Shown here in pieces: positions 1-64,000 of a stretch of 64,000 nucleotides of DNA (its first letter is position 1; every line of letters starts with the position of its first letter). This DNA comes from Limisphaera sp. GTDB taxonomy: Bacteria > Verrucomicrobiota > Verrucomicrobiia > Limisphaerales > Limisphaeraceae. Both the position numbers and the translations under genes were made by a program. The DNA lies in contig JANWVC010000003.1 of assembly GCA_025057755.1 (NCBI GenBank), positions 418,289-482,288 of the forward strand, read 5' to 3'. Under the pieces are notes generated by a model. The model was not told the origin of the DNA. It saw only the letters and a program-made list of their open reading frames with translations, and did not search any database.

Positions 1-314
1 CCTTCGTACTTATAATAAATGTGGGCAGGAGTCTGGAGTGCCCTCTCCAATCGGACCGCCCGAAGCAAGGGCGTGGGTCGCCACAGAGCGTAGATTTCCC
101 GGACCGGTTCAGGGATTTCAACCCATCGCTCCGGGCTCATCTCCTGTTGCACAAGGTTTTCCGGAAAAATCGCCGCCAACATGTCGGGTGCCACTGGTTG
201 CCGCGTTGCCGGGTGCAAAGGGGGCGGCAAAGGCTCGGGAAGGTCCGCCAGCAGATTGTACCACGCAGAGGGAATCTCTGACTGGGGTAGTATGAATCGA
301 ATGCGTTGGCTCAT
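1..314 (-). CDS. trpB: TrpB2-type tryptophan synthase beta chain, N-terminal part (cut by the left edge)
   Basis: Reading the minus strand from an ATG at 314 gives 104 open codons that leave the window at base 1. The protein begins [20 protein letters not shown] and goes on with [35 protein letters not shown] and AHIYYKYEG. This is the characteristic N-terminus of the TrpB2 subgroup of the PLP-dependent tryptophan synthase beta chain, which condenses indole with serine in the cytoplasm. The extended N-terminus and the WRPTPL segment separate it from the common TrpB1 form. The catalytic lysine should lie just beyond the edge and cannot be seen. No good Shine-Dalgarno sequence precedes the ATG. 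Plus-strand reading frames over this stretch are antisense shadows. TrpB2 is frequent in archaea and thermophilic bacteria; its presence here gives no operon context because the neighbours are out of view. Confidence 0.88.
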
Positions 315-1324
315 GGATGAGTTGACGCTGCTAAATAATCTTGGGTTCATCTTTAGACAGGCTTTTCTAGGTTCGTCAATCCAGATGTAGATTGCAGGTC
401 TTTTCCGACCTCAGGAGGGGCGGACAAGGCATCCCAAGCCATCCCGTACCTCCGGATTGAAGCCCGGTAGAGCCAGAAAGGAAAAAGCATGTGCGCATCT
501 GGCGAAGATGAAGCATGTGCTGCGGCACGTAGAGGCCACAATCTTTGGGAATCCCATTCCCCCCAGGGTTCAAGCTCTCTTGCAAGCCCGGTCTGGCGGA
601 CCATCGACCTTGTCTAAGCTTTCCTCGGCCCTATCCTTTGTTGGATATGCATGCGAGGCCTTTCTGAAAACTCGCCCATGGGGGAAACATGATTGCCAGC
701 GATGCACAGCTGGGCACGTCGGTCCCCGGACACTTGGGAGATTCAGGCCCAAAAGAGACGGATCAACAGCGCAATCCAGCAGGTCTCGCACACTGCACCA
801 AGTGACGGTTGACGCTTTCACATCAACGAATGGCTAACAAAGACTTTCGCGGCGATGGGCCACGATATAGGGGCTATTGGATTACGTGCGCCTTATCTCA
901 TGCACTCTTCGAAGCTCCTTCCTATTGCATGGAGTGGACACCTAGCGGCCACGAAGCAAGTCTGCTCCATTGTCCGGTGCACTTCGGCGCAACAACGCCG
1001 GACTCCCGGCCGGGAGCGTATCCTGAGTGCGGTTTGCCCGTTGCCGTTGTTGCCTGAGCCGCACGCTCTGACAGGGTTCTCAAGGCGACAACGGACCGTT
1101 GCCTGCGGGATCAGTAGCTCCCCCACGGGAATTGCTCAACCTTTCACTGCACTCACTGGATGCACGTTAGAATACATAGCATTGCGATGTAACCTCCTGT
1201 AGCGGAAAAGGGGCAAGCTACTCCACGAACCAAGTCGAGGATCCAGCCAGTCACGGGTATCCGGATCTGAACGTTGAAATCAAAATACACGGCGACGGCG
1301 TGACTCAAACAGGTAGATCGAAAC
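315..1324. other. About 1 kb without a recognisable gene
   Basis: This stretch separates the divergent trpB and nfnA genes. Short open frames occur on both strands, for example 457-837 on plus and 893-1126 on minus, but none has a recognisable family signature, a convincing ribosome binding site or coding-like composition. It probably holds the trpB promoter and decayed sequence. No hairpin or repeat stands out. Confidence 0.5.
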
Positions 1325-2215
1325 ATGTACACAATCGTCGAAGCAAAATTGTTGGCACCGCAAATCAAGTTGTTCCGGATTGAGGCACCGGCCACTGCGC
1401 GACGGCAACGCCCGGGGCAATTTGTAATTGTGCGAGTTCATAAAGCCGGAGAACGAATACCATTGACTGTCTCGGATTCGGATCCGCATGCGGCGACGAT
1501 TCCCCTCATTGTGCAAGGAGTAGGAAAGACCACCCGACTCTTGAACGAAAAAGGAGCTGGTGACTTTGTTCTGGACGTGGTCGGTTCTTTGGGCAAGCCG
1601 TCGGAAATTATGCGCTTCGGAGCCGTGGTGGTGATTGGCGGAGGCGTCGGCGCGGCAATCGCCTATCCAACCGCCCGTGCGTTGAAACAGGCGGGCAATC
1701 ATGTGACCGTGGTTTTAGGTGCTCGCAGCCGAGACTTTATCATCTTGGAGCAGGAAATGCGCAGCATCAGTGATCGCCTCTCCGTGACCACCAACGACGG
1801 TTCATACAGCCAGAAAGGGCTTGTCACCGACGCCTTATGCCACCGACTGACGGCTGGCCCTTCTGTAAACTATGTGCTTGCCATCGGGCCGATTCGCATG
1901 ATGGCAGCAGCGGCCGACGTCACCCGGCCTTTTGGAATCCGTACGGTAGTTAGTGTCAACCCGATCATGGTGGATGGCACCGGTATGTGCGGCGGATGCC
2001 GCATTCAGGTCGGCACGGAAAGCCGGTTTGCTTGTGTGGATGGACCTGAGTTTGATGCTCGCCGGGTCAACGTTGGTCGGTTGGTCGCACGTAACACGAT
2101 GTACCGCCAGCAAGAGCTCCGGGCATTACAGGAATGGGAACGCGCCCGTTCGGGGAATGGGTGCAGGTTATCGAGTCAAGGTGCATCCCTTGAACCGGGT
2201 GACCAGTTTCCATGA
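1325..2215 (+). CDS. nfnA: NfnA/SudB-like FAD- and [2Fe-2S]-containing reductase subunit
   Basis: This 296-residue protein resembles the small subunit of NADH-dependent ferredoxin:NADP oxidoreductase (also annotated as sulfide dehydrogenase beta subunit). The ferredoxin-reductase-like FAD domain carries PGQFVIVRV and ERIPLTVSD, followed by VGKTTRLL and LDVVGSLGKPSE. The nucleotide-binding loop reads IGGGVGAA where relatives have GGGVGIAP. The C-terminal [2Fe-2S] signature DGTGMCGGCR with a third Cys in FACVDGPEFD is complete (C-x2-C-x11-C). In working enzymes it pairs with NfnB and couples NADH, NADPH and ferredoxin in the cytoplasm. Its stop overlaps the nfnB start in an ATGA arrangement, the usual nfnAB coupling. 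Since nfnB is broken, this subunit may be orphaned; its own frame is intact but the altered NAD loop could be early decay. The ATG at 1325 follows a weak AGGTAG-like site. Confidence 0.82.
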   Translation: MYTIVEAKLLAPQIKLFRIEAPATARRQRPGQFVIVRVHKAGERIPLTVSDSDPHAATIPLIVQGVGKTTRLLNEKGAGDFVLDVVGSLGKPSEIMRFGAVVVIGGGVGAAIAYPTARALKQAGNHVTVVLGARSRDFIILEQEMRSISDRLSVTTNDGSYSQKGLVTDALCHRLTAGPSVNYVLAIGPIRMMAAAADVTRPFGIRTVVSVNPIMVDGTGMCGGCRIQVGTESRFACVDGPEFDARRVNVGRLVARNTMYRQQELRALQEWERARSGNGCRLSSQGASLEPGDQFP

Positions 2216-3637
2216 GCACCCCCCTTCCACCGCGGGAGCGTATAAAGTTGCCCCGGCAAAGGATGCCGGAGCCAGAACCCATACAACGCCGGTGTAACCT
2301 TGCCGAGGTGACCCTTGGATTGAGCCAAGAGTTGGCCCGGCAACAAGCGCTGCGCTGTCTGGAATGTGCCAGTCCACAATGTTCTCAAGGCTGCCCAGTG
2401 GGAGTGAAGCTGAAAGAGTTTGTCCAGTCGATTTTGGAAGGGGATTTCTCGCTGCTTCCACAAAGATCCGCGCGGACAATGTGTTGCCGGCCGTCACAGG
2501 ACGGGTCTGTCCGCAAGAGCATCAATGTGAAGGCCGCTGCGTTTTGGGGCGGCGGGGTGAACCCGTGGGCATTGGCTATTTGGAACGCTTCGTATCCGAT
2601 GACGAGCGTGCTCATGGCAGTCCGGCTCCACCTCCGATGTCGCCACCCTCCGGCAAAAAGGTGGCCGTTGTGGGCAGTGGCCCTGCAGGGTTAAGCACTG
2701 CCTGTGACCTCGTACGCCGTGGCCACGACCTGGGGGTACTGGAAGCGCTGCATGCAATCGGCGGCGTGTTGGTTTACGGCATTCTGGAGTTTCGTTTATC
2801 CAATGGAATCGTCCTTCAAGAAGTCGGACATTTGCCACGGATGGGGGGCCAATTCCGGATCCACGTTGGTGTTGGCAAAACGGTCACGTTGGACGACCTT
2901 CTAAATCAGAAAGGCTACGACCCAGTGTTTGTGGCCGCGGGTGCAAGCTTACCGGTGTTTCTGAACATCCCTGGAGAGTATCTTTGCGGCGTATATTCAG
3001 CTAATGAATTTCTAACTCGTGTGAATCTTATGAAGGCCTATCGGGAGGATTACGACGAGCCCGTGTTCAATTGCCGCGGGCGGGAGGTAGTGGTCATCGG
3101 AGGAGGTAACACAGCCATGGATGCTGTGCGCACGGCGCTTCGGCTGGGGGCTGCGCATGCTACGATCGTTTACCGTCGATCTGAAGCTGAAATGCCGGCC
3201 CGAGTTGAGGAGATCAAGCACGCGCGCGAAGAAGGAGTCCGGCTCCAACTGTTGACCAGTCCGGTCGAATTTATGAATGACGGAAAAGGATGGCTCTCCG
3301 GTGTGCGTTGCATTCGAATGGCATTGGGTCCGGCGGACGATTCCGGAAGATGCCGTCCTGTGCCTGTGCCACATTCGGAATTCATTCTGCCAGCACAGAT
3401 GGCCGTAATTGCCGTGGGCAACCGCAGCAATCCACTGGTGCAGTCCACCACCCCAGACCTCGAAACCACGCCGTAGGGATACATCCGGGCAGATCCGGAA
3501 ACGATGAAAACGCCCAAGAAAGGCGTGTTTGCGGGGGAGATGTTGTAACGGGTGGGGGCACCGTCATCCTGGCCATGGGCGCTGGTCGCAAGGCAGCCCG
3601 AGCCATTGATGACTACTTAAAAACCGGCCGCTGGTAA
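2212..3637 (+). pseudogene. nfnB: Broken nfnB/gltD-like NADPH-dependent oxidoreductase large subunit
   Basis: Three reading frames together spell one NfnB/SudA/GltD-like flavoprotein. Codons from 2212 give CLECASPQCSQGCPVGV (Fe-S ligands) up to EGDF. Near 2446 one base, apparently a C, is missing, and the frame shifts to KIRADNVLPAVTGRVCPQEH, the second Cys cluster EHQCEGRCVLG, the FAD loop VAVVGSGPAGLS and the NADPH loop VVVIGGGNTAMDAVRTALRLG. An in-frame TAG at 3474-3476 interrupts a continuing match (RADPETMKTPKKGVFAG). Near 3535 a missing G in a G-run moves the frame again to GGDVVTGGGTVILAMGAGRK and DDYLKTG. Two indels plus a nonsense codon in one gene argue for true decay, although a homopolymer sequencing error could explain the last indel. 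The start overlaps the nfnA stop. Confidence 0.85.
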
Positions 3638-4496
3638 GCCAGCTTGGTGTCTTTCAGCAGGCGTTCGACTCTGACTCCCCACGCTTGCCGAGGCACTTTC
3701 ATCTCTTAAGTTCTGGCTACATTGGAAGAGACGCACTTCTTCTCTCTCGATCGGTTGGCGTTATGATGTCGATTAAACTCCCGCGGACTTCTCTAACCAG
3801 ACGCTCACATCCGGTCGCATAGTTTCGGACGAGCGCAATCCCGGGCATCAACTATGATCTCACGCCGACCGTCCATTTGACTGGTTTTACACCAAGCCAT
3901 TTGCCTGGCAGTCGATCTGACTATGAGTCGACTTTTACGCAGAAGATCGAGGAGTCATGCACTAATGCTTGTAATGCTATGCCGCATGTTCCTCGACTGC
4001 TGCAGAAACCCGCTTACGATTCGGTTGTTGCGGACCGCCCAAGCGCATAGCGACCCCGTTCGGTCCCTGCAATTCCCTTGTTGCCACGAAGTATGGATGC
4101 AAAGTCCAGTCGGTTGTCTGGTGGGGCTATTGACCTTCCGCAAAGAAATGCGTGATAGGAACTGCCTTCAATGAATCGGCTCACGTTTGAATCAAGCAAG
4201 GGCAAGACGTGAGACCTACCTAAGAGGGCATGGGTTGATGCATGATTCATTCAAACATGGTCCGGTTCGGTCAAGCCGCAACAATCGGAGGACCAGACCT
4301 GAAGGGGCAGGCAAGGTTGCCTTTTGAAGGAAGGCCCTCAAGGACGTGAAGATGCCCCAGCTGCGTTTCGAAAACAGGCGCGGGATGCCTTTGGAATCCT
4401 TGCCCGAAAGTTGCCACTCGCAACCATGGTCGCCAACCCGGAACTAAATACAGGCAGGTTCCACACGACGGGTCTGCAAAAGATGCCCAAACTTCC
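3638..4496. other. About 860 bases without a recognisable gene
   Basis: No frame on either strand resembles a known family. The short frames at 3923-4174 (plus) and 4014-4250 (minus) overlap each other and look random. The stretch lies between two pseudogenes and is most simply decayed sequence. Confidence 0.5.
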
Positions 4497-6316
4497 TTAC
4501 TCGATGTTTGGCAAAGCCTCCCATGGCGGCACTGTGTAAACCCCGATGTCGTCAAACCAGGTAATTTCATCTGGCATCTGCCGCACTTCCAGCAAGAGCA
4601 CGAGTTCATCTGCGTCCTGGGGCACTTGAATGATGTCGCAGGCACGCCGCCAGCCGGATCGATCGTGCTCCGTAAAACGGATACGGGGTTGGGTTAAAGA
4701 CCAGTTCCATTGACCTGCTCGTTTCCATCCAATCCGCACCCATGCGGACGCGCCCCGAGCATGGACTTCCACAATGAATCGCGGATGATGCCGTGCGGGT
4801 ATTATGGTAGCAAGGCACCCTTTTTACACGCCGGAGGCACAGAGGGCACCCGGTCGCGAGCGACCCACACGCGAGTCCGCGTAGAACGAACCTGTGCGGA
4901 CGGACGGCGGTTGCCATGTCCACCAACCCTGGGGAGGGCGATCCGGTCGTGGAAGTTCGTGCTTGGGTCCCGAGTAGCTGGAGTGTAACAGCCGTTAGCC
5001 AGAAGGTTCGTGAGTTGGCCTGCCAGTCGCCGGTGCGCCAAGAAATTCCGAGCCCAGTCGCGTGGGTTTTCACTGACGGCCAATGCGTGCACGAATCCCG
5101 GGAGAGCTTCAGCCCATGTGCCCCGAAAGGCGCGGCTGGAAAGCTCCCACGCAATCCAATTGCGCGGTTCTCCCTATAAACCAGACGCAGGCATCGGCCA
5201 CATGGGTTGCAGCACAGAGATTGGCGAAGAAACGGTTCAAACGAGAACCGTTCAATTCGCGAAAGCACCAAGAGGAGTTGGGAGGATTGATATACATGTC
5301 GAGGTAGAGTCCAAAGCCGCCTTGGACCTGAGTGGAGGGGGCCCTGTGATGATACGGATCCACAAGGGTTCGCGCCGGACCGCACACTCGCCAGGCCGGC
5401 CGATGAAAGTCATTCCGCCCTGCGTCGTAGCGGTAAGCATGCTCATCGCCGTCTACCAAATCGGCGCTCACAGGCAAAGCGTCGAGCATTCCGTTGAAGA
5501 AAGCAGGCCCTAGCACTCCGTCCCCCGCAGCGGCGGCTACAGGGTCTGGTTCCTCGAGGTATTCTCGGTAAGCGCTCAGTCACCAGAAGCTGAGGACGGT
5601 GAGATCGGGATATTCGGCAGTCATCGCAGACATAATCTGGCGTCCGCGCCGGCGCGCCAATGCCTGGAGTTCAGGCCAAGGCGGATCACCCCGCAGCCGT
5701 TGAAACTGTCGGCTCTCGTGGTAATCTCTGGATCGACCATCACCCCAATGGCATGGCCCTGACGCGCGAGCCGGGCTAAGACGGCATGGTTGGAAGCTAC
5801 CCGTGTCCAAGCGGAATCATCGGTCCACGATAAACGCTGTTTGGGTGACCAGAAAGCGATGAAGAAATTGTGCCGAAGCGTCCGGGAAGCACAGGCCCGA
5901 AGGGCCGGCAGCTCATTGGTAAACCAATCAATCCGCCAGACTGGATCTCTGAGAAGCGTAAGGCTGCTGAGTTCCGTTCCGTCTGGGTGTTGACTACGAA
6001 CGACCAGTGCAACTCCATCAATCGGCAGACGGGTCCATTGATCGAGATGTCGGGCGACGTCGGAGGGTTGCGCGGCCAGAAGGTCCCATCCGTGCGCAAT
6101 CAGACGAGTTTCAGGCGGTCCTGCGGCAACAGGCATCACGTAGGAAACCGAAACCCGCCTAGTGAACTCATTGCTGATCCGACGCAAGCATGGAATGCCA
6201 AGAGAGGCGCGACATCCATTCATGTTCGCTCCCATGTCACTTACTCGAATAGCCGCTGCGTGTCCCGGACAGAAGTAGTTTGCGTGAGCCTCAGGGTAAA
6301 AAATGCCGCGAGCCAA
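4497..6316 (-). pseudogene. Frameshifted remnant of a large secreted protein, possibly carbohydrate-active
   Basis: Consecutive minus-strand pieces in different frames join into one protein-like text: 6316 to about 5740 (RLIAHGWDLLAAQPSDV, LPIDGVALVVR, HNFFIAFWSPKQRLSWTDD, VLARLARQGHAIGVMVDPE), 5810-5580 (ESRQFQRLRGDPPWPELQAL, ALARRRGRQIMSAMTAEYPD, LTVLSFW), 5516-5109 (FFNGMLDALP, DGDEHAYRYDAGRNDFHR, QVQGGFGLYLDMYINPP), 5092-4802 (HALAVSENPRDWARNFLA) and 4772-4497 (DELVLLLEVRQMPDEITWFD, DIGVYTVPP). This matches my memory of a hypothetical family of about 600 residues in Verrucomicrobiota and Lentisphaerota with a C-terminal carbohydrate-binding-like domain; I do not know its function. At least four frame changes are needed, so it cannot be expressed as one protein. 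The exact N-terminus is unclear because the region upstream of the first motif no longer looks like a signal peptide. Confidence 0.7.
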
Positions 6317-6497
6317 TGAGTTGGAATTGCTTTCCGGCCGAGTGTCGCATGCGCCCGCAGCTGCTTGGCGAGTTGTCCGAGCAACGCATCCGCTAGCTTC
6401 CCATGCTGCGACCGATTGACACTAGGGAAGCTTTTCGGGCCAGTGGAAGTTTCGGGCGTAAGCATGGGGCCCGTTCCCAAAAGACTCTGTAAATGAA

Positions 6498-7721
6498 GTG
6501 GGTCGCTTGCTGAAAACCATTCACAGGCTTACGTTGTCTCTTGTGGCGACCATGAAAGCCAGACAAGCACGTGAAGAGGTGACAGGCGAGAACGGTCGTC
6601 CTGCAGTCGTGTCCGATTTGAATCTGGCCGACCTGTTGGATCGTTACACAGCGCCCGGCGTCTTGTGGCGCCAGGAAGAAGGCGGCAAGATCCGGTGCGT
6701 GGCGTGCGGGCATCGTTGTTTGTTAGCGCCCGGACGACGAGGGATCTGCAAAGTGCGCATTCATCGGGACGGGCAGTTGCGGGTGCCCTTTGGGTACGTG
6801 GCGGGGGTCGCTAGCGATCCCATTGAAAAGAAACCTTTTTTTCACGTTTTGCCGGGGACTGATGCCCTGACCTTTGGGATGCTCGGCTGCGACTTTCACT
6901 GTTCATATTGCCAGAACTGGGTGACAAGCCAGGCCTTGAGAGATCCAGCAGCGCGAGCGCCCATTCAGGTGGTGAGCCCGGAGCAATTAGTGGCAGCCGC
7001 TGTCCGTGCAGGGGCTCGATCCATCATCTCCAGTTACAACGAACCGTTGATCACCGCGGAATGGGCCGTAGCGGTGTTCCAAAGAGCGTGGGAACATGGA
7101 TTCCTATGCGGTTTTGTGTCGAATGGCAATGCCACACCCGAAGCGCTGGATTATCTGCAACCATGGATCCGATGTTATAAGGTAGACTTAAAAACATTTG
7201 ACGATCGCCGGTATCGGTCCTTGGGGGGCACTCTGGCACATGTATTGGAAACCATTCGGCAAGTACATGCGCGGGGGGTGTGGCTGGAAGTGGTCACGCT
7301 CGTGGTGCCCGGATGGAACGATAGCGACGCTGAACTGCGGGATATTGCGCGATTCCTGGTCTCGGTAAGTCCGGACATTCCTTGGCACGTGACGGCGTTC
7401 CATCCGGACTATCAAATGACCGAGCCACGGGCGACCACGGCATCCGACTTGATCCGGGCAGCGGAGATTGGTGCCGGCGAGGGACTACGTTACGTTTATG
7501 CAGGGAATCTTCCCGGTCGCGTCGGACCGTGGGAAGACACGCGGTGTCCCAGTTGTGGGTATACTGTGGTCGCGCGCATTGGTTATGTGGTAACCCGTTA
7601 CGACCTCACGACCCACGGTGCTTGCCGTCAGTGTGGCGCCCGACTGCCGGGCCTTTGGCATCAGCAAGAGATTCACCTTGTTCCAACCGGCTGGCGACAG
7701 CCTCGTCAGGTTGTTCTTTGA
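6498..7721 (+). CDS. amrS: AmmeMemoRadiSam system radical SAM enzyme
   Basis: This is a member of the radical SAM family that accompanies the AMMECR1 and Memo-like proteins. Residues 131-138 hold the cluster-binding motif CDFHCSYC (Cx3Cx2C), preceded by FFHVLPGTDALTFGMLGC and followed by SYNEPL and KVDLKTFDDRRYR, all typical of the family. An additional zinc- or cluster-like Cys group sits near residues 67-84 (CVACGHRC, GICKV), and a C-terminal zinc ribbon has CPSCG and CRQCG. The physiological substrate of this system is not something the sequence shows. The GTG at 6498 opens the frame; the ATG at 6552 (residue 19) is an equally plausible start because conserved sequence begins well after it. 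No AMMECR1 or Memo gene is visible nearby, so the enzyme stands alone here between a pseudogene and the convergent M16 pair. Confidence 0.88.
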   Translation: MGRLLKTIHRLTLSLVATMKARQAREEVTGENGRPAVVSDLNLADLLDRYTAPGVLWRQEEGGKIRCVACGHRCLLAPGRRGICKVRIHRDGQLRVPFGYVAGVASDPIEKKPFFHVLPGTDALTFGMLGCDFHCSYCQNWVTSQALRDPAARAPIQVVSPEQLVAAAVRAGARSIISSYNEPLITAEWAVAVFQRAWEHGFLCGFVSNGNATPEALDYLQPWIRCYKVDLKTFDDRRYRSLGGTLAHVLETIRQVHARGVWLEVVTLVVPGWNDSDAELRDIARFLVSVSPDIPWHVTAFHPDYQMTEPRATTASDLIRAAEIGAGEGLRYVYAGNLPGRVGPWEDTRCPSCGYTVVARIGYVVTRYDLTTHGACRQCGARLPGLWHQQEIHLVPTGWRQPRQVVL

Positions 7722-7801
7722 TGAATCCGCGCGGCGGCGGGCGCGCAGGGAACCCATGGTCCGGGGAGGAAGATCTTGTGTCTTTGTTTTACCGCGCAGA
7801 T

Positions 7802-9412
7802 TCATTTCCGACCCGGGTTCAATCGTGCGGGTTCCCCTAACGGCTGCAAGGTCAGCGGATCGCGCAAAGGCCAGTCGATCACGGGGCCAGGAGATAAGTC
7901 AAACAAGCTGACTGGACGATCCGGGTGGCCCAGCAAGATTTCGTCTCTGTTGCCGACGATCAAAATGACGAGCTGTTCTAGAGGCAGGTGCGTTCGAGCC
8001 ACACGCAACACATCCTCGCGCGAGACTGTGGCGATACGGCTGCGAAATTGCTTCCAGTAGTTGGGATCTTTTGCGAAACGGCCTGTCAGTTCATCTTGAG
8101 CAAAGAGTTGAGCGGTTTGCGCCTTGGTGGCAAACCTTCGTGGGAAGGTGTCAATGAACGCGCGCTGAGCCGTATGCAGCTCCTGCTCGGACACCGGCTC
8201 AGACCGGATGCGTCGCAATTCCTCCAACACGAGAGAAATGGCGTACGGCACCAAGCGGGACTGTGCTTGAAATGCGGCCCGAAACGGTTGGGCAAAATAC
8301 ACGCCACCCGGCAGAGAGGAACCTGCTGCGTAGGCCAGCCCTTCGTCCGACCGGACCCGATTCACCAGACGGGAGGTGAATCCCCCTCCGCCCAAGATGT
8401 CGTTCATGATCAGCAGGGGGAAAAAGTCCGGGTGATCGCGCGTAACGCCGGGCAATAACAACGACACACGCCCCTGATTAATCTCTTTGTGGACCAGGTA
8501 CGTTCCCGGCGGGGCAAAACGCCCATTAGTTGGTACGGACGGTGAGGTTTCGCCCACAAAGGGCCAGTGGGCAAATAGGTCCTCAAGTCTGGCAATGAAG
8601 TCGGCGCGGTCGAAATCACCGCTGGCTGCGACGACAAAATTGGAAGGCCAGAACCATCGGCGATGAAAGCGACTTAAATCCTCCCGGCGGATCCTTTCCA
8701 CGGATTGGATGGTGGGCTGGCGATTCATCCAAAAGTTTTCGCCGTACGCCAGGAACCCAACTTCCCGTTGTTCGATCGCTGCAGCATGGTCGTTCCGTTC
8801 TTTCATGCTCTGGAGGAGCTGTTGTTTACGCAGGACCAATTTATCTTCCTGAAACCGGGGCGTTGCCAACACTTCCCGCAGCAGGCGCAGACCCTCGTCC
8901 ATATCCTTGGCCAGGCAGCTGAAACTGACTGAGCCCTGCAGTTCACCAATGGAGGAATTGAGCAGAGCGGCGAGGAAGGCCAAGCGTTCCTCCAGTTCGT
9001 CAGCAGAACGAGTCTCGGTGCCGCCTCGAGCTAACAAGTATCCGGTCAATTCAGCCAGGCCTTCCTGTCCGGGTGGATCAAGGAAGGTCCCCACACGTAC
9101 CAAGATCACTACATTCACCAGGGGGAGCTCACGATCCGGGATCACGTAAGCCACCGGACCCGCGCGGAGCGTCACGCGCCAGGACGCAGGATCGGGTGGT
9201 TCATACGCCAATGGAGGGAACTGTAAATGCTCCGGCCGTTCCGGAATCTCCCCGCCGAGGTCCTGTGCCGGACCGCTGACCACGCTGCACCCTAATGGGA
9301 TTGCCAGCATCCAAAGGAGTAGCTTCGTCCGCCAAATCGGACGACCGAGCATGCCAAACTCAGTCGAAGCGGCCGAAGCAGAACGGGCGGGGACACCGAC
9401 GAGCGATCTCAT
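7802..9412 (-). CDS. M16 family peptidase-like subunit lacking the zinc motif (lipoprotein-like)
   Basis: The 536-residue product has the two-lobed M16 architecture (LPLVNVVILVRVGTF, GQEGLAELTGYLLARGG, then a second lobe with ILGGGGFTSRLVNRVRSDEG). Where catalytic members have HxxEH it reads EGLAELTGYLL, so the zinc site is absent. The second lobe motif RSDEGLAYA, which helps hold substrate in such heterodimers, is conserved. The N-terminus after the ATG at 9412 contains a hydrophobic stretch ending in LAIPLGCS, which fits a lipobox; the protein is therefore probably tethered outside the cytoplasmic membrane. An upstream in-frame ATG at 9574 would overlap the preceding gene by about 146 bases and is unlikely. 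The gene starts 16 bases after the stop of the catalytic partner, so the two are almost surely cotranscribed and form a heterodimer. Confidence 0.85.
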   Translation of the reverse strand: MRSLVGVPARSASAASTEFGMLGRPIWRTKLLLWMLAIPLGCSVVSGPAQDLGGEIPERPEHLQFPPLAYEPPDPASWRVTLRAGPVAYVIPDRELPLVNVVILVRVGTFLDPPGQEGLAELTGYLLARGGTETRSADELEERLAFLAALLNSSIGELQGSVSFSCLAKDMDEGLRLLREVLATPRFQEDKLVLRKQQLLQSMKERNDHAAAIEQREVGFLAYGENFWMNRQPTIQSVERIRREDLSRFHRRWFWPSNFVVAASGDFDRADFIARLEDLFAHWPFVGETSPSVPTNGRFAPPGTYLVHKEINQGRVSLLLPGVTRDHPDFFPLLIMNDILGGGGFTSRLVNRVRSDEGLAYAAGSSLPGGVYFAQPFRAAFQAQSRLVPYAISLVLEELRRIRSEPVSEQELHTAQRAFIDTFPRRFATKAQTAQLFAQDELTGRFAKDPNYWKQFRSRIATVSREDVLRVARTHLPLEQLVILIVGNRDEILLGHPDRPVSLFDLSPGPVIDWPLRDPLTLQPLGEPARLNPGRK

Positions 9413-9428
9413 AGTTCTTAAGAAAAAT

Positions 9429-11000
9429 TCAAGGAGTGGAGCTGGAACTCGTGGACGCGACATCGGCTTTGCGGGTGAAGATGCCGACGACGCGTGCTTC
9501 TTTTGTGAAGTATTTACAAGCGACCCGTTGCAAATCCTCGGCGGACACTTGTTGATACTTGGCGCCGGACGCATTGATTTCCCGCCAATCCCCTAGGCCA
9601 TCATATACCAGCAGTTGAACTAAGATGGAGAAATTCGAGGTCAACCGGCGATACTCAGCGGCGGCAAAGTTATTCTTGACTTTCTGTAACTCTTCAGGCG
9701 GCACGCGTTCGTTTTTCAAGCGCTCCAATTCCTCATAAATGGCCTTTTCCACCTCCTCTGGATGATGTGGCGACCGAGCCTCTGCGCTGATGACGAAATT
9801 GCCAGCCCATTTCTGGCTGTTTTGTGTGGCGGAGACTTGGGTCGCAATCTGCCGACCCAAGACGAGTCCCTTGTACAACCGGCCGGTCCGGTGCGAAAGC
9901 AGCTCTGACAGAAGTTCCAAAGCGTAGGAGTCTCTATGGGCAAACGGCACAGTCAGCCATGCAACGCGCACCTGTGGGTTGGCCTCAACCTCCGCGTACA
10001 TGCGGCGCTCAGCCACAGGTGGGATTTCTTCGGTCAGAACTTCGGGTGGCGTGCGGTTGCCTCGCGGGATCCGGCCAAAGTACTTTTGAGCCAGCGCGAT
10101 GGCCCGGTTGGTCTGCAAATCCCCCACCAGCACCAAGGTGACGTTCTCCGGAATGTAATAGGTGGCATAAAACTCGTCTGCTTGTGCCTTGCTAATGGCA
10201 GCAATGTCCGACGGCCACCCGATCACCGGCCAATGATAGGGGTGCGCCTGCCAGAACAACGCGTTAAAAGCTTCCTCGAACCGGCCCAGGGGCGTGGATT
10301 CGATTCGCAATCGACGTTCTTCAGATACGACCTCACGTTCGGCGTAGAACTCGCGGAGGACGGGCTGTCGCAATCGCTCGGATTCCATCCACATCCATAA
10401 TTCCAATTTGTTGGCCGGCAACGTGATGAAATACGCGGTGAAATCTTCCGTGGTAAAGGCATTCATTCCCGAAGCGCCTGCGGCCGTGTAAATGCGATCA
10501 AACTCGTTCTTCACTAACAAGCGGCGCTGTTCCTCCACCAGTTTTTGGAAGGCAGCCTCCAATTCACGGAGGCGCGGAGTCCGATGCTCAGGTTTTCTCC
10601 AATCGTCAATTTCCCCCCGACGCCAAGCCGCTCGCAGTTTGGACTCCTCTTGTCGCATTTGCTCCCGGATGCGTTCTTGTTCAGCGATGATTTCAAGGTC
10701 TCGAGCCGGATCCAGGGTTCCAATGGTTCGAGTCCCTTTAAACATCATATGTTCGAAAAGATGCGTCAGACCGGTCATGCCGGGACGTTCGTTGGCACTT
10801 CCCACATGGGCGACCCACCCCCCGGCCACACTGGGCTCATCCCGACGTTCCACCATCAACAAGCGCATGCCATTAGTGAGCTCAACTTCGACCACGGGCA
10901 CCTGTTGGGCCGCAGCTGGGATCGAGCCGATAAGCCAGGTCAACACTCCCCAAACGAACCCTCCGAAACGCGCGGGTCCAATGCTGATCTGAGCTGTCAT
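9429..11000 (-). CDS. Zinc-dependent M16 family peptidase (catalytic subunit)
   Basis: This 523-residue protein carries the inverted zinc motif HLFEH at residues 80-84 of the ATG-11000 start, within MTGLTHLFEHMMFKGT, and the downstream EREVVSEERR segment that supplies the third zinc ligand. A charged, probably coiled helical insert follows (EQERIREQMRQEESKLRAAW). A signal peptide is visible at the N-terminus (GFVWGVLTWLIGSIPAAAQQ) with likely cleavage after AAA. The family cleaves peptides in a closed chamber; in bacteria the active subunit usually pairs with an inactive one, here encoded 16 bases downstream. An earlier start at 11051 is possible but would place 17 residues in front of the signal sequence. 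Substrate cannot be inferred. Confidence 0.9.
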   Translation of the reverse strand: MTAQISIGPARFGGFVWGVLTWLIGSIPAAAQQVPVVEVELTNGMRLLMVERRDEPSVAGGWVAHVGSANERPGMTGLTHLFEHMMFKGTRTIGTLDPARDLEIIAEQERIREQMRQEESKLRAAWRRGEIDDWRKPEHRTPRLRELEAAFQKLVEEQRRLLVKNEFDRIYTAAGASGMNAFTTEDFTAYFITLPANKLELWMWMESERLRQPVLREFYAEREVVSEERRLRIESTPLGRFEEAFNALFWQAHPYHWPVIGWPSDIAAISKAQADEFYATYYIPENVTLVLVGDLQTNRAIALAQKYFGRIPRGNRTPPEVLTEEIPPVAERRMYAEVEANPQVRVAWLTVPFAHRDSYALELLSELLSHRTGRLYKGLVLGRQIATQVSATQNSQKWAGNFVISAEARSPHHPEEVEKAIYEELERLKNERVPPEELQKVKNNFAAAEYRRLTSNFSILVQLLVYDGLGDWREINASGAKYQQVSAEDLQRVACKYFTKEARVVGIFTRKADVASTSSSSTP

Positions 11001-11421
11001 GTCTTTCGCCTTCACGTGGGTGCAAGGTAGGGTGGGCCGGGAAAGTCGCAACTTGTAAAAGGCAACTACTGCGATATAGGGCGCGTCTCCGTGAGGCTAT
11101 CCAGCCGCGAAACCATTGCCCAGAAACGATTCTGTGCTGCTGTTCTTGCAGCCTGGGAATGCTCCCGAGATGCGTTCACAGTGCTGCGGTTGGAAACGTC
11201 TCCCATGCTTCGCCGGGGAGCCCAGATAAGGCATCGGAGGACCTTTTGTAAGGCAGAGTCAGGAATTCGGATTTGTGTGCCCAACATGATGGCAGTGACA
11301 GTTCTGTCACGGAGCAAAAGCACGATTGCGTGGCCGCTGTTCCGGAGGTGTGTCCAAGCTGATCCAGTTACCGAACATGGCTTGAGGGTCTCATCGGGAC
11401 GCCTGGATGAAGTCCCGGCTG
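11001..11421. other. 421-base spacer without a gene
   Basis: This spacer separates the M16 pair from argS. Short antisense frames such as 11066-11323 have no recognisable motif. It presumably contains the promoter of the peptidase pair and the transcript end of argS; no clear T-tailed hairpin was seen. Confidence 0.5.
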
Positions 11422-13161
11422 CTACATTTGATCCAACACTTCCACGCCGAGAGCCTCCAGGCCAAGGCGGAGGACGCGAGCTGTCACCTCACACAAATAC
11501 AAACGATGACTGCGTTCAGGTTCGGGTGCTTTTAATACAGGACAAGTTTCATAAAACCGGGTAAACCGGCCGGCCAGCTCAAACAAGTAGTTGCACAAAT
11601 AATTCGGCCGGTAGTCCTCTGCTACCGCCTCCAGGACCAGTCCAAAGTCTAACAAGTGACGTCCGAGAGCCAATTCCTCAGGGGTTTGCAAGCCGATACC
11701 TTTTGCGGCCGACGCGCGGGCCGCTTCGGCGGTCAGGCCACCTTTGCGGAAGATGCTGGCAGTTCGGGCATACGCGTACTGTAGATACGGCGCCGTATTG
11801 CCGCTCAGCGATAACATGCGATCCCAACTAAACACGTAATCACTCTGGCGGTTGGAAAGAAGGTCTGCGTATTTGACCGCGCCCAAGCCAACCACCCGAG
11901 CAATCCGGCGTCGCTCGGCCTCGGGCAATTCGGGCTGTTTGACAGTTACCACCTGCAGCGCACGCTCCTCGGCTTCATCCAAGAGGTCTGACAATTTAAC
12001 GGTGTCGCCCGAACGAGTTTTGAAGGGCTTGCCATCCTCCCCCAGGATGGTGCCGAACCAGACGTGCACCAATTTCACGTGAGCTGCATCTGGTCGCCAC
12101 ATCCGGAATGCGGCAAACACTTGTCGAAAATGCAACTGTTGCCGCGCGTCCGTAACGTACAGGATCTCGTCTGGATGCCACGTCTCGATACGGTAAAGGA
12201 GTGTGGCCAAGTCGGTGGTAGCGTAGTTAAACGCTCCGTCGCTTTTCTGGATAATTAAGGGCGTATCTTTCAGATCTGGAAGGTTGTCAAAAAAAATCAC
12301 CTTGGCACCTTCGCTCTCGCGAGCCAATCCCAGCCTAACCAGCTCATCAACCAATGCCTGCAAACGGGGGTGATAAAAACTTTCGCCCAACGTATAATCA
12401 AAGCGGATCCCCAGCCGCTCGTAAATTCGATCGAACTCGGCGCGCGACAGGGTGGTCATCTCACGCCAAATGGCCAAGTTCTGCGGATCGCCCCCCTGCA
12501 GCGCCACCAATTCGCGGCGCGCCGCTTCCAGCATGCTCGGATCCTGCTGGCATGCTGCATGCACCAACTTGTAAAGCCGTTCCATCTCGGCGATCGCATC
12601 CCGCGTGAGAGCTTGCAGATCCAAAAACCGTTTCCATCCCAGCAACAACATGCCGAACTGCGTGCCCCAATCGCCAAGGTGATTATCGGTGATCACACGG
12701 TGGCCCAAACGGCGCAATACTCGTGCCAAGCAGTCGCCGAGGATGGTAGACCGGATATGCCCGACATGCATCGGCTTGGCCACATTAGGCGAGCTAAAGT
12801 CCACCACGACCGTGCGTGGGGCGGCAGCCGGAGTCACAAATGGCAGGCTCTGCTCGGCTGCTTCGCTCAGGGCCGCGGCTACCGTCTGGGGCCGAAGCCG
12901 AAAATTGACAAAACCCGGCCCCGCCACTTCGACGGCCTCACACAAATCACTCAGATCCAACCGAGCCAGGACCTCGGCCGCAAGCTGCCGCGGAGGCACC
13001 TGCCGTGACTTGGCCAAGCTCATGAGCGCGACCGCTTGATAATCCCCGAACCTGGGATCCGGACATGGCCTGACCTGAACCGTTTCCAGATCAGCCTCCG
13101 GACAGACAGTACTGACTGCGGCCCGCAGACGTTCTTGGATCGCTAGAGACGGCAAAGGCAT
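11422..13161 (-). CDS. argS: Arginine-tRNA ligase
   Basis: This 579-residue class I aminoacyl-tRNA synthetase charges tRNA-Arg in the cytoplasm. The N-terminal Add-1 domain (about 1-110, with FGDYQAVALMSLAKS and VAGPGFVNFRL) is characteristic of ArgS. The HIGH-type motif is HVGH at residues 132-135 within NVAKPMHVGHIRSTILGD, and the neighbouring DNHLGDWGTQFGML is diagnostic for arginine enzymes. The region of the KMSKS loop reads GKPFKTRSGDTVKLSDLLDE, the usual degenerate form in ArgS. The C-terminal DALR-type anticodon domain ends with FYETCPVL and LGLEALGVEVLDQM. Length is normal. It is followed by the PTS EIIA-like gene upstream on the same strand with about 100 bases between, so cotranscription is possible but not evident. 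Confidence 0.97.
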   Translation of the reverse strand: MPLPSLAIQERLRAAVSTVCPEADLETVQVRPCPDPRFGDYQAVALMSLAKSRQVPPRQLAAEVLARLDLSDLCEAVEVAGPGFVNFRLRPQTVAAALSEAAEQSLPFVTPAAAPRTVVVDFSSPNVAKPMHVGHIRSTILGDCLARVLRRLGHRVITDNHLGDWGTQFGMLLLGWKRFLDLQALTRDAIAEMERLYKLVHAACQQDPSMLEAARRELVALQGGDPQNLAIWREMTTLSRAEFDRIYERLGIRFDYTLGESFYHPRLQALVDELVRLGLARESEGAKVIFFDNLPDLKDTPLIIQKSDGAFNYATTDLATLLYRIETWHPDEILYVTDARQQLHFRQVFAAFRMWRPDAAHVKLVHVWFGTILGEDGKPFKTRSGDTVKLSDLLDEAEERALQVVTVKQPELPEAERRRIARVVGLGAVKYADLLSNRQSDYVFSWDRMLSLSGNTAPYLQYAYARTASIFRKGGLTAEAARASAAKGIGLQTPEELALGRHLLDFGLVLEAVAEDYRPNYLCNYLFELAGRFTRFYETCPVLKAPEPERSHRLYLCEVTARVLRLGLEALGVEVLDQM

Positions 13162-13266
13162 GGACTGATCGTTTTCTACGAACGCTTTTGAGGCTTCCCT
13201 ATTTCGATGGAAAGCCGTGCAAAGCTCTTCACGGAACGAAAGCGACCGGTTTTACAAGGTGAGAAT

Positions 13267-13740
13267 TTATTTGTCCTTCTTCCCACAATGCTGTCGGATG
13301 ATTTGCATCATGGCGTCTGCATCCGGCGCCTCCTCCAATGCCTTGCGGAACTCGGCTTTATGCAGGAGCTTGGCAATATTGGCCAGCGTGTGCAGATGCT
13401 TTTGAAACTGCCCTTGGGGCACCAAAAACAACATGACCAGTTTCACTGGTTGATTGTCTAGTGCTTCGAAATCCACCCCCTGACGGGAGCGACCCAATGC
13501 TCCCACAACCTGCTGGATGACGTCGGTAGAAGCGTGTGGAATGCCAATTCCAAAGCCGATTCCAGTGCTCATCGAGTTTTCACGCTTCCGGACCACGGTG
13601 GCAACAGCGTCGCGGTTTTCCGGACGGATTTTGCCCGTGGCCACCAACACGTCAATGAGCTCGTCGATGGCCTGCCAACGATCACGTGCTTTCAGGTCCG
13701 TAACGATCTGCTCCCGGCTCAGGATGTCGGCCAAGTCCAT
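13267..13740 (-). CDS. PTS EIIA-type (fructose/nitrogen class) domain protein
   Basis: The 157-residue product is a single PTS EIIA type-2 domain. The phosphorylatable histidine sits in STGIGFGIGIPHASTD, and the later segments PVKLVMLFLVPQGQFQKHL and LANIAKLLHKAEFRKAL are typical of PtsN/FruA-like EIIA domains. Such proteins accept phosphate from an HPr-like carrier and act in sugar uptake or, as PtsN, in regulation of nitrogen and potassium metabolism. No EIIB or EIIC permease domain lies near, which favours a regulatory role. The start was set at the ATG at 13740 (MDLADILSREQIVTDL), where family similarity begins; an ATG at 13794 would add 18 residues. Confidence 0.85.
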   Translation of the reverse strand: MDLADILSREQIVTDLKARDRWQAIDELIDVLVATGKIRPENRDAVATVVRKRENSMSTGIGFGIGIPHASTDVIQQVVGALGRSRQGVDFEALDNQPVKLVMLFLVPQGQFQKHLHTLANIAKLLHKAEFRKALEEAPDADAMMQIIRQHCGKKDK

Positions 13741-15859
13741 AACATGCCGCAAATTCAGCCGCTGCATTTGGCCCCAACTGAAGAACGTTAGCAAGAATGA
13801 ATTCTATAGCCGAGCCCAACGGACCCGGCGGCTTCGAAATGGCCCCATGGGCATAAACTCGATCAGACGCCCCAGCCCCATTTCTATTGGCCGGACCAAG
13901 ATGCCCTCGCACGGCCTTTGACGCTGAGCTTTCGATGAGTTTTTATGGGGACACTCTGCGAATCGAAGCCTTCCCAAGAACAACCGACGCGTTCTTCCAT
14001 CCTGTTGGAGCGACCGTCGAAAAGGGAGGTATGACTCTAGGCCGTTTTCTTGGACACAGCCCTCGTGGAAAGTCACGGACCCAGCGTTGCCGGGGTCCCA
14101 AGCAGGTTGGCTCACCCGATCGGGTAATCTAAGTTCAGGAATTGCAGTGGGTCAGGCGGGTCTGTGGCCAACGGCAGGATTTCACGGAAGTAGCTGAAAC
14201 CTAGCGGAGTAAGTCAACCCGTGTCGGAGTCTGCTACGCCCCGGGACCTGCCGATTGCCAGGCGTGATGAAACGGCAATACAGACCTGCCATGGTTAAAA
14301 CCCGGTGTCGCCCCTGACAAAAACCCTTCTAGTTCTATATGAGCATGGTGGGCTCTTGCCAGTCGTATTGCACGTACGGCCCTTGGCGTGCCGGGTCTAC
14401 CCACCAGCGGGGCTCAGGAAAACAGCCAATGCGTGAGGATACGGGCGTGCATTCAGCAGATTGCGCAGTTGCATGCGGTGGTACAGGGCTCATACCTCCC
14501 GATCATTTGATTGAGGCGTTTGCATTTTGGAGCCGCGCTAAATTCCCTTTGGAAGGCGTGAGTCGGGGCTTTCTAGCCGTAGAATTTCTTCATTGCCGTT
14601 AATCTATTGTGTCGAGGGAAGTACTCCAAACGAATTTGGGGTAGATGGCATCGCAGCTCCATCAGCAGCAATAATCTTGAGCATGGTCAGCGTTCGGCAA
14701 CTCAAACCCTCCATGGCAACCGTATTTTGGGGACAGCCGGTGAGGGTAAGAGGCAGGCCATGAAAGCCCTTTCGTCTGCTTGAACGTACGCGGGTCAAAG
14801 GGTGGAAAAGGCCCGGGCATGAACGAGTTGGAAAACCAAACGGTTTCCATCACGACCTGTGACGAGGTGCACATTGCCCAGGTTCAATTTGCGACCACAC
14901 GGTGCGGCGTGCACGAGCATCGCATCCCTGGCCAGTAATGTAAACAAGGTTCAATCAACGGCCTGCGGGTCTGAAACAGGGGACGAAGCCAGCGCCGGCC
15001 GGTGCCGGCAAAAGACCCCGGCACCCACCACCGGATCAATTTCCTCTTGCACAAAGGGAGAATGTTTTGGTCCCACCTGAGGCCCGACGTGTTTGCATCG
15101 TTGATTTTTCGGTTCGGGCTGTAGACTGGTTTTTTGACTCCGGAGCCATTGTGGCACAACAACGTGGCTGGCGGGTGTCCGGCAGCAGCCTGAGACACTG
15201 GGTCGAACCCGTAATCTTTTGGATGATAAGTGGTAGGGCCAAAGCAGCAAGCATCACGTGGCGGCTCCCCACCGCTCTTGTGGACACGCCCGGGCCATCG
15301 ATCCGGAGGCATGATGGCGCAGGGGCCTCATGCGCCGACCGTGTGTTTAGCAGCATTCGTGGTGAAACGCTGAGGCGTGAAATCAATTTAAACTATAGCG
15401 GCCCGGGACATCCGTTGTGAGTTCGTTGGAGCTTGAGCCGGAGTCAGCGGCGGTCCGGACCGTCGATGCCCCGGGCGCCGATGTTCGTCCTTTGCCGGGT
15501 TAAGGTTTGTACGCTCCACGTGTCGAGAATGTTAGGGTGAAGGACGCTTGCATACGCAGGGTCCCCTTAGCATGCTTGACCGGCGATTGTCGTCGTAATG
15601 CTAAAGACTTGATGCAACCTCGATTGGACATGCCCCTGTTCCGGCGAGCACGGGGTTTTATCATGAGCCTGGAATCAGAACAGGTCCATTTGGATTGACA
15701 GCGCCGAGTCTGCACCAACAAGGGAGCTCGGAACGAACCGGGTGAACAGAACGCTTTTACCCAGTCAGGTCCTCGCACAGGCTGATGGACCAGCACGCGG
15801 CGGCAACTCACGGTGACGCTTGCCGAAGTCGCCTTCTGTGTTACAGTGCCGGCGTTGCC
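13741..15859. other. About 2.1 kb without a recognisable gene
   Basis: Both strands carry only short, mutually overlapping frames of up to about 140 codons (for example 14884-15312 and 15036-15386 on minus, 15067-15420 on plus). None has a family motif that I recognise. In a region otherwise packed with genes this is the longest empty stretch, and together with the pseudogenes to its left it looks like decayed coding sequence too far gone to identify. The last 100 bases must hold the promoter of the beta-helix gene. Confidence 0.45.
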
Positions 15860-18658
15860 ATGGAAAAGGTTGTCGGGGGAGGTTATGCAAGCCTTATAAA
15901 AACCCTGCGCATACTAGTCTTTCTAGCTTCGTTGGGCAGCTCGGCGTACAGCCCTGCTGCTGTTTTTGTGGTAAATCATGCGGGCGACAGCGGTGCTGGC
16001 TCGCTGCGTCAGGCGATCTTGGATGCCGAGTCGAACCCAGGCGCTGATTCAATCCATTTTGCCATCCCGGGAGCTGGGACGTTCAGCATCGCCCTGCAAA
16101 GTCCCTTGCCAGCGATCCGCGAGCCTTTGAGGATCGACGGCTCTACTCAACCAGGTTACGCAGGTGCCCCTCGGATCGAGCTCAACGGCGCTGGCGCCGG
16201 TCCGAACGCACATGGATTATATCTCTTGACCTCCAATTGCTTGGTCCGTGCTTTGGGTTTGGTTCGCTTCAGTGGTGATGGGATCCGCATCGAATATGGC
16301 GGCAGCAACATTGTGGAGGGGTGTTGGATCGGGGTCACTCTTGATGGCAAAACAGCCGCTCCCAATAGCCAAGGAGGCATCACCATTCGGAGCAGTGGCA
16401 ACCGCGTAGGCGGCCCATCACCGCACCAAAGGAACGTAATCTCAGGCGGTAACCAAGGGGGCATCTTCTTGTTGGATTCCATGGCCACCGGCAACATGAT
16501 ACAAGGCAACTACATCGGGTTGGACGCTGGCGGCACCCAAGCCCTCGGCAACTTACAGAATGGCATCCTGATCTCGGCTGCGGCTGGAAATGTCATCGGT
16601 GGACTCAATCCGGGCGAAGGCAATGTCGTGTCCGGGAATGGACAGGCCGGGATCTATCTGATGTATCCCACAGCGGTCTTTAACCGGATCCAGGGCAACC
16701 TGATCGGCACGGACGCAACCGGACGACGCAGCCTCGGCAATCTATTCGGGGTCGTCATCGTTGGCGGGACCAGCAACATCATTGGCGGCGTGGAGCCCGC
16801 TGCCGCCAACGTGATTTCTGGAAACCGGTCCAATGGCGTCCACATTACCCTCGGGCCAGGCGGCGGAGGATCTTGGAACCAAGTAGCGGGCAATCGGATC
16901 GGCACCGACCTGAACGGCGCACAGGCCCTGTCCAATCGCGGACGCGGGCTTGAGATTCATCGAGGTCTAGGCAACCGCATCGGGCCGGGCAATATCATTT
17001 CGGGTAATGAATTGAGCGGAGTTGCGATTACCGGAGCCGGCGCCACCAGCAACACAATCGTTGGGAACTACATCGGCACGGACAGCTCTGGTGCCATCGC
17101 GATCCCAAATCAATACGATGGGATTTTGTTGGTTGGCGTTTCCAACAATGTCGTGGGAGGACCCACAGCCGAAGAGCGAAACATTATTGCTGGCAACCTT
17201 GGCCACGGTATTTTCCTAAGTGGCGCCACCTGCCGATCAAACCAACTGTGGGGCAATTACATCGGCACAGATCGAACCGGCCGTCAGCCATTGGGCAATG
17301 CTTTATCGGGCGTGCGCGTGGAGGGACCCGGTAATCAAATCGGTGCGCCGCAGCCTAACGCCGGGAATTTGATCAGCGCAAATCTCGAGAACGGGATTTT
17401 CTTGGTCGAACGCAGTGCCTCCAACAACGTAATTGCGGGAAACATCATTGGCCTGGACGCCTCGGGTAACGTCCCGATGGGTAATCAGGTGGCGGGAATA
17501 GGGTTGACCAACGCACCCGACAATCAGATCGGCGGCGTTAACCCGGGAGCGGGCAACCTAATCTCTGGTAATGCAGATAGTGGCATTTACCTCATTGGCC
17601 CATGGGCAACCCGTAACCGCATCGAAGGCAACTTCATCGGAACCGATCGAACCGGCAGGCTGGCGCGAGGCAATGGCCGCGATGGCATCACCGGCTACGA
17701 TGCCCCTACCAATACCGTAGGTGGCAACGTCCCAGGTGCGCGTAACCTAATTTCCGGTAACGCGTGGAATGGTCTTTACTTGACCGGTCCCCATACTCGG
17801 GGCTGGGTGATCCAAGGAAATTGGATCGGAATTCAAAGCGACGGCTGGAGCCCGCTCGGCAACTTTTACCACAATCTCGAGTTTCTCACCAACAGCTCGC
17901 ATCATCTCATCGGAGGAATCGACCCAGAGGCTGCCAATCGGATTGCTTGGGCCCGTGGCAATGGCTGGGATGGGATTCGCATTCGCGCCGGCTCGACGAA
18001 CGTCACAATTCTCGGCAATGCAATCTTCAGTAATGGCGGAGCCGCCCCGACCGGTCTGGGGATCGATCTCGGCAATGACGGTGTGACCCCGAACGACGCC
18101 TGCGACGCCGACACTGGCGCAAATCTCCAACAAAACTTTCCTGTCCTTACCCAGGCTGTGGCTTCGGCGACCGCCTTGATTGTGAAAGGCTGGATTGACG
18201 CGAGGCCCAACCATAGCTACACGCTCTGGTTTTATGGAAATCCAACGAACGAACCCTCCGGCCATGGCGAAGGGATGTGGCCTCTCGGCCATGGGCTGGT
18301 TACCACGGACGCCAGCTGCAAAGGTGCCTTTTCCCTGAGCTTGCCCTTAGGTGGATCAGTCCCCGCCTGGGTCACTGCGACAGCGACGGACAGCGCGGGC
18401 AACACCTCTGAATTTAGTCAGTCCATCGCCATTCAAACGATCCCGAGGCTTGAAATCCTACCCGCCCAGACCGGATCGGGGCTCATTGTGAGGTGGCCAG
18501 CCTCAACTTCCGGCCTTCAGCTCCAACAGACCACCAATCTCGCTCCACCCATCCTCTGGCAGTCGGTGAGCCAACTGCCGACCCTGCAAAACGGGTGGTA
18601 TCATGTTACGGTCCTCCCCACCGACACCGCGAGATTTTACCGTCTCTTACTACCTTGA
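15860..18658 (+). CDS. Secreted parallel beta-helix repeat protein
   Basis: This 932-residue protein starts, at the ATG at 15860, with a signal peptide (LIKTLRILVFLASLGSSAYS) followed by VNHAGDSGAGSLRQAILDAE, the hallmark N-terminal strand-turn of surface beta-helix proteins. Roughly residues 100-740 consist of more than a dozen degenerate repeats of the type N-x-IGG-x5-GNxISGN-x2-GIxL-x6-NxIxGNxIGTDxxGxxxLGN, which should fold as a right-handed parallel beta-helix. The last 75 residues (RLEILPAQTGSGLIVRWPAS to RFYRLLLP) match a short beta-sandwich-like tail seen at the end of many verrucomicrobial exported proteins. The role may be adhesion or polysaccharide binding; no catalytic residues can be assigned. 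An earlier in-frame ATG at 15785 would put 25 polar residues before the signal peptide. Confidence 0.85.
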   Translation: MEKVVGGGYASLIKTLRILVFLASLGSSAYSPAAVFVVNHAGDSGAGSLRQAILDAESNPGADSIHFAIPGAGTFSIALQSPLPAIREPLRIDGSTQPGYAGAPRIELNGAGAGPNAHGLYLLTSNCLVRALGLVRFSGDGIRIEYGGSNIVEGCWIGVTLDGKTAAPNSQGGITIRSSGNRVGGPSPHQRNVISGGNQGGIFLLDSMATGNMIQGNYIGLDAGGTQALGNLQNGILISAAAGNVIGGLNPGEGNVVSGNGQAGIYLMYPTAVFNRIQGNLIGTDATGRRSLGNLFGVVIVGGTSNIIGGVEPAAANVISGNRSNGVHITLGPGGGGSWNQVAGNRIGTDLNGAQALSNRGRGLEIHRGLGNRIGPGNIISGNELSGVAITGAGATSNTIVGNYIGTDSSGAIAIPNQYDGILLVGVSNNVVGGPTAEERNIIAGNLGHGIFLSGATCRSNQLWGNYIGTDRTGRQPLGNALSGVRVEGPGNQIGAPQPNAGNLISANLENGIFLVERSASNNVIAGNIIGLDASGNVPMGNQVAGIGLTNAPDNQIGGVNPGAGNLISGNADSGIYLIGPWATRNRIEGNFIGTDRTGRLARGNGRDGITGYDAPTNTVGGNVPGARNLISGNAWNGLYLTGPHTRGWVIQGNWIGIQSDGWSPLGNFYHNLEFLTNSSHHLIGGIDPEAANRIAWARGNGWDGIRIRAGSTNVTILGNAIFSNGGAAPTGLGIDLGNDGVTPNDACDADTGANLQQNFPVLTQAVASATALIVKGWIDARPNHSYTLWFYGNPTNEPSGHGEGMWPLGHGLVTTDASCKGAFSLSLPLGGSVPAWVTATATDSAGNTSEFSQSIAIQTIPRLEILPAQTGSGLIVRWPASTSGLQLQQTTNLAPPILWQSVSQLPTLQNGWYHVTVLPTDTARFYRLLLP

Positions 18659-18742
18659 GAGATCACATCCAATCCACCAACCGATTGTGTCCGTGAGGAA
18701 GATTAGATCCTCTCCAGGGGGTTGGGGCCGCTCACTCTTCAT

Positions 18743-20395
18743 TCAATGCGTTGAAGCCGCCGGCTGGCGTACGGCCACTCCGGCGAACACCACGCGCTTC
18801 AACACATGAACCAGTGAGAGGACTTTTTCGCGGGGGCATTCACCCATAAGAGCAATCTGAATCCAGTTTCGCCGCCGCAAATACTCGCTGTTGTAGCTAA
18901 GCAGGAAACCGTTTTCCTCCATGCGCCGGCCCAGCTCAACGGAAGGAAGCTCTCGCGGCAACACGATCGTAACAACCGCCGGCGCGGCCACGGATTCCGG
19001 AGCCAGGACGTGGAAACCAGCCTCACGCAATCGCCGGCGCAGTTCGGCACCCAATTCCGCCACCGTGCTGAAACGTCTTTCCCAATCTACATGCCGTATG
19101 GCCGCGTGCAGGGCGTGCAACAAGTTGGAGCTAAAAGTGAAGGGCACACCCTCCTGAGCGGCGTAGTAACCCAGGTCCAAATACCGTGGCAATCGGTCCG
19201 GGGCCGGCTGGATCGTGTGATGATGGAACACCATGCATAGCCCCGGATAACTACGCAAGCCCTTGCCACTGGCACCGGTTGCTAAATAAATCCCCCGCAA
19301 ATCCACCGGCACTGTGCCTAATGAACTGATGCAGTCCATACAGAGCTTCACGCCAAACTCAGCGGCCAGGGCCTTTAATCCATCCAAATCGTTCAAGACA
19401 CCGGTCGAGGTTTCGCAATGGACCGCCCAAACCCATCGCAGCTCCGGCACACGTTCCATTTGGCGTCGGACCTCACCCAGGTCCAAGGGGGCGCCCCAGG
19501 GAACTTCATGCACTTCGAAATTTAATCCCCAACGACGCGCATGATCGATCAGGCGGGTGCCGAATTCCCCGTTGCTGAGAACCAAGCCTCGGCCTTGCTC
19601 TAACATCAACTGTGCCCCCACAGCATCGTTTGCCAACGTGCCCGATCCCGCCATGAGCTGACAATCAGACGCACCCGTCAATTCACACAGACAGCGGCGC
19701 GTGGCATGAAAGTCGTGCATAAACGCCGGACTTCGATGAGATTCAGGCGATTGCTCGAAAGCTCGTCGAACCTCCCGTCGCACGGCAACCGGGCCTGGCA
19801 GGAAATTCACCGCCGAGGGATGGAACGAACGGGCGGGCGCCTGCCGCAGAAACTCGCGTGCGCGCACTTCAAACGTCTCCAGCGTAATGTACATCGGTTG
19901 GAACTGAGCTTCGCCAGACCCCACCAGTGGCCCGAAGGGGACAAAACCCAAATGTTGGTAAAGTTTCCTTTGACGGGTTGTGCCAGAGATGATGGCCAAA
20001 TCATAACCCTTTTCGATCCCGTGTTGCCACAACAAGGCCAGCAATCCCGCCAGGATCTGGCCCCCGCGTGTGCCTCGGTACTTCTTCTCGATGGCCAGAA
20101 GCCTGACCTCGCAAATGCGCCGTCCTTGCGGCAGATAACTGTCCAAATTCGGAAGCTTTTGATCCAAAGAAAAGGGTCGGTTACCGCGCACCGCGAGCAT
20201 CCCCGCCAACTCTCGCCCGCACAAGCAGATCAAGTAGGTGTTCTCATGATGAAATTTGTCCACGAGCCTCTGAGAAGGCGACCGCTCATGTTGCGGAATC
20301 TCTTCCACAAATGTCTTGTAATTAAGCCTGTGGATGGCCTCAAACTCCCAGTCTTCGGACGCAAACTTGAAGACCAAAGGCTGACGCTCTTCCAT
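18743..20395 (-). CDS. Fusion of an AHL-synthase-like GNAT domain with a class V aminotransferase
   Basis: Two domains share one intact frame. Residues about 1-178 form an acyltransferase of the GNAT fold close to the autoinducer-synthase/FeeM/OlsB group: LNYKTFVEEIPQHE, a VDKFHHENTYLICL strand, ICEVRLLAIEKKYRGTRGG and a C-terminal YQHLGFVPFG. Residues about 195-550 form a fold-type I PLP enzyme of aminotransferase class V: NFLPGPVAVRREVRRAFEQ, LMAGSGTLANDAVGAQLM, the aspartate in LCMDCISSLGTVPVDL, and the Schiff-base lysine (about K378) in ATGASGKGLRSYPG. The frame can also open with GTG at 20401, one base after the stop of the PlsY-like gene; ATG 20395 is used here. Context with an acyltransferase gene suggests acyl-chain and amino-compound chemistry, perhaps N-acylated amino lipids or signals. 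The true substrates are unknown. Confidence 0.85.
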   Translation of the reverse strand: MEERQPLVFKFASEDWEFEAIHRLNYKTFVEEIPQHERSPSQRLVDKFHHENTYLICLCGRELAGMLAVRGNRPFSLDQKLPNLDSYLPQGRRICEVRLLAIEKKYRGTRGGQILAGLLALLWQHGIEKGYDLAIISGTTRQRKLYQHLGFVPFGPLVGSGEAQFQPMYITLETFEVRAREFLRQAPARSFHPSAVNFLPGPVAVRREVRRAFEQSPESHRSPAFMHDFHATRRCLCELTGASDCQLMAGSGTLANDAVGAQLMLEQGRGLVLSNGEFGTRLIDHARRWGLNFEVHEVPWGAPLDLGEVRRQMERVPELRWVWAVHCETSTGVLNDLDGLKALAAEFGVKLCMDCISSLGTVPVDLRGIYLATGASGKGLRSYPGLCMVFHHHTIQPAPDRLPRYLDLGYYAAQEGVPFTFSSNLLHALHAAIRHVDWERRFSTVAELGAELRRRLREAGFHVLAPESVAAPAVVTIVLPRELPSVELGRRMEENGFLLSYNSEYLRRRNWIQIALMGECPREKVLSLVHVLKRVVFAGVAVRQPAASTH

Positions 20396-20402
20396 AAGCA
20401 CC

Positions 20403-21053
20403 TCACGCTTTTTCGGAGTTCATCGCAGGAGGACGTCGCCGGGCACTCAGCGCGGCCCATTCTTCCGCCAAATTGCGCCGATGCGCATATAAAACCAACA
20501 TCGAACAGACGGCCACCACCCCGGACCGATAGCCGCCGTGATCCAAGAACCAAGCGGCAAAAGGGAGGCACGCATAGGCCACCATCCCAGGCAAAATGGT
20601 GCGCCGCAACAAGATCCAGGGCGGCAAGAACAACAGCGCCAGCGCCAAGAGCAACTCCGGCTCAAACATGAGCAGGCTACCCAACGAAGTAGCCACACCT
20701 TTGCCTCCACGGAAACCCAGTTGCGCAGGCCACAGGTGCCCCGCCAAGGCTGCCACCATGGCCAAACCTTCCATTCTGGAATCCCCTGTACACCGTGCTG
20801 CAACCCAGACAGCCAATGCTCCTTTCAACGCGTCCCAAACCAACGTGACCAAAAAGCCCCTGATGCCCAATACACTGCTGACATTCCGTGCACCCGCACT
20901 CCCGCTGCCCACGAAGCGGATGTCGCGACCAGTGGTCCACCGCACCAAATAGTAACCTCCGGCCACACACCCGATGAAGTAAGACCCCAGCACGACCAAA
21001 AAGGCTCGAGCCAGGTCCCCGGGCTCCTGCAGCCACGACTCCAACCAGCTCAT
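20403..21053 (-). CDS. plsY: PlsY-like glycerol-3-phosphate acyltransferase family membrane protein
   Basis: This 216-residue protein has about five hydrophobic segments and the PlsY motifs: LGSYFIGCVAGGYYLVRWTTG and GRDIRFVGSGSAGARNV near the N-terminus, and GHLWPAQLGFRGGKGVATSLG in the middle. PlsY transfers an acyl chain from acyl-phosphate to glycerol-3-phosphate at the cytoplasmic membrane. Motif 1 is atypical: known enzymes have GSGNxGATN followed by an arginine, here GSGSAGARNVSS, so Asn and Thr are replaced and the Arg is lost. The acceptor could therefore differ. It lies directly upstream of the GNAT-aminotransferase fusion with no real gap, so both are made from one message. The ATG at 21053 is chosen; GTG at 21059 is possible. 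Confidence 0.8.
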   Translation of the reverse strand: MSWLESWLQEPGDLARAFLVVLGSYFIGCVAGGYYLVRWTTGRDIRFVGSGSAGARNVSSVLGIRGFLVTLVWDALKGALAVWVAARCTGDSRMEGLAMVAALAGHLWPAQLGFRGGKGVATSLGSLLMFEPELLLALALLFLPPWILLRRTILPGMVAYACLPFAAWFLDHGGYRSGVVAVCSMLVLYAHRRNLAEEWAALSARRRPPAMNSEKA

Positions 21054-21335
21054 AGACACAACCCTGCTGCAATCGCTCCGGACGAAAGCAGCCGGTCACT
21101 CGGAGCCACTCTAGCCGGTTAGCTGCCCTGGTGTGAATCGAAAAATCACCTTGCAGCCAGAGCCAGAAGAATTCGTCGCCGCAGATTATTGGGTCAACTC
21201 CCGGCTAGGAGGCGACCAAGAGAGGCTCTGGTGTCCTCCAATCTGGCCCAGTGATTTATAGTCCTCTACATTGGCCATCATCATGGGCCGCGGAGGCTCG
21301 CCGACTGCATCCAGCTTTGCCAAGACTGATGCGAC

Positions 21336-23537
21336 TCAAGTCCGGGCGGCCGGCCGATCTTTGGTCAAATCCAAAATCCTCTCCAACACGCTATTGGGGA
21401 CCGGCTCAAAACGCAGCGGTTCCATGGAATAGGAAGCCCGGCCCTTGGAAAGGGACCGTATGGCCGTGGCATATCCGAACATCTCAGCAAGAGGAACCTC
21501 GGCAGAGATCACCATGGCAGTATCCTTAGCTTCGATGCCGGTGATCCTTCCGCGGCGTCGGTTTAAATCCCCCATGATGTCACCCTGGTATTCATCAGGG
21601 GTCGTTACCTCCACCTTCATCACCGGCTCTAAGATAATCACATGAGATTTCTTGCAGGCATCCTTAAGGGCAAAGATGCCGGCCATTTTGAACGCCAGTT
21701 CGCTTGAGTCCACTTCATGGAAAGATCCATCCACGATGTTGATCTTGAGATCTACCAACGGATACCCGGCCAGGACACCACCCTGGATTCCTTCGTGCAG
21801 TCCATCGATCACTGCAGGGATGTACTCTTTTGGAATGACCCCTCCGACAATTTTGTTCTCGATCTCAATGCCTTTGCCTCGTTCGTTGGGCGCCACCTCG
21901 ATGATGACATGCCCATACTGGCCCCGACCACCTGTTTGTCGGATGAATTTGCCTTCGCCCATGGCCGGTTGGGTGATCGTCTCACGGTAAGCAATCTGCG
22001 GTGCTCCTGCGGTGGCTTCCACTTTGAACTCGCGGAAGAGCCGGTCACGGATGATTTCCAGGTGAAGCTCGCCCATGCCAGCAATGATGAGCTGGCCGGT
22101 TTCCTCATTGGTAAACACACGGAAGGTCGGATCTTCCTCGGCCAGACGCTGGAGTCCCTCGCTCAAACGATCGCGATCCCCTTTGGTCTTCGGCTCAATG
22201 GCCATGCTAATGACCGGTTCCGGGAACGTGGGCGGCTCCAAGATCACCTCAAATTTTTCATCGCACAGGGTGTCGCCCGTGGTGATGTTTCGCAAACCCA
22301 CCAGGGCCGCGATATCGCCGGCGAACACGCGTTCGACGTCCATGCGTTTGTCAGCCTGCACCATCATGACGCGGCTGACGCGTTCGCGCTTCCCGGTGCG
22401 TGGGTTGTAGATCACGTCGCCCTTTTTCAGTTGGCCGCTGTAAACGCGGAAAAACACGAGCTTTCCTACGTATGGATCACTCCACAGCTTGAAAGCCAGG
22501 GAGCAAAACGGCGCGAAGTCGGACGCGGGCACCTCCACACGCTCTTCCGTGCCCGGTTTCCATCCCACAGCCGGCGGGATGTCCAAGGGCGAGGGCAAAT
22601 AATCCACCACTGCGTCAATCAAGGGCTGCACGCCGCGTTTGCGAAAGGCTGACCCTGCCAACACAGGCACAAACTCAAGAGCGCAAGTGAGTCGACGAAT
22701 GGCCTTCTTGAGCGCGACTGGAGAAACTGGCTGATCTTCGATCACAAGGGCTGCTATTTCATCATCCTTGTTGGCGACCGCCTCAATCAAATCAGTCAAA
22801 GCTTTCCGGGCGCGGTCGCGTTCGGCAGCCGGAACGTCCGTGATTTCAAACTTCAACCCGAACTCATCGTCCGGATCGTAAAGCAGCGCCTTTTGATTGA
22901 TGACGTCAATCACTCCGCGGAACTGGTCTTCCCGACCCAACGGCAGAACCACCGGCCAGGCATACGCCCCCAGTTTGCGGCGCATTTCTTCCACGGCCTT
23001 TTCAAAATCCGCACCCACGCGATCCATCTTGTTGACAAAGGCAATGCGTGGCACACGGTACTTGGTGGCCTGTCGCCAGACGGTTTCAGATTGAGGCTGC
23101 ACGCCGGCCACGCCGCAAAAGACTGCAATCGCCCCGTCCAACACCCGCATGGACCGCTCCACTTCGGCCGTGAAGTCCACGTGGCCCGGCGTGTCGATGA
23201 TGTTGATGCGGTGTCCGACACCGGTAAACAGTTTTACCAAGCCATCTTCCTTGGGTGTCCAATAACAAGTCGTGGCTGCAGAGGTGATGGTGATGCCTCG
23301 TTCCCGTTCCTGCTCCATCCAGTCGGTCACGGTATTGCCATCGTCCACGTCTCCCATCCTGTGGATGAGACCCGTGTAGAAAAGAATCCGTTCGGTGGTG
23401 GTGGTTTTTCCCGCGTCGATATGCGCGGCAATTCCGATGTTGCGTGTCCGCTCCATCGGGTAGGGACGCTCCGGCGCATTGAGCCGGAGCTGGGATACGG
23501 CAGACTTATCCTTTTCCACAGTCGGTTGCATGGACAT
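21336..23537 (-). CDS. fusA: Elongation factor G
   Basis: This 733-residue translational GTPase moves tRNA and mRNA through the ribosome after peptide transfer. The G domain has [14 protein letters not shown] (P-loop), [19 protein letters not shown] and NKMD. Domain IV contains [13 protein letters not shown] and the C-terminal domain ends [33 protein letters not shown], the standard EF-G finish. The start was set at ATG 23537 ([11 protein letters not shown]), with ATG 23531 as an alternative; the longer frame to 23675 would overlap rpsG. The conserved [15 protein letters not shown] begins about residue 28, so a short N-terminal extension is present. It is the last gene of the minus-strand ribosomal block, separated from rpsG by a strong hairpin. 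Confidence 0.97.
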
Positions 23538-23547
23538 AAGTATCAAC

Positions 23548-23584
23548 AAAAACGCCCCGGCACGCCGGTCACGGCAACGGGGCG
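23548..23584 (-). terminator. T-tailed hairpin between rpsG and fusA
   Basis: On the minus strand a 7-bp GC stem (CGCCCCG at 23584-23578 with CGGGGCG at 23559-23553, loop of 18 bases) is followed at once by five T residues (23552-23548). This has the form of an intrinsic terminator or attenuator and would lower fusA transcription relative to the genes upstream. It lies only about 11 bases before the fusA ATG, so it might alternatively affect fusA translation. Confidence 0.6.
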
Positions 23585-23601
23585 AGGTTTCAGAACAAGA
23601 G

Positions 23602-24075
23602 TTACCAGCGGAAGTGCGCGAACGCTTTATTGGCTTGGGCCATTTTGTGGACCTCGTCGCGCTTGCGGATTGCACTGCCCTGCCCCTGATAAGCGTCCAG
23701 GATCTCAGCGGCCAGGGCTTCCTTCATCGGGACGCCCTTGCGGGCGTCGGCAAAGCTCACGATCCAGCGCAACGCCAGGGACAATTGCCGATCCGGGGGC
23801 ACTTCCATGGGCACCTGATACGTGGCGCCCCCCACACGCCGTGCCTTGGTCTCGATGCGCGGCTTGGCATTTTCAACAGCTCGCTGAAGCACGTCCAACG
23901 GATTGGATCCGCCTGTTTTCTCAGCCACCTTGTCCAGGGCTGCATAAACGATGCGCAACGCAAGACTTTTTTTGCCTCGGCGCATCACTGTGTTGACCAG
24001 CCGCATGACAAGCGGGCTGTTGTACCGCGGATCCGGTGGAATGGGACGTTTGATGGCTCGACGACGTCGCGACAT
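23602..24075 (-). CDS. rpsG: 30S ribosomal protein S7
   Basis: This 157-residue protein begins [20 protein letters not shown] and contains [51 protein letters not shown] and [12 protein letters not shown], all S7 signatures. S7 nucleates assembly of the 30S head and contacts 16S rRNA at the mRNA exit. Length is normal. It follows rpsL on the minus strand with a 43-base gap, the conserved str-operon order. Confidence 0.97.
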
Positions 24076-24118
24076 GGAAATCTCTCTCGTCTGAAGGTTT
24101 TGGGATGATGCTGACAGC

Positions 24119-24520
24119 TTATCCAGCAGCAGCAGCCGGTTTGGACCCGCTCTTGGGGCGTTTCACGCCATATTTGGACCGGCTGACGCGCCGCTTTTCG
24201 ACGCCCGCCGCGTCCAAAACACCCCGTACAATGTGGTACCGAACACCCGGCAGGTCTTTGACACGACCTCCTCGTACCAAGACGATGGAGTGTTCCTGCA
24301 AATTATGTCCCTCGTCCGGGATGTAGGCAATGACCTCGTACCCGTTGGTCAGCCGCACCTTGGCCACTTTGCGCATCGCTGAGTTGGGCTTCTTGGGCGT
24401 GCGGGTCATGACCTGGATGCAAACTCCGCGCCGAAAAGGGGCCCCCTGTAAGGCAGGGGCCTTGCTTTTGGCCTTCAGCCGCTTGCGACCCTTTCGAACC
24501 AGTTGATTAATCGTCGGCAT
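24119..24520 (-). CDS. rpsL: 30S ribosomal protein S12
   Basis: This 133-residue protein starts [20 protein letters not shown] and contains [60 protein letters not shown] and [11 protein letters not shown]12 sits at the decoding centre. The lysines in TPKKPNSA and in GRVKDLPG, where streptomycin-resistance changes occur in other bacteria, are the sensitive type. The C-terminus is drawn out ([11 protein letters not shown]). The start is ATG 24520; the frame stays open to 24610 but similarity begins at this Met. Confidence 0.97.
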
Positions 24521-24613
24521 GTGTCTTGATCTTCGTGACTCGGGCCTTATCCGCTGGAGGGTCGAAGCCCGAGGGACGCTTACCCTACTGAAGCAATTGT
24601 TGCATGACAATCC

Positions 24614-27600
24614 CTAATTTCCCCCTTGTCCATCGTCGCCATCGGCAGGAGCCGGGGCGCCGGTTGAGGATCCCCCTCCACCGGGTTGGCCCAAGAGGGC
24701 TTCCTCGAGCGCGTTGGGCTGGGTTTCCGGGGATGGTGCTTCTTCGACCGTTTCCACCGCTGGCCGAACCCGCGCTTTGCGGTACCGTTCAAAGCCTGTA
24801 CCGGCCGGGATGATGTGTCCCATGATAACGTTTTCCTTGAAGCCTCGAAGGTAGTCCACCTTCGAGCGTGTGGCGGCATCCGTCAAGACGCGGGTAGTGT
24901 CCTGGAAGGAAGCTGCGCTGAGGAAACTCTCGGTCTCCAACGAGGCCTTCGTAATCCCGAGCAACACCGGCTCGGCTTGGGCTGGATTGCCGCCCATTTT
25001 CTCGACCCTTGCGTTTTCTTCCTCAAACTCGATCCGGTCCACCTGCTCGCCCCAGAGGAACTGCGTGTCGCCCGGCTCAGTGATACGGACCTTGCGGAGC
25101 ATTTGGCGCACGATGATCTCGATGTGCTTGTCATTGATGGTCACACCCTGGAGCCGATAGACCTCCTGCACCTCATTGACCAGGTGCTCCTGCAGTTCCT
25201 GTGCGCCGCATACCTCGAGGATCTCATGCGGATCCAAGGGACCCTCGGTCAACTGTTGGCCCTTCTTCACCATGTCGCCCTTGAACACGATGATGTGCTT
25301 GCCAATCGGAATGAGGTGTTCCTCGGTTAATCCCGTCTTGGGATCGCGAATGATGATGCACCGCTTACCGCGGACGCTGGGGCCGAAGTCCACGATGCCA
25401 TCGATCTTAGAAATCTCGGCGGCATCCTTGGGCCGGCGCGCTTCAAATAACTCGGCCACGCGTGGCAAGCCACCGGTGATGTCCTTGGTCTTCGCCTGCT
25501 TGCGTGGCGTCTTGGCCAACAACGATCCCGCCACGATTTCGTCGCCTTCTTCCACCACGATATGGGCGTCGGCCGGGATGCCATAACTGGCCACAGGCTC
25601 GCCCTTTTCGTCCAACACGATGATCTGCGGGTGAAGATCCTCCTTGTGTTCAATGATGACCATGGCCTCCTGGCCCGTGGTTTCATCCACCTCGTACTTC
25701 ATGGTCACCCCTTCGATGATATCGTGGAATTTCACCCGCCCGGCCTTTTCCGACAGAATCGGCACGTTGTGCGGGTCCCACTGGGCCAGGGTCTCGCCCT
25801 TCCGCACGCGACCACCGGGCGGCACCATGATGACCGCACCGATCACGATCGAGTGCGTTTCCAATTCACGCCCGGCCTCGTCCACAACGCTAATGGAGCC
25901 GTTTTTGTTCAAGACAATGTTGTTGCCATCTTGAAGGGTGACGTACCGCAACTCGTGGTATTGCACCACTCCGTCCGACTTGGCCTTGATAATCGGCTGC
26001 TTGAACGTCCCGGCCGCCACACCCCCGATGTGGAAGGTCCGCATCGTGAGCTGGGTGCCCGGCTCGCCGATGGACTGCGCTGCGATGATACCAACGGCCT
26101 CGCCCAGGCCCACCATGCGTCCCGTGGCAAGATTCCGACCATAGCAGAGCTGACACAGACCCCGTTTGGTTTCGCAAGTCAGGGGCGATCGGATCTTCAC
26201 CCTTTCGATCCCCGCCTGTTCAATCAGCCGAGCCCGGTCTTCGTCGATTTCTTCGTTGGCCCGAACCAGGAAGCTTTTGGGATTGTGGGGATCTGGAATG
26301 TCTTCGCACGCCACGCGGCCGACAATGCGCTCCGACAACTTGACCACCTCGTCCTCACCTTCGTAGATGGCTTGCACCCAAATGCCGTTCGTGGTGCCAC
26401 AATCCGATTCGCGTACAATGACGTCCTGCGCCACGTCTACCAACTTGCGTGTCAGATAACCAGAGTCGGCCGTCTTGAGCGCCGTGTCGGCCAGGCCTTT
26501 CCGAGCCCCGTGTGTGGAAATGAAGTATTCCAACACGGTCAGACCCTCACGGAAGTTCGACAAAATGGGTTTTTCGATGATATCGCCACTGGGTTTGGCC
26601 ATCAACCCGCGCAGGCCGGCCAACTGTCGGACCTGCTGGCGATTTCCGCGGGCACCAGAGTCCATCATCAACCAAATGGGGTTGTACTCCCGCTTGCCTT
26701 GGTTGGCTTCCAAGGTCTTCATCAGGGCCGCTGAAATCTCGTCAGTGGCATGCGTCCAAATGTCCACAATCTTGTTGTAACGTTCTCCCGACGTGATGAT
26801 CCCGCGCCGGTGTTGCTTCTCTACCTCGCGAATCTGACGTAGGGCCTCCTCGATCTGGTGTTGCTTTTCTTTGGGAACGATCATGTCGTCGATGCCGATC
26901 GACACACCTGCGCGGGTGGCCTCGCGGAAGCCCAGCTCCTTAAGTTTGTCCAGGGCCACAATGGTCTTCTCGTGGCCACAAACCTTGTAGCAGTTCCAAA
27001 TAATGTCCCCCAATTCGTTCTTGCCGGCCACCTTGTTGAAAAAGCCCAATTCCTCAGGCCACACCTCGCTAAAAATGACCCGCCCCACGGTGGTTTCAAT
27101 GATCTTTTTGTCGGGCTCGCCGTACACCGTCTGACGACCGTAGTCAGGATTGGCCAACCGAATCCGGTCGTGTGTGCGAATGTCTCCTTCGGCATGGGCA
27201 AAGAGAACCTCATCTTTCGAGCCGAACAATAAAAGCCGCTGGTTTGGCTTGCGCGGCGTACGCGGTTCGGCCGTCAGGTAATAGCATCCCAGCGTGATGT
27301 CCTGCGTAGGGGTGATGATCGGTTTGCCGCTGGAGGGGCTGAAAATGTTGAGTGGGGACATCATTAACAGGCGTGCCTCCAACTGCGCCTCAATCGACAA
27401 TGGCACATGCACCGCCATCTGGTCGCCGTCGAAGTCGGCGTTGTAGGCGGTGCAAACCAGCGGGTGGATACGAATGGCCTCGCCCTCGATCAAGACCGGT
27501 TCAAACGCCTGGATGGACAGCCGGTGCAACGTGGGTGCACGGTTCAACAGCACAGGATGGCCCTTGGTAACCTCTTCGAGAATGTCCCAAACTTCCTTAG

Positions 27601-28828
27601 TTTGACGTTCGATCAGCTTCTTGGCGGAACGAACCGTGTGCACGTAACCGAGCTCCTTGAGCCGGCGAATGATGAACGGCTCAAAGAGCACCAAGGCCAT
27701 TTTCTTGGGTAATCCGCATTGATGAAGCTTGAGCTCCGGGCCGATCACAATCACGGATCGGCCCGAGTAGTCCACCCGTTTCCCCAAGAGGTTCTGGCGG
27801 AAACGGCCGCTCTTGCCCTTGAGCATGTCCGAAAGAGACTTAAGGGGTCGGTTCCCAGCACCGGTCACAGGTCGGCCGTGTCGACCGTTGTCAAACAAGG
27901 CGTCCACCGCCTCCTGCAACATCCGCTTCTCGTTACGAATAATGACCTCGGGCGTCTTGAGTTGCAGCAGGTTCTTGAGCCGATTGTTGCGGTTGATTAC
28001 CCGACGATACAAATCGTTCAAATCAGACGTGGCAAAACGGCCACCCTCGAGTGGCACCAAGGGACGCAAATCCGGAGGCAAGACCGGCAGGACAGTCAGC
28101 ACCATCCATTCCGGTTTCACGTTGGCCTGCACAAAGGCCTGCAGCAACTTGATCCGTTTGGCGAGCTTCTTGCGCGTTTGCTTGCTACGGGTCTCATTCA
28201 TCGTCTGCTGCAGCTCCTCGATGAGCTTGGGCAGATTAACCCGTGCCAGAGCATCCCGCACTGCCTCGGCCCCCATCTTGGCCACAAAGGCGTCTGCCCC
28301 GTATGTTTCCTTGGCCTCGCGGAGCTCCTGTTCGGTCAAGAGCTGATTCGGTTTCAGCGGCGTCTGCCCCGGGTCCACTACGAGGTAATCCTCATAATAG
28401 ATCACCCGCTCCAAGTCCCGGGCCGTCATGTCCAACACCAACCCGATGCGGGACGGCATGCATTTGAAAAACCAGATGTGACATACCGGCACGGCCAGTT
28501 CGATGTGGCCCATGCGCTCCCGTCGTACCCGGGCCAAGGTGACCTCGACACCGCAACGGTCGCAGACCACGCCCCGGTGTTTAATGCGTTTGTACTTGCC
28601 GCAGGAGCATTCCCAGTCCTTAACCGGACCAAAGATCCGCTCACAAAACAAACCGCCCTTCTCCGGCTTGAATGTCCGGTAGTTGATCGTTTCCGGGTTC
28701 TTGACCTCGCCCTTGGACCACGAACGAATGGTCTCAGGTGAGGCGATGGAAATGGCCACGTATTCGACCTGGTTCACGCGGTCCAGGCCGAGCAATTCAC
28801 GCGCGCTTTCTTTGCTGGTGCTGATCAT
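24614..28828 (-). CDS. rpoC: DNA-directed RNA polymerase subunit beta-prime
   Basis: This 1404-residue subunit forms the clamp and catalytic centre of RNA polymerase. The N-terminal zinc ribbon reads [20 protein letters not shown], the magnesium-binding catalytic loop is [12 protein letters not shown], and the second zinc site is [13 protein letters not shown]. The trigger-loop and bridge-helix region ([40 protein letters not shown]) is intact. The C-terminus after [14 protein letters not shown] is a Pro/Gly/Ala-rich, acidic low-complexity tail of about 50 residues (ending GDDGQGGN). ATG 28828 is preferred; a TTG at 28837 would add three residues. It follows rpoB by 56 bases. Confidence 0.98.
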
Positions 28829-28884
28829 AGGTTGCAACGTGCGCTATCAAAGCTGCTAACGAACGCTCGCCAAATAAATGGAAT

Positions 28885-31800
28885 CTACAAGGTGCTCAAA
28901 AGCCGCGCTGGCTCCGGCGGCGCATCCACGGGCCGGGACACCCCCACGCGGACGTCCAAGCCCAAGGCTTGCATCTCCTTGACCAAAACGTTGAAGGATT
29001 CCGGAATACCGGCCTCCAGGCAGTTCTCTCCTTTGACGATGCTCTCGTAAACGCGGGTGCGACCCTGCACATCGTCGGACTTGACCGTGAGGAGTTCTTG
29101 CAAAGAATAAGCGGCTCCGTAAGCCTCCATGGCCCACACCTCCATTTCCCCGAACCGCTGACCGCCATATTGGGCCTTGCCACCGAGCGGCTGCTGGGTA
29201 ACCAGGGAGTAAGGTCCCACCGCCCGTGCATGGATTTTGTCCGCCACCAAGTGGCCCAGCTTCATCATGTAAATGTAACCTACGACCACTTCCTGATCGA
29301 AGGGTTCACCCGTGCGACCATCGTACAATACCGCCTTGCCCACCTCGTTGACTAACACGGGTTCGCCGCTAGCCTTTTGCTTTTCCCCAGCCTGGCGCAA
29401 ATACTCGCGGATTTCCCTTTCTTCAATGCCGTCAAAGACGGGTGTGGCGAATTTCAAATCCAGGATTTTGGCCGCCCATCCCAGGTGTGTCTCGAGCAAC
29501 TGCCCGACGTTCATACGCGAAGGCACGCCGAGCGGATTCAACACGATGTCCACCGGCGTCCCATCGGCCAGGAAAGGCATGTCTTCTTCCGGCACAATCT
29601 TGGCAACCACACCTTTGTTACCATGACGACCGGCCATTTTGTCGCCCACGGACAACTTGCGCTTGGAGGCGATGTACACCTTTACGGATTTAATAATACC
29701 GGAGTCTCGACCCTCGCCCGATTCCAAACGCTCCATCTCCTCATCGAATTGCATCTGTAAATCATCGAACTTCTTTTTGTAAGCGCCAATGATCTCGTTA
29801 ATCTTGTTACGAATCGGCGAAGGATCGATCTCGATTCGATCGTACACTTGCGCCAGTTTGCGCAACAAGGTTTTGGTGATCTTACGATTCGCCGGAATGA
29901 TGATCTCACCAGTCTCGCTGTTGACCACATCGAGCGGAATTTTTTCACCCAACAAGATGTTGCTCAGCGCCTCCGTGAGTTGTTCCCTCAACTCCTCTTG
30001 CTTCTGCTTGTACTCTTCCTCAACTTGCTTTGCCTGTTTCTGACTGTCTTCGACGTGCGCCTCCTTCTCGGCGTCTTTCTTGGAGGACACCTTCACGTCC
30101 ATCACGATGCCATAGGTACCCGATGGCACCCGCAAAGAAGTGTCCTTCACATCAGCGGCCTTTTCGCCAAAGATGGCGCGCAACAGACGCTCTTCCGGTG
30201 CTAGTTCCGTCTCGGACTTGGGAGTAATCTTGCCCACCAAGATGTCTCCGGGACGCACCTCTGCGCCAATACGAATCACGCCATCCGGTCCCAGGTTCTT
30301 CAAAGCCTCCTCGCCCACGTTGGGGATGTCTCGCGTAATCTCCTCCGGCCCGAGTTTCGTGTCGCGCGCGCTGACCTCAAACTCCTCGATGTGAATCGAG
30401 GTAAATATGTCCTCCTTCACAATCCGTGAACTGATCAAGATGGCGTCCTCAAAGTTATAGCCGTTCCACGGCATGAACGCTACCAGGACATTCCGACCCA
30501 GGGCCAATTCTCCGTTGCAAGTGCAAGGTCCGTCAGCCAATACCTGACCTTTTTTAACCGGATCCCCCACCCGGACGAGGATCTTTTGATTGATGCACGT
30601 GCCCGCGTTGGAGCGCATGAACTTACGAACGGGATAGATCCAAATGCCCTTGGCAGGGTCGTGCTTCAGTTTCCGCCGACCCTCCGGCAAAGTGCCATCC
30701 TTCGTCACGACAATCTGCGTGCCTGACACCGCAGCCACGCGACCCGCTTCCTGCGCCACCACCACCGCATGTGAGTCTCGTGCGGCTCGTTCCTCCATGC
30801 CCGTGGCCACGAAGGGCGCCTCCGTCACAATGAGCGGCACGGCTTGGCGTTGCATGTTCGAACCCATAAGGGCCCGGTTGGCATCATCGTGTTCCAAGAA
30901 AGGGATCAAACTGGCGGCCACCGAGACCAGTTGCTTCGGCGACACGTCCATGTAGTCCACCCGCTCAGGTTCCACGTCCACGAAGTCGCCTCGCGCCCGG
31001 CATAACACCCGCTCCTCCAAAAACCGACCTTTTTCATCAACAGGGCTGTTGGCCTGCGCAATCAGGAACTGTTCCTCCCGATCAGCCGTTAAATACTCGA
31101 TCCGGTCCGTGACACGCCCCTTTTCAACCTTCCGATACGGGGTCTCCAAAAATCCGAATTCGTTAACGCGCGCAAAGGTGGCCAACGAAGCAATCAATCC
31201 AATGTTGGGCCCTTCCGGTGTTTCGATGGGGCAAATCCGACCATAGTGCGACGGATGCACGTCCCGCACCTCGAAACCGGCACGATCCCGGGACAACCCA
31301 CCGGGCCCGAGGGCCGACAACCGCCGCTTGTGAGTCAACTCGGCCAAAGGATTGATTTGGTCCATGAATTGGCTGAGCTGACTGCGACCAAAGAAATCCC
31401 GAATGACCGCCGAGAGCGCTTTCGGGTTGATCAACTTCTGGGGTGTCATGGGTTCGACCGACTGATCAAAGAGGGTCATTCGTTCTTTGACCAAACGCTC
31501 GGTGCGAGCCAACCCCACCCGGCACTGATTGGCCAACAATTCACCCACAGTGCGAACCCTGCGGCTGCCCAAGTGGTCGATGTCGTCCAGCGTACCGTCA
31601 CCCTTACGTAAACGGAGCAGGTATTTCGTGGCCGCCACAAGGTCCTCTTTCGTCAGAATCCGAACATCACCCGTCTGAAGGCCCAGCTTTTGGTTGATCT
31701 TATATCGGCCCACACGACCCAGGTCATACCGCTTCGGATCGAAGAAGAGACGCTTGATCATGGCCCGCGCGTTCGCCGGTGTAGGCGGATCTCCCGGACG

Positions 31801-32778
31801 CAGTCGTCGATAAATGTCCTTGAGAGCCTCCTCCTCGTTCCGAGCCGGATCTTTCTTGATGCACTTGATAATGATCGCCTCATCCACGGAAGTGTCCACA
31901 ACGCGAATCCGTTGGACCCCCACTTCGGCAATCTGCTTGAGCACCGCCTTGGACAACGGCTCGAAAGCGCGGGCGACAATCAAATTGGTGGCCGGGTCGA
32001 TTACGTCCTGGACCAGCACCAAGTTGGCCAACTCCTCCCGTTTCTCCGCTTCCCTAATCGTAAGCTCTTTGATCTCGTAAAAAAGTCGCAACACCTCTTC
32101 ATCCGTCCCGCGAACTTTCTCGGCGGATTCACGCCCCTTGGCCGTCTCGGCGTCCAGAAAGCTGATCGCACGGAAGAAAGTGGTGATGAGGAACTTACGT
32201 CGCCGCTTCTTCCGATCCAGATATACGTACAATAGGTCGTTGGTATCGAACTGGGCTTCGTACCAAGACCCACGGTCCGGAATAATGCGGTAAGAGTGAA
32301 GTGTCTTGCCGTTGGGATGCTGCGTGGCCTCAAATACCAAGCCTGGAGAACGGTGCAACTGGCTCACCACCACACGCTCGGCACCGTTAATGACGAACGA
32401 TCCCTGCGGGGTCATGAGCGGGATTTCACCCATGAAGACGCGCTCTTCCTTGACGCTCTTGCTCTCTTCCCGCAATCGGAAAGTGACGTAAAGAGGCGCC
32501 CCGTACGTGAGGCCCTCGCGCAAGGCTTCGAGCCAGTCCATCTTCGGCTCGCCAATCTCATAGGACACAAAATCGAGTACAAATTTCCCGTCGTAACTCT
32601 CGATGGGAAAAATCTCTTGGAAAACTGCCTGCAGGCCCACAGGCTTGCGCTTGTGGGGTGGAACATCCTTCTGCAGAAACTCCTCGTAAGAGGTTACCTG
32701 CAGTTCAATCAGGTTCGGCGGCGTGATCACTTCTTTGATCCGCCCGAAATAGATCCGTTCAGTTGCAAGAGCTGGCAT
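28885..32778 (-). CDS. rpoB: DNA-directed RNA polymerase subunit beta
   Basis: This 1297-residue subunit builds the other half of the RNA polymerase cleft. The rifampicin region reads [20 protein letters not shown] then [20 protein letters not shown], with the Asp, His and Ser positions that matter most for the drug unchanged; the residue after DQ is Ile where E. coli has Asn. Later conserved blocks include [24 protein letters not shown] text (here [20 protein letters not shown]) and [19 protein letters not shown] near the C-terminus. A charged coiled segment ([20 protein letters not shown]) lies about two-thirds along. The ATG at 32778 is preceded by a strong GGAAGGAAG ribosome site; the open frame to 32973 is not coding. 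Confidence 0.98.
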
Positions 32779-32954
32779 GATTCTTCCTTCCAATCCGCTC
32801 GGTCCCCCGTGAGGTGGGACCCAAGTTCCACACCCTTTGATCCGCCCGACCATTTGATGCCGGCAGGAGTTTGGCGCCGGTCTCTCCGCACACAGCCACG
32901 ACCCGCATTGGCCTGTGGCTGCGTCCGATGCAAGTCCGCAAGAGCGTCGAGAGC

Positions 32955-32989
32955 AGCCGGACGGCGACCCCACAGGATCGCCGCCGGCT
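32955..32989 (-). promoter_or_regulatory. Long hairpin in the rplL-rpoB spacer
   Basis: Bases 32955-32967 and 32978-32989 can pair over 12 base pairs with a single bulged base and a 10-base loop. The stem begins about 13 bases after the rplL stop on the minus strand. No T-run follows, so it is not a classical terminator. In other bacteria this junction carries an attenuator and an RNase III processing site that reduces rpoBC expression relative to L7/L12; the same role is inferred here. A smaller stem lies at 32893-32899/32915-32921. Confidence 0.5.
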
Positions 32990-33002
32990 TTCCATCCGCA
33001 GG

Positions 33003-33395
33003 CTACTTGAGCTCAACCTTTGCACCGGCTTCCTCAAGCTTCTTCTTGGCTGCTTCGGCCTCTTCCTTGGAAACGCCCTCCAGCACCGGCTTGGGCACAC
33101 CTTCCACCAAGGCCTTCGCGTCAGCCAGTCCCAGTCCGGCCTTGATTTCGCGCACGGCCTTAATGACCGGGATCTTCTTGTCCGCGGGCAGCGAGACCAA
33201 GATCACGTCGAAGGTGGTCTTGGCCTCAGCCGCAGGGGCTGCTGCTGCGGCTGCAGCGCCGGCCGCTGGAGCAGCCACAGCCACCGGAGCCGCTGCGCTT
33301 ACGCCCCATTTTTCTTCCAGCTTCTTGACCAGCTCAGCAGCCTCAAGGACCGTGAGCTTGCTCAGTTCTTCCACCAAGTTTGCGATGTCTGCCAT
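33003..33395 (-). CDS. rplL: 50S ribosomal protein L7/L12
   Basis: This 130-residue stalk protein recruits translation factors to the ribosome. The N-terminal dimerisation helix pair ([31 protein letters not shown]) is followed by an Ala/Pro-rich hinge of about 35 residues ([20 protein letters not shown]) and the globular factor-binding domain with [48 protein letters not shown]. The ATG at 33395 is where similarity begins; 11 in-frame codons upstream are ignored. It follows rplJ as usual. Confidence 0.97.
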
Positions 33396-33522
33396 GTTGC
33401 CTCTCTTCTCGTCGCCACCCGTGGCCACAGGTGATTTCAGTTCACGGCCTGTGAACCGACGAGCATTGTTGGTTCCTGTGATGTGGGTCCAAACCCGGGG
33501 CAGTAATCCCCGGGAAATCCTT

Positions 33523-34056
33523 TTATCCGTTTCCGCTTGTGCCGCCGCCGACCTTGTCGACGCGAGCTTGGATCACGCGTGCCAACTGCGCTGCCGGAGT
33601 CTGCAACATGCGAACCAACCGAGCGGCCGGCTCCTGCAGCAAACCCAGCAGTTGCGAGCGCAGAACTTCCAAGGGAGGCAAATCTGCCAACTGCTCCAAC
33701 TGGGTTGCTTCCAAACGATGGTTGCCCAAAAAGCCGAATCGGAGCTTCGGCTTGTCAAACTCGGCCATGAAGCTCTTCAACACTTTGGCCGCAGCGCAAA
33801 TGTCCCGCCGCCCGGTCACGACCGCCAATTGTCCGCTCAAAGAATCCCCCAGGTCTCCCAAGCCCGCCTCACGCGCTGCCAACCGAAAGAGCGTGTTCTT
33901 AATCACGTGCACTTCGGCGTCGGCACGGCGCAAACGCTTGCGCAATTCTGTCATGGCGGCGACATTGAGCCCCGTATAGTTCACCAAGATGACATACGGG
34001 GACCGGGTCAGCCGGTTCAGATACTCCTGCGTCAGGGCTTGTTTCTCAGGTCGCAT
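33523..34056 (-). CDS. rplJ: 50S ribosomal protein L10
   Basis: This 177-residue protein forms the base of the ribosomal stalk and binds L7/L12 dimers through its C-terminal helix. It begins [20 protein letters not shown], with [34 protein letters not shown] and [20 protein letters not shown] typical of L10. The C-terminal helix ([30 protein letters not shown]) is well formed. In many bacteria L10 represses its own operon by binding the leader; the 50-base gap to rplA leaves little room for such a leader here. Confidence 0.96.
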
Positions 34057-34106
34057 AAAAATTCAGCGAGGGTTGCAAAATCCGATCCACCGTGGCTTTT
34101 GCGGAT

Positions 34107-34814
34107 TCATGCGGTAATGCCCAGATCCTTCAAGTCGAGCCGGACCGAGGGACTCATGGTGCAACTGATGGCACAACTATGAATATACCGGCCCCGCAGG
34201 CTCGCGGGCCGTGCCTTCACCACGGCATCAACGGCAGCACGCGCATTTTCCTCAATTTGTTGCGCCGTAAAACTCGATTTGCCAACGGCCATGTGCAAGT
34301 TCCCAGTTTTGTCGATCTTAAACTCAACCCGACCAGCTTTGACCTCGCGCACGGCTCGGGCGGTATCGTCAGTCACTGTACCGGTCTTGGGATTGGGCAT
34401 CAGGCCCCGCGGACCCAACACCTTACCCAGTTTTCGCACTTCTGTCATGGCCTCGGGGGTAGCAATGGCCACATCGAAGTCTGTCCAACCCTCCTGGCAC
34501 TTTTTGATGAACTCTTCAAATCCGACATAGTCCGCGCCAGCGGCTTTTGCAGCCTCGGCAGCCTCTCCCGGCTTCGCAAACACCAGCACGCGTACCTTCT
34601 TACCCGTGCCGTGCGGCAGCGCAACCGTGCCCCGGACCATCTGATCGGACTGCTTGGGGTCCACCCCCAAACGAAATGCCAGCTCGACCGTCTCATCGAA
34701 GCGGGCGCGGGGAAACCGTTTGAGCAATTCCACCGCGGCCGCCAATGGGTACGCCCGCTGGCGGTCCACCAATTCCAACGCCTTCAGATACCGTTTGCTG
34801 TGTGTTCGAGCCAT
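34107..34814 (-). CDS. rplA: 50S ribosomal protein L1
   Basis: This 235-residue protein binds 23S rRNA at the mobile L1 stalk. Diagnostic text includes ARFDETVELAFRLGVDPKQS, RGTVALPHGTGKKVRVLVFA, VRKLGKVLGPRGLMPNPKTG and GKSSFTAQQIEENARA. Length is normal. It lies between rplK and rplJ in the conserved order. The C-terminus extends with an unusual Cys-containing turn (SCAISCTMSPSVRLDLKDLG) where most L1 proteins read a simple strand such as TSTMGPGVKVD; this keeps the expected SCTMSPSVRL core. Confidence 0.97.
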   Translation of the reverse strand: MARTHSKRYLKALELVDRQRAYPLAAAVELLKRFPRARFDETVELAFRLGVDPKQSDQMVRGTVALPHGTGKKVRVLVFAKPGEAAEAAKAAGADYVGFEEFIKKCQEGWTDFDVAIATPEAMTEVRKLGKVLGPRGLMPNPKTGTVTDDTARAVREVKAGRVEFKIDKTGNLHMAVGKSSFTAQQIEENARAAVDAVVKARPASLRGRYIHSCAISCTMSPSVRLDLKDLGITA

Positions 34815-34874
34815 GGTTATGGAGTTGCGGTGTTGGCGGGCTGGCCATGGGCCGCCCTCCCGCAGTTTAACACG

Positions 34875-35300
34875 TCAGCCGACCACTTCGATGCCCATGC
34901 TTCGAGCAGTGCCGACGATCATACGAAAAGCCGCCTCTTCTGATTCCGCGTTTAGGTCCTTCGCCTTTACCTTCACAATCTCCATGATTTGTTGCCGGGT
35001 TACCTTGCCCACCTTCTCCTTATTCGGAGCCTTCGATCCCACGGCAATACCGGCAGCCTTTTTTAACAAGGCCGATGCCGGAGGCGATTTAGTAATGAAC
35101 TTGAATGATTTGTCCTGAAACACCGTGATGATGACCGGGATCACCATGCCAGCCTGATCCTTTGTTGCGGCGTTAAACTCTTTACAAAACGCCATGATGT
35201 TCACGCCGTGCTGGCCCAAAGCCGGTCCCACCGGCGGGGCCGGATTGGCCTGTCCGCCCGGAATTTGCAGCTTGATGACCGCCGTGACTTTCTTAGCCAT
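34875..35300 (-). CDS. rplK: 50S ribosomal protein L11
   Basis: This 141-residue protein binds the GTPase-associated centre of 23S rRNA. It starts [20 protein letters not shown], with [48 protein letters not shown] and [20 protein letters not shown] following, all canonical. A purine-rich AAGGAAGGAC ribosome site lies about 12 bases before ATG 35300. The frame upstream to 35381 is open but shows no similarity. It is 77 bases after nusG. Confidence 0.97.
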
Positions 35301-35377
35301 TTTTGATAGATGTCCTTCCTTGAACCACTCATGCGCGGCATCCGGTCCACCCCTTGGGGCCGGAACCCCGCACAAGC

Positions 35378-35932
35378 TCAAGCCTTTTCCACCTGCCAGT
35401 ATTCCAGTTCAACCGGGGTGTTGCGCCCAAAGATGTTGACCACCACCTTGAGCTTGCCCCGCTCAGGTTCAATCTCCTGGATCACGCCGCTGAAATTGAG
35501 GAACGGCCCGTTATTAATTTTAACCGTCTCTCCCACTTCGAAGTTCACTTTCGGACGCTCTTCTTCTTCGGAAGCCGAGATTTGAGCTTTGATTTCTTCA
35601 ACTTCTTCATCCGGCGTGGGCTCCGGACGATCTCCACTCTCGCTGGCAAACCCGATCACGCCGGGTGTTTCCTTGATGAAATAATAAGGCCGCGGCAAAA
35701 GCTGGTTCTCGTCGTCAAACAATACCATCCGGACAAATACATACCCGGGCCATAATTTCCGCATCGAGACGATTTTCTTTTGGTTCCTGACTTCGACCAC
35801 CCTTTCCATGGGAACCATGACCTCCAAGATGTGATCGGTCAGTTCCTCGGTCTTGGCTCGCTTCTCGATGCTCTCCTTGACCTTGTGCTCCTGCCCGGCC
35901 AGCGTGTGCAAGATGTACCATCTGGGTCGCAT
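35378..35932 (-). CDS. nusG: Transcription termination/antitermination protein NusG
   Basis: This 184-residue protein binds RNA polymerase and links it to Rho or the ribosome. The NGN domain begins [20 protein letters not shown] and contains [11 protein letters not shown] and [10 protein letters not shown]; the C-terminal KOW domain reads [20 protein letters not shown] and ends [12 protein letters not shown]. Between the domains is an acidic insert of about 30 residues ([20 protein letters not shown]), longer than in E. coli. It is only three bases from the secE stop, the usual secE-nusG unit. Confidence 0.96.
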
Positions 35933-35935
35933 GTC

Positions 35936-36196
35936 TCAGCCCATGATGTGACGGGCAAACAGCGCGAAAATGAAGTCCACCAGAGCGGTGTACAACCCAA
36001 TCAGAAGCGTTGCCACCGCCACCACCACAGTTGAACCTTTCAACTCATCCCAGGTGGGCCAGGTGCACTTGCGCAGTTCCTCCCTGGTTTCTTTCAAATA
36101 ATTGGCAAACCGGGCAATGTAGCCGAGGTACCACAGCACCCCGAACAACACCCCCAAGACTGCCACCCAGATCAACGTTTTAACCAGATCGCTCAC
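35936..36196 (-). CDS. secE: Preprotein translocase subunit SecE
   Basis: This 86-residue membrane protein stabilises the SecYEG channel. It shows an N-terminal hydrophobic helix (LIWVAVLGVLFGVLWYLGYI), the conserved amphipathic segment YLKETREELRKCTWPTWDEL, and the essential C-terminal transmembrane helix (STVVVAVATLLIGLYTALVD). The extra N-terminal helix makes it longer than the minimal single-helix form. It lies between tRNA-Ser and nusG. Confidence 0.93.
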   Translation of the reverse strand: MSDLVKTLIWVAVLGVLFGVLWYLGYIARFANYLKETREELRKCTWPTWDELKGSTVVVAVATLLIGLYTALVDFIFALFARHIMG

Positions 36197-36209
36197 AATT
36201 CGGAACTCA

Positions 36210-36300
36210 TGGCGGAGAGGGAGGGATTCGAACCCCCGTCGGGCTCATCGCCCGAAGCGGTTTTCAAGACCGCCGCAATCAACCACTCTGCCACCTCTCC
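36210..36300 (-). tRNA. tRNA-Ser (anticodon UGA)
   Basis: The minus strand folds as a 91-base type II tRNA: acceptor GGAGAGG pairing with CCTCTCC, a long variable arm typical of serine, anticodon stem GCGGT/ACCGC with loop CTTGAAA giving anticodon TGA, T-arm GGGTTCGAATCCC-like, discriminator G and an encoded CCA end. It lies between tRNA-Trp and secE. Confidence 0.96.
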
Positions 36301-36311
36301 GGGAGCCGCCT

Positions 36312-36387
36312 TGGCAGGGCGGGAGGGACTCGAACCCCCAACCAACGGTTTTGGAGACCGCTGCTCTACCAATTGAGCTACCGCCCT
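36312..36387 (-). tRNA. tRNA-Trp (anticodon CCA)
   Basis: A 76-base tRNA on the minus strand: acceptor AGGGCGG/CCGCCCT, D-arm TAGCTCAATTGGTAGAGCA, anticodon loop CTCCAAA in stem GCGGT/ACCGT-type, T-arm GGGGGTTCGAGTCCCTC, discriminator G and encoded CCA. It occupies the tuf-secE interval, a conserved location for tRNA-Trp in many bacteria. Confidence 0.97.
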
Positions 36388-36457
36388 CCGCAGCAATTGT
36401 TGTGACCCGTCCGAACTCGGGTTGAGGTCTGACCCGATCCTTCAGCCAGGTCCATGA

Positions 36458-37663
36458 TCATTCGATGATTTCCGTGACCCGGCCGGCACCAATGGTCCGG
36501 CCCCCTTCGCGAATCGCAAAGCGTTGTCCGCGCTCCATCGCAATGGGCGCAATGACCTTCACCTCCAAATTCACGTTGTCACCGGGCATGACCATTTCCA
36601 CCTTTTCTCCCGTCAGCGATTTGATGTCGCGCACATCGCCCGTGACGTCCGTCGTCCGGAAGTAAAACTGCGGCCGGTAATTCACGAAGAAAGGCGTGTG
36701 CCGACCCCCTTCTTCTTTCGACAAAACATACACCTCGGCGCGGAAATGGGTATGGGGCGTAATCGAGCCAGGCTTGGCCAACACCATGCCGCGCTCGACC
36801 TCGTCCTTCTTGATCCCCCGCAGCAGCACACCGACGTTGTCACCGGCTTGGGCGCGATCCAAAATCTTCCGGAACATTTCGATATCGGTCGCCACCGTTT
36901 TGCGCGTTTCGCGCAAACCGACGATTTCGACCTCGTTCATTCGTTCAAGCACGCCGCGCTCCACCCGGCCTGTGACCACCGTTCCACGGCCCTCAATGTT
37001 GAACACGTCCTCGATGCTCATGAGGAACGGCTTGTCCACTTCACGTGTGGGCAACGGGATGTATTCATCCACCGCCTTGAGCAGTTCTTCAATTGACTTC
37101 TCGCCTTCGGGATCGCCCGCCAAGGCCTTCTTGGCGCTGCCACGAATAATCGGGGCATTGTCCCCGTCAAAACCGTACTTCTTCAACAGGTCCCGCAGCT
37201 CCATCTCCACTAAATCGAGCAGCTCGGGGTCATCCACCAGATCCACCTTGTTCAAATACACGACGATGGCCGGCACGCCCACCTGCCGAGCCAGCAGAAT
37301 GTGCTCGCGGGTTTGCGGCATCGGACCTTCCGCCGCGTCCACCACCAAAATCGCGCCATCCATTTGGGCCGCACCTGTGATCATGTTCTTGATGTAGTCG
37401 GCATGGCCGGGGCAGTCCACGTGCGCGTAATGACGCTTGTCGCTCTCGTACTCGACGTGCGAAACCGCGATGGTCACCGTCTTTGTTTCGTCCCGGACCG
37501 TGCCACCCTTGGTAATCTCAGAGTACGACTTCGGTTGGGCCATCCCCTTCCGGGCCTGCGTTGCCACAATGGCAGCTGTCAAAGTGGACTTGCCGTGGTC
37601 AATGTGCCCAATCGTGCCGACGTTAACGTGCGGCTTGGTACGCTGAAATTGCTCTTTGCCCAT
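36458..37663 (-). CDS. tuf: Elongation factor Tu
   Basis: This 401-residue GTPase delivers aminoacyl-tRNA to the ribosome. The G domain contains [31 protein letters not shown] in the switch I area, [20 protein letters not shown] and LNKVDLVDD. Later domains include [19 protein letters not shown] and the C-terminal [20 protein letters not shown]. The usual GITI of switch I reads KTVTIA here. It sits between tRNA-Thr and tRNA-Trp, the standard tufB-type tRNA context. Confidence 0.98.
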
Positions 37664-37713
37664 TGCGATTGTTCCGTTGGTTTTAGGTCGTTGTCGTTTC
37701 TATCGACGAAAGC

Positions 37714-37789
<76 letters not shown>

Positions 37790-38595
37790 TTCCTACCCAT
37801 CCTGTATCGTCGATGCCGGTCAGACCGCAAAAAACGACAAGAACCCGCCGCCCCCGGTTCGCCTCGTCAGCACGTCCTAGGGGCTGGCATGGGGATCATG
37901 TCTTCTACGGCCCTGTGACCGAGACAACAAGCTAGGGCCTGAACGACGCCTTGTCAACAGCCTTTAAGAGACCAAAGTATGCGCCCCACCCGCACTCCCA
38001 AATTTGGTTCAACATCCTGATCAACAGTTCCTTGCACAAACAGCCGACAAATACCAAACTCATCAGGGCAGCTCAAATCCATCATCTTGGACGTGCCTGT
38101 TTCATGGACCGTACTGACAATGCAGTCTCACCAAAGCTCATCCGACGGAGTTTCCCATTCTGGCTCCAAACGAACAATCCATGCGCATGCAAGCCTGCTG
38201 GTGCATTTGCTCTTGCCCAAGCCGCAGCTTCTCCAAGGGAATTGCGCGTCTCGAAACTTCCGTCTCTCAGCGAATGACATTTCCGCTCTTGTTCACAAAG
38301 AAGACTGACGTGCGGCGCGACTAATTCGAGAAACTTCCCGGTTCGTACTCAAGTTTTGGTTGGGCATTCATCTGGACTGATCTGCCAATTTGTTCCGCGT
38401 TTCATCCGCCTCTTGCGAGGCAGCAGACGCGCGTGAGACTTGAAGTTCGTGCCTTAGGATTTACGCCATGACCAGAAGCCCCGACAACGAAACACTTGAG
38501 CGCTGAAGCCCGGTTCCAGAAAGACGTCAACTGCGCGACCCACGAGGCGTTGTAACCAGCACAGGCGAGTCTGAAGAGTGGCGAGGGGAAACAGC
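37790..38595. other. About 800 bases without a recognisable gene
   Basis: This stretch must contain the promoter of the tRNA-Thr/tuf transcription unit and the 3' end of the CE15-like gene. Short frames (for example 37951-38277 on plus) have no motif, no ribosome site and C-rich, noncoding-like composition. I could not assign a promoter with confidence. Confidence 0.5.
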
Positions 38596-40122
38596 CTATT
38601 TCTGGATTGACGAAGGTGGCACCGTGGTCGCATCGAGTTGACTTCGTTTGGCACCTTTAATGCCCCATCGTTCAGCCCACGCAAGGAAATGTTTCATGTT
38701 TGACCGTGTTTCATGCCCGCCATCATGCTGTCGCCACGCCAGATGCCCCTCTAACAAGCCAGCGTTGACAGGTGGCATTGGGGCTGTGCGGTAATTTTCG
38801 GTGACTCCCAAGTCGCGTGCTCCCAAAAGTCGGTAAACCGGACCCGCTGCCACAGCTGCCATGAAACTGCCCCGCTGGTCCAACCACAATGCATCCCCCT
38901 TTTCAGGGACTCCGTAACTGAGAAAGACTGGTCGCGGTGCACAAAGGGCGATCAACTGGTGAGCGTCCACTGGCAGGTCAGAAGCATCCCGACGTCCGAA
39001 AACAGCGTCCTCTGCGGCGTATTTGAGAAAACCGCCGGCAAACCAATGATATGCACCGGGCGAGACCAGGTTTTCCACCGTCTCGCCGAAGTTGCGTCGC
39101 AGTAAGCTGGCGCCTCCTGCGCCCGAGGAACCGATCAGCCCCACGGCCAGGCGCGGTTCAAAAGCCATGGCCACCAAGGCCGCCTTACCAAAACGGGAAA
39201 CCCCTTCCACACCTACCTTCCGCGCATCCACGCAAGGGTCGGTTTCGAGATAATCCATCACCCGAGCGACGCCCCAAGCCCAGGCCCGCAAAGTGCCCCA
39301 ATCTTCCGGATGCCGAGGTCGTCCGCAATTGACCAAGCCGATGATTCCTCGCGTCAGCCCTGCTCCGTCGTCGGCTTGAACGCTGGTGGGATCGAGCACT
39401 GCGTAGCCCCATCCGGCGGTGATCAACTGCTCTGTAGAAGGGGGATCCCGAAACGGACCGCCTCCCAGACCTGCCCATCGATTTGTGAGCGGCGGTTCAT
39501 CCGGCCGGCGAGGAAATCCGTCCCAACCGAAAGCCCCGAACATGATCAACACCGGAACCCGTGCTTCTGCTCGCAGAGGCGTAACAACCGTCAAGCGCAG
39601 GTTCACTTCAATCATCGGACAGATGGAGGAATCCACACGTCCCACCAAGCGGGTTGCCCGAACCGGGATACCCGCCACGACACGATCCACGACTTGCGTG
39701 TGTACCTCCCATCGAACGACCGGCACCTGGCGCGGAATCCGACCATAAATTTCCCGCTCGAAATCCTCCACGATTTCAGGACGACGCTCTCTCCACCACA
39801 TCTCGGCCGTGGTCACCCGACGACCGTCTTTCATCCTCAGCGGGTCCGGAAGGTCGGAAAACAGATTGGCCCGAGCTTCCTCATAATTGGCCGAATTCGT
39901 GCGCCCCGGCTGTGGGACCGGTCCGGGCCGAAGCCGACGAATGCCCAACAACTCCTGCATGCGGCGATGATCTTCTTCCGCACTCCACTGAACAGGACCC
40001 GGATTCAGGATCTCTGCCCCGGATGCATGGGGCCGTGCGCCCCGAGCGCAGAGCATCAACCCGGCCAGAGCCAACCAGCTCCATGTGAATCCACTCCGAA
40101 TACTTTGTCTTTTCACCGGCAT
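38596..40122 (-). CDS. Secreted alpha/beta hydrolase, CE15 glucuronoyl-esterase-like
   Basis: This 508-residue product starts, at ATG 40122, with a signal peptide (WSWLALAGLMLCARGARPHA). The mature part has the alpha/beta-hydrolase layout of carbohydrate esterase family 15: VPVLIMFGAFGWDGFP, GWGYAVLDPTSVQADD, GTLRAWAWGVARVMDYLETD, the nucleophile elbow GVEGVSRFGKAALVAMAF (Ser in GVSRFGK) and the catalytic histidine in RQHDGGHETRSNMKHFLAW. CE15 enzymes cleave esters between 4-O-methyl-glucuronic acid of xylan and lignin alcohols; that substrate is inferred from the family, not shown. The frame is open to 40494 but the signal peptide fixes the start. The gene stands alone, so no polysaccharide locus supports the assignment. 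Confidence 0.8.
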   Translation of the reverse strand: MPVKRQSIRSGFTWSWLALAGLMLCARGARPHASGAEILNPGPVQWSAEEDHRRMQELLGIRRLRPGPVPQPGRTNSANYEEARANLFSDLPDPLRMKDGRRVTTAEMWWRERRPEIVEDFEREIYGRIPRQVPVVRWEVHTQVVDRVVAGIPVRATRLVGRVDSSICPMIEVNLRLTVVTPLRAEARVPVLIMFGAFGWDGFPRRPDEPPLTNRWAGLGGGPFRDPPSTEQLITAGWGYAVLDPTSVQADDGAGLTRGIIGLVNCGRPRHPEDWGTLRAWAWGVARVMDYLETDPCVDARKVGVEGVSRFGKAALVAMAFEPRLAVGLIGSSGAGGASLLRRNFGETVENLVSPGAYHWFAGGFLKYAAEDAVFGRRDASDLPVDAHQLIALCAPRPVFLSYGVPEKGDALWLDQRGSFMAAVAAGPVYRLLGARDLGVTENYRTAPMPPVNAGLLEGHLAWRQHDGGHETRSNMKHFLAWAERWGIKGAKRSQLDATTVPPSSIQK

Positions 40123-40682
40123 GATTCGGAGCTTGTCATTGCCCTCAGACTTCCCGCAAGCTCGGTTGCTGGACCCGGCGGCCTTGCGCGGCTTCTCCGG
40201 TTGGGCCTTGCTGCTTGTTGCCATGCACCCCGTATACGCGCAGCCGCCAACCAGTGGCATGTCCGCAGCCTCCTTGTGAACCTGAAGTCTCTCTTTGAGG
40301 AAAATGCGTCCCCCCGTTCTGCTGAAAGGTCGGAAACCTCTGGGTTTGGATCTCGCGAGGAAACACTCCCTTGGGAGTGTTGGGGCAAACCTCGACAGAC
40401 CCTCAATTCGGACCATGCCCACTCTTGCCCTTGCGTGGTACTGACAAAAGGCCATCAAGGGCCCCCCATCGGAAACAAGAACGTCCGTGTACACTCAATC
40501 GCTCTCGTCCCTGCCATCCATCTCTACTTTTGTTTTTCTTTCATTTGAGGCCCGGTGAGTTTCTCCGGTTTTGCGGCCTGTTGATTTCGGCCATCGCTTC
40601 CAGAGAACAAGCAGGAAAATGTTTCTGTCTGACTTTTCGTCTCAAGCAAGCGGCGCCAACCATCGCTATCGGTCCTGGTTTC
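40123..40682. other. Spacer between the CE15-like gene and lexA
   Basis: The divergent spacer of about 560 bases contains only overlapping short frames without motifs. The lexA promoter begins at its right end. No other regulatory element was recognised. Confidence 0.45.
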
Positions 40683-40738
40683 TTGACAATCTTGGGCTTC
40701 GGGATACTGTTCGTATGAACAGTTGTTCATATGAACAG
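40683..40738 (+). promoter_or_regulatory. lexA promoter with two overlapping LexA-operator-like palindromes
   Basis: A -35 box TTGACA (40683-40688) is followed after 16 bases by TACTGT (40705-40710) as a possible -10. Two palindromes overlap and follow it: CTGTTCGTATGAACAG (40707-40722, one mismatched pair) and the perfect 14-mer TGTTCATATGAACA (40724-40737). They share the half-site core GTTC-N4-GAAC and their centres are 16 bases apart. The first covers the -10 and probable transcription start, the second covers the first ATG of lexA. This fits autorepression by LexA. The palindrome differs from the E. coli CTGT-N8-ACAG spacing rule only in its inner bases, and from the Gram-positive GAAC-N4-GTTC box in half-site order. 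Confidence 0.8.
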
Positions 40739-41363
40739 CATGCTCAAGTTAACTCCGCGACAGCGGGAAGTTCTGGAATATGTGGCCACCGCTCAGCAAG
40801 AACGGGGCGTGGCGCCCACGTTACGGGAAATCGCAGCCCATTTCGGTTTCCGCAGCATGAACGCCGCTGCAGCCCATATCCGCGCCCTGCGGCGGAAGGG
40901 TTTAATCAAGGTCGAGCCGCATCGAGCCCGCAGCTTGCGATTAGTGCAGCCCGGCTGGGTCCGAAAACCTCTGGCCCACATCCCCCTTTACGGATCGATC
41001 CCTGCGGGGTTTGCAGAAGATCGAGTCCAGGAAGCTCGCGGATGCCTTTCAGTGGACATGGATACATTGGGACTGGACCTGCGGCCGAACCCGCGGCTGT
41101 TCGCTCTGGAGGTCCGGGGCGATTCCATGATCGGCCGACACATCTTGGAGGGAGACATTGTTATCTTGGAACATGGGCGCACTCCGCGCCCCGGTGACGT
41201 GGTAGCAGCTTTGATTGACAATGAAAGCACGCTCAAGACGTTTGTCTTGGTGCGAGGCAAACCTTGTTTGCGAGCCGAGAACCCAAAATATCCCGATCTC
41301 ATCCCGGCTGCCGAACTGGTGATCCAAGGGGTAATGATCGCCTTGATTCGCAAAGTCAAGTAA
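40731..41363 (+). CDS. lexA: LexA repressor
   Basis: This 210-residue protein is the SOS repressor. The N-terminal winged helix (LTPRQREVLEYVATAQQERG, PTLREIAAHFGFRSMNAAAA, HIRALRRKGLIKVEP) recognises DNA. The self-cleavage site is Ala92-Gly93 (GSIPAGFAED), the catalytic serine is Ser132 (VRGDSMIG) and the lysine Lys169 (ESTLKTFV), so it should be cleavable by RecA nucleoprotein filaments. The ATGs at 40731 and 40740 are both possible starts; neither has a Shine-Dalgarno site, and the first lies inside the operator, so the leader is very short. The gene is followed 187 bases later on the same strand by the polymerase fusion, with no operator-like palindrome in between, which suggests one SOS-controlled transcript. 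Confidence 0.95.
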   Translation: MNSMLKLTPRQREVLEYVATAQQERGVAPTLREIAAHFGFRSMNAAAAHIRALRRKGLIKVEPHRARSLRLVQPGWVRKPLAHIPLYGSIPAGFAEDRVQEARGCLSVDMDTLGLDLRPNPRLFALEVRGDSMIGRHILEGDIVILEHGRTPRPGDVVAALIDNESTLKTFVLVRGKPCLRAENPKYPDLIPAAELVIQGVMIALIRKVK

Positions 41364-41550
41364 AACCAGGCCACGTAAACCGGGCGGATTGGACGCCAGG
41401 CGGTCTGCAACAGCCGGCGTCCCAAAATCCCCGGCCACGGGGCAATCCTGTGTCGGGACTCGTGTACGCCCAGTGAGCAAAGCAGGTCCATAAAAGAAAC
41501 TGCCGGGAAATCCATCGGGCAGACAAGGAGAACCATTCCGACTTACGACC

Positions 41551-44500
41551 ATGGAACGGTGGATCGTCCATTTGGATGCTGATGCCTTCTTTGCCTCGGT
41601 GGAACAAGCGGCAGATGTGCGGCTCCGCGGCCGGCCCGTGGCCGTGGGAGGACAAAGACGAGGCGTCATTGCCAGTGCCAGCTACGAGGCGCGCCGGTAT
41701 GGCATTCACACATCCATGCCCACCGCGCTGGCGCGCCGTCTATGCCCGCATTTGATTGTGTTGCCGGGAGATTTTGAGAAGTACGAGCGTTTTTCCCGGT
41801 GGATGTTTTCTTATGCTTACGACTTCACACCCGAGGTAGAGCAGACCTCCATCGACGAGGGATATTTGGACGTGACCGCATGCCGGAGTTGTCCACCTGT
41901 GGAAGTTGCCCAGCGGCTGCGGCAGATCATCCGGCAAGCGCTTAAGCTCAGCGTCAGTGAGGGTCTCGGCAGCAGCAAGTTGGTCAGCCAAATTGCTGCC
42001 AAACTGCACAAACCGGCAGCCTTTTGCACCGTGCCGCCCGGTCGGGAGACCGATTTCCTTCATCCGCTGCCCGTCCATTGGCTGCCCGGTGTGGGGCCCC
42101 AAACGGCCCCACGGCTGCGCGCGGCTGGCCTTTACCGCATCTGGCAAGTGGCAGCCACGCCGCCCGAGCAACTGGAGCTACTGGTGGGTAGCAAAGCGTT
42201 CGAGTTGCATCGCTTCGCTCGGGGCCTGGATGATCGACCCCTGATTCCACAAAGCCTGCCACAGCAAAGCTACCAGCAACAGATGACCTTTGATCAGGAT
42301 TGCACGGATGAGCTCTATGTCGCGGCCGTGTTACGACAAATGGCCGATACACTGTTTGCACGGGTCCGCGCCGAAGGCCGCAGCGTGCGCACCTTTACCG
42401 TAAAAGTGACATATTCCGACATGGCCGAGGATCGGGCTGCCGAAAGTTTGGAAGAGCCCACCGCGGTGGAGACCGTGATTTACAGCCGATTGGATGGATT
42501 ACTGCGGCGCGCTTGGCAGCGCCGGGTGGCCCTGCGCCGCGTGGGCCTCAAACTGTCGGACATTTATGACGGGATCTGGGATGCGCCCCTGCCATTGACT
42601 GCCGAGGCACAACGACAGGCCGCTTGTCATCGTCTGGCGCGGGCCGTGGATGAATTGCGGCACCGGCTGGGGCCTTCCGCGCTTCTGCGAGCTCATGACC
42701 TGCAACTGCGCGATTTCTCATACCCTGCAGCATTTCGGCGGGTGTCCTCGCGTGTCCACCTGCTGGCCCGCCCGTCCGCGCGGGAGTTTTTCATCCATCG
42801 GACACACCCGGTGTCCACGCCCTCTCCTCGGCTCCCGTCGGTTGGCTCCCCTCTCATTCTGTCGCGGACACAGGCGGCACCTCCCTACATACCTTTGCGG
42901 GTGCGCAGTTGTTACTCGTTCCTCGACTCCACATTGACCCCCGCTGCCATCGTGGCAATGGCACAACAGTATGAATGTCCGGCAGTGGCCCTGGTAGATC
43001 TGGGCAACTTGCACGGTGCAGTGGCTTTCACCGAGGCAGCTCTTCAGGCCGGTATTCAGCCGATCTTGGGGGCGGAGATTCCACTCGAGGGATCGCCGCT
43101 CCTACTCTATGTGGAATCCGCGCAGGGCTATGTCAACCTTTGCCGCCTGCTTTCGGATCGATCGGAGTCCAGCCTTTCCCACCTCACCGGGCAAGGAACC
43201 GGCAAAGGCGGACCGGTGGAGGCAGAACATTCAACGGCACCCGATTCCGAAACCGTTTCCGGCCAGAGCGTAGTCCACCGACAACGAAGGAATCGCACCC
43301 GAGAGGAATTGGAAGGCCGCACGGAGGGTTTGATTGCCGTGTCTGCTGATCCTCGCTGGGCGGATCTCTTTCCCGGCCGGTTTTACCGGGCCATTGCCAA
43401 TCGTCTCCATCCGGAGTCCCATACGGAAGCGGCCTTCGCGTTGTGTCCACCGATTCACTATGGATCTCCAAAAGATCGGCAATTCTACGAGGTCCTCCAA
43501 TCCATTCGGACCTGTACCCTTGTAGGGCGGTCGCATCCGCGGAAGCGTTCGGGAGGATCACTTCATTTTCGATCTCCTGCCGAAATGGATCAGCTCGGCC
43601 ATGGATTCGGAAATTGGCGGGCCGTGGCCGAGGAAATCGCCGCGCGCTGCCAATTCACACTGTCGCGAAGGCAGCCTCAATTCCCACCGTACCACCCACC
43701 CGAGGGCGGCTCACCCGGCGCATTCTTACGACGACTAGTAGAAGAAGGTTTGCATAGGCGTTACGGCCGGCGCGGCGCCTGTACCCCGCAAGGTCGACGC
43801 ATCAGCCTTGAAGAGCTGCATGTCCGGGTAGAGGAAGAACTCAACGTAATCGCAGCCGTAGGATACGAAGAATATTTCCTGATCGTGTGGGAACTATTGG
43901 AACGATGCCGGCGCCGTGGCATTGAGTGGATCACCCGCGGGAGCGCTGCTGATTCGCTGGTCTGTTACTGCCTGGGCATCAGCAATGTTTGCCCCGTACG
44001 GTTTGGCCTCTATTTCCGTCGCTTCCTCAACCTGGAACGCATGCAGATGCACAAGCTGCCGGACATTGACGTAGATTTTCCCCATGACCGGAAAGATGAA
44101 GTCGTAGCCGATCTGCTCCAACAGTACGGCCCGAATCATGCCGCCGTGGTGGGCGGTTTTTCCACCTTTCGCGTCCGAGCTGCCGTAGCCGAGGTGGCCA
44201 AAGTTTTGGGCACACCGGAAGGAATTGTGCGTCGATGGACCGAACGGCTTCCTTGGAGCCTGGGCGGGGAGCAGCCTTATGCCGGAACCCTCCCCCATGA
44301 AGCCGAATTGGGTGAGGATTCGCCCTGGGTGGAACATTTGCGTTCCTTGCCCGAATGTCGGGATATCCCGTTGGAGGAAGAGCCCCTCCGCACGGCTATC
44401 GCGCTGGGCGCACGCCTGGCAGGTTTACCTCGTTACCCCAAAATGCACCCCTGTGGAGTGGTGCTTTCCCGACAGCCAATGATGGAATTGACCCCCACCT

Positions 44501-46227
44501 TTCGCTCCGCCAAGGGCTGGCCCACCACTCACTTCGACATGGACGCTGTCGAGGCCGTGGGGCTAGTCAAACTGGATTTGCTAGCCCAGGGCGGTCTTTC
44601 CGTCTTGCGCGATGTCAAAGCCAACTTGAACGCACGCGGCCTAGTGGTAGACCTGGAACGTTTCACCGTGCAAGGCAAACCGATCGCCCCGGACGCATCC
44701 GCTACAGTATGTTCCCGATTGTCCTCCATTTCAGAGGCCTCCTTTGACGACCGCCGCGTTTGGACTATGATCGCCAACGGCAACGCCCGCGCGGTCCATC
44801 ACATCGAATCACCAGCCATGACCTCCCTCTGCCGCATGAGTCAGGTGCATGACATCGAAGGACTCATCGCCCTGGTGAGCGTAATCCGACCAGGCGCCGC
44901 CAACGAACAAAACAAGCTGCGTTTCACCCGCCGTTATCAGGGCATGGAGCCGGTCACATATCCTCACCCCATCCTGGCTGAATGCCTCGGAGACAGCTGG
45001 GGACTGGTCCTCTATGAGGAACATGTCTTGCTCATCTGCGAACGGTTTGCCGGTTTGTCTCCAGGTCGGGCCGATCAATTGCGCCGAGCCCTGAGCCGGG
45101 GGCAGATGCCCTTGGTAGACGCCATCGGACAGGAGTTTTGCCAGTCTGCTCGTGCTCGCGGCCATCCGGAAGAAGTGATTGCAGCGGTCTGGGCCATGGT
45201 GCGGGGATTTGCTGGCTACTCCTTCTGCAAAGCTCACAGCACAGCTTATGCAGTGGAGGCTTACCAGTCCGCTTGGTTGAAATGCTATTTCCCCGCCGAG
45301 TTCATGGCGGCCGTGCTCACCCATGGCAAGGGATTCTATGACCCGCTGGTCTATGTGCTGGAGTGTCATCGCATGGGAATCCCCTTGCTCCGGCCGGATG
45401 TAAACCGGCCCGGTCCGTCATTCGAAGTGGAGCATCATCCCCATCCTGCCATCCGGGTTCCCTTGACCCAGCTCAAAGGGCTGACCGAACCCACTCGAGA
45501 TCGGCTCTTGAGCGAAAGCAATCGAGCTCCTTTTGTTTCCCTCGCTGATTTCTATGAACGGGTTCGCCCTCTGCCGGAAGAGTTGGAAGCCATGATCCGC
45601 GTGGGGGCCTTTGACGGATGGGGTCTCTCCCGGACCGACCTGTTTTGGGAAGCGCAACGCTTGATTCGTCGTTTCTCATCTCCCGCCTTTCCTACCCAAG
45701 GATGGTTGTTTCCCGAATGGGCGCCAGGTGGAAACGCTCCTCGCCCCGACTTTCCTTCCTCACGCGCCCTTTTGCAGCAACCCACCCTGCAAGAACGGCT
45801 AGCAGACGAACTGGAATGGCTCGGATTTCCCGTCAGTGCCCATCCCTTGGCGTTGCACTCTCACGTGGCCTGGGAGACATATTGCCCCGTAGCCTGTCTG
45901 GCAGAACACAGGGGTCAACGGGTCACCACTTGCGGCCTGGTGGTGGAACAACGAATCCATCACCAACTGACGGGTGAACCCATGAAATTTCTGACCCTGG
46001 CTGACTGGACCGGGATGCTGGAAACGGAACTGTTCGCAGCCTCCTACCGACATTACGGTTCCGCCACCGTTCGATATCCCGTGCTGGAAGTGACCGGTAC
46101 TGTGGAACCTTTCGAAAATGGGCTCGGCTACACTCTGCGCGTAGAGCACGCCGGTCCTCCTCGCCAACGCACCCAGCCTGCTGAGAGGACCCTGCTTCAC
46201 CCACCGCAATGTCCTCCCAGCGGTTAA
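41551..46227 (+). CDS. Fused Y-family (DinB-type) and C-family (DnaE-type) DNA polymerase
   Basis: One uninterrupted 1558-codon frame encodes two polymerases. Residues 1 to about 410 are a complete DinB/Pol IV-like enzyme: VHLDADAFFASVEQ with catalytic Asp9, TSIDEGYLDVT with Asp102-Glu103, a Phe at the steric-gate position, the helix-hairpin-helix WLPGVGPQTAPRLRAAGL and a little-finger domain (RTFTVKVTYSDM, LRRVGLKLSDI). After a linker of about 35 residues, residues about 447-1558 are a DnaE-type alpha subunit: a PHP domain whose metal ligands are altered (LRVRSCYSFLD, VDLGNLHGAV), RGSAADSLVCYCLGI, the catalytic LPDIDVDF (Asp840, Asp842) and VKLDLLAQGG (Asp1009), a finger region (FCKAHSTAYAVEAYQSAW) and a C-terminal OB fold (GLVVEQRIHHQLTGEPMKFL). 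Unlike ImuB it keeps all Y-family catalytic acids. Position behind lexA suggests SOS-induced translesion synthesis. Confidence 0.92.
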   Translation: MERWIVHLDADAFFASVEQAADVRLRGRPVAVGGQRRGVIASASYEARRYGIHTSMPTALARRLCPHLIVLPGDFEKYERFSRWMFSYAYDFTPEVEQTSIDEGYLDVTACRSCPPVEVAQRLRQIIRQALKLSVSEGLGSSKLVSQIAAKLHKPAAFCTVPPGRETDFLHPLPVHWLPGVGPQTAPRLRAAGLYRIWQVAATPPEQLELLVGSKAFELHRFARGLDDRPLIPQSLPQQSYQQQMTFDQDCTDELYVAAVLRQMADTLFARVRAEGRSVRTFTVKVTYSDMAEDRAAESLEEPTAVETVIYSRLDGLLRRAWQRRVALRRVGLKLSDIYDGIWDAPLPLTAEAQRQAACHRLARAVDELRHRLGPSALLRAHDLQLRDFSYPAAFRRVSSRVHLLARPSAREFFIHRTHPVSTPSPRLPSVGSPLILSRTQAAPPYIPLRVRSCYSFLDSTLTPAAIVAMAQQYECPAVALVDLGNLHGAVAFTEAALQAGIQPILGAEIPLEGSPLLLYVESAQGYVNLCRLLSDRSESSLSHLTGQGTGKGGPVEAEHSTAPDSETVSGQSVVHRQRRNRTREELEGRTEGLIAVSADPRWADLFPGRFYRAIANRLHPESHTEAAFALCPPIHYGSPKDRQFYEVLQSIRTCTLVGRSHPRKRSGGSLHFRSPAEMDQLGHGFGNWRAVAEEIAARCQFTLSRRQPQFPPYHPPEGGSPGAFLRRLVEEGLHRRYGRRGACTPQGRRISLEELHVRVEEELNVIAAVGYEEYFLIVWELLERCRRRGIEWITRGSAADSLVCYCLGISNVCPVRFGLYFRRFLNLERMQMHKLPDIDVDFPHDRKDEVVADLLQQYGPNHAAVVGGFSTFRVRAAVAEVAKVLGTPEGIVRRWTERLPWSLGGEQPYAGTLPHEAELGEDSPWVEHLRSLPECRDIPLEEEPLRTAIALGARLAGLPRYPKMHPCGVVLSRQPMMELTPTFRSAKGWPTTHFDMDAVEAVGLVKLDLLAQGGLSVLRDVKANLNARGLVVDLERFTVQGKPIAPDASATVCSRLSSISEASFDDRRVWTMIANGNARAVHHIESPAMTSLCRMSQVHDIEGLIALVSVIRPGAANEQNKLRFTRRYQGMEPVTYPHPILAECLGDSWGLVLYEEHVLLICERFAGLSPGRADQLRRALSRGQMPLVDAIGQEFCQSARARGHPEEVIAAVWAMVRGFAGYSFCKAHSTAYAVEAYQSAWLKCYFPAEFMAAVLTHGKGFYDPLVYVLECHRMGIPLLRPDVNRPGPSFEVEHHPHPAIRVPLTQLKGLTEPTRDRLLSESNRAPFVSLADFYERVRPLPEELEAMIRVGAFDGWGLSRTDLFWEAQRLIRRFSSPAFPTQGWLFPEWAPGGNAPRPDFPSSRALLQQPTLQERLADELEWLGFPVSAHPLALHSHVAWETYCPVACLAEHRGQRVTTCGLVVEQRIHHQLTGEPMKFLTLADWTGMLETELFAASYRHYGSATVRYPVLEVTGTVEPFENGLGYTLRVEHAGPPRQRTQPAERTLLHPPQCPPSG

Positions 46228-46283
46228 TCTGAGCCGCCCCCCACGCCTCCACTATCAACAGCTAAATCCGGGAACCGCGCTTT

Positions 46284-47645
46284 TCAGAGTATCATCATCT
46301 TCACCCATTCACCCAAAATAATCAGGATCGCCCCAGGACACACCCATCGCAAAAAAATCCCCCAGACTTTCACACGCCATCGTCCCCAGGCGCCTTCCAG
46401 AAAACGAGGCGAACCCACTGCCGCTTCAGCCGCAGCAGCACTCGGTGTCCACCACCATCCCGTAAACAAGCTAAATAACAACGAGATCAACAATAGCAAA
46501 CCCGTCCCGAACACTTGGTCTAAAATATCCATCAGGCCCCTCTGACCGCCGAACTGGAGTTCCGACCAAAAACGCGCGCCACCCATGGACAATGCCGAAG
46601 GTATGCCCATCACAAATGCTGCCGCGCCCACCACAGAAGCCGCCCAGCACCGGCTCCATCGCTTTTCCTGAACCAACCAGGCCACCGGCACTTCCAACAT
46701 GGCAATCGTGGAGGTCAACGCAGCCACAACCAGCAGCAAAAAAAACAGCGTACCTACCGCCGCCCCACCCGGCATCCGGGCAAAAACGTCCGGCAACGTT
46801 TGAAACGTCAAGGTCGGACCCCCTGCTGGGTCCCGACCAAAGGCAAAAACCGCCGGAAAAATCATCAAACCAGCCAACAACGCCACAGCAGTGTCCAAAA
46901 CGGCCACCCACAAGGCCGACTGCGGCAACGGGTGCGAACGATCCAAATACGCAGCATACGTTACCAACAACCCCCATCCTACACCCAGCGAGAACAGTAC
47001 CTGTCCCACCGCCTTCAACAATACCTGACCGTCCACCTTTCCAAAATCCGGCTGCAAGTAATAGCGTATCCCCGACTCAGCGCCAGAGAGCGTCAGACTC
47101 CGAATGAGCACCACCAACATCAACACCCCCAACAAGGGCATCAATCGTCGGGACCACCGCTCAATGCCCCCGGTTACACCCGCCTGCACAATCGCCACGG
47201 TGAAACCAAGAAACGCCGCAAATGACGCGATGACAGGACCAGGCGTAGCGGCGAATGTGGCAAAGTCCACGTGAAGTCCCAACGCGCTAACCACTGCGTA
47301 AGCTAACGCCCAGCCCGCCACCACAGAGTAGTAACTCAGGACGACAAAACTGCAAAGGATACAAAGAAAGCCTGTCCAATGCCAGAAAGTGCCAGGCGCC
47401 AATTGGCGCAAGCTACCCACCACATCCCGCCCACCTTTACGCCCCAAAACCAACTCATTCAACATAAGCGGCAGGCCAATCAATGCCACGGCTACTACAT
47501 ACACCAAGACGAACGCGGCACCGCCATTCTCCCCGGCCAAATAAGGAAACCGCCAGATGTTCCCCAACCCAATGGCCGATCCCGCCGCCGCCATAACAAA
47601 GCCCCAACGTGACCGCCATTGCTCATGAGCCACTGCCACCTGCAT
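46284..47645 (-). CDS. Neurotransmitter:sodium symporter (NSS/SNF) family transporter
   Basis: This 453-residue membrane protein begins with the NSS signature (SRWGFVMAAAGSAIGLGNIW, RFPYLAGENGGAAF), which forms the unwound TM1 substrate and sodium site. Eleven to twelve hydrophobic segments follow, including GFLCILCSFVVLSYYSVVAG (TM3) and FSLGVGWGLLVTYAAYLDR (TM6, with the GVGWG unwinding). Members import amino acids or related solutes with sodium. The substrate cannot be read off. It is convergent with the polymerase fusion, with 56 bases between, and stands alone. The ATG at 47645 is used; no strong ribosome site is seen. Confidence 0.92.
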   Translation of the reverse strand: MQVAVAHEQWRSRWGFVMAAAGSAIGLGNIWRFPYLAGENGGAAFVLVYVVAVALIGLPLMLNELVLGRKGGRDVVGSLRQLAPGTFWHWTGFLCILCSFVVLSYYSVVAGWALAYAVVSALGLHVDFATFAATPGPVIASFAAFLGFTVAIVQAGVTGGIERWSRRLMPLLGVLMLVVLIRSLTLSGAESGIRYYLQPDFGKVDGQVLLKAVGQVLFSLGVGWGLLVTYAAYLDRSHPLPQSALWVAVLDTAVALLAGLMIFPAVFAFGRDPAGGPTLTFQTLPDVFARMPGGAAVGTLFFLLLVVAALTSTIAMLEVPVAWLVQEKRWSRCWAASVVGAAAFVMGIPSALSMGGARFWSELQFGGQRGLMDILDQVFGTGLLLLISLLFSLFTGWWWTPSAAAAEAAVGSPRFLEGAWGRWRVKVWGIFLRWVCPGAILIILGEWVKMMIL

Positions 47646-48211
47646 GTGGTTTCATCTACGAGAAACAACCGTCCCTTCCAAGTGAATAAGCCCTGGGCAA
47701 CCAAACCGTGCAACCAGCCCGTCCCAGCCCTGAACCAAAGCGAGACCAAGAACTTCCTCCGGCGCAAATCTTCCTCCTTTCGCCAACTGTGCCCCAGTTT
47801 GCGCAGGTTTCAATCCCGTCGCAGCGGACCGGTTGCCACCCGGCCTGGCACATCACTTGGCATCGCCCGCTCCTGCTGCAACGGAAGCGAGTAACCGCCC
47901 ACCCGCCGCACAAATAGGCTCACCACCGATTCATGCGCTACAGCTCAACAACACCAGGCCAATCCTCCGCCAACCGGCATCCACCCTGAAAAGAAGACCT
48001 GGCAAATTCACGCTCTCCCCAAGCCCCTCCATCGGTCAGTTTCACTACAGCCCGCGAAAAGGAATAGACTGAACGCTACTTTCCGAGACTAGGTTACTAC
48101 CACAACGAAGGGACCTCGTAACGGAACCCGCCGGCGACGCGTACCAGCCCCAAGCTGCAAAAAGGGCGCTGCTGTTGACCAGCTGCAAACTACGCCTGCC
48201 CACCGCGACGC
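47646..48211. other. C-rich spacer of about 570 bases without a gene
   Basis: No frame is convincing. The plus strand is markedly C over G (26 C to 10 G in 47701-47760 by hand count), the same bias as in the minus-strand genes around it, which points to strand-specific mutation rather than coding. Confidence 0.5.
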
Positions 48212-50332
48212 CTATGGAGCGACCAGCCGGAAGTAGGTCGCAGCCGATCCCACAGGATGTGTGTACGGGCTGACAGCCGAAGGTAAGTTTGTCCATGGAC
48301 CCGTGACCGCTGGCGCAGTCTGAAGCAAAAACCGCGGATTATCCCAACTGAGCACCAAATTGTTGCCCTGACGGCCAAAACGAAGCGGGATCGGTTGTGG
48401 CACCTCTGCTTCAAGTACTTCCACTTTGAATTCGATAAACTGGAAATCAAATGCTGTGGTCTCTTGGGAATTTGGTCGGATGGCAAAAGCATCGAAGCGA
48501 TGATATGCATACACCGGATCACGTCCGGTGACACTCCATGTGTTGGTCCCGTCCGTGATGGACAACGTCAGCTCAACCTCATTCAATGCAATCCGCCGCA
48601 CCAAGAACTCCAGCGTGTAATTCACCAAGTCCCGAAACGCTGCTTGGCCTACAGCCTCCGCCGGACCGGTGGCCAGTCCCGGAGAATAATCAGCCGTTGA
48701 CCCCATCAAGTTGGCGCTGCCCAACGCCGTCCGCGCGCGCAACACGATGGGCTCTGAACCGAAGGTCTGGGCATAATCTATCGCCGCCATGTAACCCCGC
48801 ACATTCAACCCATTCCCGGCACTGCCCGTTCCAAAGTTATCGCCGCTGACGCGGATCCCCCCATCGGCATAGTCGAACAGGCCCACCCGCAAGTTGCCGC
48901 CACTGGGCACAATTTGCGTGCTATTCCATCGCCAAGTAGCTTTGATCGCCCGCCCTATTTCCAAGTGCACAGGCAAATTCGTCACCGTATCATCAGTGAA
49001 ATACCCGATCCACAAACGAGAGCTCCCCGTTGCCGGCATCCCATAGAGCAACCCATCCAAAAACTGGAGGGAACCCGAACTCGAAGCAAACCACAGCGAA
49101 TTGGAGCGCGTTACTGGGCCGGTTGTCCGATCCATGTCCGCCCAGGTATCATGGACCACCAGTCCTGGCGCCGTCGGCACCGGCGCGCGGACGGTGACGA
49201 TTGCCACGGCAGAAGTGACCGACTGAGAGGCACAACTCACCGTGACGATGCAGCGATATCGAACCCCGTTGTCTGCCATGTGTAGGTTCGGAGTTATGTA
49301 CACCGGAGTCGTCATGCCCCATCCGTTGGTCACGTTCGCCCAAGTCACCCCGCCGTCCCGACTGATCTGCCACTGGAACGTGGGAGCCGTGCCTTCAGCC
49401 GCAACGGTCAGGGTGGCATTAACCCCGGCCGTGATGATCACGTTCGTCGGTTGTTCCGTAATCACAGGCGGAGCACACAGCAAGGGACTGGGAGTAACCT
49501 CCGCCCACGTGGTCGCGACCCGAAACTCGTCAAAAGAGGCGTTGGCGCCCGACACCAGATAGAATCGGCCCGGACCCGTGTTACTGGTGTCTTCCAAACC
49601 ATCCGTCGCTGTCGCATGCGGAGCCGGCACACTGTCTTCCGGCAGACCCATCGTGTTGAGAGCCGGATTCACCCAAAGATCCACCAAATCTTCGCCTCCG
49701 GCAATGATCCGGTGACGGATCACCACAAAAACTGTCTGATTCACCGGGATCCACGTTGCGGCCCAAGCAACCGTTCCGTTGGTTTTGCCCACGCCGATTT
49801 GAAGTTGCTGACCCACCGCGCGGGCATACGCGCGCACCGTGTAGGCACTTCCACTATTTTGCCGGTTGATTTGAACAATGGGTTCACCCGCAGGATCCAC
49901 ATCGGCAGCGTTGTGAAAGCGATACAGGAAAGAATAATACACATTGGTCGTCCGATTGGCAGGAAACACGGAGGCCACCGGAGCAAACAAATTATACGTC
50001 GTAGTGCTCGGGGTAGCCGAAATCTCTGCTTTATCCCCGGCAGAAGGAACCAACCCCAGCGCCGTACCATCCAGGCTCCCGCTCCCTGCCGTCACGACCA
50101 CGTTGGTGGTCGAACCGCTCCAGCCTTCAGACTGACCCACTGCACCCAAGTTGCCGCTACCAAAGCCCACCATCTGACTGGTACGCATCAGCACGGCCGA
50201 GGCATGAAAAACCGCCAACGCTGATAGCACCAACCCTAACCGCCATGCGCGGCTTCCGGCCCCGCTCCAGGTCCGCCCCATGTTTTGCATGCTACTCTGT
50301 TGAGAAAAGGCTGTATTCGATTTGGCCTGCAT
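48212..50332 (-). CDS. Secreted protein with concanavalin-like and immunoglobulin-like domains
   Basis: The 706-residue product is exported (signal segment RAWRLGLVLSALAVFHASAV). Residues about 40-290 look like a LamG/concanavalin-type jelly roll ending in SGANASFDEFRVATTWAEVT. Residues about 290-385 form an Ig-like domain (PPVITEQPTNVIITAGVNAT, FQWQISRDGGVTWANVTN, NGVRYRCIVTVSCASQSVTS). A second jelly-roll-like region follows up to about 640, and the C-terminal tail (LRFGRQGNNLVLSWDNPRFL to AATYFRLVAP) is related to the tail of the beta-helix protein at 15.9-18.7 kb. An excellent GAGGAGG site precedes ATG 50332. It is likely a surface or extracellular binding protein. The upstream prepilin-type gene lies 133 bases away on the same strand and may be cotranscribed. 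Confidence 0.8.
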   Translation of the reverse strand: MQAKSNTAFSQQSSMQNMGRTWSGAGSRAWRLGLVLSALAVFHASAVLMRTSQMVGFGSGNLGAVGQSEGWSGSTTNVVVTAGSGSLDGTALGLVPSAGDKAEISATPSTTTYNLFAPVASVFPANRTTNVYYSFLYRFHNAADVDPAGEPIVQINRQNSGSAYTVRAYARAVGQQLQIGVGKTNGTVAWAATWIPVNQTVFVVIRHRIIAGGEDLVDLWVNPALNTMGLPEDSVPAPHATATDGLEDTSNTGPGRFYLVSGANASFDEFRVATTWAEVTPSPLLCAPPVITEQPTNVIITAGVNATLTVAAEGTAPTFQWQISRDGGVTWANVTNGWGMTTPVYITPNLHMADNGVRYRCIVTVSCASQSVTSAVAIVTVRAPVPTAPGLVVHDTWADMDRTTGPVTRSNSLWFASSSGSLQFLDGLLYGMPATGSSRLWIGYFTDDTVTNLPVHLEIGRAIKATWRWNSTQIVPSGGNLRVGLFDYADGGIRVSGDNFGTGSAGNGLNVRGYMAAIDYAQTFGSEPIVLRARTALGSANLMGSTADYSPGLATGPAEAVGQAAFRDLVNYTLEFLVRRIALNEVELTLSITDGTNTWSVTGRDPVYAYHRFDAFAIRPNSQETTAFDFQFIEFKVEVLEAEVPQPIPLRFGRQGNNLVLSWDNPRFLLQTAPAVTGPWTNLPSAVSPYTHPVGSAATYFRLVAP

Positions 50333-50465
50333 GATCGTCCTCCTCAGTTGATGTAGGGAAGGTCACCGTTAACTTGTTCACGCTGCGCCCGACCGCGACA
50401 GGCTCATGTGGAAAGCGTTCCCAAACCCGTTTCGTTCTTTTCAAACCCGTCAATGGTTTCCGGTG

Positions 50466-51311
50466 TCACGGTTGCCACAACGACATTAATCGCCGGAAAT
50501 TGAACGCATCGCTACCCAGATTCTGCCAGATCGCGGGATCAAACGCTGCAGGATTGGCCCGCGCCGATTGGAACCTCACATGACCATCACCAAAAAGTGC
50601 GTTGATGCCCGCAATCCCACGATCTTTATGCGCGGCAGCGTTAATGTTGTGCAGCAAATCTGTAGACATACTTTTCGTCTGATCCATCTGCGTGACCTTC
50701 ATCGGCGCTACATTCCGCGTACGGTCATCATAGACCAATGCCGGCAGATAAATGCCACGAGCAGCCAGTTCCAAAGTCCGCGACTGCGGATAATAATTGT
50801 ATGCGCAACGCACGTTGTCGTCGCCTGAATCCCTCGGCGTCGAGGGCCACGGAAAATCCCTCGAGTAATATTCGTAAGTCCACGTCTGGCTTACCTTCGC
50901 CGCGCTCGGGCAGTAGAAAACCTTCGCATCCGGCACCACCTTGGAAAAGAATAGGCTGCCCAGCGCATAAGGACCGCGACTCAATGTGGCAGTGCCCGGC
51001 ACAACCCGGCAGGCCTCATAGGTCTGCCACGGATTCTGCCCCTGCGGCCAGTTGATCTGCGGAAGGTAATCATCGTGATCGCCCGCGTACATGTGAACCC
51101 CCATTCCGATTTGCCGCAGGTTATTGTTACATGCAATCCGCATGGCGCGGTCCTTGGCCTTGGCCAACGCCGGCAACAGCATCCCCGCCAAAATGGCAAT
51201 AATGGAAATTACCACCAAAAGCTCAATCAGCGTAAAACCGCTGTGGTGCCTCCCCTGTGCATCACGGAGGTCTGAATAACGACCAACTGGTTGCTCTCGC
51301 ATCATGACCAT
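50466..51311 (-). CDS. Prepilin-type N-terminal cleavage/methylation domain protein (DUF1559-like)
   Basis: The 281-residue product carries a type IV prepilin leader ([20 protein letters not shown]) with cleavage expected after Gly and a Glu at mature position 5, followed by [20 protein letters not shown], a segment shared by hundreds of DUF1559-like paralogues in Verrucomicrobiota and Planctomycetota. The C-terminal part contains the equally typical [12 protein letters not shown]. It is exported by the type II secretion/pilus assembly route as a pseudopilin-like protein of unknown function. Starts at 51311, 51305 or 51302 are all possible (MVMMREQ); the open frame to 51602 lacks similarity. 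The gene precedes the Ig-like protein gene on the same strand. Confidence 0.9.
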
Positions 51312-51997
51312 GTGCCCATTAGGTCCAGTCCACTCTTCTATCCATAATCTAGGCTCACCCAATCCGCGAGCCACCCTGATTTTTTGCACCCTGATTTGAA
51401 TTTTTTGCCAAACCAAGAACCGCTCGGGCTGGCTGGCAACCGCACCACCCGCGCCATCCCCAAGGTTGTGCCGGGGGCCAACCCCGTGGATCCTTTGTGG
51501 GACGAGCCCCAGGCCATCCACTCGCCCCGTCAACCCTCCGGCAGAAAGGGAATCGCTGACCCTGAGAAGCCCGGATCGGCCGGGCCCCTGAAAAGTCGGC
51601 AATCAGACATTTGCCAATTCGCGATCGGTTTGTGCCCATCGCCCATGCTCATGAAAGGCGACGACATGAATTGACGGCGCATTGAGAACGAGGACAACGT
51701 TGATCCTCTGTCGAGAGACGTTAACGATCACCGGCACCTCAAGTGAGGATTTCATCCTCCGGCCACTGCCTCATAAGGCCTTGCGGCGTGTCCGACACCC
51801 GTACGGCCAATCCTTGGAATCAGGATTAACTTATGGCCTCAGCCAATCGTATCCCCCGCCATACTTTTTAAGGCGCAAGCTTGCCATGGCCCGAATTAGT
51901 TCTTCATTCTGCTCGCAGCCGTGGTGGCTTGAAAACCGCCTCGACTCGGCTCAAGAAAAACGCAAACGCTAACAACCCAAAACAGGACAATACCTTC
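51312..51997. other. Divergent spacer between the prepilin-type gene and fabI
   Basis: About 690 bases with no supported gene. The long frames running through it (51384-51674 on plus, 51602-51312 on minus) have no recognisable sequence. It should contain promoters for both neighbours. Confidence 0.45.
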
Positions 51998-52768
51998 ATG
52001 GGATTGCTAGAGAAAAAGGTCGGTGTGGTGTTCGGCGTGGCCAACAAACGCTCCATAGCCTGGGCCATCGCACAAGCTTGGGCCCGGGAAGGAGCCCATC
52101 TGGCATTCACCTACCAAGGGGAACGGTTGAAAGAAAATGTGGCCGAGCTCGCAGGAACATTCGGGACCGACACCTTGTTGATGCCGTGCGATGTAACCCA
52201 GGATGATCAAATCCAGCTCGTGTTCAATGAGATTCGCAAACGGTACGGAAAGCTCCATTTGCTGCTTCACTCTGTGGCTTTTGCACCCCGAGAAGCTCTC
52301 GAGGGACGGTTCCTTGATACCAGCCGAGATGCATTCCGAGTCGCCTTGGACGTGAGTACCTATTCTCTGGTGGCGCTCGCCCGTGCTGCAGCGCCGCTAA
52401 TGACTGAGGGTGGCAGCATCCTCACCTTAACCTACTACGGCGCCGAAAAGGTCATCCCCCATTACAACGTCATGGGCGTCGCCAAGGCAGCCTTGGAAGC
52501 CTCTGTTCGCTACCTTGCTTATGACCTGGGGCCTCAACGCATTCGCGTCAACGCCATCAGCGCCGGTCCCGTAAACACGTTGGCCGCTCGGGGCATCAGT
52601 GGTTTCCTCGAAATGCTCAAGCATTACGAAGCCAAGAGTCCCTTGCGCCGCAATGTCGCCCCAGAAGAACTTGGCGCCACCGGCCTTTTCCTTGCCAGCG
52701 ACGGGGCGGCTGCGATCACAGGCCAGGTGATCTATGTCGACTGCGGTTATCAAATCATGGGCATGTAA
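51998..52768 (+). CDS. fabI: Enoyl-[acyl-carrier-protein] reductase (NADH)
   Basis: This 256-residue short-chain dehydrogenase reduces the enoyl-ACP double bond in the last step of each fatty-acid elongation cycle. FabI features are GVVFGVANKRSIAWAIAQAW (nucleotide loop), HSVAFAPREALEGRFLDTSR, LTYYGAEKVIPHYNVMGVAK with the Tyr-x6-Lys pair, and INAISAGPVNTLAARGI with a C-terminal YVDCGYQIMGM. The loop after the catalytic lysine is normal, so triclosan-type inhibitor sensitivity would be expected from the family. ATG 51998 has an AGGA about 12 bases upstream; the open frame before it is not conserved. It is monocistronic here. Confidence 0.96.
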   Translation: MGLLEKKVGVVFGVANKRSIAWAIAQAWAREGAHLAFTYQGERLKENVAELAGTFGTDTLLMPCDVTQDDQIQLVFNEIRKRYGKLHLLLHSVAFAPREALEGRFLDTSRDAFRVALDVSTYSLVALARAAAPLMTEGGSILTLTYYGAEKVIPHYNVMGVAKAALEASVRYLAYDLGPQRIRVNAISAGPVNTLAARGISGFLEMLKHYEAKSPLRRNVAPEELGATGLFLASDGAAAITGQVIYVDCGYQIMGM

Positions 52769-53086
52769 CTTCTGTGCGCTACATGGTTCCTCACGAACGA
52801 GACCTTGTTCCTTAAGCCCGGGAATCCTTTGCTCGGTCGCGTCCATTTCACGATCCTGCTGACGTACAGCGACACCCGACGCGCTCCGCCACACCGATTT
52901 TATTCCCAATAAGAGCAAAACACTATCCCGGTCGGTGAATTCAAACCCGAAGCAGCCTGTTCCGCGTTAGGCTATCGCCGATTCACACCAAGCAAGGGTT
53001 TTCCAAGTCCGCTCGACAGAACTGCACAAACGAATTAAGCTCACCCTCTCGTTCAGACGCCAACCCCAGTCCAGCCTTCGCGGCGA
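52769..53086. other. 318-base spacer without a gene
   Basis: This convergent spacer between fabI and the exchanger-like gene contains no recognisable element. A clear terminator was not seen. Confidence 0.45.
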
Positions 53087-54139
53087 TCATTGTGGCAGGC
53101 CATGCTGGACACAAACCAGGTAACCCAACACCATCAATAAACCCAGCCACCGGGGCAACCCGTTTGCCCTCCAAACCGCAACCAGGTGCAGGAGAAAGGC
53201 CAGACACAAAGCAGCCATTGCGGTCCCGAAAACGCCCGGGGTGGGCAACGGCCGAATGCACGCATACAAACCCACGCACAAGGGAATGCAAATGTGTCCG
53301 TCACCGACTTGGGACGCATAGACCACTTCAGACCGGCCGTGCCAAGCATAGTACAGTGCCAAGACGGCGTTTGGCAGGACCAACAACCAACCGCTCAGCC
53401 ATCCCAAGTACGGCGCGCTGAGCCAGCCCTCCGTTCGACTCAAGATCCAATGCACCAACCACTGAATACTCACATAACTCAACCATGCGCCAGCCGCTAA
53501 ACAAACGAGGTCAAAAAGGAGAACCCAACCGAGCAATCGCCCCTCCTGCCGCTGATTCTCTCGCAACACTTCCCATACGTGCCATCCTTGCCACGCCAGA
53601 AATAAAGACACCAACGCCAAACCCTCACCCCGCACAATCCACCCGTCCTTTCCTTGCATCCAAGCCACAATCGTAAAGACGAACCCCGCTGCCAAGGTCG
53701 TAAGCACGCTCAACCGTCGCTGGGCCGCTGTGTCCGAACAAGCCGGATCAAGTTTCAATCCCCATAGCCATGCGGGCAATCCCACCAACAATGTCAAATT
53801 GGTCAGGTTATTCACATACGCATTCGTGATGACTTCGGCCCCGGGCCCCTGCTCCTGCAGCATCACGAATACAAAAATCAAATTGCCTAACCCGGAACAG
53901 TACGGCATCACCAGCGCGCCCAAGATGGTGCCCTCAAACCCCCGGTGCGACATAGCCTCCAGACGCCAAAGCAAAAGGAATGAACCCAGCGCAAAAAGCC
54001 CCAGGAAGAGCCATGGCGCCCATACCACACCTGCCAATCCTTTTACAAGGTCTTGTGCCAACATGCTGGTTTGCGCCGCCCGTTCATGCCCGCCCCAATT
54101 GCCCATCCCATGGGCGGGTACACCCACTCGGACTCCCAT
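53087..54139 (-). CDS. Sodium/calcium-exchanger-like (CaCA-type) membrane protein
   Basis: The 350-residue protein has about ten hydrophobic segments arranged as two halves separated by an amphipathic middle part. Each half holds one exchanger-like repeat: GFEGTILGALVMPYCSGLGN with NAYVNNLTNLTLL in the first, and GWLLVLPNAVLALYYAWHGR with SEVVYASQVGDGHICIPLCV in the second. Cation/Ca2+ exchangers carry related GxxxPE and N-rich repeats; here the typical acidic residue of the first repeat is absent (MPYCSG), so the transported ion is uncertain. ATG 54139 overlaps the stop of the upstream AspT/YidE-like transporter (TGATG), indicating translational coupling. A TTG at 54142 is an alternative start. 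Confidence 0.68.
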   Translation of the reverse strand: MGVRVGVPAHGMGNWGGHERAAQTSMLAQDLVKGLAGVVWAPWLFLGLFALGSFLLLWRLEAMSHRGFEGTILGALVMPYCSGLGNLIFVFVMLQEQGPGAEVITNAYVNNLTNLTLLVGLPAWLWGLKLDPACSDTAAQRRLSVLTTLAAGFVFTIVAWMQGKDGWIVRGEGLALVSLFLAWQGWHVWEVLRENQRQEGRLLGWVLLFDLVCLAAGAWLSYVSIQWLVHWILSRTEGWLSAPYLGWLSGWLLVLPNAVLALYYAWHGRSEVVYASQVGDGHICIPLCVGLYACIRPLPTPGVFGTAMAALCLAFLLHLVAVWRANGLPRWLGLLMVLGYLVCVQHGLPQ

Positions 54140-55818
54140 CAACGCGGCCAGAGCATCACCATCACTTGCGCAATGACGATCCGCAAAAGCATGGTGAGAG
54201 GATACACCATCGAATACGCTACCGCGGGCGCATCAGACCGACAGTATGACTGCGCAAACGCCAGGGCGGGTGGGTCGGTCATGCTGCCTGCAAGCAAACC
54301 GCAAATACTTAAATAATTCATCTTGCGCACGACGCGCAGCCACAAACCCACCAAACACAACGGCACCGCCGTCACCGCTGCACCTGCCAACAGCCACAAC
54401 CCCCCTCGTCCACCGTCGAAAGCCCCGAGGAAATGCTCGCCAGCCCGCAAACCCACACATGCCAGGAACAACACGATTCCGAATTCTCGCAACAGCAGAT
54501 TTGCATTGACTGGCATATACCACACCAGGGGCCCCCACCGGCCAATTCGGCTCAAAATGATCGCCACCAACAGCGGTCCTCCGGCCAATCCCAAGCGAAC
54601 AGGAGCCGGCATCGACCCAATCTGAACGGACACCGTTCCCGCCAGGATCCCCAGAGCCACGCCCACAAACATGGGGACAAGACGCGTGTGGTTGAGCTCC
54701 TCCACCGCATTACCCAGAAATCGCGCGGCCCGTTCCAAATCGGATCGCGTGCCCACCAATCGAAGCATGTCGCCAAACTGCAACCGTGTGTCAGCCGTGA
54801 CCGGAAGTTCCACATCTGCTCGGGTCAGGCGGGTCACCGTCACGCCAAATCGGTGGTTCAATGCCAATTCACGCAGGGATTGACCCACACACGCCCGATG
54901 AGTCACCACCACCCTTGCGTAAGTGACCGGCCCTTCCACGCGCGTCAAATCCTCCGAGACAACCCGGCCCACGATCATCCGAAACTGATTCACCGCTTTG
55001 GCTCGGCCCACGACGACCATCACGTCCCCTACATTCAAAACAGTCTCCGCCCGTGCAACTTGAATCTCTTTTTCACCCGCTTTCCGGAGCCGCGAAATCA
55101 CCACCCCCAGTTTGTCAATCCCAGGCAACTGCCGTACAGTCAGGCCATCCAAATTGGGATTCCGCAACTCCACATTCAAATAGGTCAAACTTTCTTGACC
55201 CGCTCGCTCCGCCTCTCGATATCGCCTCCGCTCTTGGTCCAAATCGACCCGGAGCCATACCCGAAGCAGCAGCATCGCCAAGATGATTCCCAAGATACCG
55301 AAGGGATAAGTCACCGCATACGCCATCGCCGGTTCCGCTAATCGAGCCGGATCCTGAACCCCGATGGCACGGAGCGCCTCTTGGGCCGCTCCCAGTGCCG
55401 GTGTGTTGGTCGTCGCCCCCGCAAAGACGCCTGCAACTGCCGCTGGATTCAGCCCCAACCAAATGCCCAGACCTGCTGCCAGAGCTGCCCCGAGTATCAC
55501 CACAGCCGCAGCAGCCCCGTTTAAGTCGGTCCCTTGGCGCCTCAACGAATCCAGCAAACCGGGCCCCACCTGCATGCCAATCGTGTAAACAAACAGGATC
55601 AACCCAAACTCCTGTACAAAGGCGCGTACCTCTGCCGAGATGCCCAGCCCCAAATGCCCAAAGATCAGTCCCACAAACAAGGTCCCTGCCACCCCCAAAC
55701 TAAGACCCTTCCAACGTAAGCTGCCAAAGGCCAAACCCAGGGCCCCAATCCCACTCAGCACCAGCAGCGCATGCGCCACTGGTTGGACTTGTTGAAACTC
55801 CGTCCACCACTCAGGCAT
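54139..55818 (-). CDS. AspT/YidE-type putative transporter with two TrkA-C domains
   Basis: This 559-residue membrane protein has the layout of the AspT-YbjL antiporter family: about five N-terminal membrane helices (GLGISAEVRAFVQEFGLILF, GMQVGPGLLDSL, FAGATTNTPALGAAQEAL), two central cytoplasmic TrkA-C/RCK_C regulatory domains (about 195-375, with NLDGLTVRQLPGID and VGQSLRELALNHRFGVTVTR), and a second membrane half (PLLVAIILSRIGRWGPLVWY, LREFGIVLFLACVGLRAGEH, GLLAGSMTDPPALAFA). The repeated G-S/T-x-T-D/N-x-P-A motif in both halves fits an inverted repeat transporter. Known members exchange amino acids such as aspartate/alanine; most are uncharacterised. ATG 55818 is used. It is coupled to the downstream exchanger-like gene. 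Confidence 0.87.
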   Translation of the reverse strand: MPEWWTEFQQVQPVAHALLVLSGIGALGLAFGSLRWKGLSLGVAGTLFVGLIFGHLGLGISAEVRAFVQEFGLILFVYTIGMQVGPGLLDSLRRQGTDLNGAAAAVVILGAALAAGLGIWLGLNPAAVAGVFAGATTNTPALGAAQEALRAIGVQDPARLAEPAMAYAVTYPFGILGIILAMLLLRVWLRVDLDQERRRYREAERAGQESLTYLNVELRNPNLDGLTVRQLPGIDKLGVVISRLRKAGEKEIQVARAETVLNVGDVMVVVGRAKAVNQFRMIVGRVVSEDLTRVEGPVTYARVVVTHRACVGQSLRELALNHRFGVTVTRLTRADVELPVTADTRLQFGDMLRLVGTRSDLERAARFLGNAVEELNHTRLVPMFVGVALGILAGTVSVQIGSMPAPVRLGLAGGPLLVAIILSRIGRWGPLVWYMPVNANLLLREFGIVLFLACVGLRAGEHFLGAFDGGRGGLWLLAGAAVTAVPLCLVGLWLRVVRKMNYLSICGLLAGSMTDPPALAFAQSYCRSDAPAVAYSMVYPLTMLLRIVIAQVMVMLWPR

Positions 55819-56393
55819 AAGCAACCCGCTTCCATCCCTGCTCCAATCCGTTCGACCATCGGTCGCAGCCTCCCGGCCTGGACAGGGAGCCCGGATTGTT
55901 TGCCACAGGCGAACTCGGGTCAACTTTCAGATGGCATTTCCTCCATAAGGACACTACCCTCCGGGGCGCTTGTGATCTGTTCCAGCCCAACAGCTTACTG
56001 TTCAGAAGCGCGTCTGAGATTTACATTGCCACCACCCACGAGACCGGACGAAACAGCGGCCCAAACCTACATGCCTCCCTTGCACAGAGGATCCTCCCAA
56101 CCCACTTCGAAAAGCCGAGGCCACGCTCTCCAAAGCCGATCCGCAAGACAGAATCCCACCACCGAGCCCGACCCAACCCCCAATCCGCCCGACCCACGCC
56201 CCCCCGGAGCAAGTTCAGTGTAGAAGCAAAGACAGCTCAAATCTCCGGGTGTCTCTTTTACGTGCTATGCCATTTCAGCCATCTCGGCAGCACCCCTCGG
56301 CGACATTACTATCCTTCGCCCAGAGCCCCAAAAAGCAAAAACTCCTTGCGAGCCGCCCTGGCACGCAAGGAGGTGTCGAACTAGGTGGGACGG
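55819..56393. other. About 575 bases without a recognisable gene
   Basis: Strongly C-rich on the plus strand. Overlapping short frames show no motif. It lies between the transporter pair and the small Cys-rich gene and should hold the transporter promoter. Confidence 0.45.
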
Positions 56394-56603
56394 TCAGCTC
56401 TGGCCGCCAGCCTTCGGACTCTGGACAGGCTTCTTGGCCACGTCCTTTGCACCCGCTGGGCAGCTCTTCTTGGCCTGAGAAGCTGCGCAAGCAGATTGAG
56501 CCTTGTTACCACAAGCGGCTTGGTCCTTCGTGCAGCCGGAACCGCCCGCTTGAACCGCAAAGGCGACCGCCACCACCGCGAGGAGTGCAATGAGTTTCTT
56601 CAT
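56394..56603 (-). CDS. Small secreted Cys-rich protein
   Basis: A 69-residue product starts at ATG 56603 with a clean signal peptide (MKKLIALLAVVAVAFAVQAG). The mature part of about 50 residues is rich in Ala, Lys and Gly and has four cysteines (GCTKDQAACGN, SACAASQ, KSCPAGAK) and a Pro/Lys tail. Similar tiny Ala/Cys/Lys-rich exported proteins are scattered in Verrucomicrobiota genomes; their function is unknown to me. Possibilities include metal binding or a periplasmic lipoprotein-like role (the GSGC could be read as a weak lipobox). The frame upstream to 56672 is open, but the signal peptide fixes this start. Confidence 0.72.
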   Translation of the reverse strand: MKKLIALLAVVAVAFAVQAGGSGCTKDQAACGNKAQSACAASQAKKSCPAGAKDVAKKPVQSPKAGGQS

Positions 56604-56768
56604 ACGTGATATTAGATAATCCCGTTTTCGATCCTGTTCAAATCTTTTTGCCCAATCTGCGTCGCCCCTCAAAACAGAGGCCCGCCCGCCAACATCCGCC
56701 CCTACGAAGCCCCCCGCGCCACGTTTCCACGGCTCCCTCGTAGCAGCCGGAACCGTACAAATCCCCCG

Positions 56769-57839
56769 TTAACCGCGATTCGGCCGCGCAATCAACAACA
56801 ACTCATCACCCGCCCATGGATCCCGCCGTAGCCACCACCGCATCCGCAATTGGTACAGTCCACCCCAAACCAAGTTCGCCAGACGGTTCAGTTCTGTAAC
56901 CCGACCCCGTCCGGTCCGGGCGATGGCCCGGCTCAAAGCCCCGTACACCCACGCCGACCTCGCCGTACTCCGCAACTCCAGCACTTTCAAGCCCACCATC
57001 TCGGCTACTCGCCGCAACGTCCTCGCCGAAAACAAATAAAGATGTCGCGGCGGGTCCAAATTGAGCCAGGCAGCACCATACCGACGGTGCCCAAGACTCT
57101 CAATATTCGGCGTCACGACCACCAACCGACCCTCCATACGCAACACCCTGGCAATTTCACGCAACAATCCGACCGGATCATGTACGTGTTCCAACACATG
57201 CACACAGGTCACCGCGTCAAAGGAACCGGCCGGATACTGCTGATCCTGCAACGTGCCTGCTCGGACGGAGATTCCCCGAGCCCGAGCCGCCTTCACGGCT
57301 TCTAAATCCACCTCAACTCCCTCCACTTCCCAACCCAGATCCTGCATCCGCACCAAATGCACACCGCTGCCGCAACCTACGTCCAACAACCTCGCCTGCC
57401 GCCGCGGGGCCGGTAGATACATGGCGCCCCCGCAAAGTTCATCCTCCCCACCCGGATGCAGCCGCGCCAAGCTGGACAACACCCAGAGCCCTACCGGCCC
57501 CCATCGCCCCGCCGAACCCGGTGGATACCCCAGCCGCCGCGCCAGAAACGCGCTCTGCAACAATCCGAGCCACACTCGAAGTGCTCCCGAACCCGGCACC
57601 GGCTGCGCATGGGTATAATAACCCCGGTAAGCCAACGCCAGATCCTCCAGCAACGGTTGCGGATCCAACCATACCAAACCGCAGTCCAAACCCTCACACT
57701 GGGCAAATCCCCAGCACCCAGTCGCTTCAAAAGAACGATCCGTTAAATCCGCATACAACCGCCTGCCCGGTCGTCCACACAACAAACAGCACCCAACCGG
57801 GCGGACCCGCATCGCGGTCGCGTCCACTCCAGGCCCCAT
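56769..57839 (-). CDS. Class I SAM-dependent methyltransferase with N-terminal zinc ribbon
   Basis: This 356-residue protein begins with a Cys-rich ribbon (GCCLLCGRPGRRL, CEGLDCGLVWLDPQP), then about 80 residues of helices, and from about residue 148 a Rossmann methyltransferase domain: RLLDVGCGSGVHLVRMQDLG (motif I), VEGVEVDLEAVKAAR, SFDAVTCVHVLEHVHDPVGL and VTPNIESLGHRRYG. This arrangement is common in methyltransferases of surface-polysaccharide and lipid-sugar loci, where they modify sugars or prenyl-linked intermediates. The following GT2 gene is five bases upstream on the same strand, supporting a glycan role. The target is not determined. Confidence 0.88.
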   Translation of the reverse strand: MGPGVDATAMRVRPVGCCLLCGRPGRRLYADLTDRSFEATGCWGFAQCEGLDCGLVWLDPQPLLEDLALAYRGYYTHAQPVPGSGALRVWLGLLQSAFLARRLGYPPGSAGRWGPVGLWVLSSLARLHPGGEDELCGGAMYLPAPRRQARLLDVGCGSGVHLVRMQDLGWEVEGVEVDLEAVKAARARGISVRAGTLQDQQYPAGSFDAVTCVHVLEHVHDPVGLLREIARVLRMEGRLVVVTPNIESLGHRRYGAAWLNLDPPRHLYLFSARTLRRVAEMVGLKVLELRSTARSAWVYGALSRAIARTGRGRVTELNRLANLVWGGLYQLRMRWWLRRDPWAGDELLLIARPNRG

Positions 57840-57844
57840 GCAGA

Positions 57845-58813
57845 TCAGCTAAATACGTTCCACGGCTGCCGCCGTCGCCGCCTCAACCCATACACAATCC
57901 ATTCCCGCCCGTGCACCAAAACTTGCGCCGCCAACCACAAAGGCCAACCGGATATTCTCCGACCTGCCGCCACAATCTCCCGCGCATAGGCCCGCTGTCC
58001 TAACTGCCGGATCCGACGAGCTTTGATCCCCGTCCGAACACCAAACAGGCCGCGCAGTTTCCACGTCCGAATCCAATTGCCTCCTCCGCGCATTCCCTCG
58101 ACCAGCTGCATGGCCTTCCATTCGTCCAGCACCAGTGCCTGTAGCCCCGGCATCAATTCACAACTCATGTTACCCCCATGCCAGCGGTATTGCACCAGAT
58201 CCTGTTGCACTTCAATGCGACTTTGGCTCCGCTGACCCCACTCTGCATAAAACACCACATCCGCCAAAATCGGCATATCCATCCGAAACCGACACGGCGC
58301 AGCGCCTCGCCCGGTCTTAAATAATGTGCCCGCCAGGGCTTGGTTGCCGATCTCGGCCTTCTTACGCAAATACGCGTCCACCGACCACGCCCGAACCCGG
58401 CCTGTTACCCGCCCCGAAACACTCAAATGATTTCCCGACTCGTCGATCCGCTCATCCAGGCACCAGGCCAGCGACGGCGCCGGCTGCGACTCCAACGCGC
58501 GCAACATGACTTCGTAAAACTGCGGCTTCAGCAGATCGTCCGCCGGCATCAAATGCAAATACTCCGTTTCCGCGGCAAAATCCAAAGCGCGATTCAGATT
58601 CCCAAACAGCCCCAAATTGGTCGGATTCCGAATGAACTCACAGGGACAAGCCCGAAACGCTCGAACAATGGCTTCCGTACCGTCAGTCGAACCATTGTCC
58701 AAAACCACAACTCGGTCCGGCAACCGGGTCTGGATCGCCAACGAGGCCAGCGTTTGTCCCAAAAAACGCTCGCCGTTATAAACCGGAATGACCGTCAGTA
58801 AGCGCGTCTGCAT
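57845..58813 (-). CDS. Glycosyltransferase family 2
   Basis: A 322-residue GT-A type enzyme. The N-terminus LLTVIPVYNGERFLGQTLAS, LDNGSTDGTEAI and the metal-binding MPADDLLKP (DxD-like ADD) define family 2, which transfers a sugar from a nucleotide donor at the cytoplasmic side of the membrane. The C-terminal third is basic and partly hydrophobic (YGLRRRRRQPWNVF), suggesting membrane association. It lies between the NIF3-like gene (49 bases) and the methyltransferase (5 bases) and is likely cotranscribed with both. Donor and acceptor are unknown. Confidence 0.9.
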   Translation of the reverse strand: MQTRLLTVIPVYNGERFLGQTLASLAIQTRLPDRVVVLDNGSTDGTEAIVRAFRACPCEFIRNPTNLGLFGNLNRALDFAAETEYLHLMPADDLLKPQFYEVMLRALESQPAPSLAWCLDERIDESGNHLSVSGRVTGRVRAWSVDAYLRKKAEIGNQALAGTLFKTGRGAAPCRFRMDMPILADVVFYAEWGQRSQSRIEVQQDLVQYRWHGGNMSCELMPGLQALVLDEWKAMQLVEGMRGGGNWIRTWKLRGLFGVRTGIKARRIRQLGQRAYAREIVAAGRRISGWPLWLAAQVLVHGREWIVYGLRRRRRQPWNVFS

Positions 58814-58862
58814 CGCCCTTCAATATGCGAAGGCCTCAACCGCACTCACAAGCCCGCGCCGA

Positions 58863-59633
58863 TCACAACCCGGTCGGATGATCTATAAATGTCCACGAGA
58901 GCCGAAATCGCCTTGCCAGATGCGCCGTCAGAGCCTTTACCCCAAACGTCTCCGTTGCATAATGGCCGGCATAAAACACATTCAATCCCAACTCCTCTGC
59001 CAATGCATACGTCCAGTGCGGACCCTCTCCCGTAATGAACGTGTCCAGACCGGCTTCCGCCGCTTGCCGCAACTCACCCCCCGCGCCGCCACTCACCACT
59101 CCCACTCGACGACACACCTCTGGCCCACCCGGAATCATGCGCACGGCGCCGCCCACAGCTTGTGCCAACCGATCCCGAAGCTGTTCCCGCAACACCTCCG
59201 TCTCAACTTGCCATCCAATCCAATGACCCTTCCACTGCAAAAATCGCCTCCGCGGCCGCCAACCCAGGGCCGTACAAAGCAGCCGATTGTTGCCCCACCG
59301 TGGATGTGCATCCAACGGTAAATGGGCACTATAAACCGCAACATTCTGACGATCCAACATACGCCACAGCTGCCGAGTCATGCCCGTCCAAGGCTGCCGC
59401 ACCGACCAAAACAAGCCGTGGTGTACCACCAGCAAATCGGCTCCTGACTCCGCTGCCTTGCGCACAGTTACAACAGACGCATCCACGGCGGCCGCCAGAT
59501 GCCGAACCCAACCATCGTTTTCAACCTGCAGCCCGTTCCATGCCCCCTCGTAATCCGGAAATTCCGGAATCCCTAAAACCCGGTCGCAATAAGCCACAAT
59601 CTCGCTCAAACGAACCTTCGTCCCAATCGCCAC
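58863..59633 (-). CDS. NIF3-like dinuclear metal centre protein
   Basis: The 256-residue product has the NIF3/YbgI/DUF34 signatures: AWNGLQVENDGWVRHLAAAV, DLLVVHHGLFW (paired histidines for the metals), VAVYSAHLPLDAHPRWGNNR, and C-terminally FITGEGPHWTYALAEE and FYAGHYATETFGV. Relatives form hexameric toroids with two metal ions per subunit; the biological reaction remains unsettled, with a GTP cyclohydrolase-like or damage-control role proposed. Length is at the short end because no PII-like insert is present. It is the first gene of the small minus-strand group including GT2 and the methyltransferase. Confidence 0.93.
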   Translation of the reverse strand: MAIGTKVRLSEIVAYCDRVLGIPEFPDYEGAWNGLQVENDGWVRHLAAAVDASVVTVRKAAESGADLLVVHHGLFWSVRQPWTGMTRQLWRMLDRQNVAVYSAHLPLDAHPRWGNNRLLCTALGWRPRRRFLQWKGHWIGWQVETEVLREQLRDRLAQAVGGAVRMIPGGPEVCRRVGVVSGGAGGELRQAAEAGLDTFITGEGPHWTYALAEELGLNVFYAGHYATETFGVKALTAHLARRFRLSWTFIDHPTGL

Positions 59634-60475
59634 AACTTCAGAAAGGGATCACCCGTCATAGAAGCCAAGCTCAAATTTCTTCCCCATTCCACCCGCGAAT
59701 CCGAATTGCAGTCTCCAACCCCGTCCAAATGCCGCAGCCGATGAGACGGCGATTCACACCTCACCCATTAGCTCCTGATCCGATATGGCACGTGGCTGGA
59801 GCAACCTCCCCGCACCTACCTTCTTTCGCACAAGCTCACAACTTGACGACCGAAAAGTTTTGATGGGCAGTTTCCTCTCAGTCGCTTTGTTTAGTAAGGG
59901 TGCTTCATCAGCCATCGGCCATAATCACAGTTGATCATTCTAACATTCCAAAAACCACTCCGCTGTATCAAAAAGCACGGAGTGTCCACCACGTCCCTGT
60001 ATGAATCAACGCGTACGCCACTCTTCTTCCCGCCACAGGCCGGCAGGCCAAATCCTGGACTTGGCAGCGACACATGGATTGTCCCAATCACTGCGATGTA
60101 ACCTTCACCCTGTCCGCAACTCACGACAGACGCTCACTGCTGGCTGTGCACTCCCAAAGTGCGACCCCGTTGGAATCGGTTGATTGCACATGCATCGTTC
60201 ACGCGCTCCTCCTCCGAGCAACGACCCACCCTTCCCGCGGATAGACGTCGTTCATCACGCGATAGCCATTTTCCTGATCATAACTCGCCGGTCCACGAGC
60301 CGCATGTTCCCTTACAACGCTCCTCACGAGTTCGGCGGCACAGCCCCTCTGTGTAACTTCTAGGTACTCATGACATGCCATTTCCCCACCCTGCGCAACG
60401 CTGGTCTGCGATCAGGTCTTCAATTGAGCCACCAAAACCGCATCACCACTTTGGTCAATCTCGCTTAAGACGAAG
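59634..60475. other. About 840 bases of unassigned sequence
   Basis: No gene is supported. Two minus-strand frames (60381-60199 and 60124-59891) are short and unrecognised; given the adjacent orphan RHS tip they could be what is left of an immunity gene, but nothing in them proves this. Confidence 0.4.
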
Positions 60476-61275
60476 TCAGAATAAAACGCAAGCATGCGAA
60501 TCCCATCCCTCACACTCAGGACCGGTCAGCTCGATGAAAAACCCGATACACGTTTGCAATACATGGCGCAATACCCGACACTGCTTGAACCTGTTCCCTA
60601 CGTTTACGGAGACATGCATCCGCACGTTCTGTTGCAGCCAGGCACATGCTTCCACGGCCGCAAAGACAGCCAGTGCGCTTACCATCACCAGCGGAAGAAC
60701 GCAGCCGCCGTCCTTGGCCAACAAAACCACGTTGTTACTGCAGCCGAGGGGTTTGCATTTCATTTCGTGTGCGAGACCTTCAGCGAGCCCACACGTTACC
60801 TGCCTGTCATACACACCCCTCCCTTCAACCTGTACCTCCCACCCCGGAGGGGTCCTTAGCCGCCACCACCCGACGTAAGGACGGTAGGCCCGGTATCCAT
60901 GCGGCACAACGTCGGTTGTAGCATCCGTCCGCTTGCTGCCGAAGCAAAACAGATTTTAGTGGGCAGCTGCGCCACTTCCTCGGATCGGTTCTACACACAG
61001 CCCATGGTCGTAGTTCGCGGAGACAGTCCCGTTGTGTGCTTAAACACATGCAGCCTCGCCGCCGTTGCCATTATCGGCCCCAAAGGGACAAGTGACAGGT
61101 GTCGAATGCCTCGCGATCATTTCCAATCCACCAACTCCCGCCCGGCTTAATCAACGCGCACCCTACCGACGCCGCACCATAACATGGAACGGTGTGTCGA
61201 ATGCTATCTCACTACTGACCGCCGCGTTTACCTTCCACGTTGGCGCTGCCGGGAGCCTCCCATGTACCGCATCAT
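60476..61275 (-). pseudogene. Degenerate RHS core end with an orphan tip (copy A)
   Basis: At 60950-60870 the minus strand reads LFCFGSKRTDATTDVV then PHGYRAYRPYVGWW, which aligns with NPFRFSTKRTDDTTDLVLYE and YRPYSRTLGRWL of the RHS core at the right edge. Upstream of it (about 61275-60950) the remaining core is in a different frame, so the copy is broken. Downstream, the frame continues without a stop to 60476, giving a tip of about 115 residues with a hydrophobic stretch (LPLVMVSALAVFAAVEACAW) and scattered cysteines. I do not recognise the tip. This is the third and most decayed core copy in the locus. Confidence 0.62.
60870..61275 (-). repeat. Divergent direct repeat of the RHS core end, copy A
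   Basis: DNA-level alignment by eye with 62235-62620 and 63684-63950 is clear, e.g. the shared AAAGGGACAAGTGAC segment (61082-61096 and 62444-62458) and the blocks around the KRTD codons. A and B remain alignable further upstream (to about 61275 and 62620) beyond the coding match, so they share an older duplication. Confidence 0.6.
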
Positions 61276-61411
61276 AAGATGTCTTGTCGTTATCAGGCGC
61301 CACTCCCATGTTGGCCATGCCGACGCGCTCACCCTCAACCTTCGCCACTACAATCGGACGGACGCTAACAAAGGTCACACGGCGCATGCGCGGTATACCA
61401 TCTCTGAACCC

Positions 61412-61792
61412 CTATTCCTCACGTCGTTGTAGGAACACTGATCTGCCTGCACCAGAACGCACAATGATGTGCTTATCCAGCATCTTGGTCTCTTCGATCA
61501 CAATCGTTGTGTTCGTGTCCTCAGGCTTATACACAAGCCGATAACAGGGTAGCGAAGCGTCTGCCACTATGGGATTCTTCAACCGAACGCCACGTTGTCT
61601 TAAGGTCTCAATCAACTGTTCAATAGTGGTTGCCTTCGTAGTTTCAAAGTAGGCTTTTGTCATCATCCGCACATCCTCGATGCGCTGGCTTAACACCCGC
61701 TTCTCCCTCCATCCTTGAATAGCCGACCCACATAAAGCAACCGCGACAACTGTGCACACGCCGCAGAAAACGCAACACCATTTCGCCTTCAT
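61412..61792 (-). CDS. Small membrane-anchored protein coupled to an RHS tip; candidate immunity protein
   Basis: A 126-residue product with an N-terminal membrane helix (WCCVFCGVCTVVAVALCGSA) followed by a charged soluble domain (REKRVLSQRIEDVRMMTKAY, TIEQLIETLRQRGVRLKNPI, TTIVIEETKMLDKHIIV). Its ATG at 61792 overlaps the stop of the preceding RHS tip frame as ATGA, the coupling expected for a toxin and its immunity protein. I know no family for it. The helix could anchor it in the cytoplasmic membrane with the domain outside. Function as immunity is inferred from position only. Confidence 0.55.
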   Translation of the reverse strand: MKAKWCCVFCGVCTVVAVALCGSAIQGWREKRVLSQRIEDVRMMTKAYFETTKATTIEQLIETLRQRGVRLKNPIVADASLPCYRLVYKPEDTNTTIVIEETKMLDKHIIVRSGAGRSVFLQRREE

Positions 61793-62620
61793 AGGCAATC
61801 CTTGATCATCTCGTGCCTCGTAAACAGCCACCGGAGCGTTCCGGCACGCCACTCCCAAGTGTATGTGTTCCCAACTATACCACTCCTTTTCTCACAACCA
61901 TAGCGCCATCCAGGCACCACGATCCTATTAAAAGAATCGACGCCCTCATGCGTGTATGTCGTGGTGGCTGCTACATTCATACTCGTACATATTGCTCCTC
62001 CACTATCACCGATAATACGATTGCCCCTGGAGCAAGGACATCCACTTACCGGCGGCGAGACAGCACATTCGCAAAGTATACCTCTACCGACATAGTCGAT
62101 AGACATTACAGGCCTCTTGGCCAGAGCGCAGTACTCCCTTGCGTCCGGGCGAATCTCGATACCACACATTTCTCTGCTACGGAACGCCACAAAAGCGCTT
62201 TCCAACATCGGCCCCTTGCTCCGCCACCGGACGCAGCTGGGCTTGTAGGCGCGGTATTCATACAGGACAAGGTCGGCGGTGTCATCCGTCTGCATCGTGC
62301 TGACACGGAGGGGGCCTTCACGGGAGGCCAAGCCACTTATGCGTACGGGTTCAGCAAATGGAGCGTATTCGTAGTTGGCGGAAACGGTCCATCCTGCGCT
62401 TTCACAGGCGCCGCGACGTTGCCGTTGCCGTCATAGGCAACAAAGGGACAAGTGACGGGTGTCGACTGCGTCGGGACCATTTACAATTCGCCAACACCGA
62501 ATCTGCTCAATCCCAATGAATCCCACCAACACCGAAGCATGAGATGAAGCGGCGTGTCGAAGATTATATTACAATTGACCGACCCCTTTACTTTTACTTT
62601 GCGGCCACACGCGAAGTACG
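61789..62620 (-). pseudogene. Partial RHS core copy with orphan C-terminal tip (copy B)
   Basis: Around 62310-62230 the minus strand reads TMQTDDTADLVLYEYRAYKP, nearly identical to the RHS core end of the right-edge gene. The frame runs on unbroken to 61789 and encodes a tip of about 140 residues that is rich in cysteine and has no match I recognise (DYVGRGILCECAVSPPVSGC, SGGAICTSMNVAATTTYTHE, NTYTWEWRAGTLRWLF). Upstream of the core end, 62330-62620 still resembles core DNA but in shifted frames and without a start, so the module is not expressed as a full RHS protein. It has the form of an orphan rhs tip module. The stop overlaps the ATG of the small protein 61412-61792. Confidence 0.65.
62235..62620 (-). 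repeat. Divergent direct repeat of the RHS core end, copy B
   Basis: It aligns to copy A over its whole length and to the intact core copy at 63684-63950 over its first 200 bases, including near-identity in the segment encoding TDDTADLVLYEYR. All three copies have the same orientation. Confidence 0.65.
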
Positions 62621-62688
62621 CTACTTTCAACGAGAGAGACAACACCACTTCCACTCTTTCTTGGCACTAAGCGTCAACAGCCAAGTTC

Positions 62689-63018
62689 TCACATATCCTT
62701 TTGTGCCCCCCTTAACAGCTTAGGGAACATGTGACTCAAGGCTCCTTTCTTGCGCGCCCCAGCTAGACAAAGTAGCAAGCACGTAAAAACGCTGCTCAAC
62801 GCCACAGCCCGACACACCATGGCCACAAGCGTAGCCTTGTGTGGCGTTTGACTAGCGCATGAGAAGTAAGCTATCGGTAATGTTAGTAATGTAAGGATGC
62901 AAAACACCGCCACAAGCCGCGAACGTTTCAAAGTACAGATTCTTCGAGCATCTCGCCACAGCAGATGCGCTGCGAACATGGCTAGAAACGAGACACAGAC
63001 ACCCGCCGTCCAATCCAT
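62689..63018 (-). CDS. Small multi-spanning membrane protein behind an RHS tip; candidate immunity protein
   Basis: The 109-residue product contains three or so hydrophobic segments (GVCVSFLAMFAAHLLW, LVAVFCILTLLTLPIAYFSC, VAMVCRAVALSSVFTCLLLC) joined by basic loops. ATG 63018 begins five bases after the stop of the RHS tip frame; a GTG at 63036 would overlap it. Integral membrane immunity proteins commonly protect against membrane-active toxins, and the preceding tip is Gly/Ala-rich and hydrophobic, so the pairing is plausible. No family is recognised. Confidence 0.5.
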   Translation of the reverse strand: MDWTAGVCVSFLAMFAAHLLWRDARRICTLKRSRLVAVFCILTLLTLPIAYFSCASQTPHKATLVAMVCRAVALSSVFTCLLLCLAGARKKGALSHMFPKLLRGAQKDM

Positions 63019-63023
63019 ACCAT

Positions 63024-63659
63024 TCACTCGCCACACAGATTGACAAGCGCAGCAATGTCCACACCAACAGCAAAAGCTACCACTTTTGCTGTGGCTTCAT
63101 CCGCTGCTTCTGCCATGCCCCCCAAACAACCAGCAACGCCAGAAGTTGAAACGCTCAGCCACACACTGGGGTCTTTGTAATTCAGGTTGCCCAAACAAGC
63201 CTGCTCTGCAATGGAAGCAAGCAATCCGCAAATACACGAACCGACAATGCAGAAGGCCGGCAGGCTTGTGCAAATAGATCCCGAACAACACCCGTTAATT
63301 GCTCCACCTACTGCGCCGCATTTAACGCCTTTCCCTCCTCCTGCGATTCCACCGAATGCACCTCCAATACCGCCCCAGAAGCAACCTATAGCACAACCAG
63401 CGAGCCACTGAGCAACAAAACCATCGGGATCATACACCAGAACCGGATCGTTATTAACAAAAACGTGGATGGGAACAAAGCAAGTATCCTTATGCCAATC
63501 CGTGAAGCCAAAGCCCACCTTCAGTGATGAACGTTTGCTTTTGTACCAGTGATGCTGAAGTACCAAGTGCCTCGCCTCTAGCGAGCCTGACAACAGGCGT
63601 TTAGTGGTTATTGACATCTCTCCCCTCAAGGGAACTGGTAACTTTACCCAGGTCCCCAA
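63024..63659 (-). pseudogene. RHS C-terminal tip region, out of frame with its core
   Basis: The frame contains VNNDPVLVYDPDG at about 63450-63412, the conserved RHS junction (normally NDPVxxxDPxG) after which tips diverge. The tip of about 130 residues is hydrophobic and Gly/Cys-rich (CAIGCFWGGIGGAFGGIAGG, CCSGSICTSLPAFCIVGSCI, CGLLASIAEQACLG), which would suit a membrane-inserting toxin. In intact RHS proteins the LSRDPIG element of the core is about a dozen codons before this junction; here about 200 bases separate them and the frame differs from that of the core. The core frame stops at 63601, so the tip is probably no longer made as part of the RHS protein. Confidence 0.6.
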
Positions 63660-64000
63660 TCGGATCCCTGCTCAGCCAGCGGCCAAGGGTGCGGCTGTAG
63701 GGGCGGTATTCGTACAGGACAAGGTCAGTGGTGTCATCAGTCCGCTTGGTGCTGAAACGGAAAGGATTTTGGAGAGATGCTGGGCCAGTTATGCGTATGG
63801 GTTCGGCAAACGGCCCGTACTCGTAGCGGGCGCTCTCGGTCCCATCCTGCGCATTGACAAGCGCAGCTACGTTGCCATTGCCGTCATAGGCACAGAAGTA
63901 AGTACCTGAGGCAGGTCCCGTGTGCAGCGTCACCCACAGCAAACCGCCTACTCCCCCCGCACCGTCCAGAGTCTCTGACACATCCAGTCCCCACACGTAG
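63601..64000 (-). CDS. RHS repeat-associated core protein, C-terminal part (cut by the right edge)
   Basis: An open minus-strand frame enters from the right edge as YVWGLDVSETLDGAGGVGGL and continues with GTYFCAYDGNGNVAALVNAQ, ARYEYGPFAEPIRITG, NPFRFSTKRTDDTTDLVLYE and RTLGRWLSRDPIGDLG. This is the canonical end of the RHS repeat shell that encapsulates a C-terminal toxin in secreted polymorphic-toxin proteins. It ends at 63601 with a short unrelated tail (KVTSSLEGRDVNNH) in place of the expected NDPVxxxDPxG junction, which lies further on in another frame. The N-terminal repeats and any secretion domain are outside the window. It may be an RHS gene truncated at its toxin junction. Confidence 0.85.
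   Translation of the reverse strand, partial: YVWGLDVSETLDGAGGVGGLLWVTLHTGPASGTYFCAYDGNGNVAALVNAQDGTESARYEYGPFAEPIRITGPASLQNPFRFSTKRTDDTTDLVLYEYRPYSRTLGRWLSRDPIGDLGKVTSSLEGRDVNNH
63684..63950 (-). repeat. RHS core end, least degenerate copy (copy C)
   Basis: This is the in-frame core at the right edge and serves as the reference for the two decayed copies. The three copies are spaced about 1.4 kb apart, each followed by a different tip. Confidence 0.65.

What the first reader, a model, noticed from the sequence alone, without database searches (positions are those of the whole stretch)
41551..46227. A single gene fusing an active DinB-type translesion polymerase to a complete DnaE-type replicative polymerase
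Seen: one 1558-codon frame without stops contains a full Y-family polymerase (Asp9, Asp102, Glu103 present) and a full C-family polymerase (Asp840, Asp842, Asp1009 present) joined by a linker of about 35 residues. Known: in many bacteria SOS mutagenesis uses separate ImuA, ImuB (a catalytically dead Y-family protein) and DnaE2 proteins. Inference: this protein would physically hold a lesion-bypassing inserter and an extender together, a one-piece mutasome without need for ImuA or ImuB. I do not know of a described DinB-DnaE fusion. The DnaE part has a PHP domain with altered metal ligands, so it probably lacks proofreading of its own.
Basis: partly seen in the sequence, partly recalled or inferred. 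Interest (0 to 1): 0.93.

Follow-up and report, generated by a model that had tools for sequence, protein, structure and literature searches.

The report
Two damage-bypass polymerases in one protein
Right behind its DNA-damage switch gene lexA, this Verrucomicrobiota bacterium carries one gene that joins two complete DNA polymerases end to end, an architecture found in more than two hundred related proteins; it is predicted to copy past DNA damage as a single-chain mutation machine, where related systems use separate proteins.

Summary
Window 41551-46227 (+) is one open frame of 1558 aa: a Y-family polymerase, a linker predicted to be disordered, and a C-family polymerase. It is not an assembly error: 120 of 120 and 118 of 120 listed homologues in two searches carry the same fusion, including named Prosthecobacter species. 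The catalytic carboxylates of both halves are kept in 236-237 of 237 long homologues. Trees of both halves fit one fusion, later split in a few genomes. lexA lies upstream (33 of 35 distinct loci), with a conserved SOS-box palindrome at its start.

The reading needs changes. The C-family half is DnaE2-type by tree, with 3 of 9 PHP metal ligands left, not a replicative DnaE. The Y half is not plain DinB: it has a RecA-NT-like tail (modest statistical support) and no clamp pentapeptide of its own (0 of 237); a clamp-like motif sits only in the DnaE half. It is the genome's only Y-family gene.

Best reading: a covalently fused variant of the DnaE2B-PolY-RecA kind of mutasome. The paper searches I ran showed no description of such a fusion, although one NCBI record name already calls it fused. 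All function is inferred.

The parts
40683..40688 (+). -35-like hexamer TTGACA, 16 nt before TACTGT (40705-40710), so the SOS box would cover the -10 position
   Evidence: read in the sequence; the consensus scan did not report it; TACTGT matches TATAAT at only 3 of 6
40705..40724 (+). predicted LexA operator (SOS box) TACTGTTCGTATGAACAGTT, ending 6 nt before the lexA ATG
   Evidence: score 21.6; best of 660 shuffled upstream regions 13.3; 27 of 33 homologous lexA upstream regions (26 of 32 distinct) score above that maximum (the matrix was trained on these regions)
40721..40740 (+). second, overlapping palindrome AGTTGTTCATATGAACAGCA across the lexA start
   Evidence: score 13.4, borderline against the shuffles
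40731..41363 (+). lexA, SOS repressor; 187 nt before the fusion gene
   Evidence: TIGR00498 143.6 bits, cut-off 110.95; Peptidase_S24 and LexA_DNA_bind; upstream in 33 of 35 distinct loci
41551..46227 (+). PolY::DnaE2 fusion gene, 1558 aa
41572..42003 (+). Y-family catalytic core (IMS, residues 8-151); D9 at 41575-41577, D102-E103 at 41854-41859, steric-gate position F14
   Evidence: PF00817 151 bits; conservation
42265..42564 (+). little-finger domain (IMS_C, residues 239-338)
   Evidence: PF11799; pLDDT 85-93 in the blocks 241-340
42604..42714 (+). RecA-NT-like tail (residues 352-388), predicted RecA contact
   Evidence: aligned with the tails of UmuC and Bacteroidota PolY; profile match of 352-380 to the RecA N-terminus, 5 of 1000 column shuffles as good, none at that place
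42700..42870 (+). linker between the two polymerases (residues 384-440), predicted disordered
   Evidence: pLDDT under 50
42895..43203 (+). PHP domain (residues 449-551 by Pfam), degenerate metal site
   Evidence: 3 of 9 ligands kept
43723..44586 (+). C-family polymerase core (residues 725-1012); D840 44068-44070, D842 44074-44076, D1009 44575-44577
   Evidence: PF07733 213.7 bits; conservation
44728..45159 (+). C-family finger domain (residues 1060-1203)
   Evidence: PF17657
45376..45639 (+). helix-hairpin-helix region (residues 1276-1363)
   Evidence: PF14579
45697..45711 (+). predicted clamp-binding pentapeptide QGWLF (residues 1383-1387)
   Evidence: aligned with E. coli alpha QADMF and Verrucomicrobiota DnaE1 QSSLF/QGSLF; column Q 128 of 237, L 206 of 237; full pattern Q..[LM][FL] 105 of 237
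45919..46155 (+). C-terminal OB-like beta region (residues about 1457-1535)
   Evidence: beta strands in the model; no Pfam match

Best explanation
The gene encodes one 1558-residue chain in which a Y-family polymerase with all its catalytic residues is joined to a DnaE2-type polymerase with all its catalytic residues and a degenerate PHP nuclease site, and it likely works as an SOS-induced, RecA-assisted mutasome in which the first half would insert opposite a lesion and the second half would extend. Shown in sequence: the fusion, both catalytic sets, the lost PHP ligands, the lexA neighbour with a conserved SOS-box palindrome, no clamp pentapeptide in the Y half but a clamp-like motif in the DnaE half, one clade of fused proteins in both trees. 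Inferred: LexA cleavage switches on the lexA-polymerase operon; the RecA-NT-like tail docks on RecA as proposed for UmuC and other PolY proteins; the clamp holds the whole chain through the DnaE half; the 3' end passes in cis from the Y site to the DnaE site; no proofreading follows.
For: Fusion conserved. Catalytic residues of both halves 236-237 of 237. PHP ligands: 0 to 5 of 9 kept in 237 proteins, most often 2 (112 of 237); own DnaE1 9 of 9. The DnaE half lies apart from five DnaE1 rows (SH-aLRT 100) and with the Bacteroidota and Desulfosarcina DnaE of PolY-DnaE operons (96; 80, with two long-branch rows in). lexA upstream on the same strand in 33 of 35 distinct loci. SOS-box dyad TACTG-N10-CAGTA in 12 of 33 lexA upstream regions, mean 0.0 in shuffles. 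RecA-NT-like tail and one recA gene. The fusion is the only Y-family and one of two C-family genes found in the genome. The DnaE-half model (pLDDT 81.9, pTM 0.81) matches solved PolIII alpha structures best.
Against: No experiment. Pairwise, the DnaE half is as close to DnaE1 proteins (29-32%) as to DnaE2 references (25-29%; Desulfosarcina 34%, G004 41%), and the best NCBIfam model is a general DnaE one; DnaE2 placement rests on the tree with few references. The RecA-NT match is modest: reversed RecA columns score 23.8 elsewhere against 23.9; the 120-member profile was weaker (14 of 300 shuffles as good); the 37-column profile did not pick RecA out of decoys; 112 of 237 members lack the motif's glycine column, and the profile of the second set (P0241-P0360) alone matches RecA over 7 columns only. 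The full clamp pattern in the DnaE half is in 105 of 237. Two genomes keep both halves as separate closed frames (G339, G358), and G354 shows lexA-PolY with no DnaE half seen, so one chain is not indispensable. Lone PolYs of the same order (L088-L090) already lack the Q of the clamp motif, so its loss need not be tied to the fusion. The Y palm is poorly modelled. Genome 93.8% complete.
Confidence: 0.7

Rival explanations
1. Two independent enzymes made as one chain: each half works on its own substrates (Y half for lesion bypass, DnaE half for gap filling or extension of other ends), and the fusion only fixes their dose and co-regulation.
For: G339 and G358 carry both halves as separate genes, nested inside the fused clade; the linker is predicted to be disordered and varies from 30 to 165 residues.
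Against: The fusion persists over much of the order and in other lineages; the Y half has no clamp pentapeptide (0 of 237), which fits dependence on the DnaE half.
Confidence: 0.17
2. The DnaE half is the sole working mutator and the Y half serves mainly as a tether to RecA and DNA, as catalytically dead ImuB does.
For: Same pairing of parts as ImuB with DnaE2; AlphaFold models in PMC12926913 (section 19) have ImuB docked on DnaE2.
Against: Y catalytic residues are kept in 236-237 of 237 and the steric-gate position is F or Y in 236 (230 F, 6 Y, 1 gap), unlike the two ImuB rows aligned here.
Confidence: 0.1
3. Assembly or frameshift artefact joining two neighbouring genes.
For: One relative (G353, 57% complete) shows a frame break near the end of its Y half.
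Against: 238 of 240 listed protein clusters carry both domains in one protein, on contigs of up to 2.0 Mb; 52 of 156 genomes of the order have the long frame.
Confidence: 0.01
4. A back-up replicative polymerase rather than an SOS mutator.
For: The best NCBIfam profile is the general DnaE model PRK05673 (583.9 bits, under its cut-off of 1002); pairwise identity to DnaE1 is no lower than to DnaE2.
Against: A separate DnaE1 with an intact PHP site is in the genome; PHP site degenerate; lexA neighbour with SOS box; tree.
Confidence: 0.03

Closest known systems
DnaE2B-PolY-RecA putative mutasome of Bacteroidota (Timinskas and Venclovas 2019, PMC6511836; Timinskas et al. 2026, PMC12926913)
   Same: Active-looking Y-family polymerase with RecA-NT tail plus active-looking DnaE2 with degenerate PHP, without ImuA or ImuB. 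Reference gene pairs fetched here: Adhaeribacter, Emticicia, Chryseobacterium, Persicobacter.
   Different: There two separate genes, Y protein with a QxxLF clamp motif (QIDLF and the like). Here one chain and no clamp pentapeptide in the Y half (0 of 237). DnaE halves 27-29% identical.
ImuA-ImuB-DnaE2 mutasome
   Same: SOS-controlled cassette pairing a Y-family protein with a DnaE2-type polymerase (PMC6511836 passages).
   Different: ImuB is catalytically dead and has an ImuB-C domain; ImuA is a separate RecA homologue. Here the Y half keeps its catalytic residues, the genome has no other IMS match and only recA matches the ImuA model, below cut-off (weak control).
Desulfosarcina ovata plasmid operon lexA-DUF72-PolY-DnaE (L076)
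   Same: lexA followed by Y-family and DnaE genes in one row; DnaE 34% identical.
   Different: Separate genes; its Y protein has Asn at the first catalytic Asp.
DNA polymerase IV (DinB)
   Same: The Y half passes one Pol IV model (PRK02406, 259.0 bits against cut-off 256).
   Different: E. coli DinB has no RecA-NT tail and ends in its clamp motif; here the reverse. PMC12926913 (section 16) says that DinB-like PolY-core proteins are mixed for the tail, most lacking it.
NCBI record named 'fused DNA polymerase IV/DNA polymerase III subunit alpha [Verrucomicrobia bacterium]' (P0054)
   Same: A member of the same family, 57% identical over 99%.
   Different: A database name only; my paper searches showed no functional description.

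Membership tests
DnaE2B-PolY-RecA mutasome | active-looking Y-family polymerase (catalytic carboxylates) | tested here: met
   D9, D102, E103 in 236-237 of 237
DnaE2B-PolY-RecA mutasome | RecA-NT motif after the little finger of the Y half | tested here: inconclusive
   right place and pattern; 5 of 1000 shuffles as good, none at that place, but the reversed control scores alike elsewhere; glycine column missing in 112 of 237
DnaE2B-PolY-RecA mutasome | clamp motif QxxLF in the Y half | tested here: not met
   pattern Q..[LMI][FL] in residues 336-361: 0 of 237
DnaE2B-PolY-RecA mutasome | DnaE partner of the DnaE2B branch | tested here: inconclusive
   next to Bacteroidota DnaE2 in the tree (SH-aLRT 96, 80; few references); Streptomyces DnaE, DnaE2B in PMC12926913, groups elsewhere on a long branch
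DnaE2B-PolY-RecA mutasome | degenerate PHP site in the DnaE partner | tested here: met
DnaE2B-PolY-RecA mutasome | genome without imuB | tested here: met
   the fusion is the only IMS match (genome 93.8% complete)
DnaE2B-PolY-RecA mutasome | genome without imuA | tested here: inconclusive
   only the recA locus matches, below cut-off; no control genome over cut-off
DnaE2B-PolY-RecA mutasome | separate subunits from separate genes | tested here: not met
   one frame
DnaE2B-PolY-RecA mutasome | physical complex with RecA | not testable with these tools
   no complex prediction offered
ImuA-ImuB-DnaE2 | catalytically dead Y-family protein | tested here: not met
   catalytic residues kept
ImuA-ImuB-DnaE2 | ImuB-C domain | not tested
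   no further Pfam family was reported on the fusion, but ImuB-C was not searched for as such
ImuA-ImuB-DnaE2 | imuA gene | tested here: inconclusive
   with the caveat on its control
replicative DnaE1 | placement with DnaE1 in the tree | tested here: not met
   pairwise identity does not decide
replicative DnaE1 | intact PHP site or a DnaQ partner | tested here: inconclusive
   PHP 3 of 9, not met; DnaQ not tested
DNA polymerase IV (DinB) | Pol IV profile over cut-off | tested here: met
   PRK02406 259.0 against 256; the other Pol IV models listed stay under their cut-offs
DNA polymerase IV (DinB) | C-terminal clamp motif | tested here: not met
   0 of 237

The most novel reading that the evidence does not exclude
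A twelfth kind of bacterial mutasome: inserter and extender polymerases in one covalent chain, with the clamp contact kept only in the DnaE half, so that a single RecA contact and a single clamp contact load and switch the whole machine and the lesion-containing 3' end is handed over in cis. In several hosts (the window's genome and, for example, G298, G343, G344, G384, G402) it is the only Y-family gene seen.
Probability: 0.5. Interest if true: 0.78.

Novelty: new variant of a known kind. Interest (0 to 1): 0.66.

Why it matters
In the mutasomes described in the papers I read, the partners are separate proteins, so how the damaged end passes between them, and in what ratio they act, is hard to study. 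A natural fusion fixes the ratio at 1:1. Natural splits of the same protein in relatives (G339, G358) give a built-in control for whether handover in cis matters. The family is recorded in named Prosthecobacter species (P. fusiformis, P. vanneervenii, P. fluviatilis, P. dejongeii), which to my recollection are cultured, so it could be tested. It also warns that pipelines name the same protein PolC, Pol IV, DNA polymerase III alpha or error-prone polymerase.

Tried and rejected
Assembly error: rejected. Viral origin: no support. The IMG/VR scan rested on two short peptide patterns and gave one distant DnaE match (26%); of 1314 phage records with a match none covers 80% of the query. Plasmids: the search stopped at 5000 records; 4 have a place covering 80% of the query, of which the two I fetched (H3, H4) are neighbouring separate genes, not fusions. 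SOS regulon by pattern: TACTGT-N8-ACAGTA with up to 2 mismatches gave 28 forward places in the own genome against 78 for the backward control, so pattern counting alone is uninformative; the one other place with 1 mismatch lies inside a threonyl-tRNA synthetase-like frame (named by recall of the sequence). recA: no box in the fetched recA locus (best 6.3). The matrix was trained on the same regions that it scores, so only the dyad search is unbiased. Motif profile of 37 columns against RecA and decoys: RecA -1.5, decoys up to 4.6, so that test failed. Structure of residues 1-1200: pLDDT under 50 in 25-47, 54-79, 82-105 and 129-142 of the Y palm, no inference on docking of the halves; Foldseek finds Y-family folds for it at rmsd of about 16-20 only. 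Two long-branch DnaE rows (L012, L029) were in the first DnaE tree and left out of the second; ten fused rows were dropped from both DnaE trees for time, and three fused rows (L116, L117, L038) from all trees because my splitting pattern missed them. The one-clade tests were made after the trees had been seen. Three of 240 proteins under 1200 aa were left out. Papers: the listings of searches show no title or abstract start on such a fusion; I opened three papers only. Of PMC12926913 I read the outline with abstract, sections 14, 16, 19 and 24 and passages; of PMC6511836 section 15 and 12 of 16 passages; of PMC8565304 passages. Supplements could not be opened, so a fusion listed there would have escaped me. 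The paper on the Verrucomicrobia LexA motif (doi 10.3389/fmolb.2016.00033) is not held and was not seen.
Full report
What is there. The frame 41551-46227 (+) is real and complete: 1558 residues, ATG to stop. Pfam places a Y-family core and little finger in residues 8-338 and a C-family polymerase with PHP, core, fingers and HhH in 449-1363. NCBIfam gives DnaE models (PRK05673 583.9 bits, under its cut-off; TIGR00594 530.2 bits, over its cut-off) and Pol IV models (PRK02406 259.0 bits, just over its cut-off). PDB sequence searches match Pol IV/Dbh-type proteins for the first half and PolIII alpha for the second. The genome (3.63 Mb, 34 contigs, 93.8% complete) has one Y-family match, this one, and two C-family matches, this one and a DnaE1. 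Among the five loci of a pattern-limited scan the closest is a Limisphaera sp. contig, 80% identical in its best segment, residues 808-1542 matched.

It is a family, not an accident. The 120 listed of 1362 homologues all carry the six Pfam families in one protein. A second search from a distant member (G187; P0241, listed as Prosthecobacter fusiformis, is 100% identical and on a contig of the same length) gave 118 of 120 listed with both PF00817 and PF07733, among them P. vanneervenii, P. fluviatilis, P. dejongeii and a Chthoniobacteraceae genome. In 156 genomes of the window's order, 140 have a Y-family match and 52 have it inside a frame of 1300 aa or more (my count of listed rows). In 288 genomes drawn from the phylum (the window's own and 287 outside its order) the listed matches show the fusion in the window's own and in G187 only (list cut, at most two candidates scored per genome); two other genomes with G187's genus code show no such match. 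The distribution is patchy.

One fusion, a few splits. In the Y tree the 32 fused rows form one clade with three rows from genomes where the halves are apart (bootstrap 100, SH-aLRT 99); holding the 32 together without those is rejected (p-AU 6e-6). The DnaE tree agrees for the two split genomes in which the DnaE half was found (p-AU 3e-5). Both tests were made after the trees had been seen. In G339 and G358 both halves are closed frames on different contigs; in G354 only lexA-PolY was seen. The simplest reading is one fusion and later splits; changes on a tree (4 at least on the Y tree) cannot strictly tell gain from loss.

Both sites look alive, the PHP site does not. In 237 homologues over 1200 aa, D9 is kept in 236 (1 gap), D102, E103, D842 and D1009 in 237, D840 in 236 (1 gap). 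Of nine PHP ligands the window keeps three (RRDLEPDPH); the family keeps 0 to 5, most often 2; this genome's DnaE1 keeps all nine. In the tree the DnaE half lies apart from five DnaE1 rows (SH-aLRT 100) and joins, with 96, the DnaE of Bacteroidota PolY-DnaE pairs and of a Desulfosarcina plasmid operon; in the first tree, with two long-branch rows, that join had 80. Its closest separate relative here is a lone DnaE in G004 (41% identical). Pairwise identity alone does not separate DnaE1 (29-32%) from the other DnaE2 references (25-29%). The DnaE-half model is good (pLDDT 81.9, pTM 0.81), and its best Foldseek matches are PolIII alpha chains. The Y palm is poorly modelled in my shallow alignment, so for that half the evidence is sequence only.

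The parts that matter for how it works. After the little finger, UmuC, Bacteroidota PolY and lone PolYs of another Verrucomicrobiota family (L092-L094) have a clamp pentapeptide and then a segment of the RecA-NT kind described in PMC6511836 (section 15 and passages read). The fusion keeps the second (R380, H382, D383 in 237 of 237) but not the first (pattern Q..[LMI][FL], 0 of 237). Lone PolYs of the same order (L088-L090) have xLPLF without the Q, so the decay may have begun before the fusion. A family profile matches the N-terminus of RecA at residues 352-380; 5 of 1000 column shuffles score as high, none at that place, but reversed columns score almost the same elsewhere, and 112 of 237 members lack the motif's glycine column, which is present in 120. 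I therefore call the RecA contact predicted. A pentapeptide QGWLF stands in the DnaE half exactly where E. coli alpha has QADMF; its Q is kept in 128 of 237, its L in 206, the full pattern Q..[LM][FL] in 105. So the clamp contact, if any, seems to be kept only in the DnaE half.

Regulation. lexA lies upstream on the same strand in 34 of 36 loci with at least 750 nt of upstream sequence (33 of 35 distinct, since L038 and L055 are the same locus; three of the 36 are genomes with the Y half on its own, and in two the fusion runs off the contig). The exceptions are L096 (fused) and L099 (split); in L105 the gap is 1.9 kb. Upstream of lexA a dyad search found TACTG-N10-CAGTA in 12 of 33 regions and a mean of 0.0 in shuffles. 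A matrix trained on these regions scores 29 of 33 (28 of 32 distinct) at 12.9 or more, and 27 of 33 above 13.3, the maximum of 660 shuffles; the shuffles' 99th percentile is 11.3. The window has a site at 40705-40724 over the expected -10 position, with an overlapping second palindrome (borderline score) across the lexA start. No box was found at the recA locus. I infer one SOS-induced lexA-fusion transcript; the 187-nt gap here is longer than in most of these loci.

Placing it. The 2026 census of bacterial polymerases (PMC12926913; outline, sections 14, 16, 19 and 24 and passages read) lists 11 mutasome types from over 3000 species with complete genomes; none in the text I read is a fusion of the two polymerases: 'fusion' does not occur, and 'fused' occurs twice for other proteins. 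The nearest type is DnaE2B-PolY-RecA of Bacteroidota, two active-looking polymerases in two genes. This find would work like that type but fails two of its features tested here (separate subunits; clamp motif in the Y half). I file it as a new variant. The annotators of one NCBI record already wrote 'fused DNA polymerase IV/DNA polymerase III subunit alpha' (P0054), so the join as such has been seen; the listings of my paper searches show none that treats it.

Noticed in passing
homologues P0006, P0007, P0008, loop at about window residue 1297 and the inter-polymerase linker: Long in-frame insertions, some of which look like translated palindromic repeat elements (for example '...AGFQPAV...NRQGAGR...AGWKPAI...' in P0006), sit in variable loops of the fusion in some relatives; several genomes show frames of about 1580-1800 aa with a break in the match at this place.
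   Followed up: no
G187, G190, G199: Three genomes with the same genus code: only one shows the fusion, so it may be lost or gained often.
   Followed up: no
L107 (G354): lexA followed by a lone PolY of the fused clade, with no DnaE half seen in that genome's listed matches.
   Followed up: partly
L105 (G393): A 1.9 kb gap lies between lexA and the fusion gene, unlike the other loci.
   Followed up: no
L108 (G353): Frame break close to the end of the Y half in a 57% complete genome; described only.
   Followed up: no
L076 (Desulfosarcina ovata plasmid): Row of genes lexA-DUF72-PolY-DnaE; the Y protein has Asn for the first catalytic Asp, so it is probably inactive, and its annotated start looks too far downstream.
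   Followed up: partly
G381, contigs C31 and C41: One genome with two long fusion genes.
   Followed up: no
L098 (own recA): No SOS box was found near recA although lexA has one clear and one borderline box; the SOS regulon of this genome may be small.
   Followed up: partly
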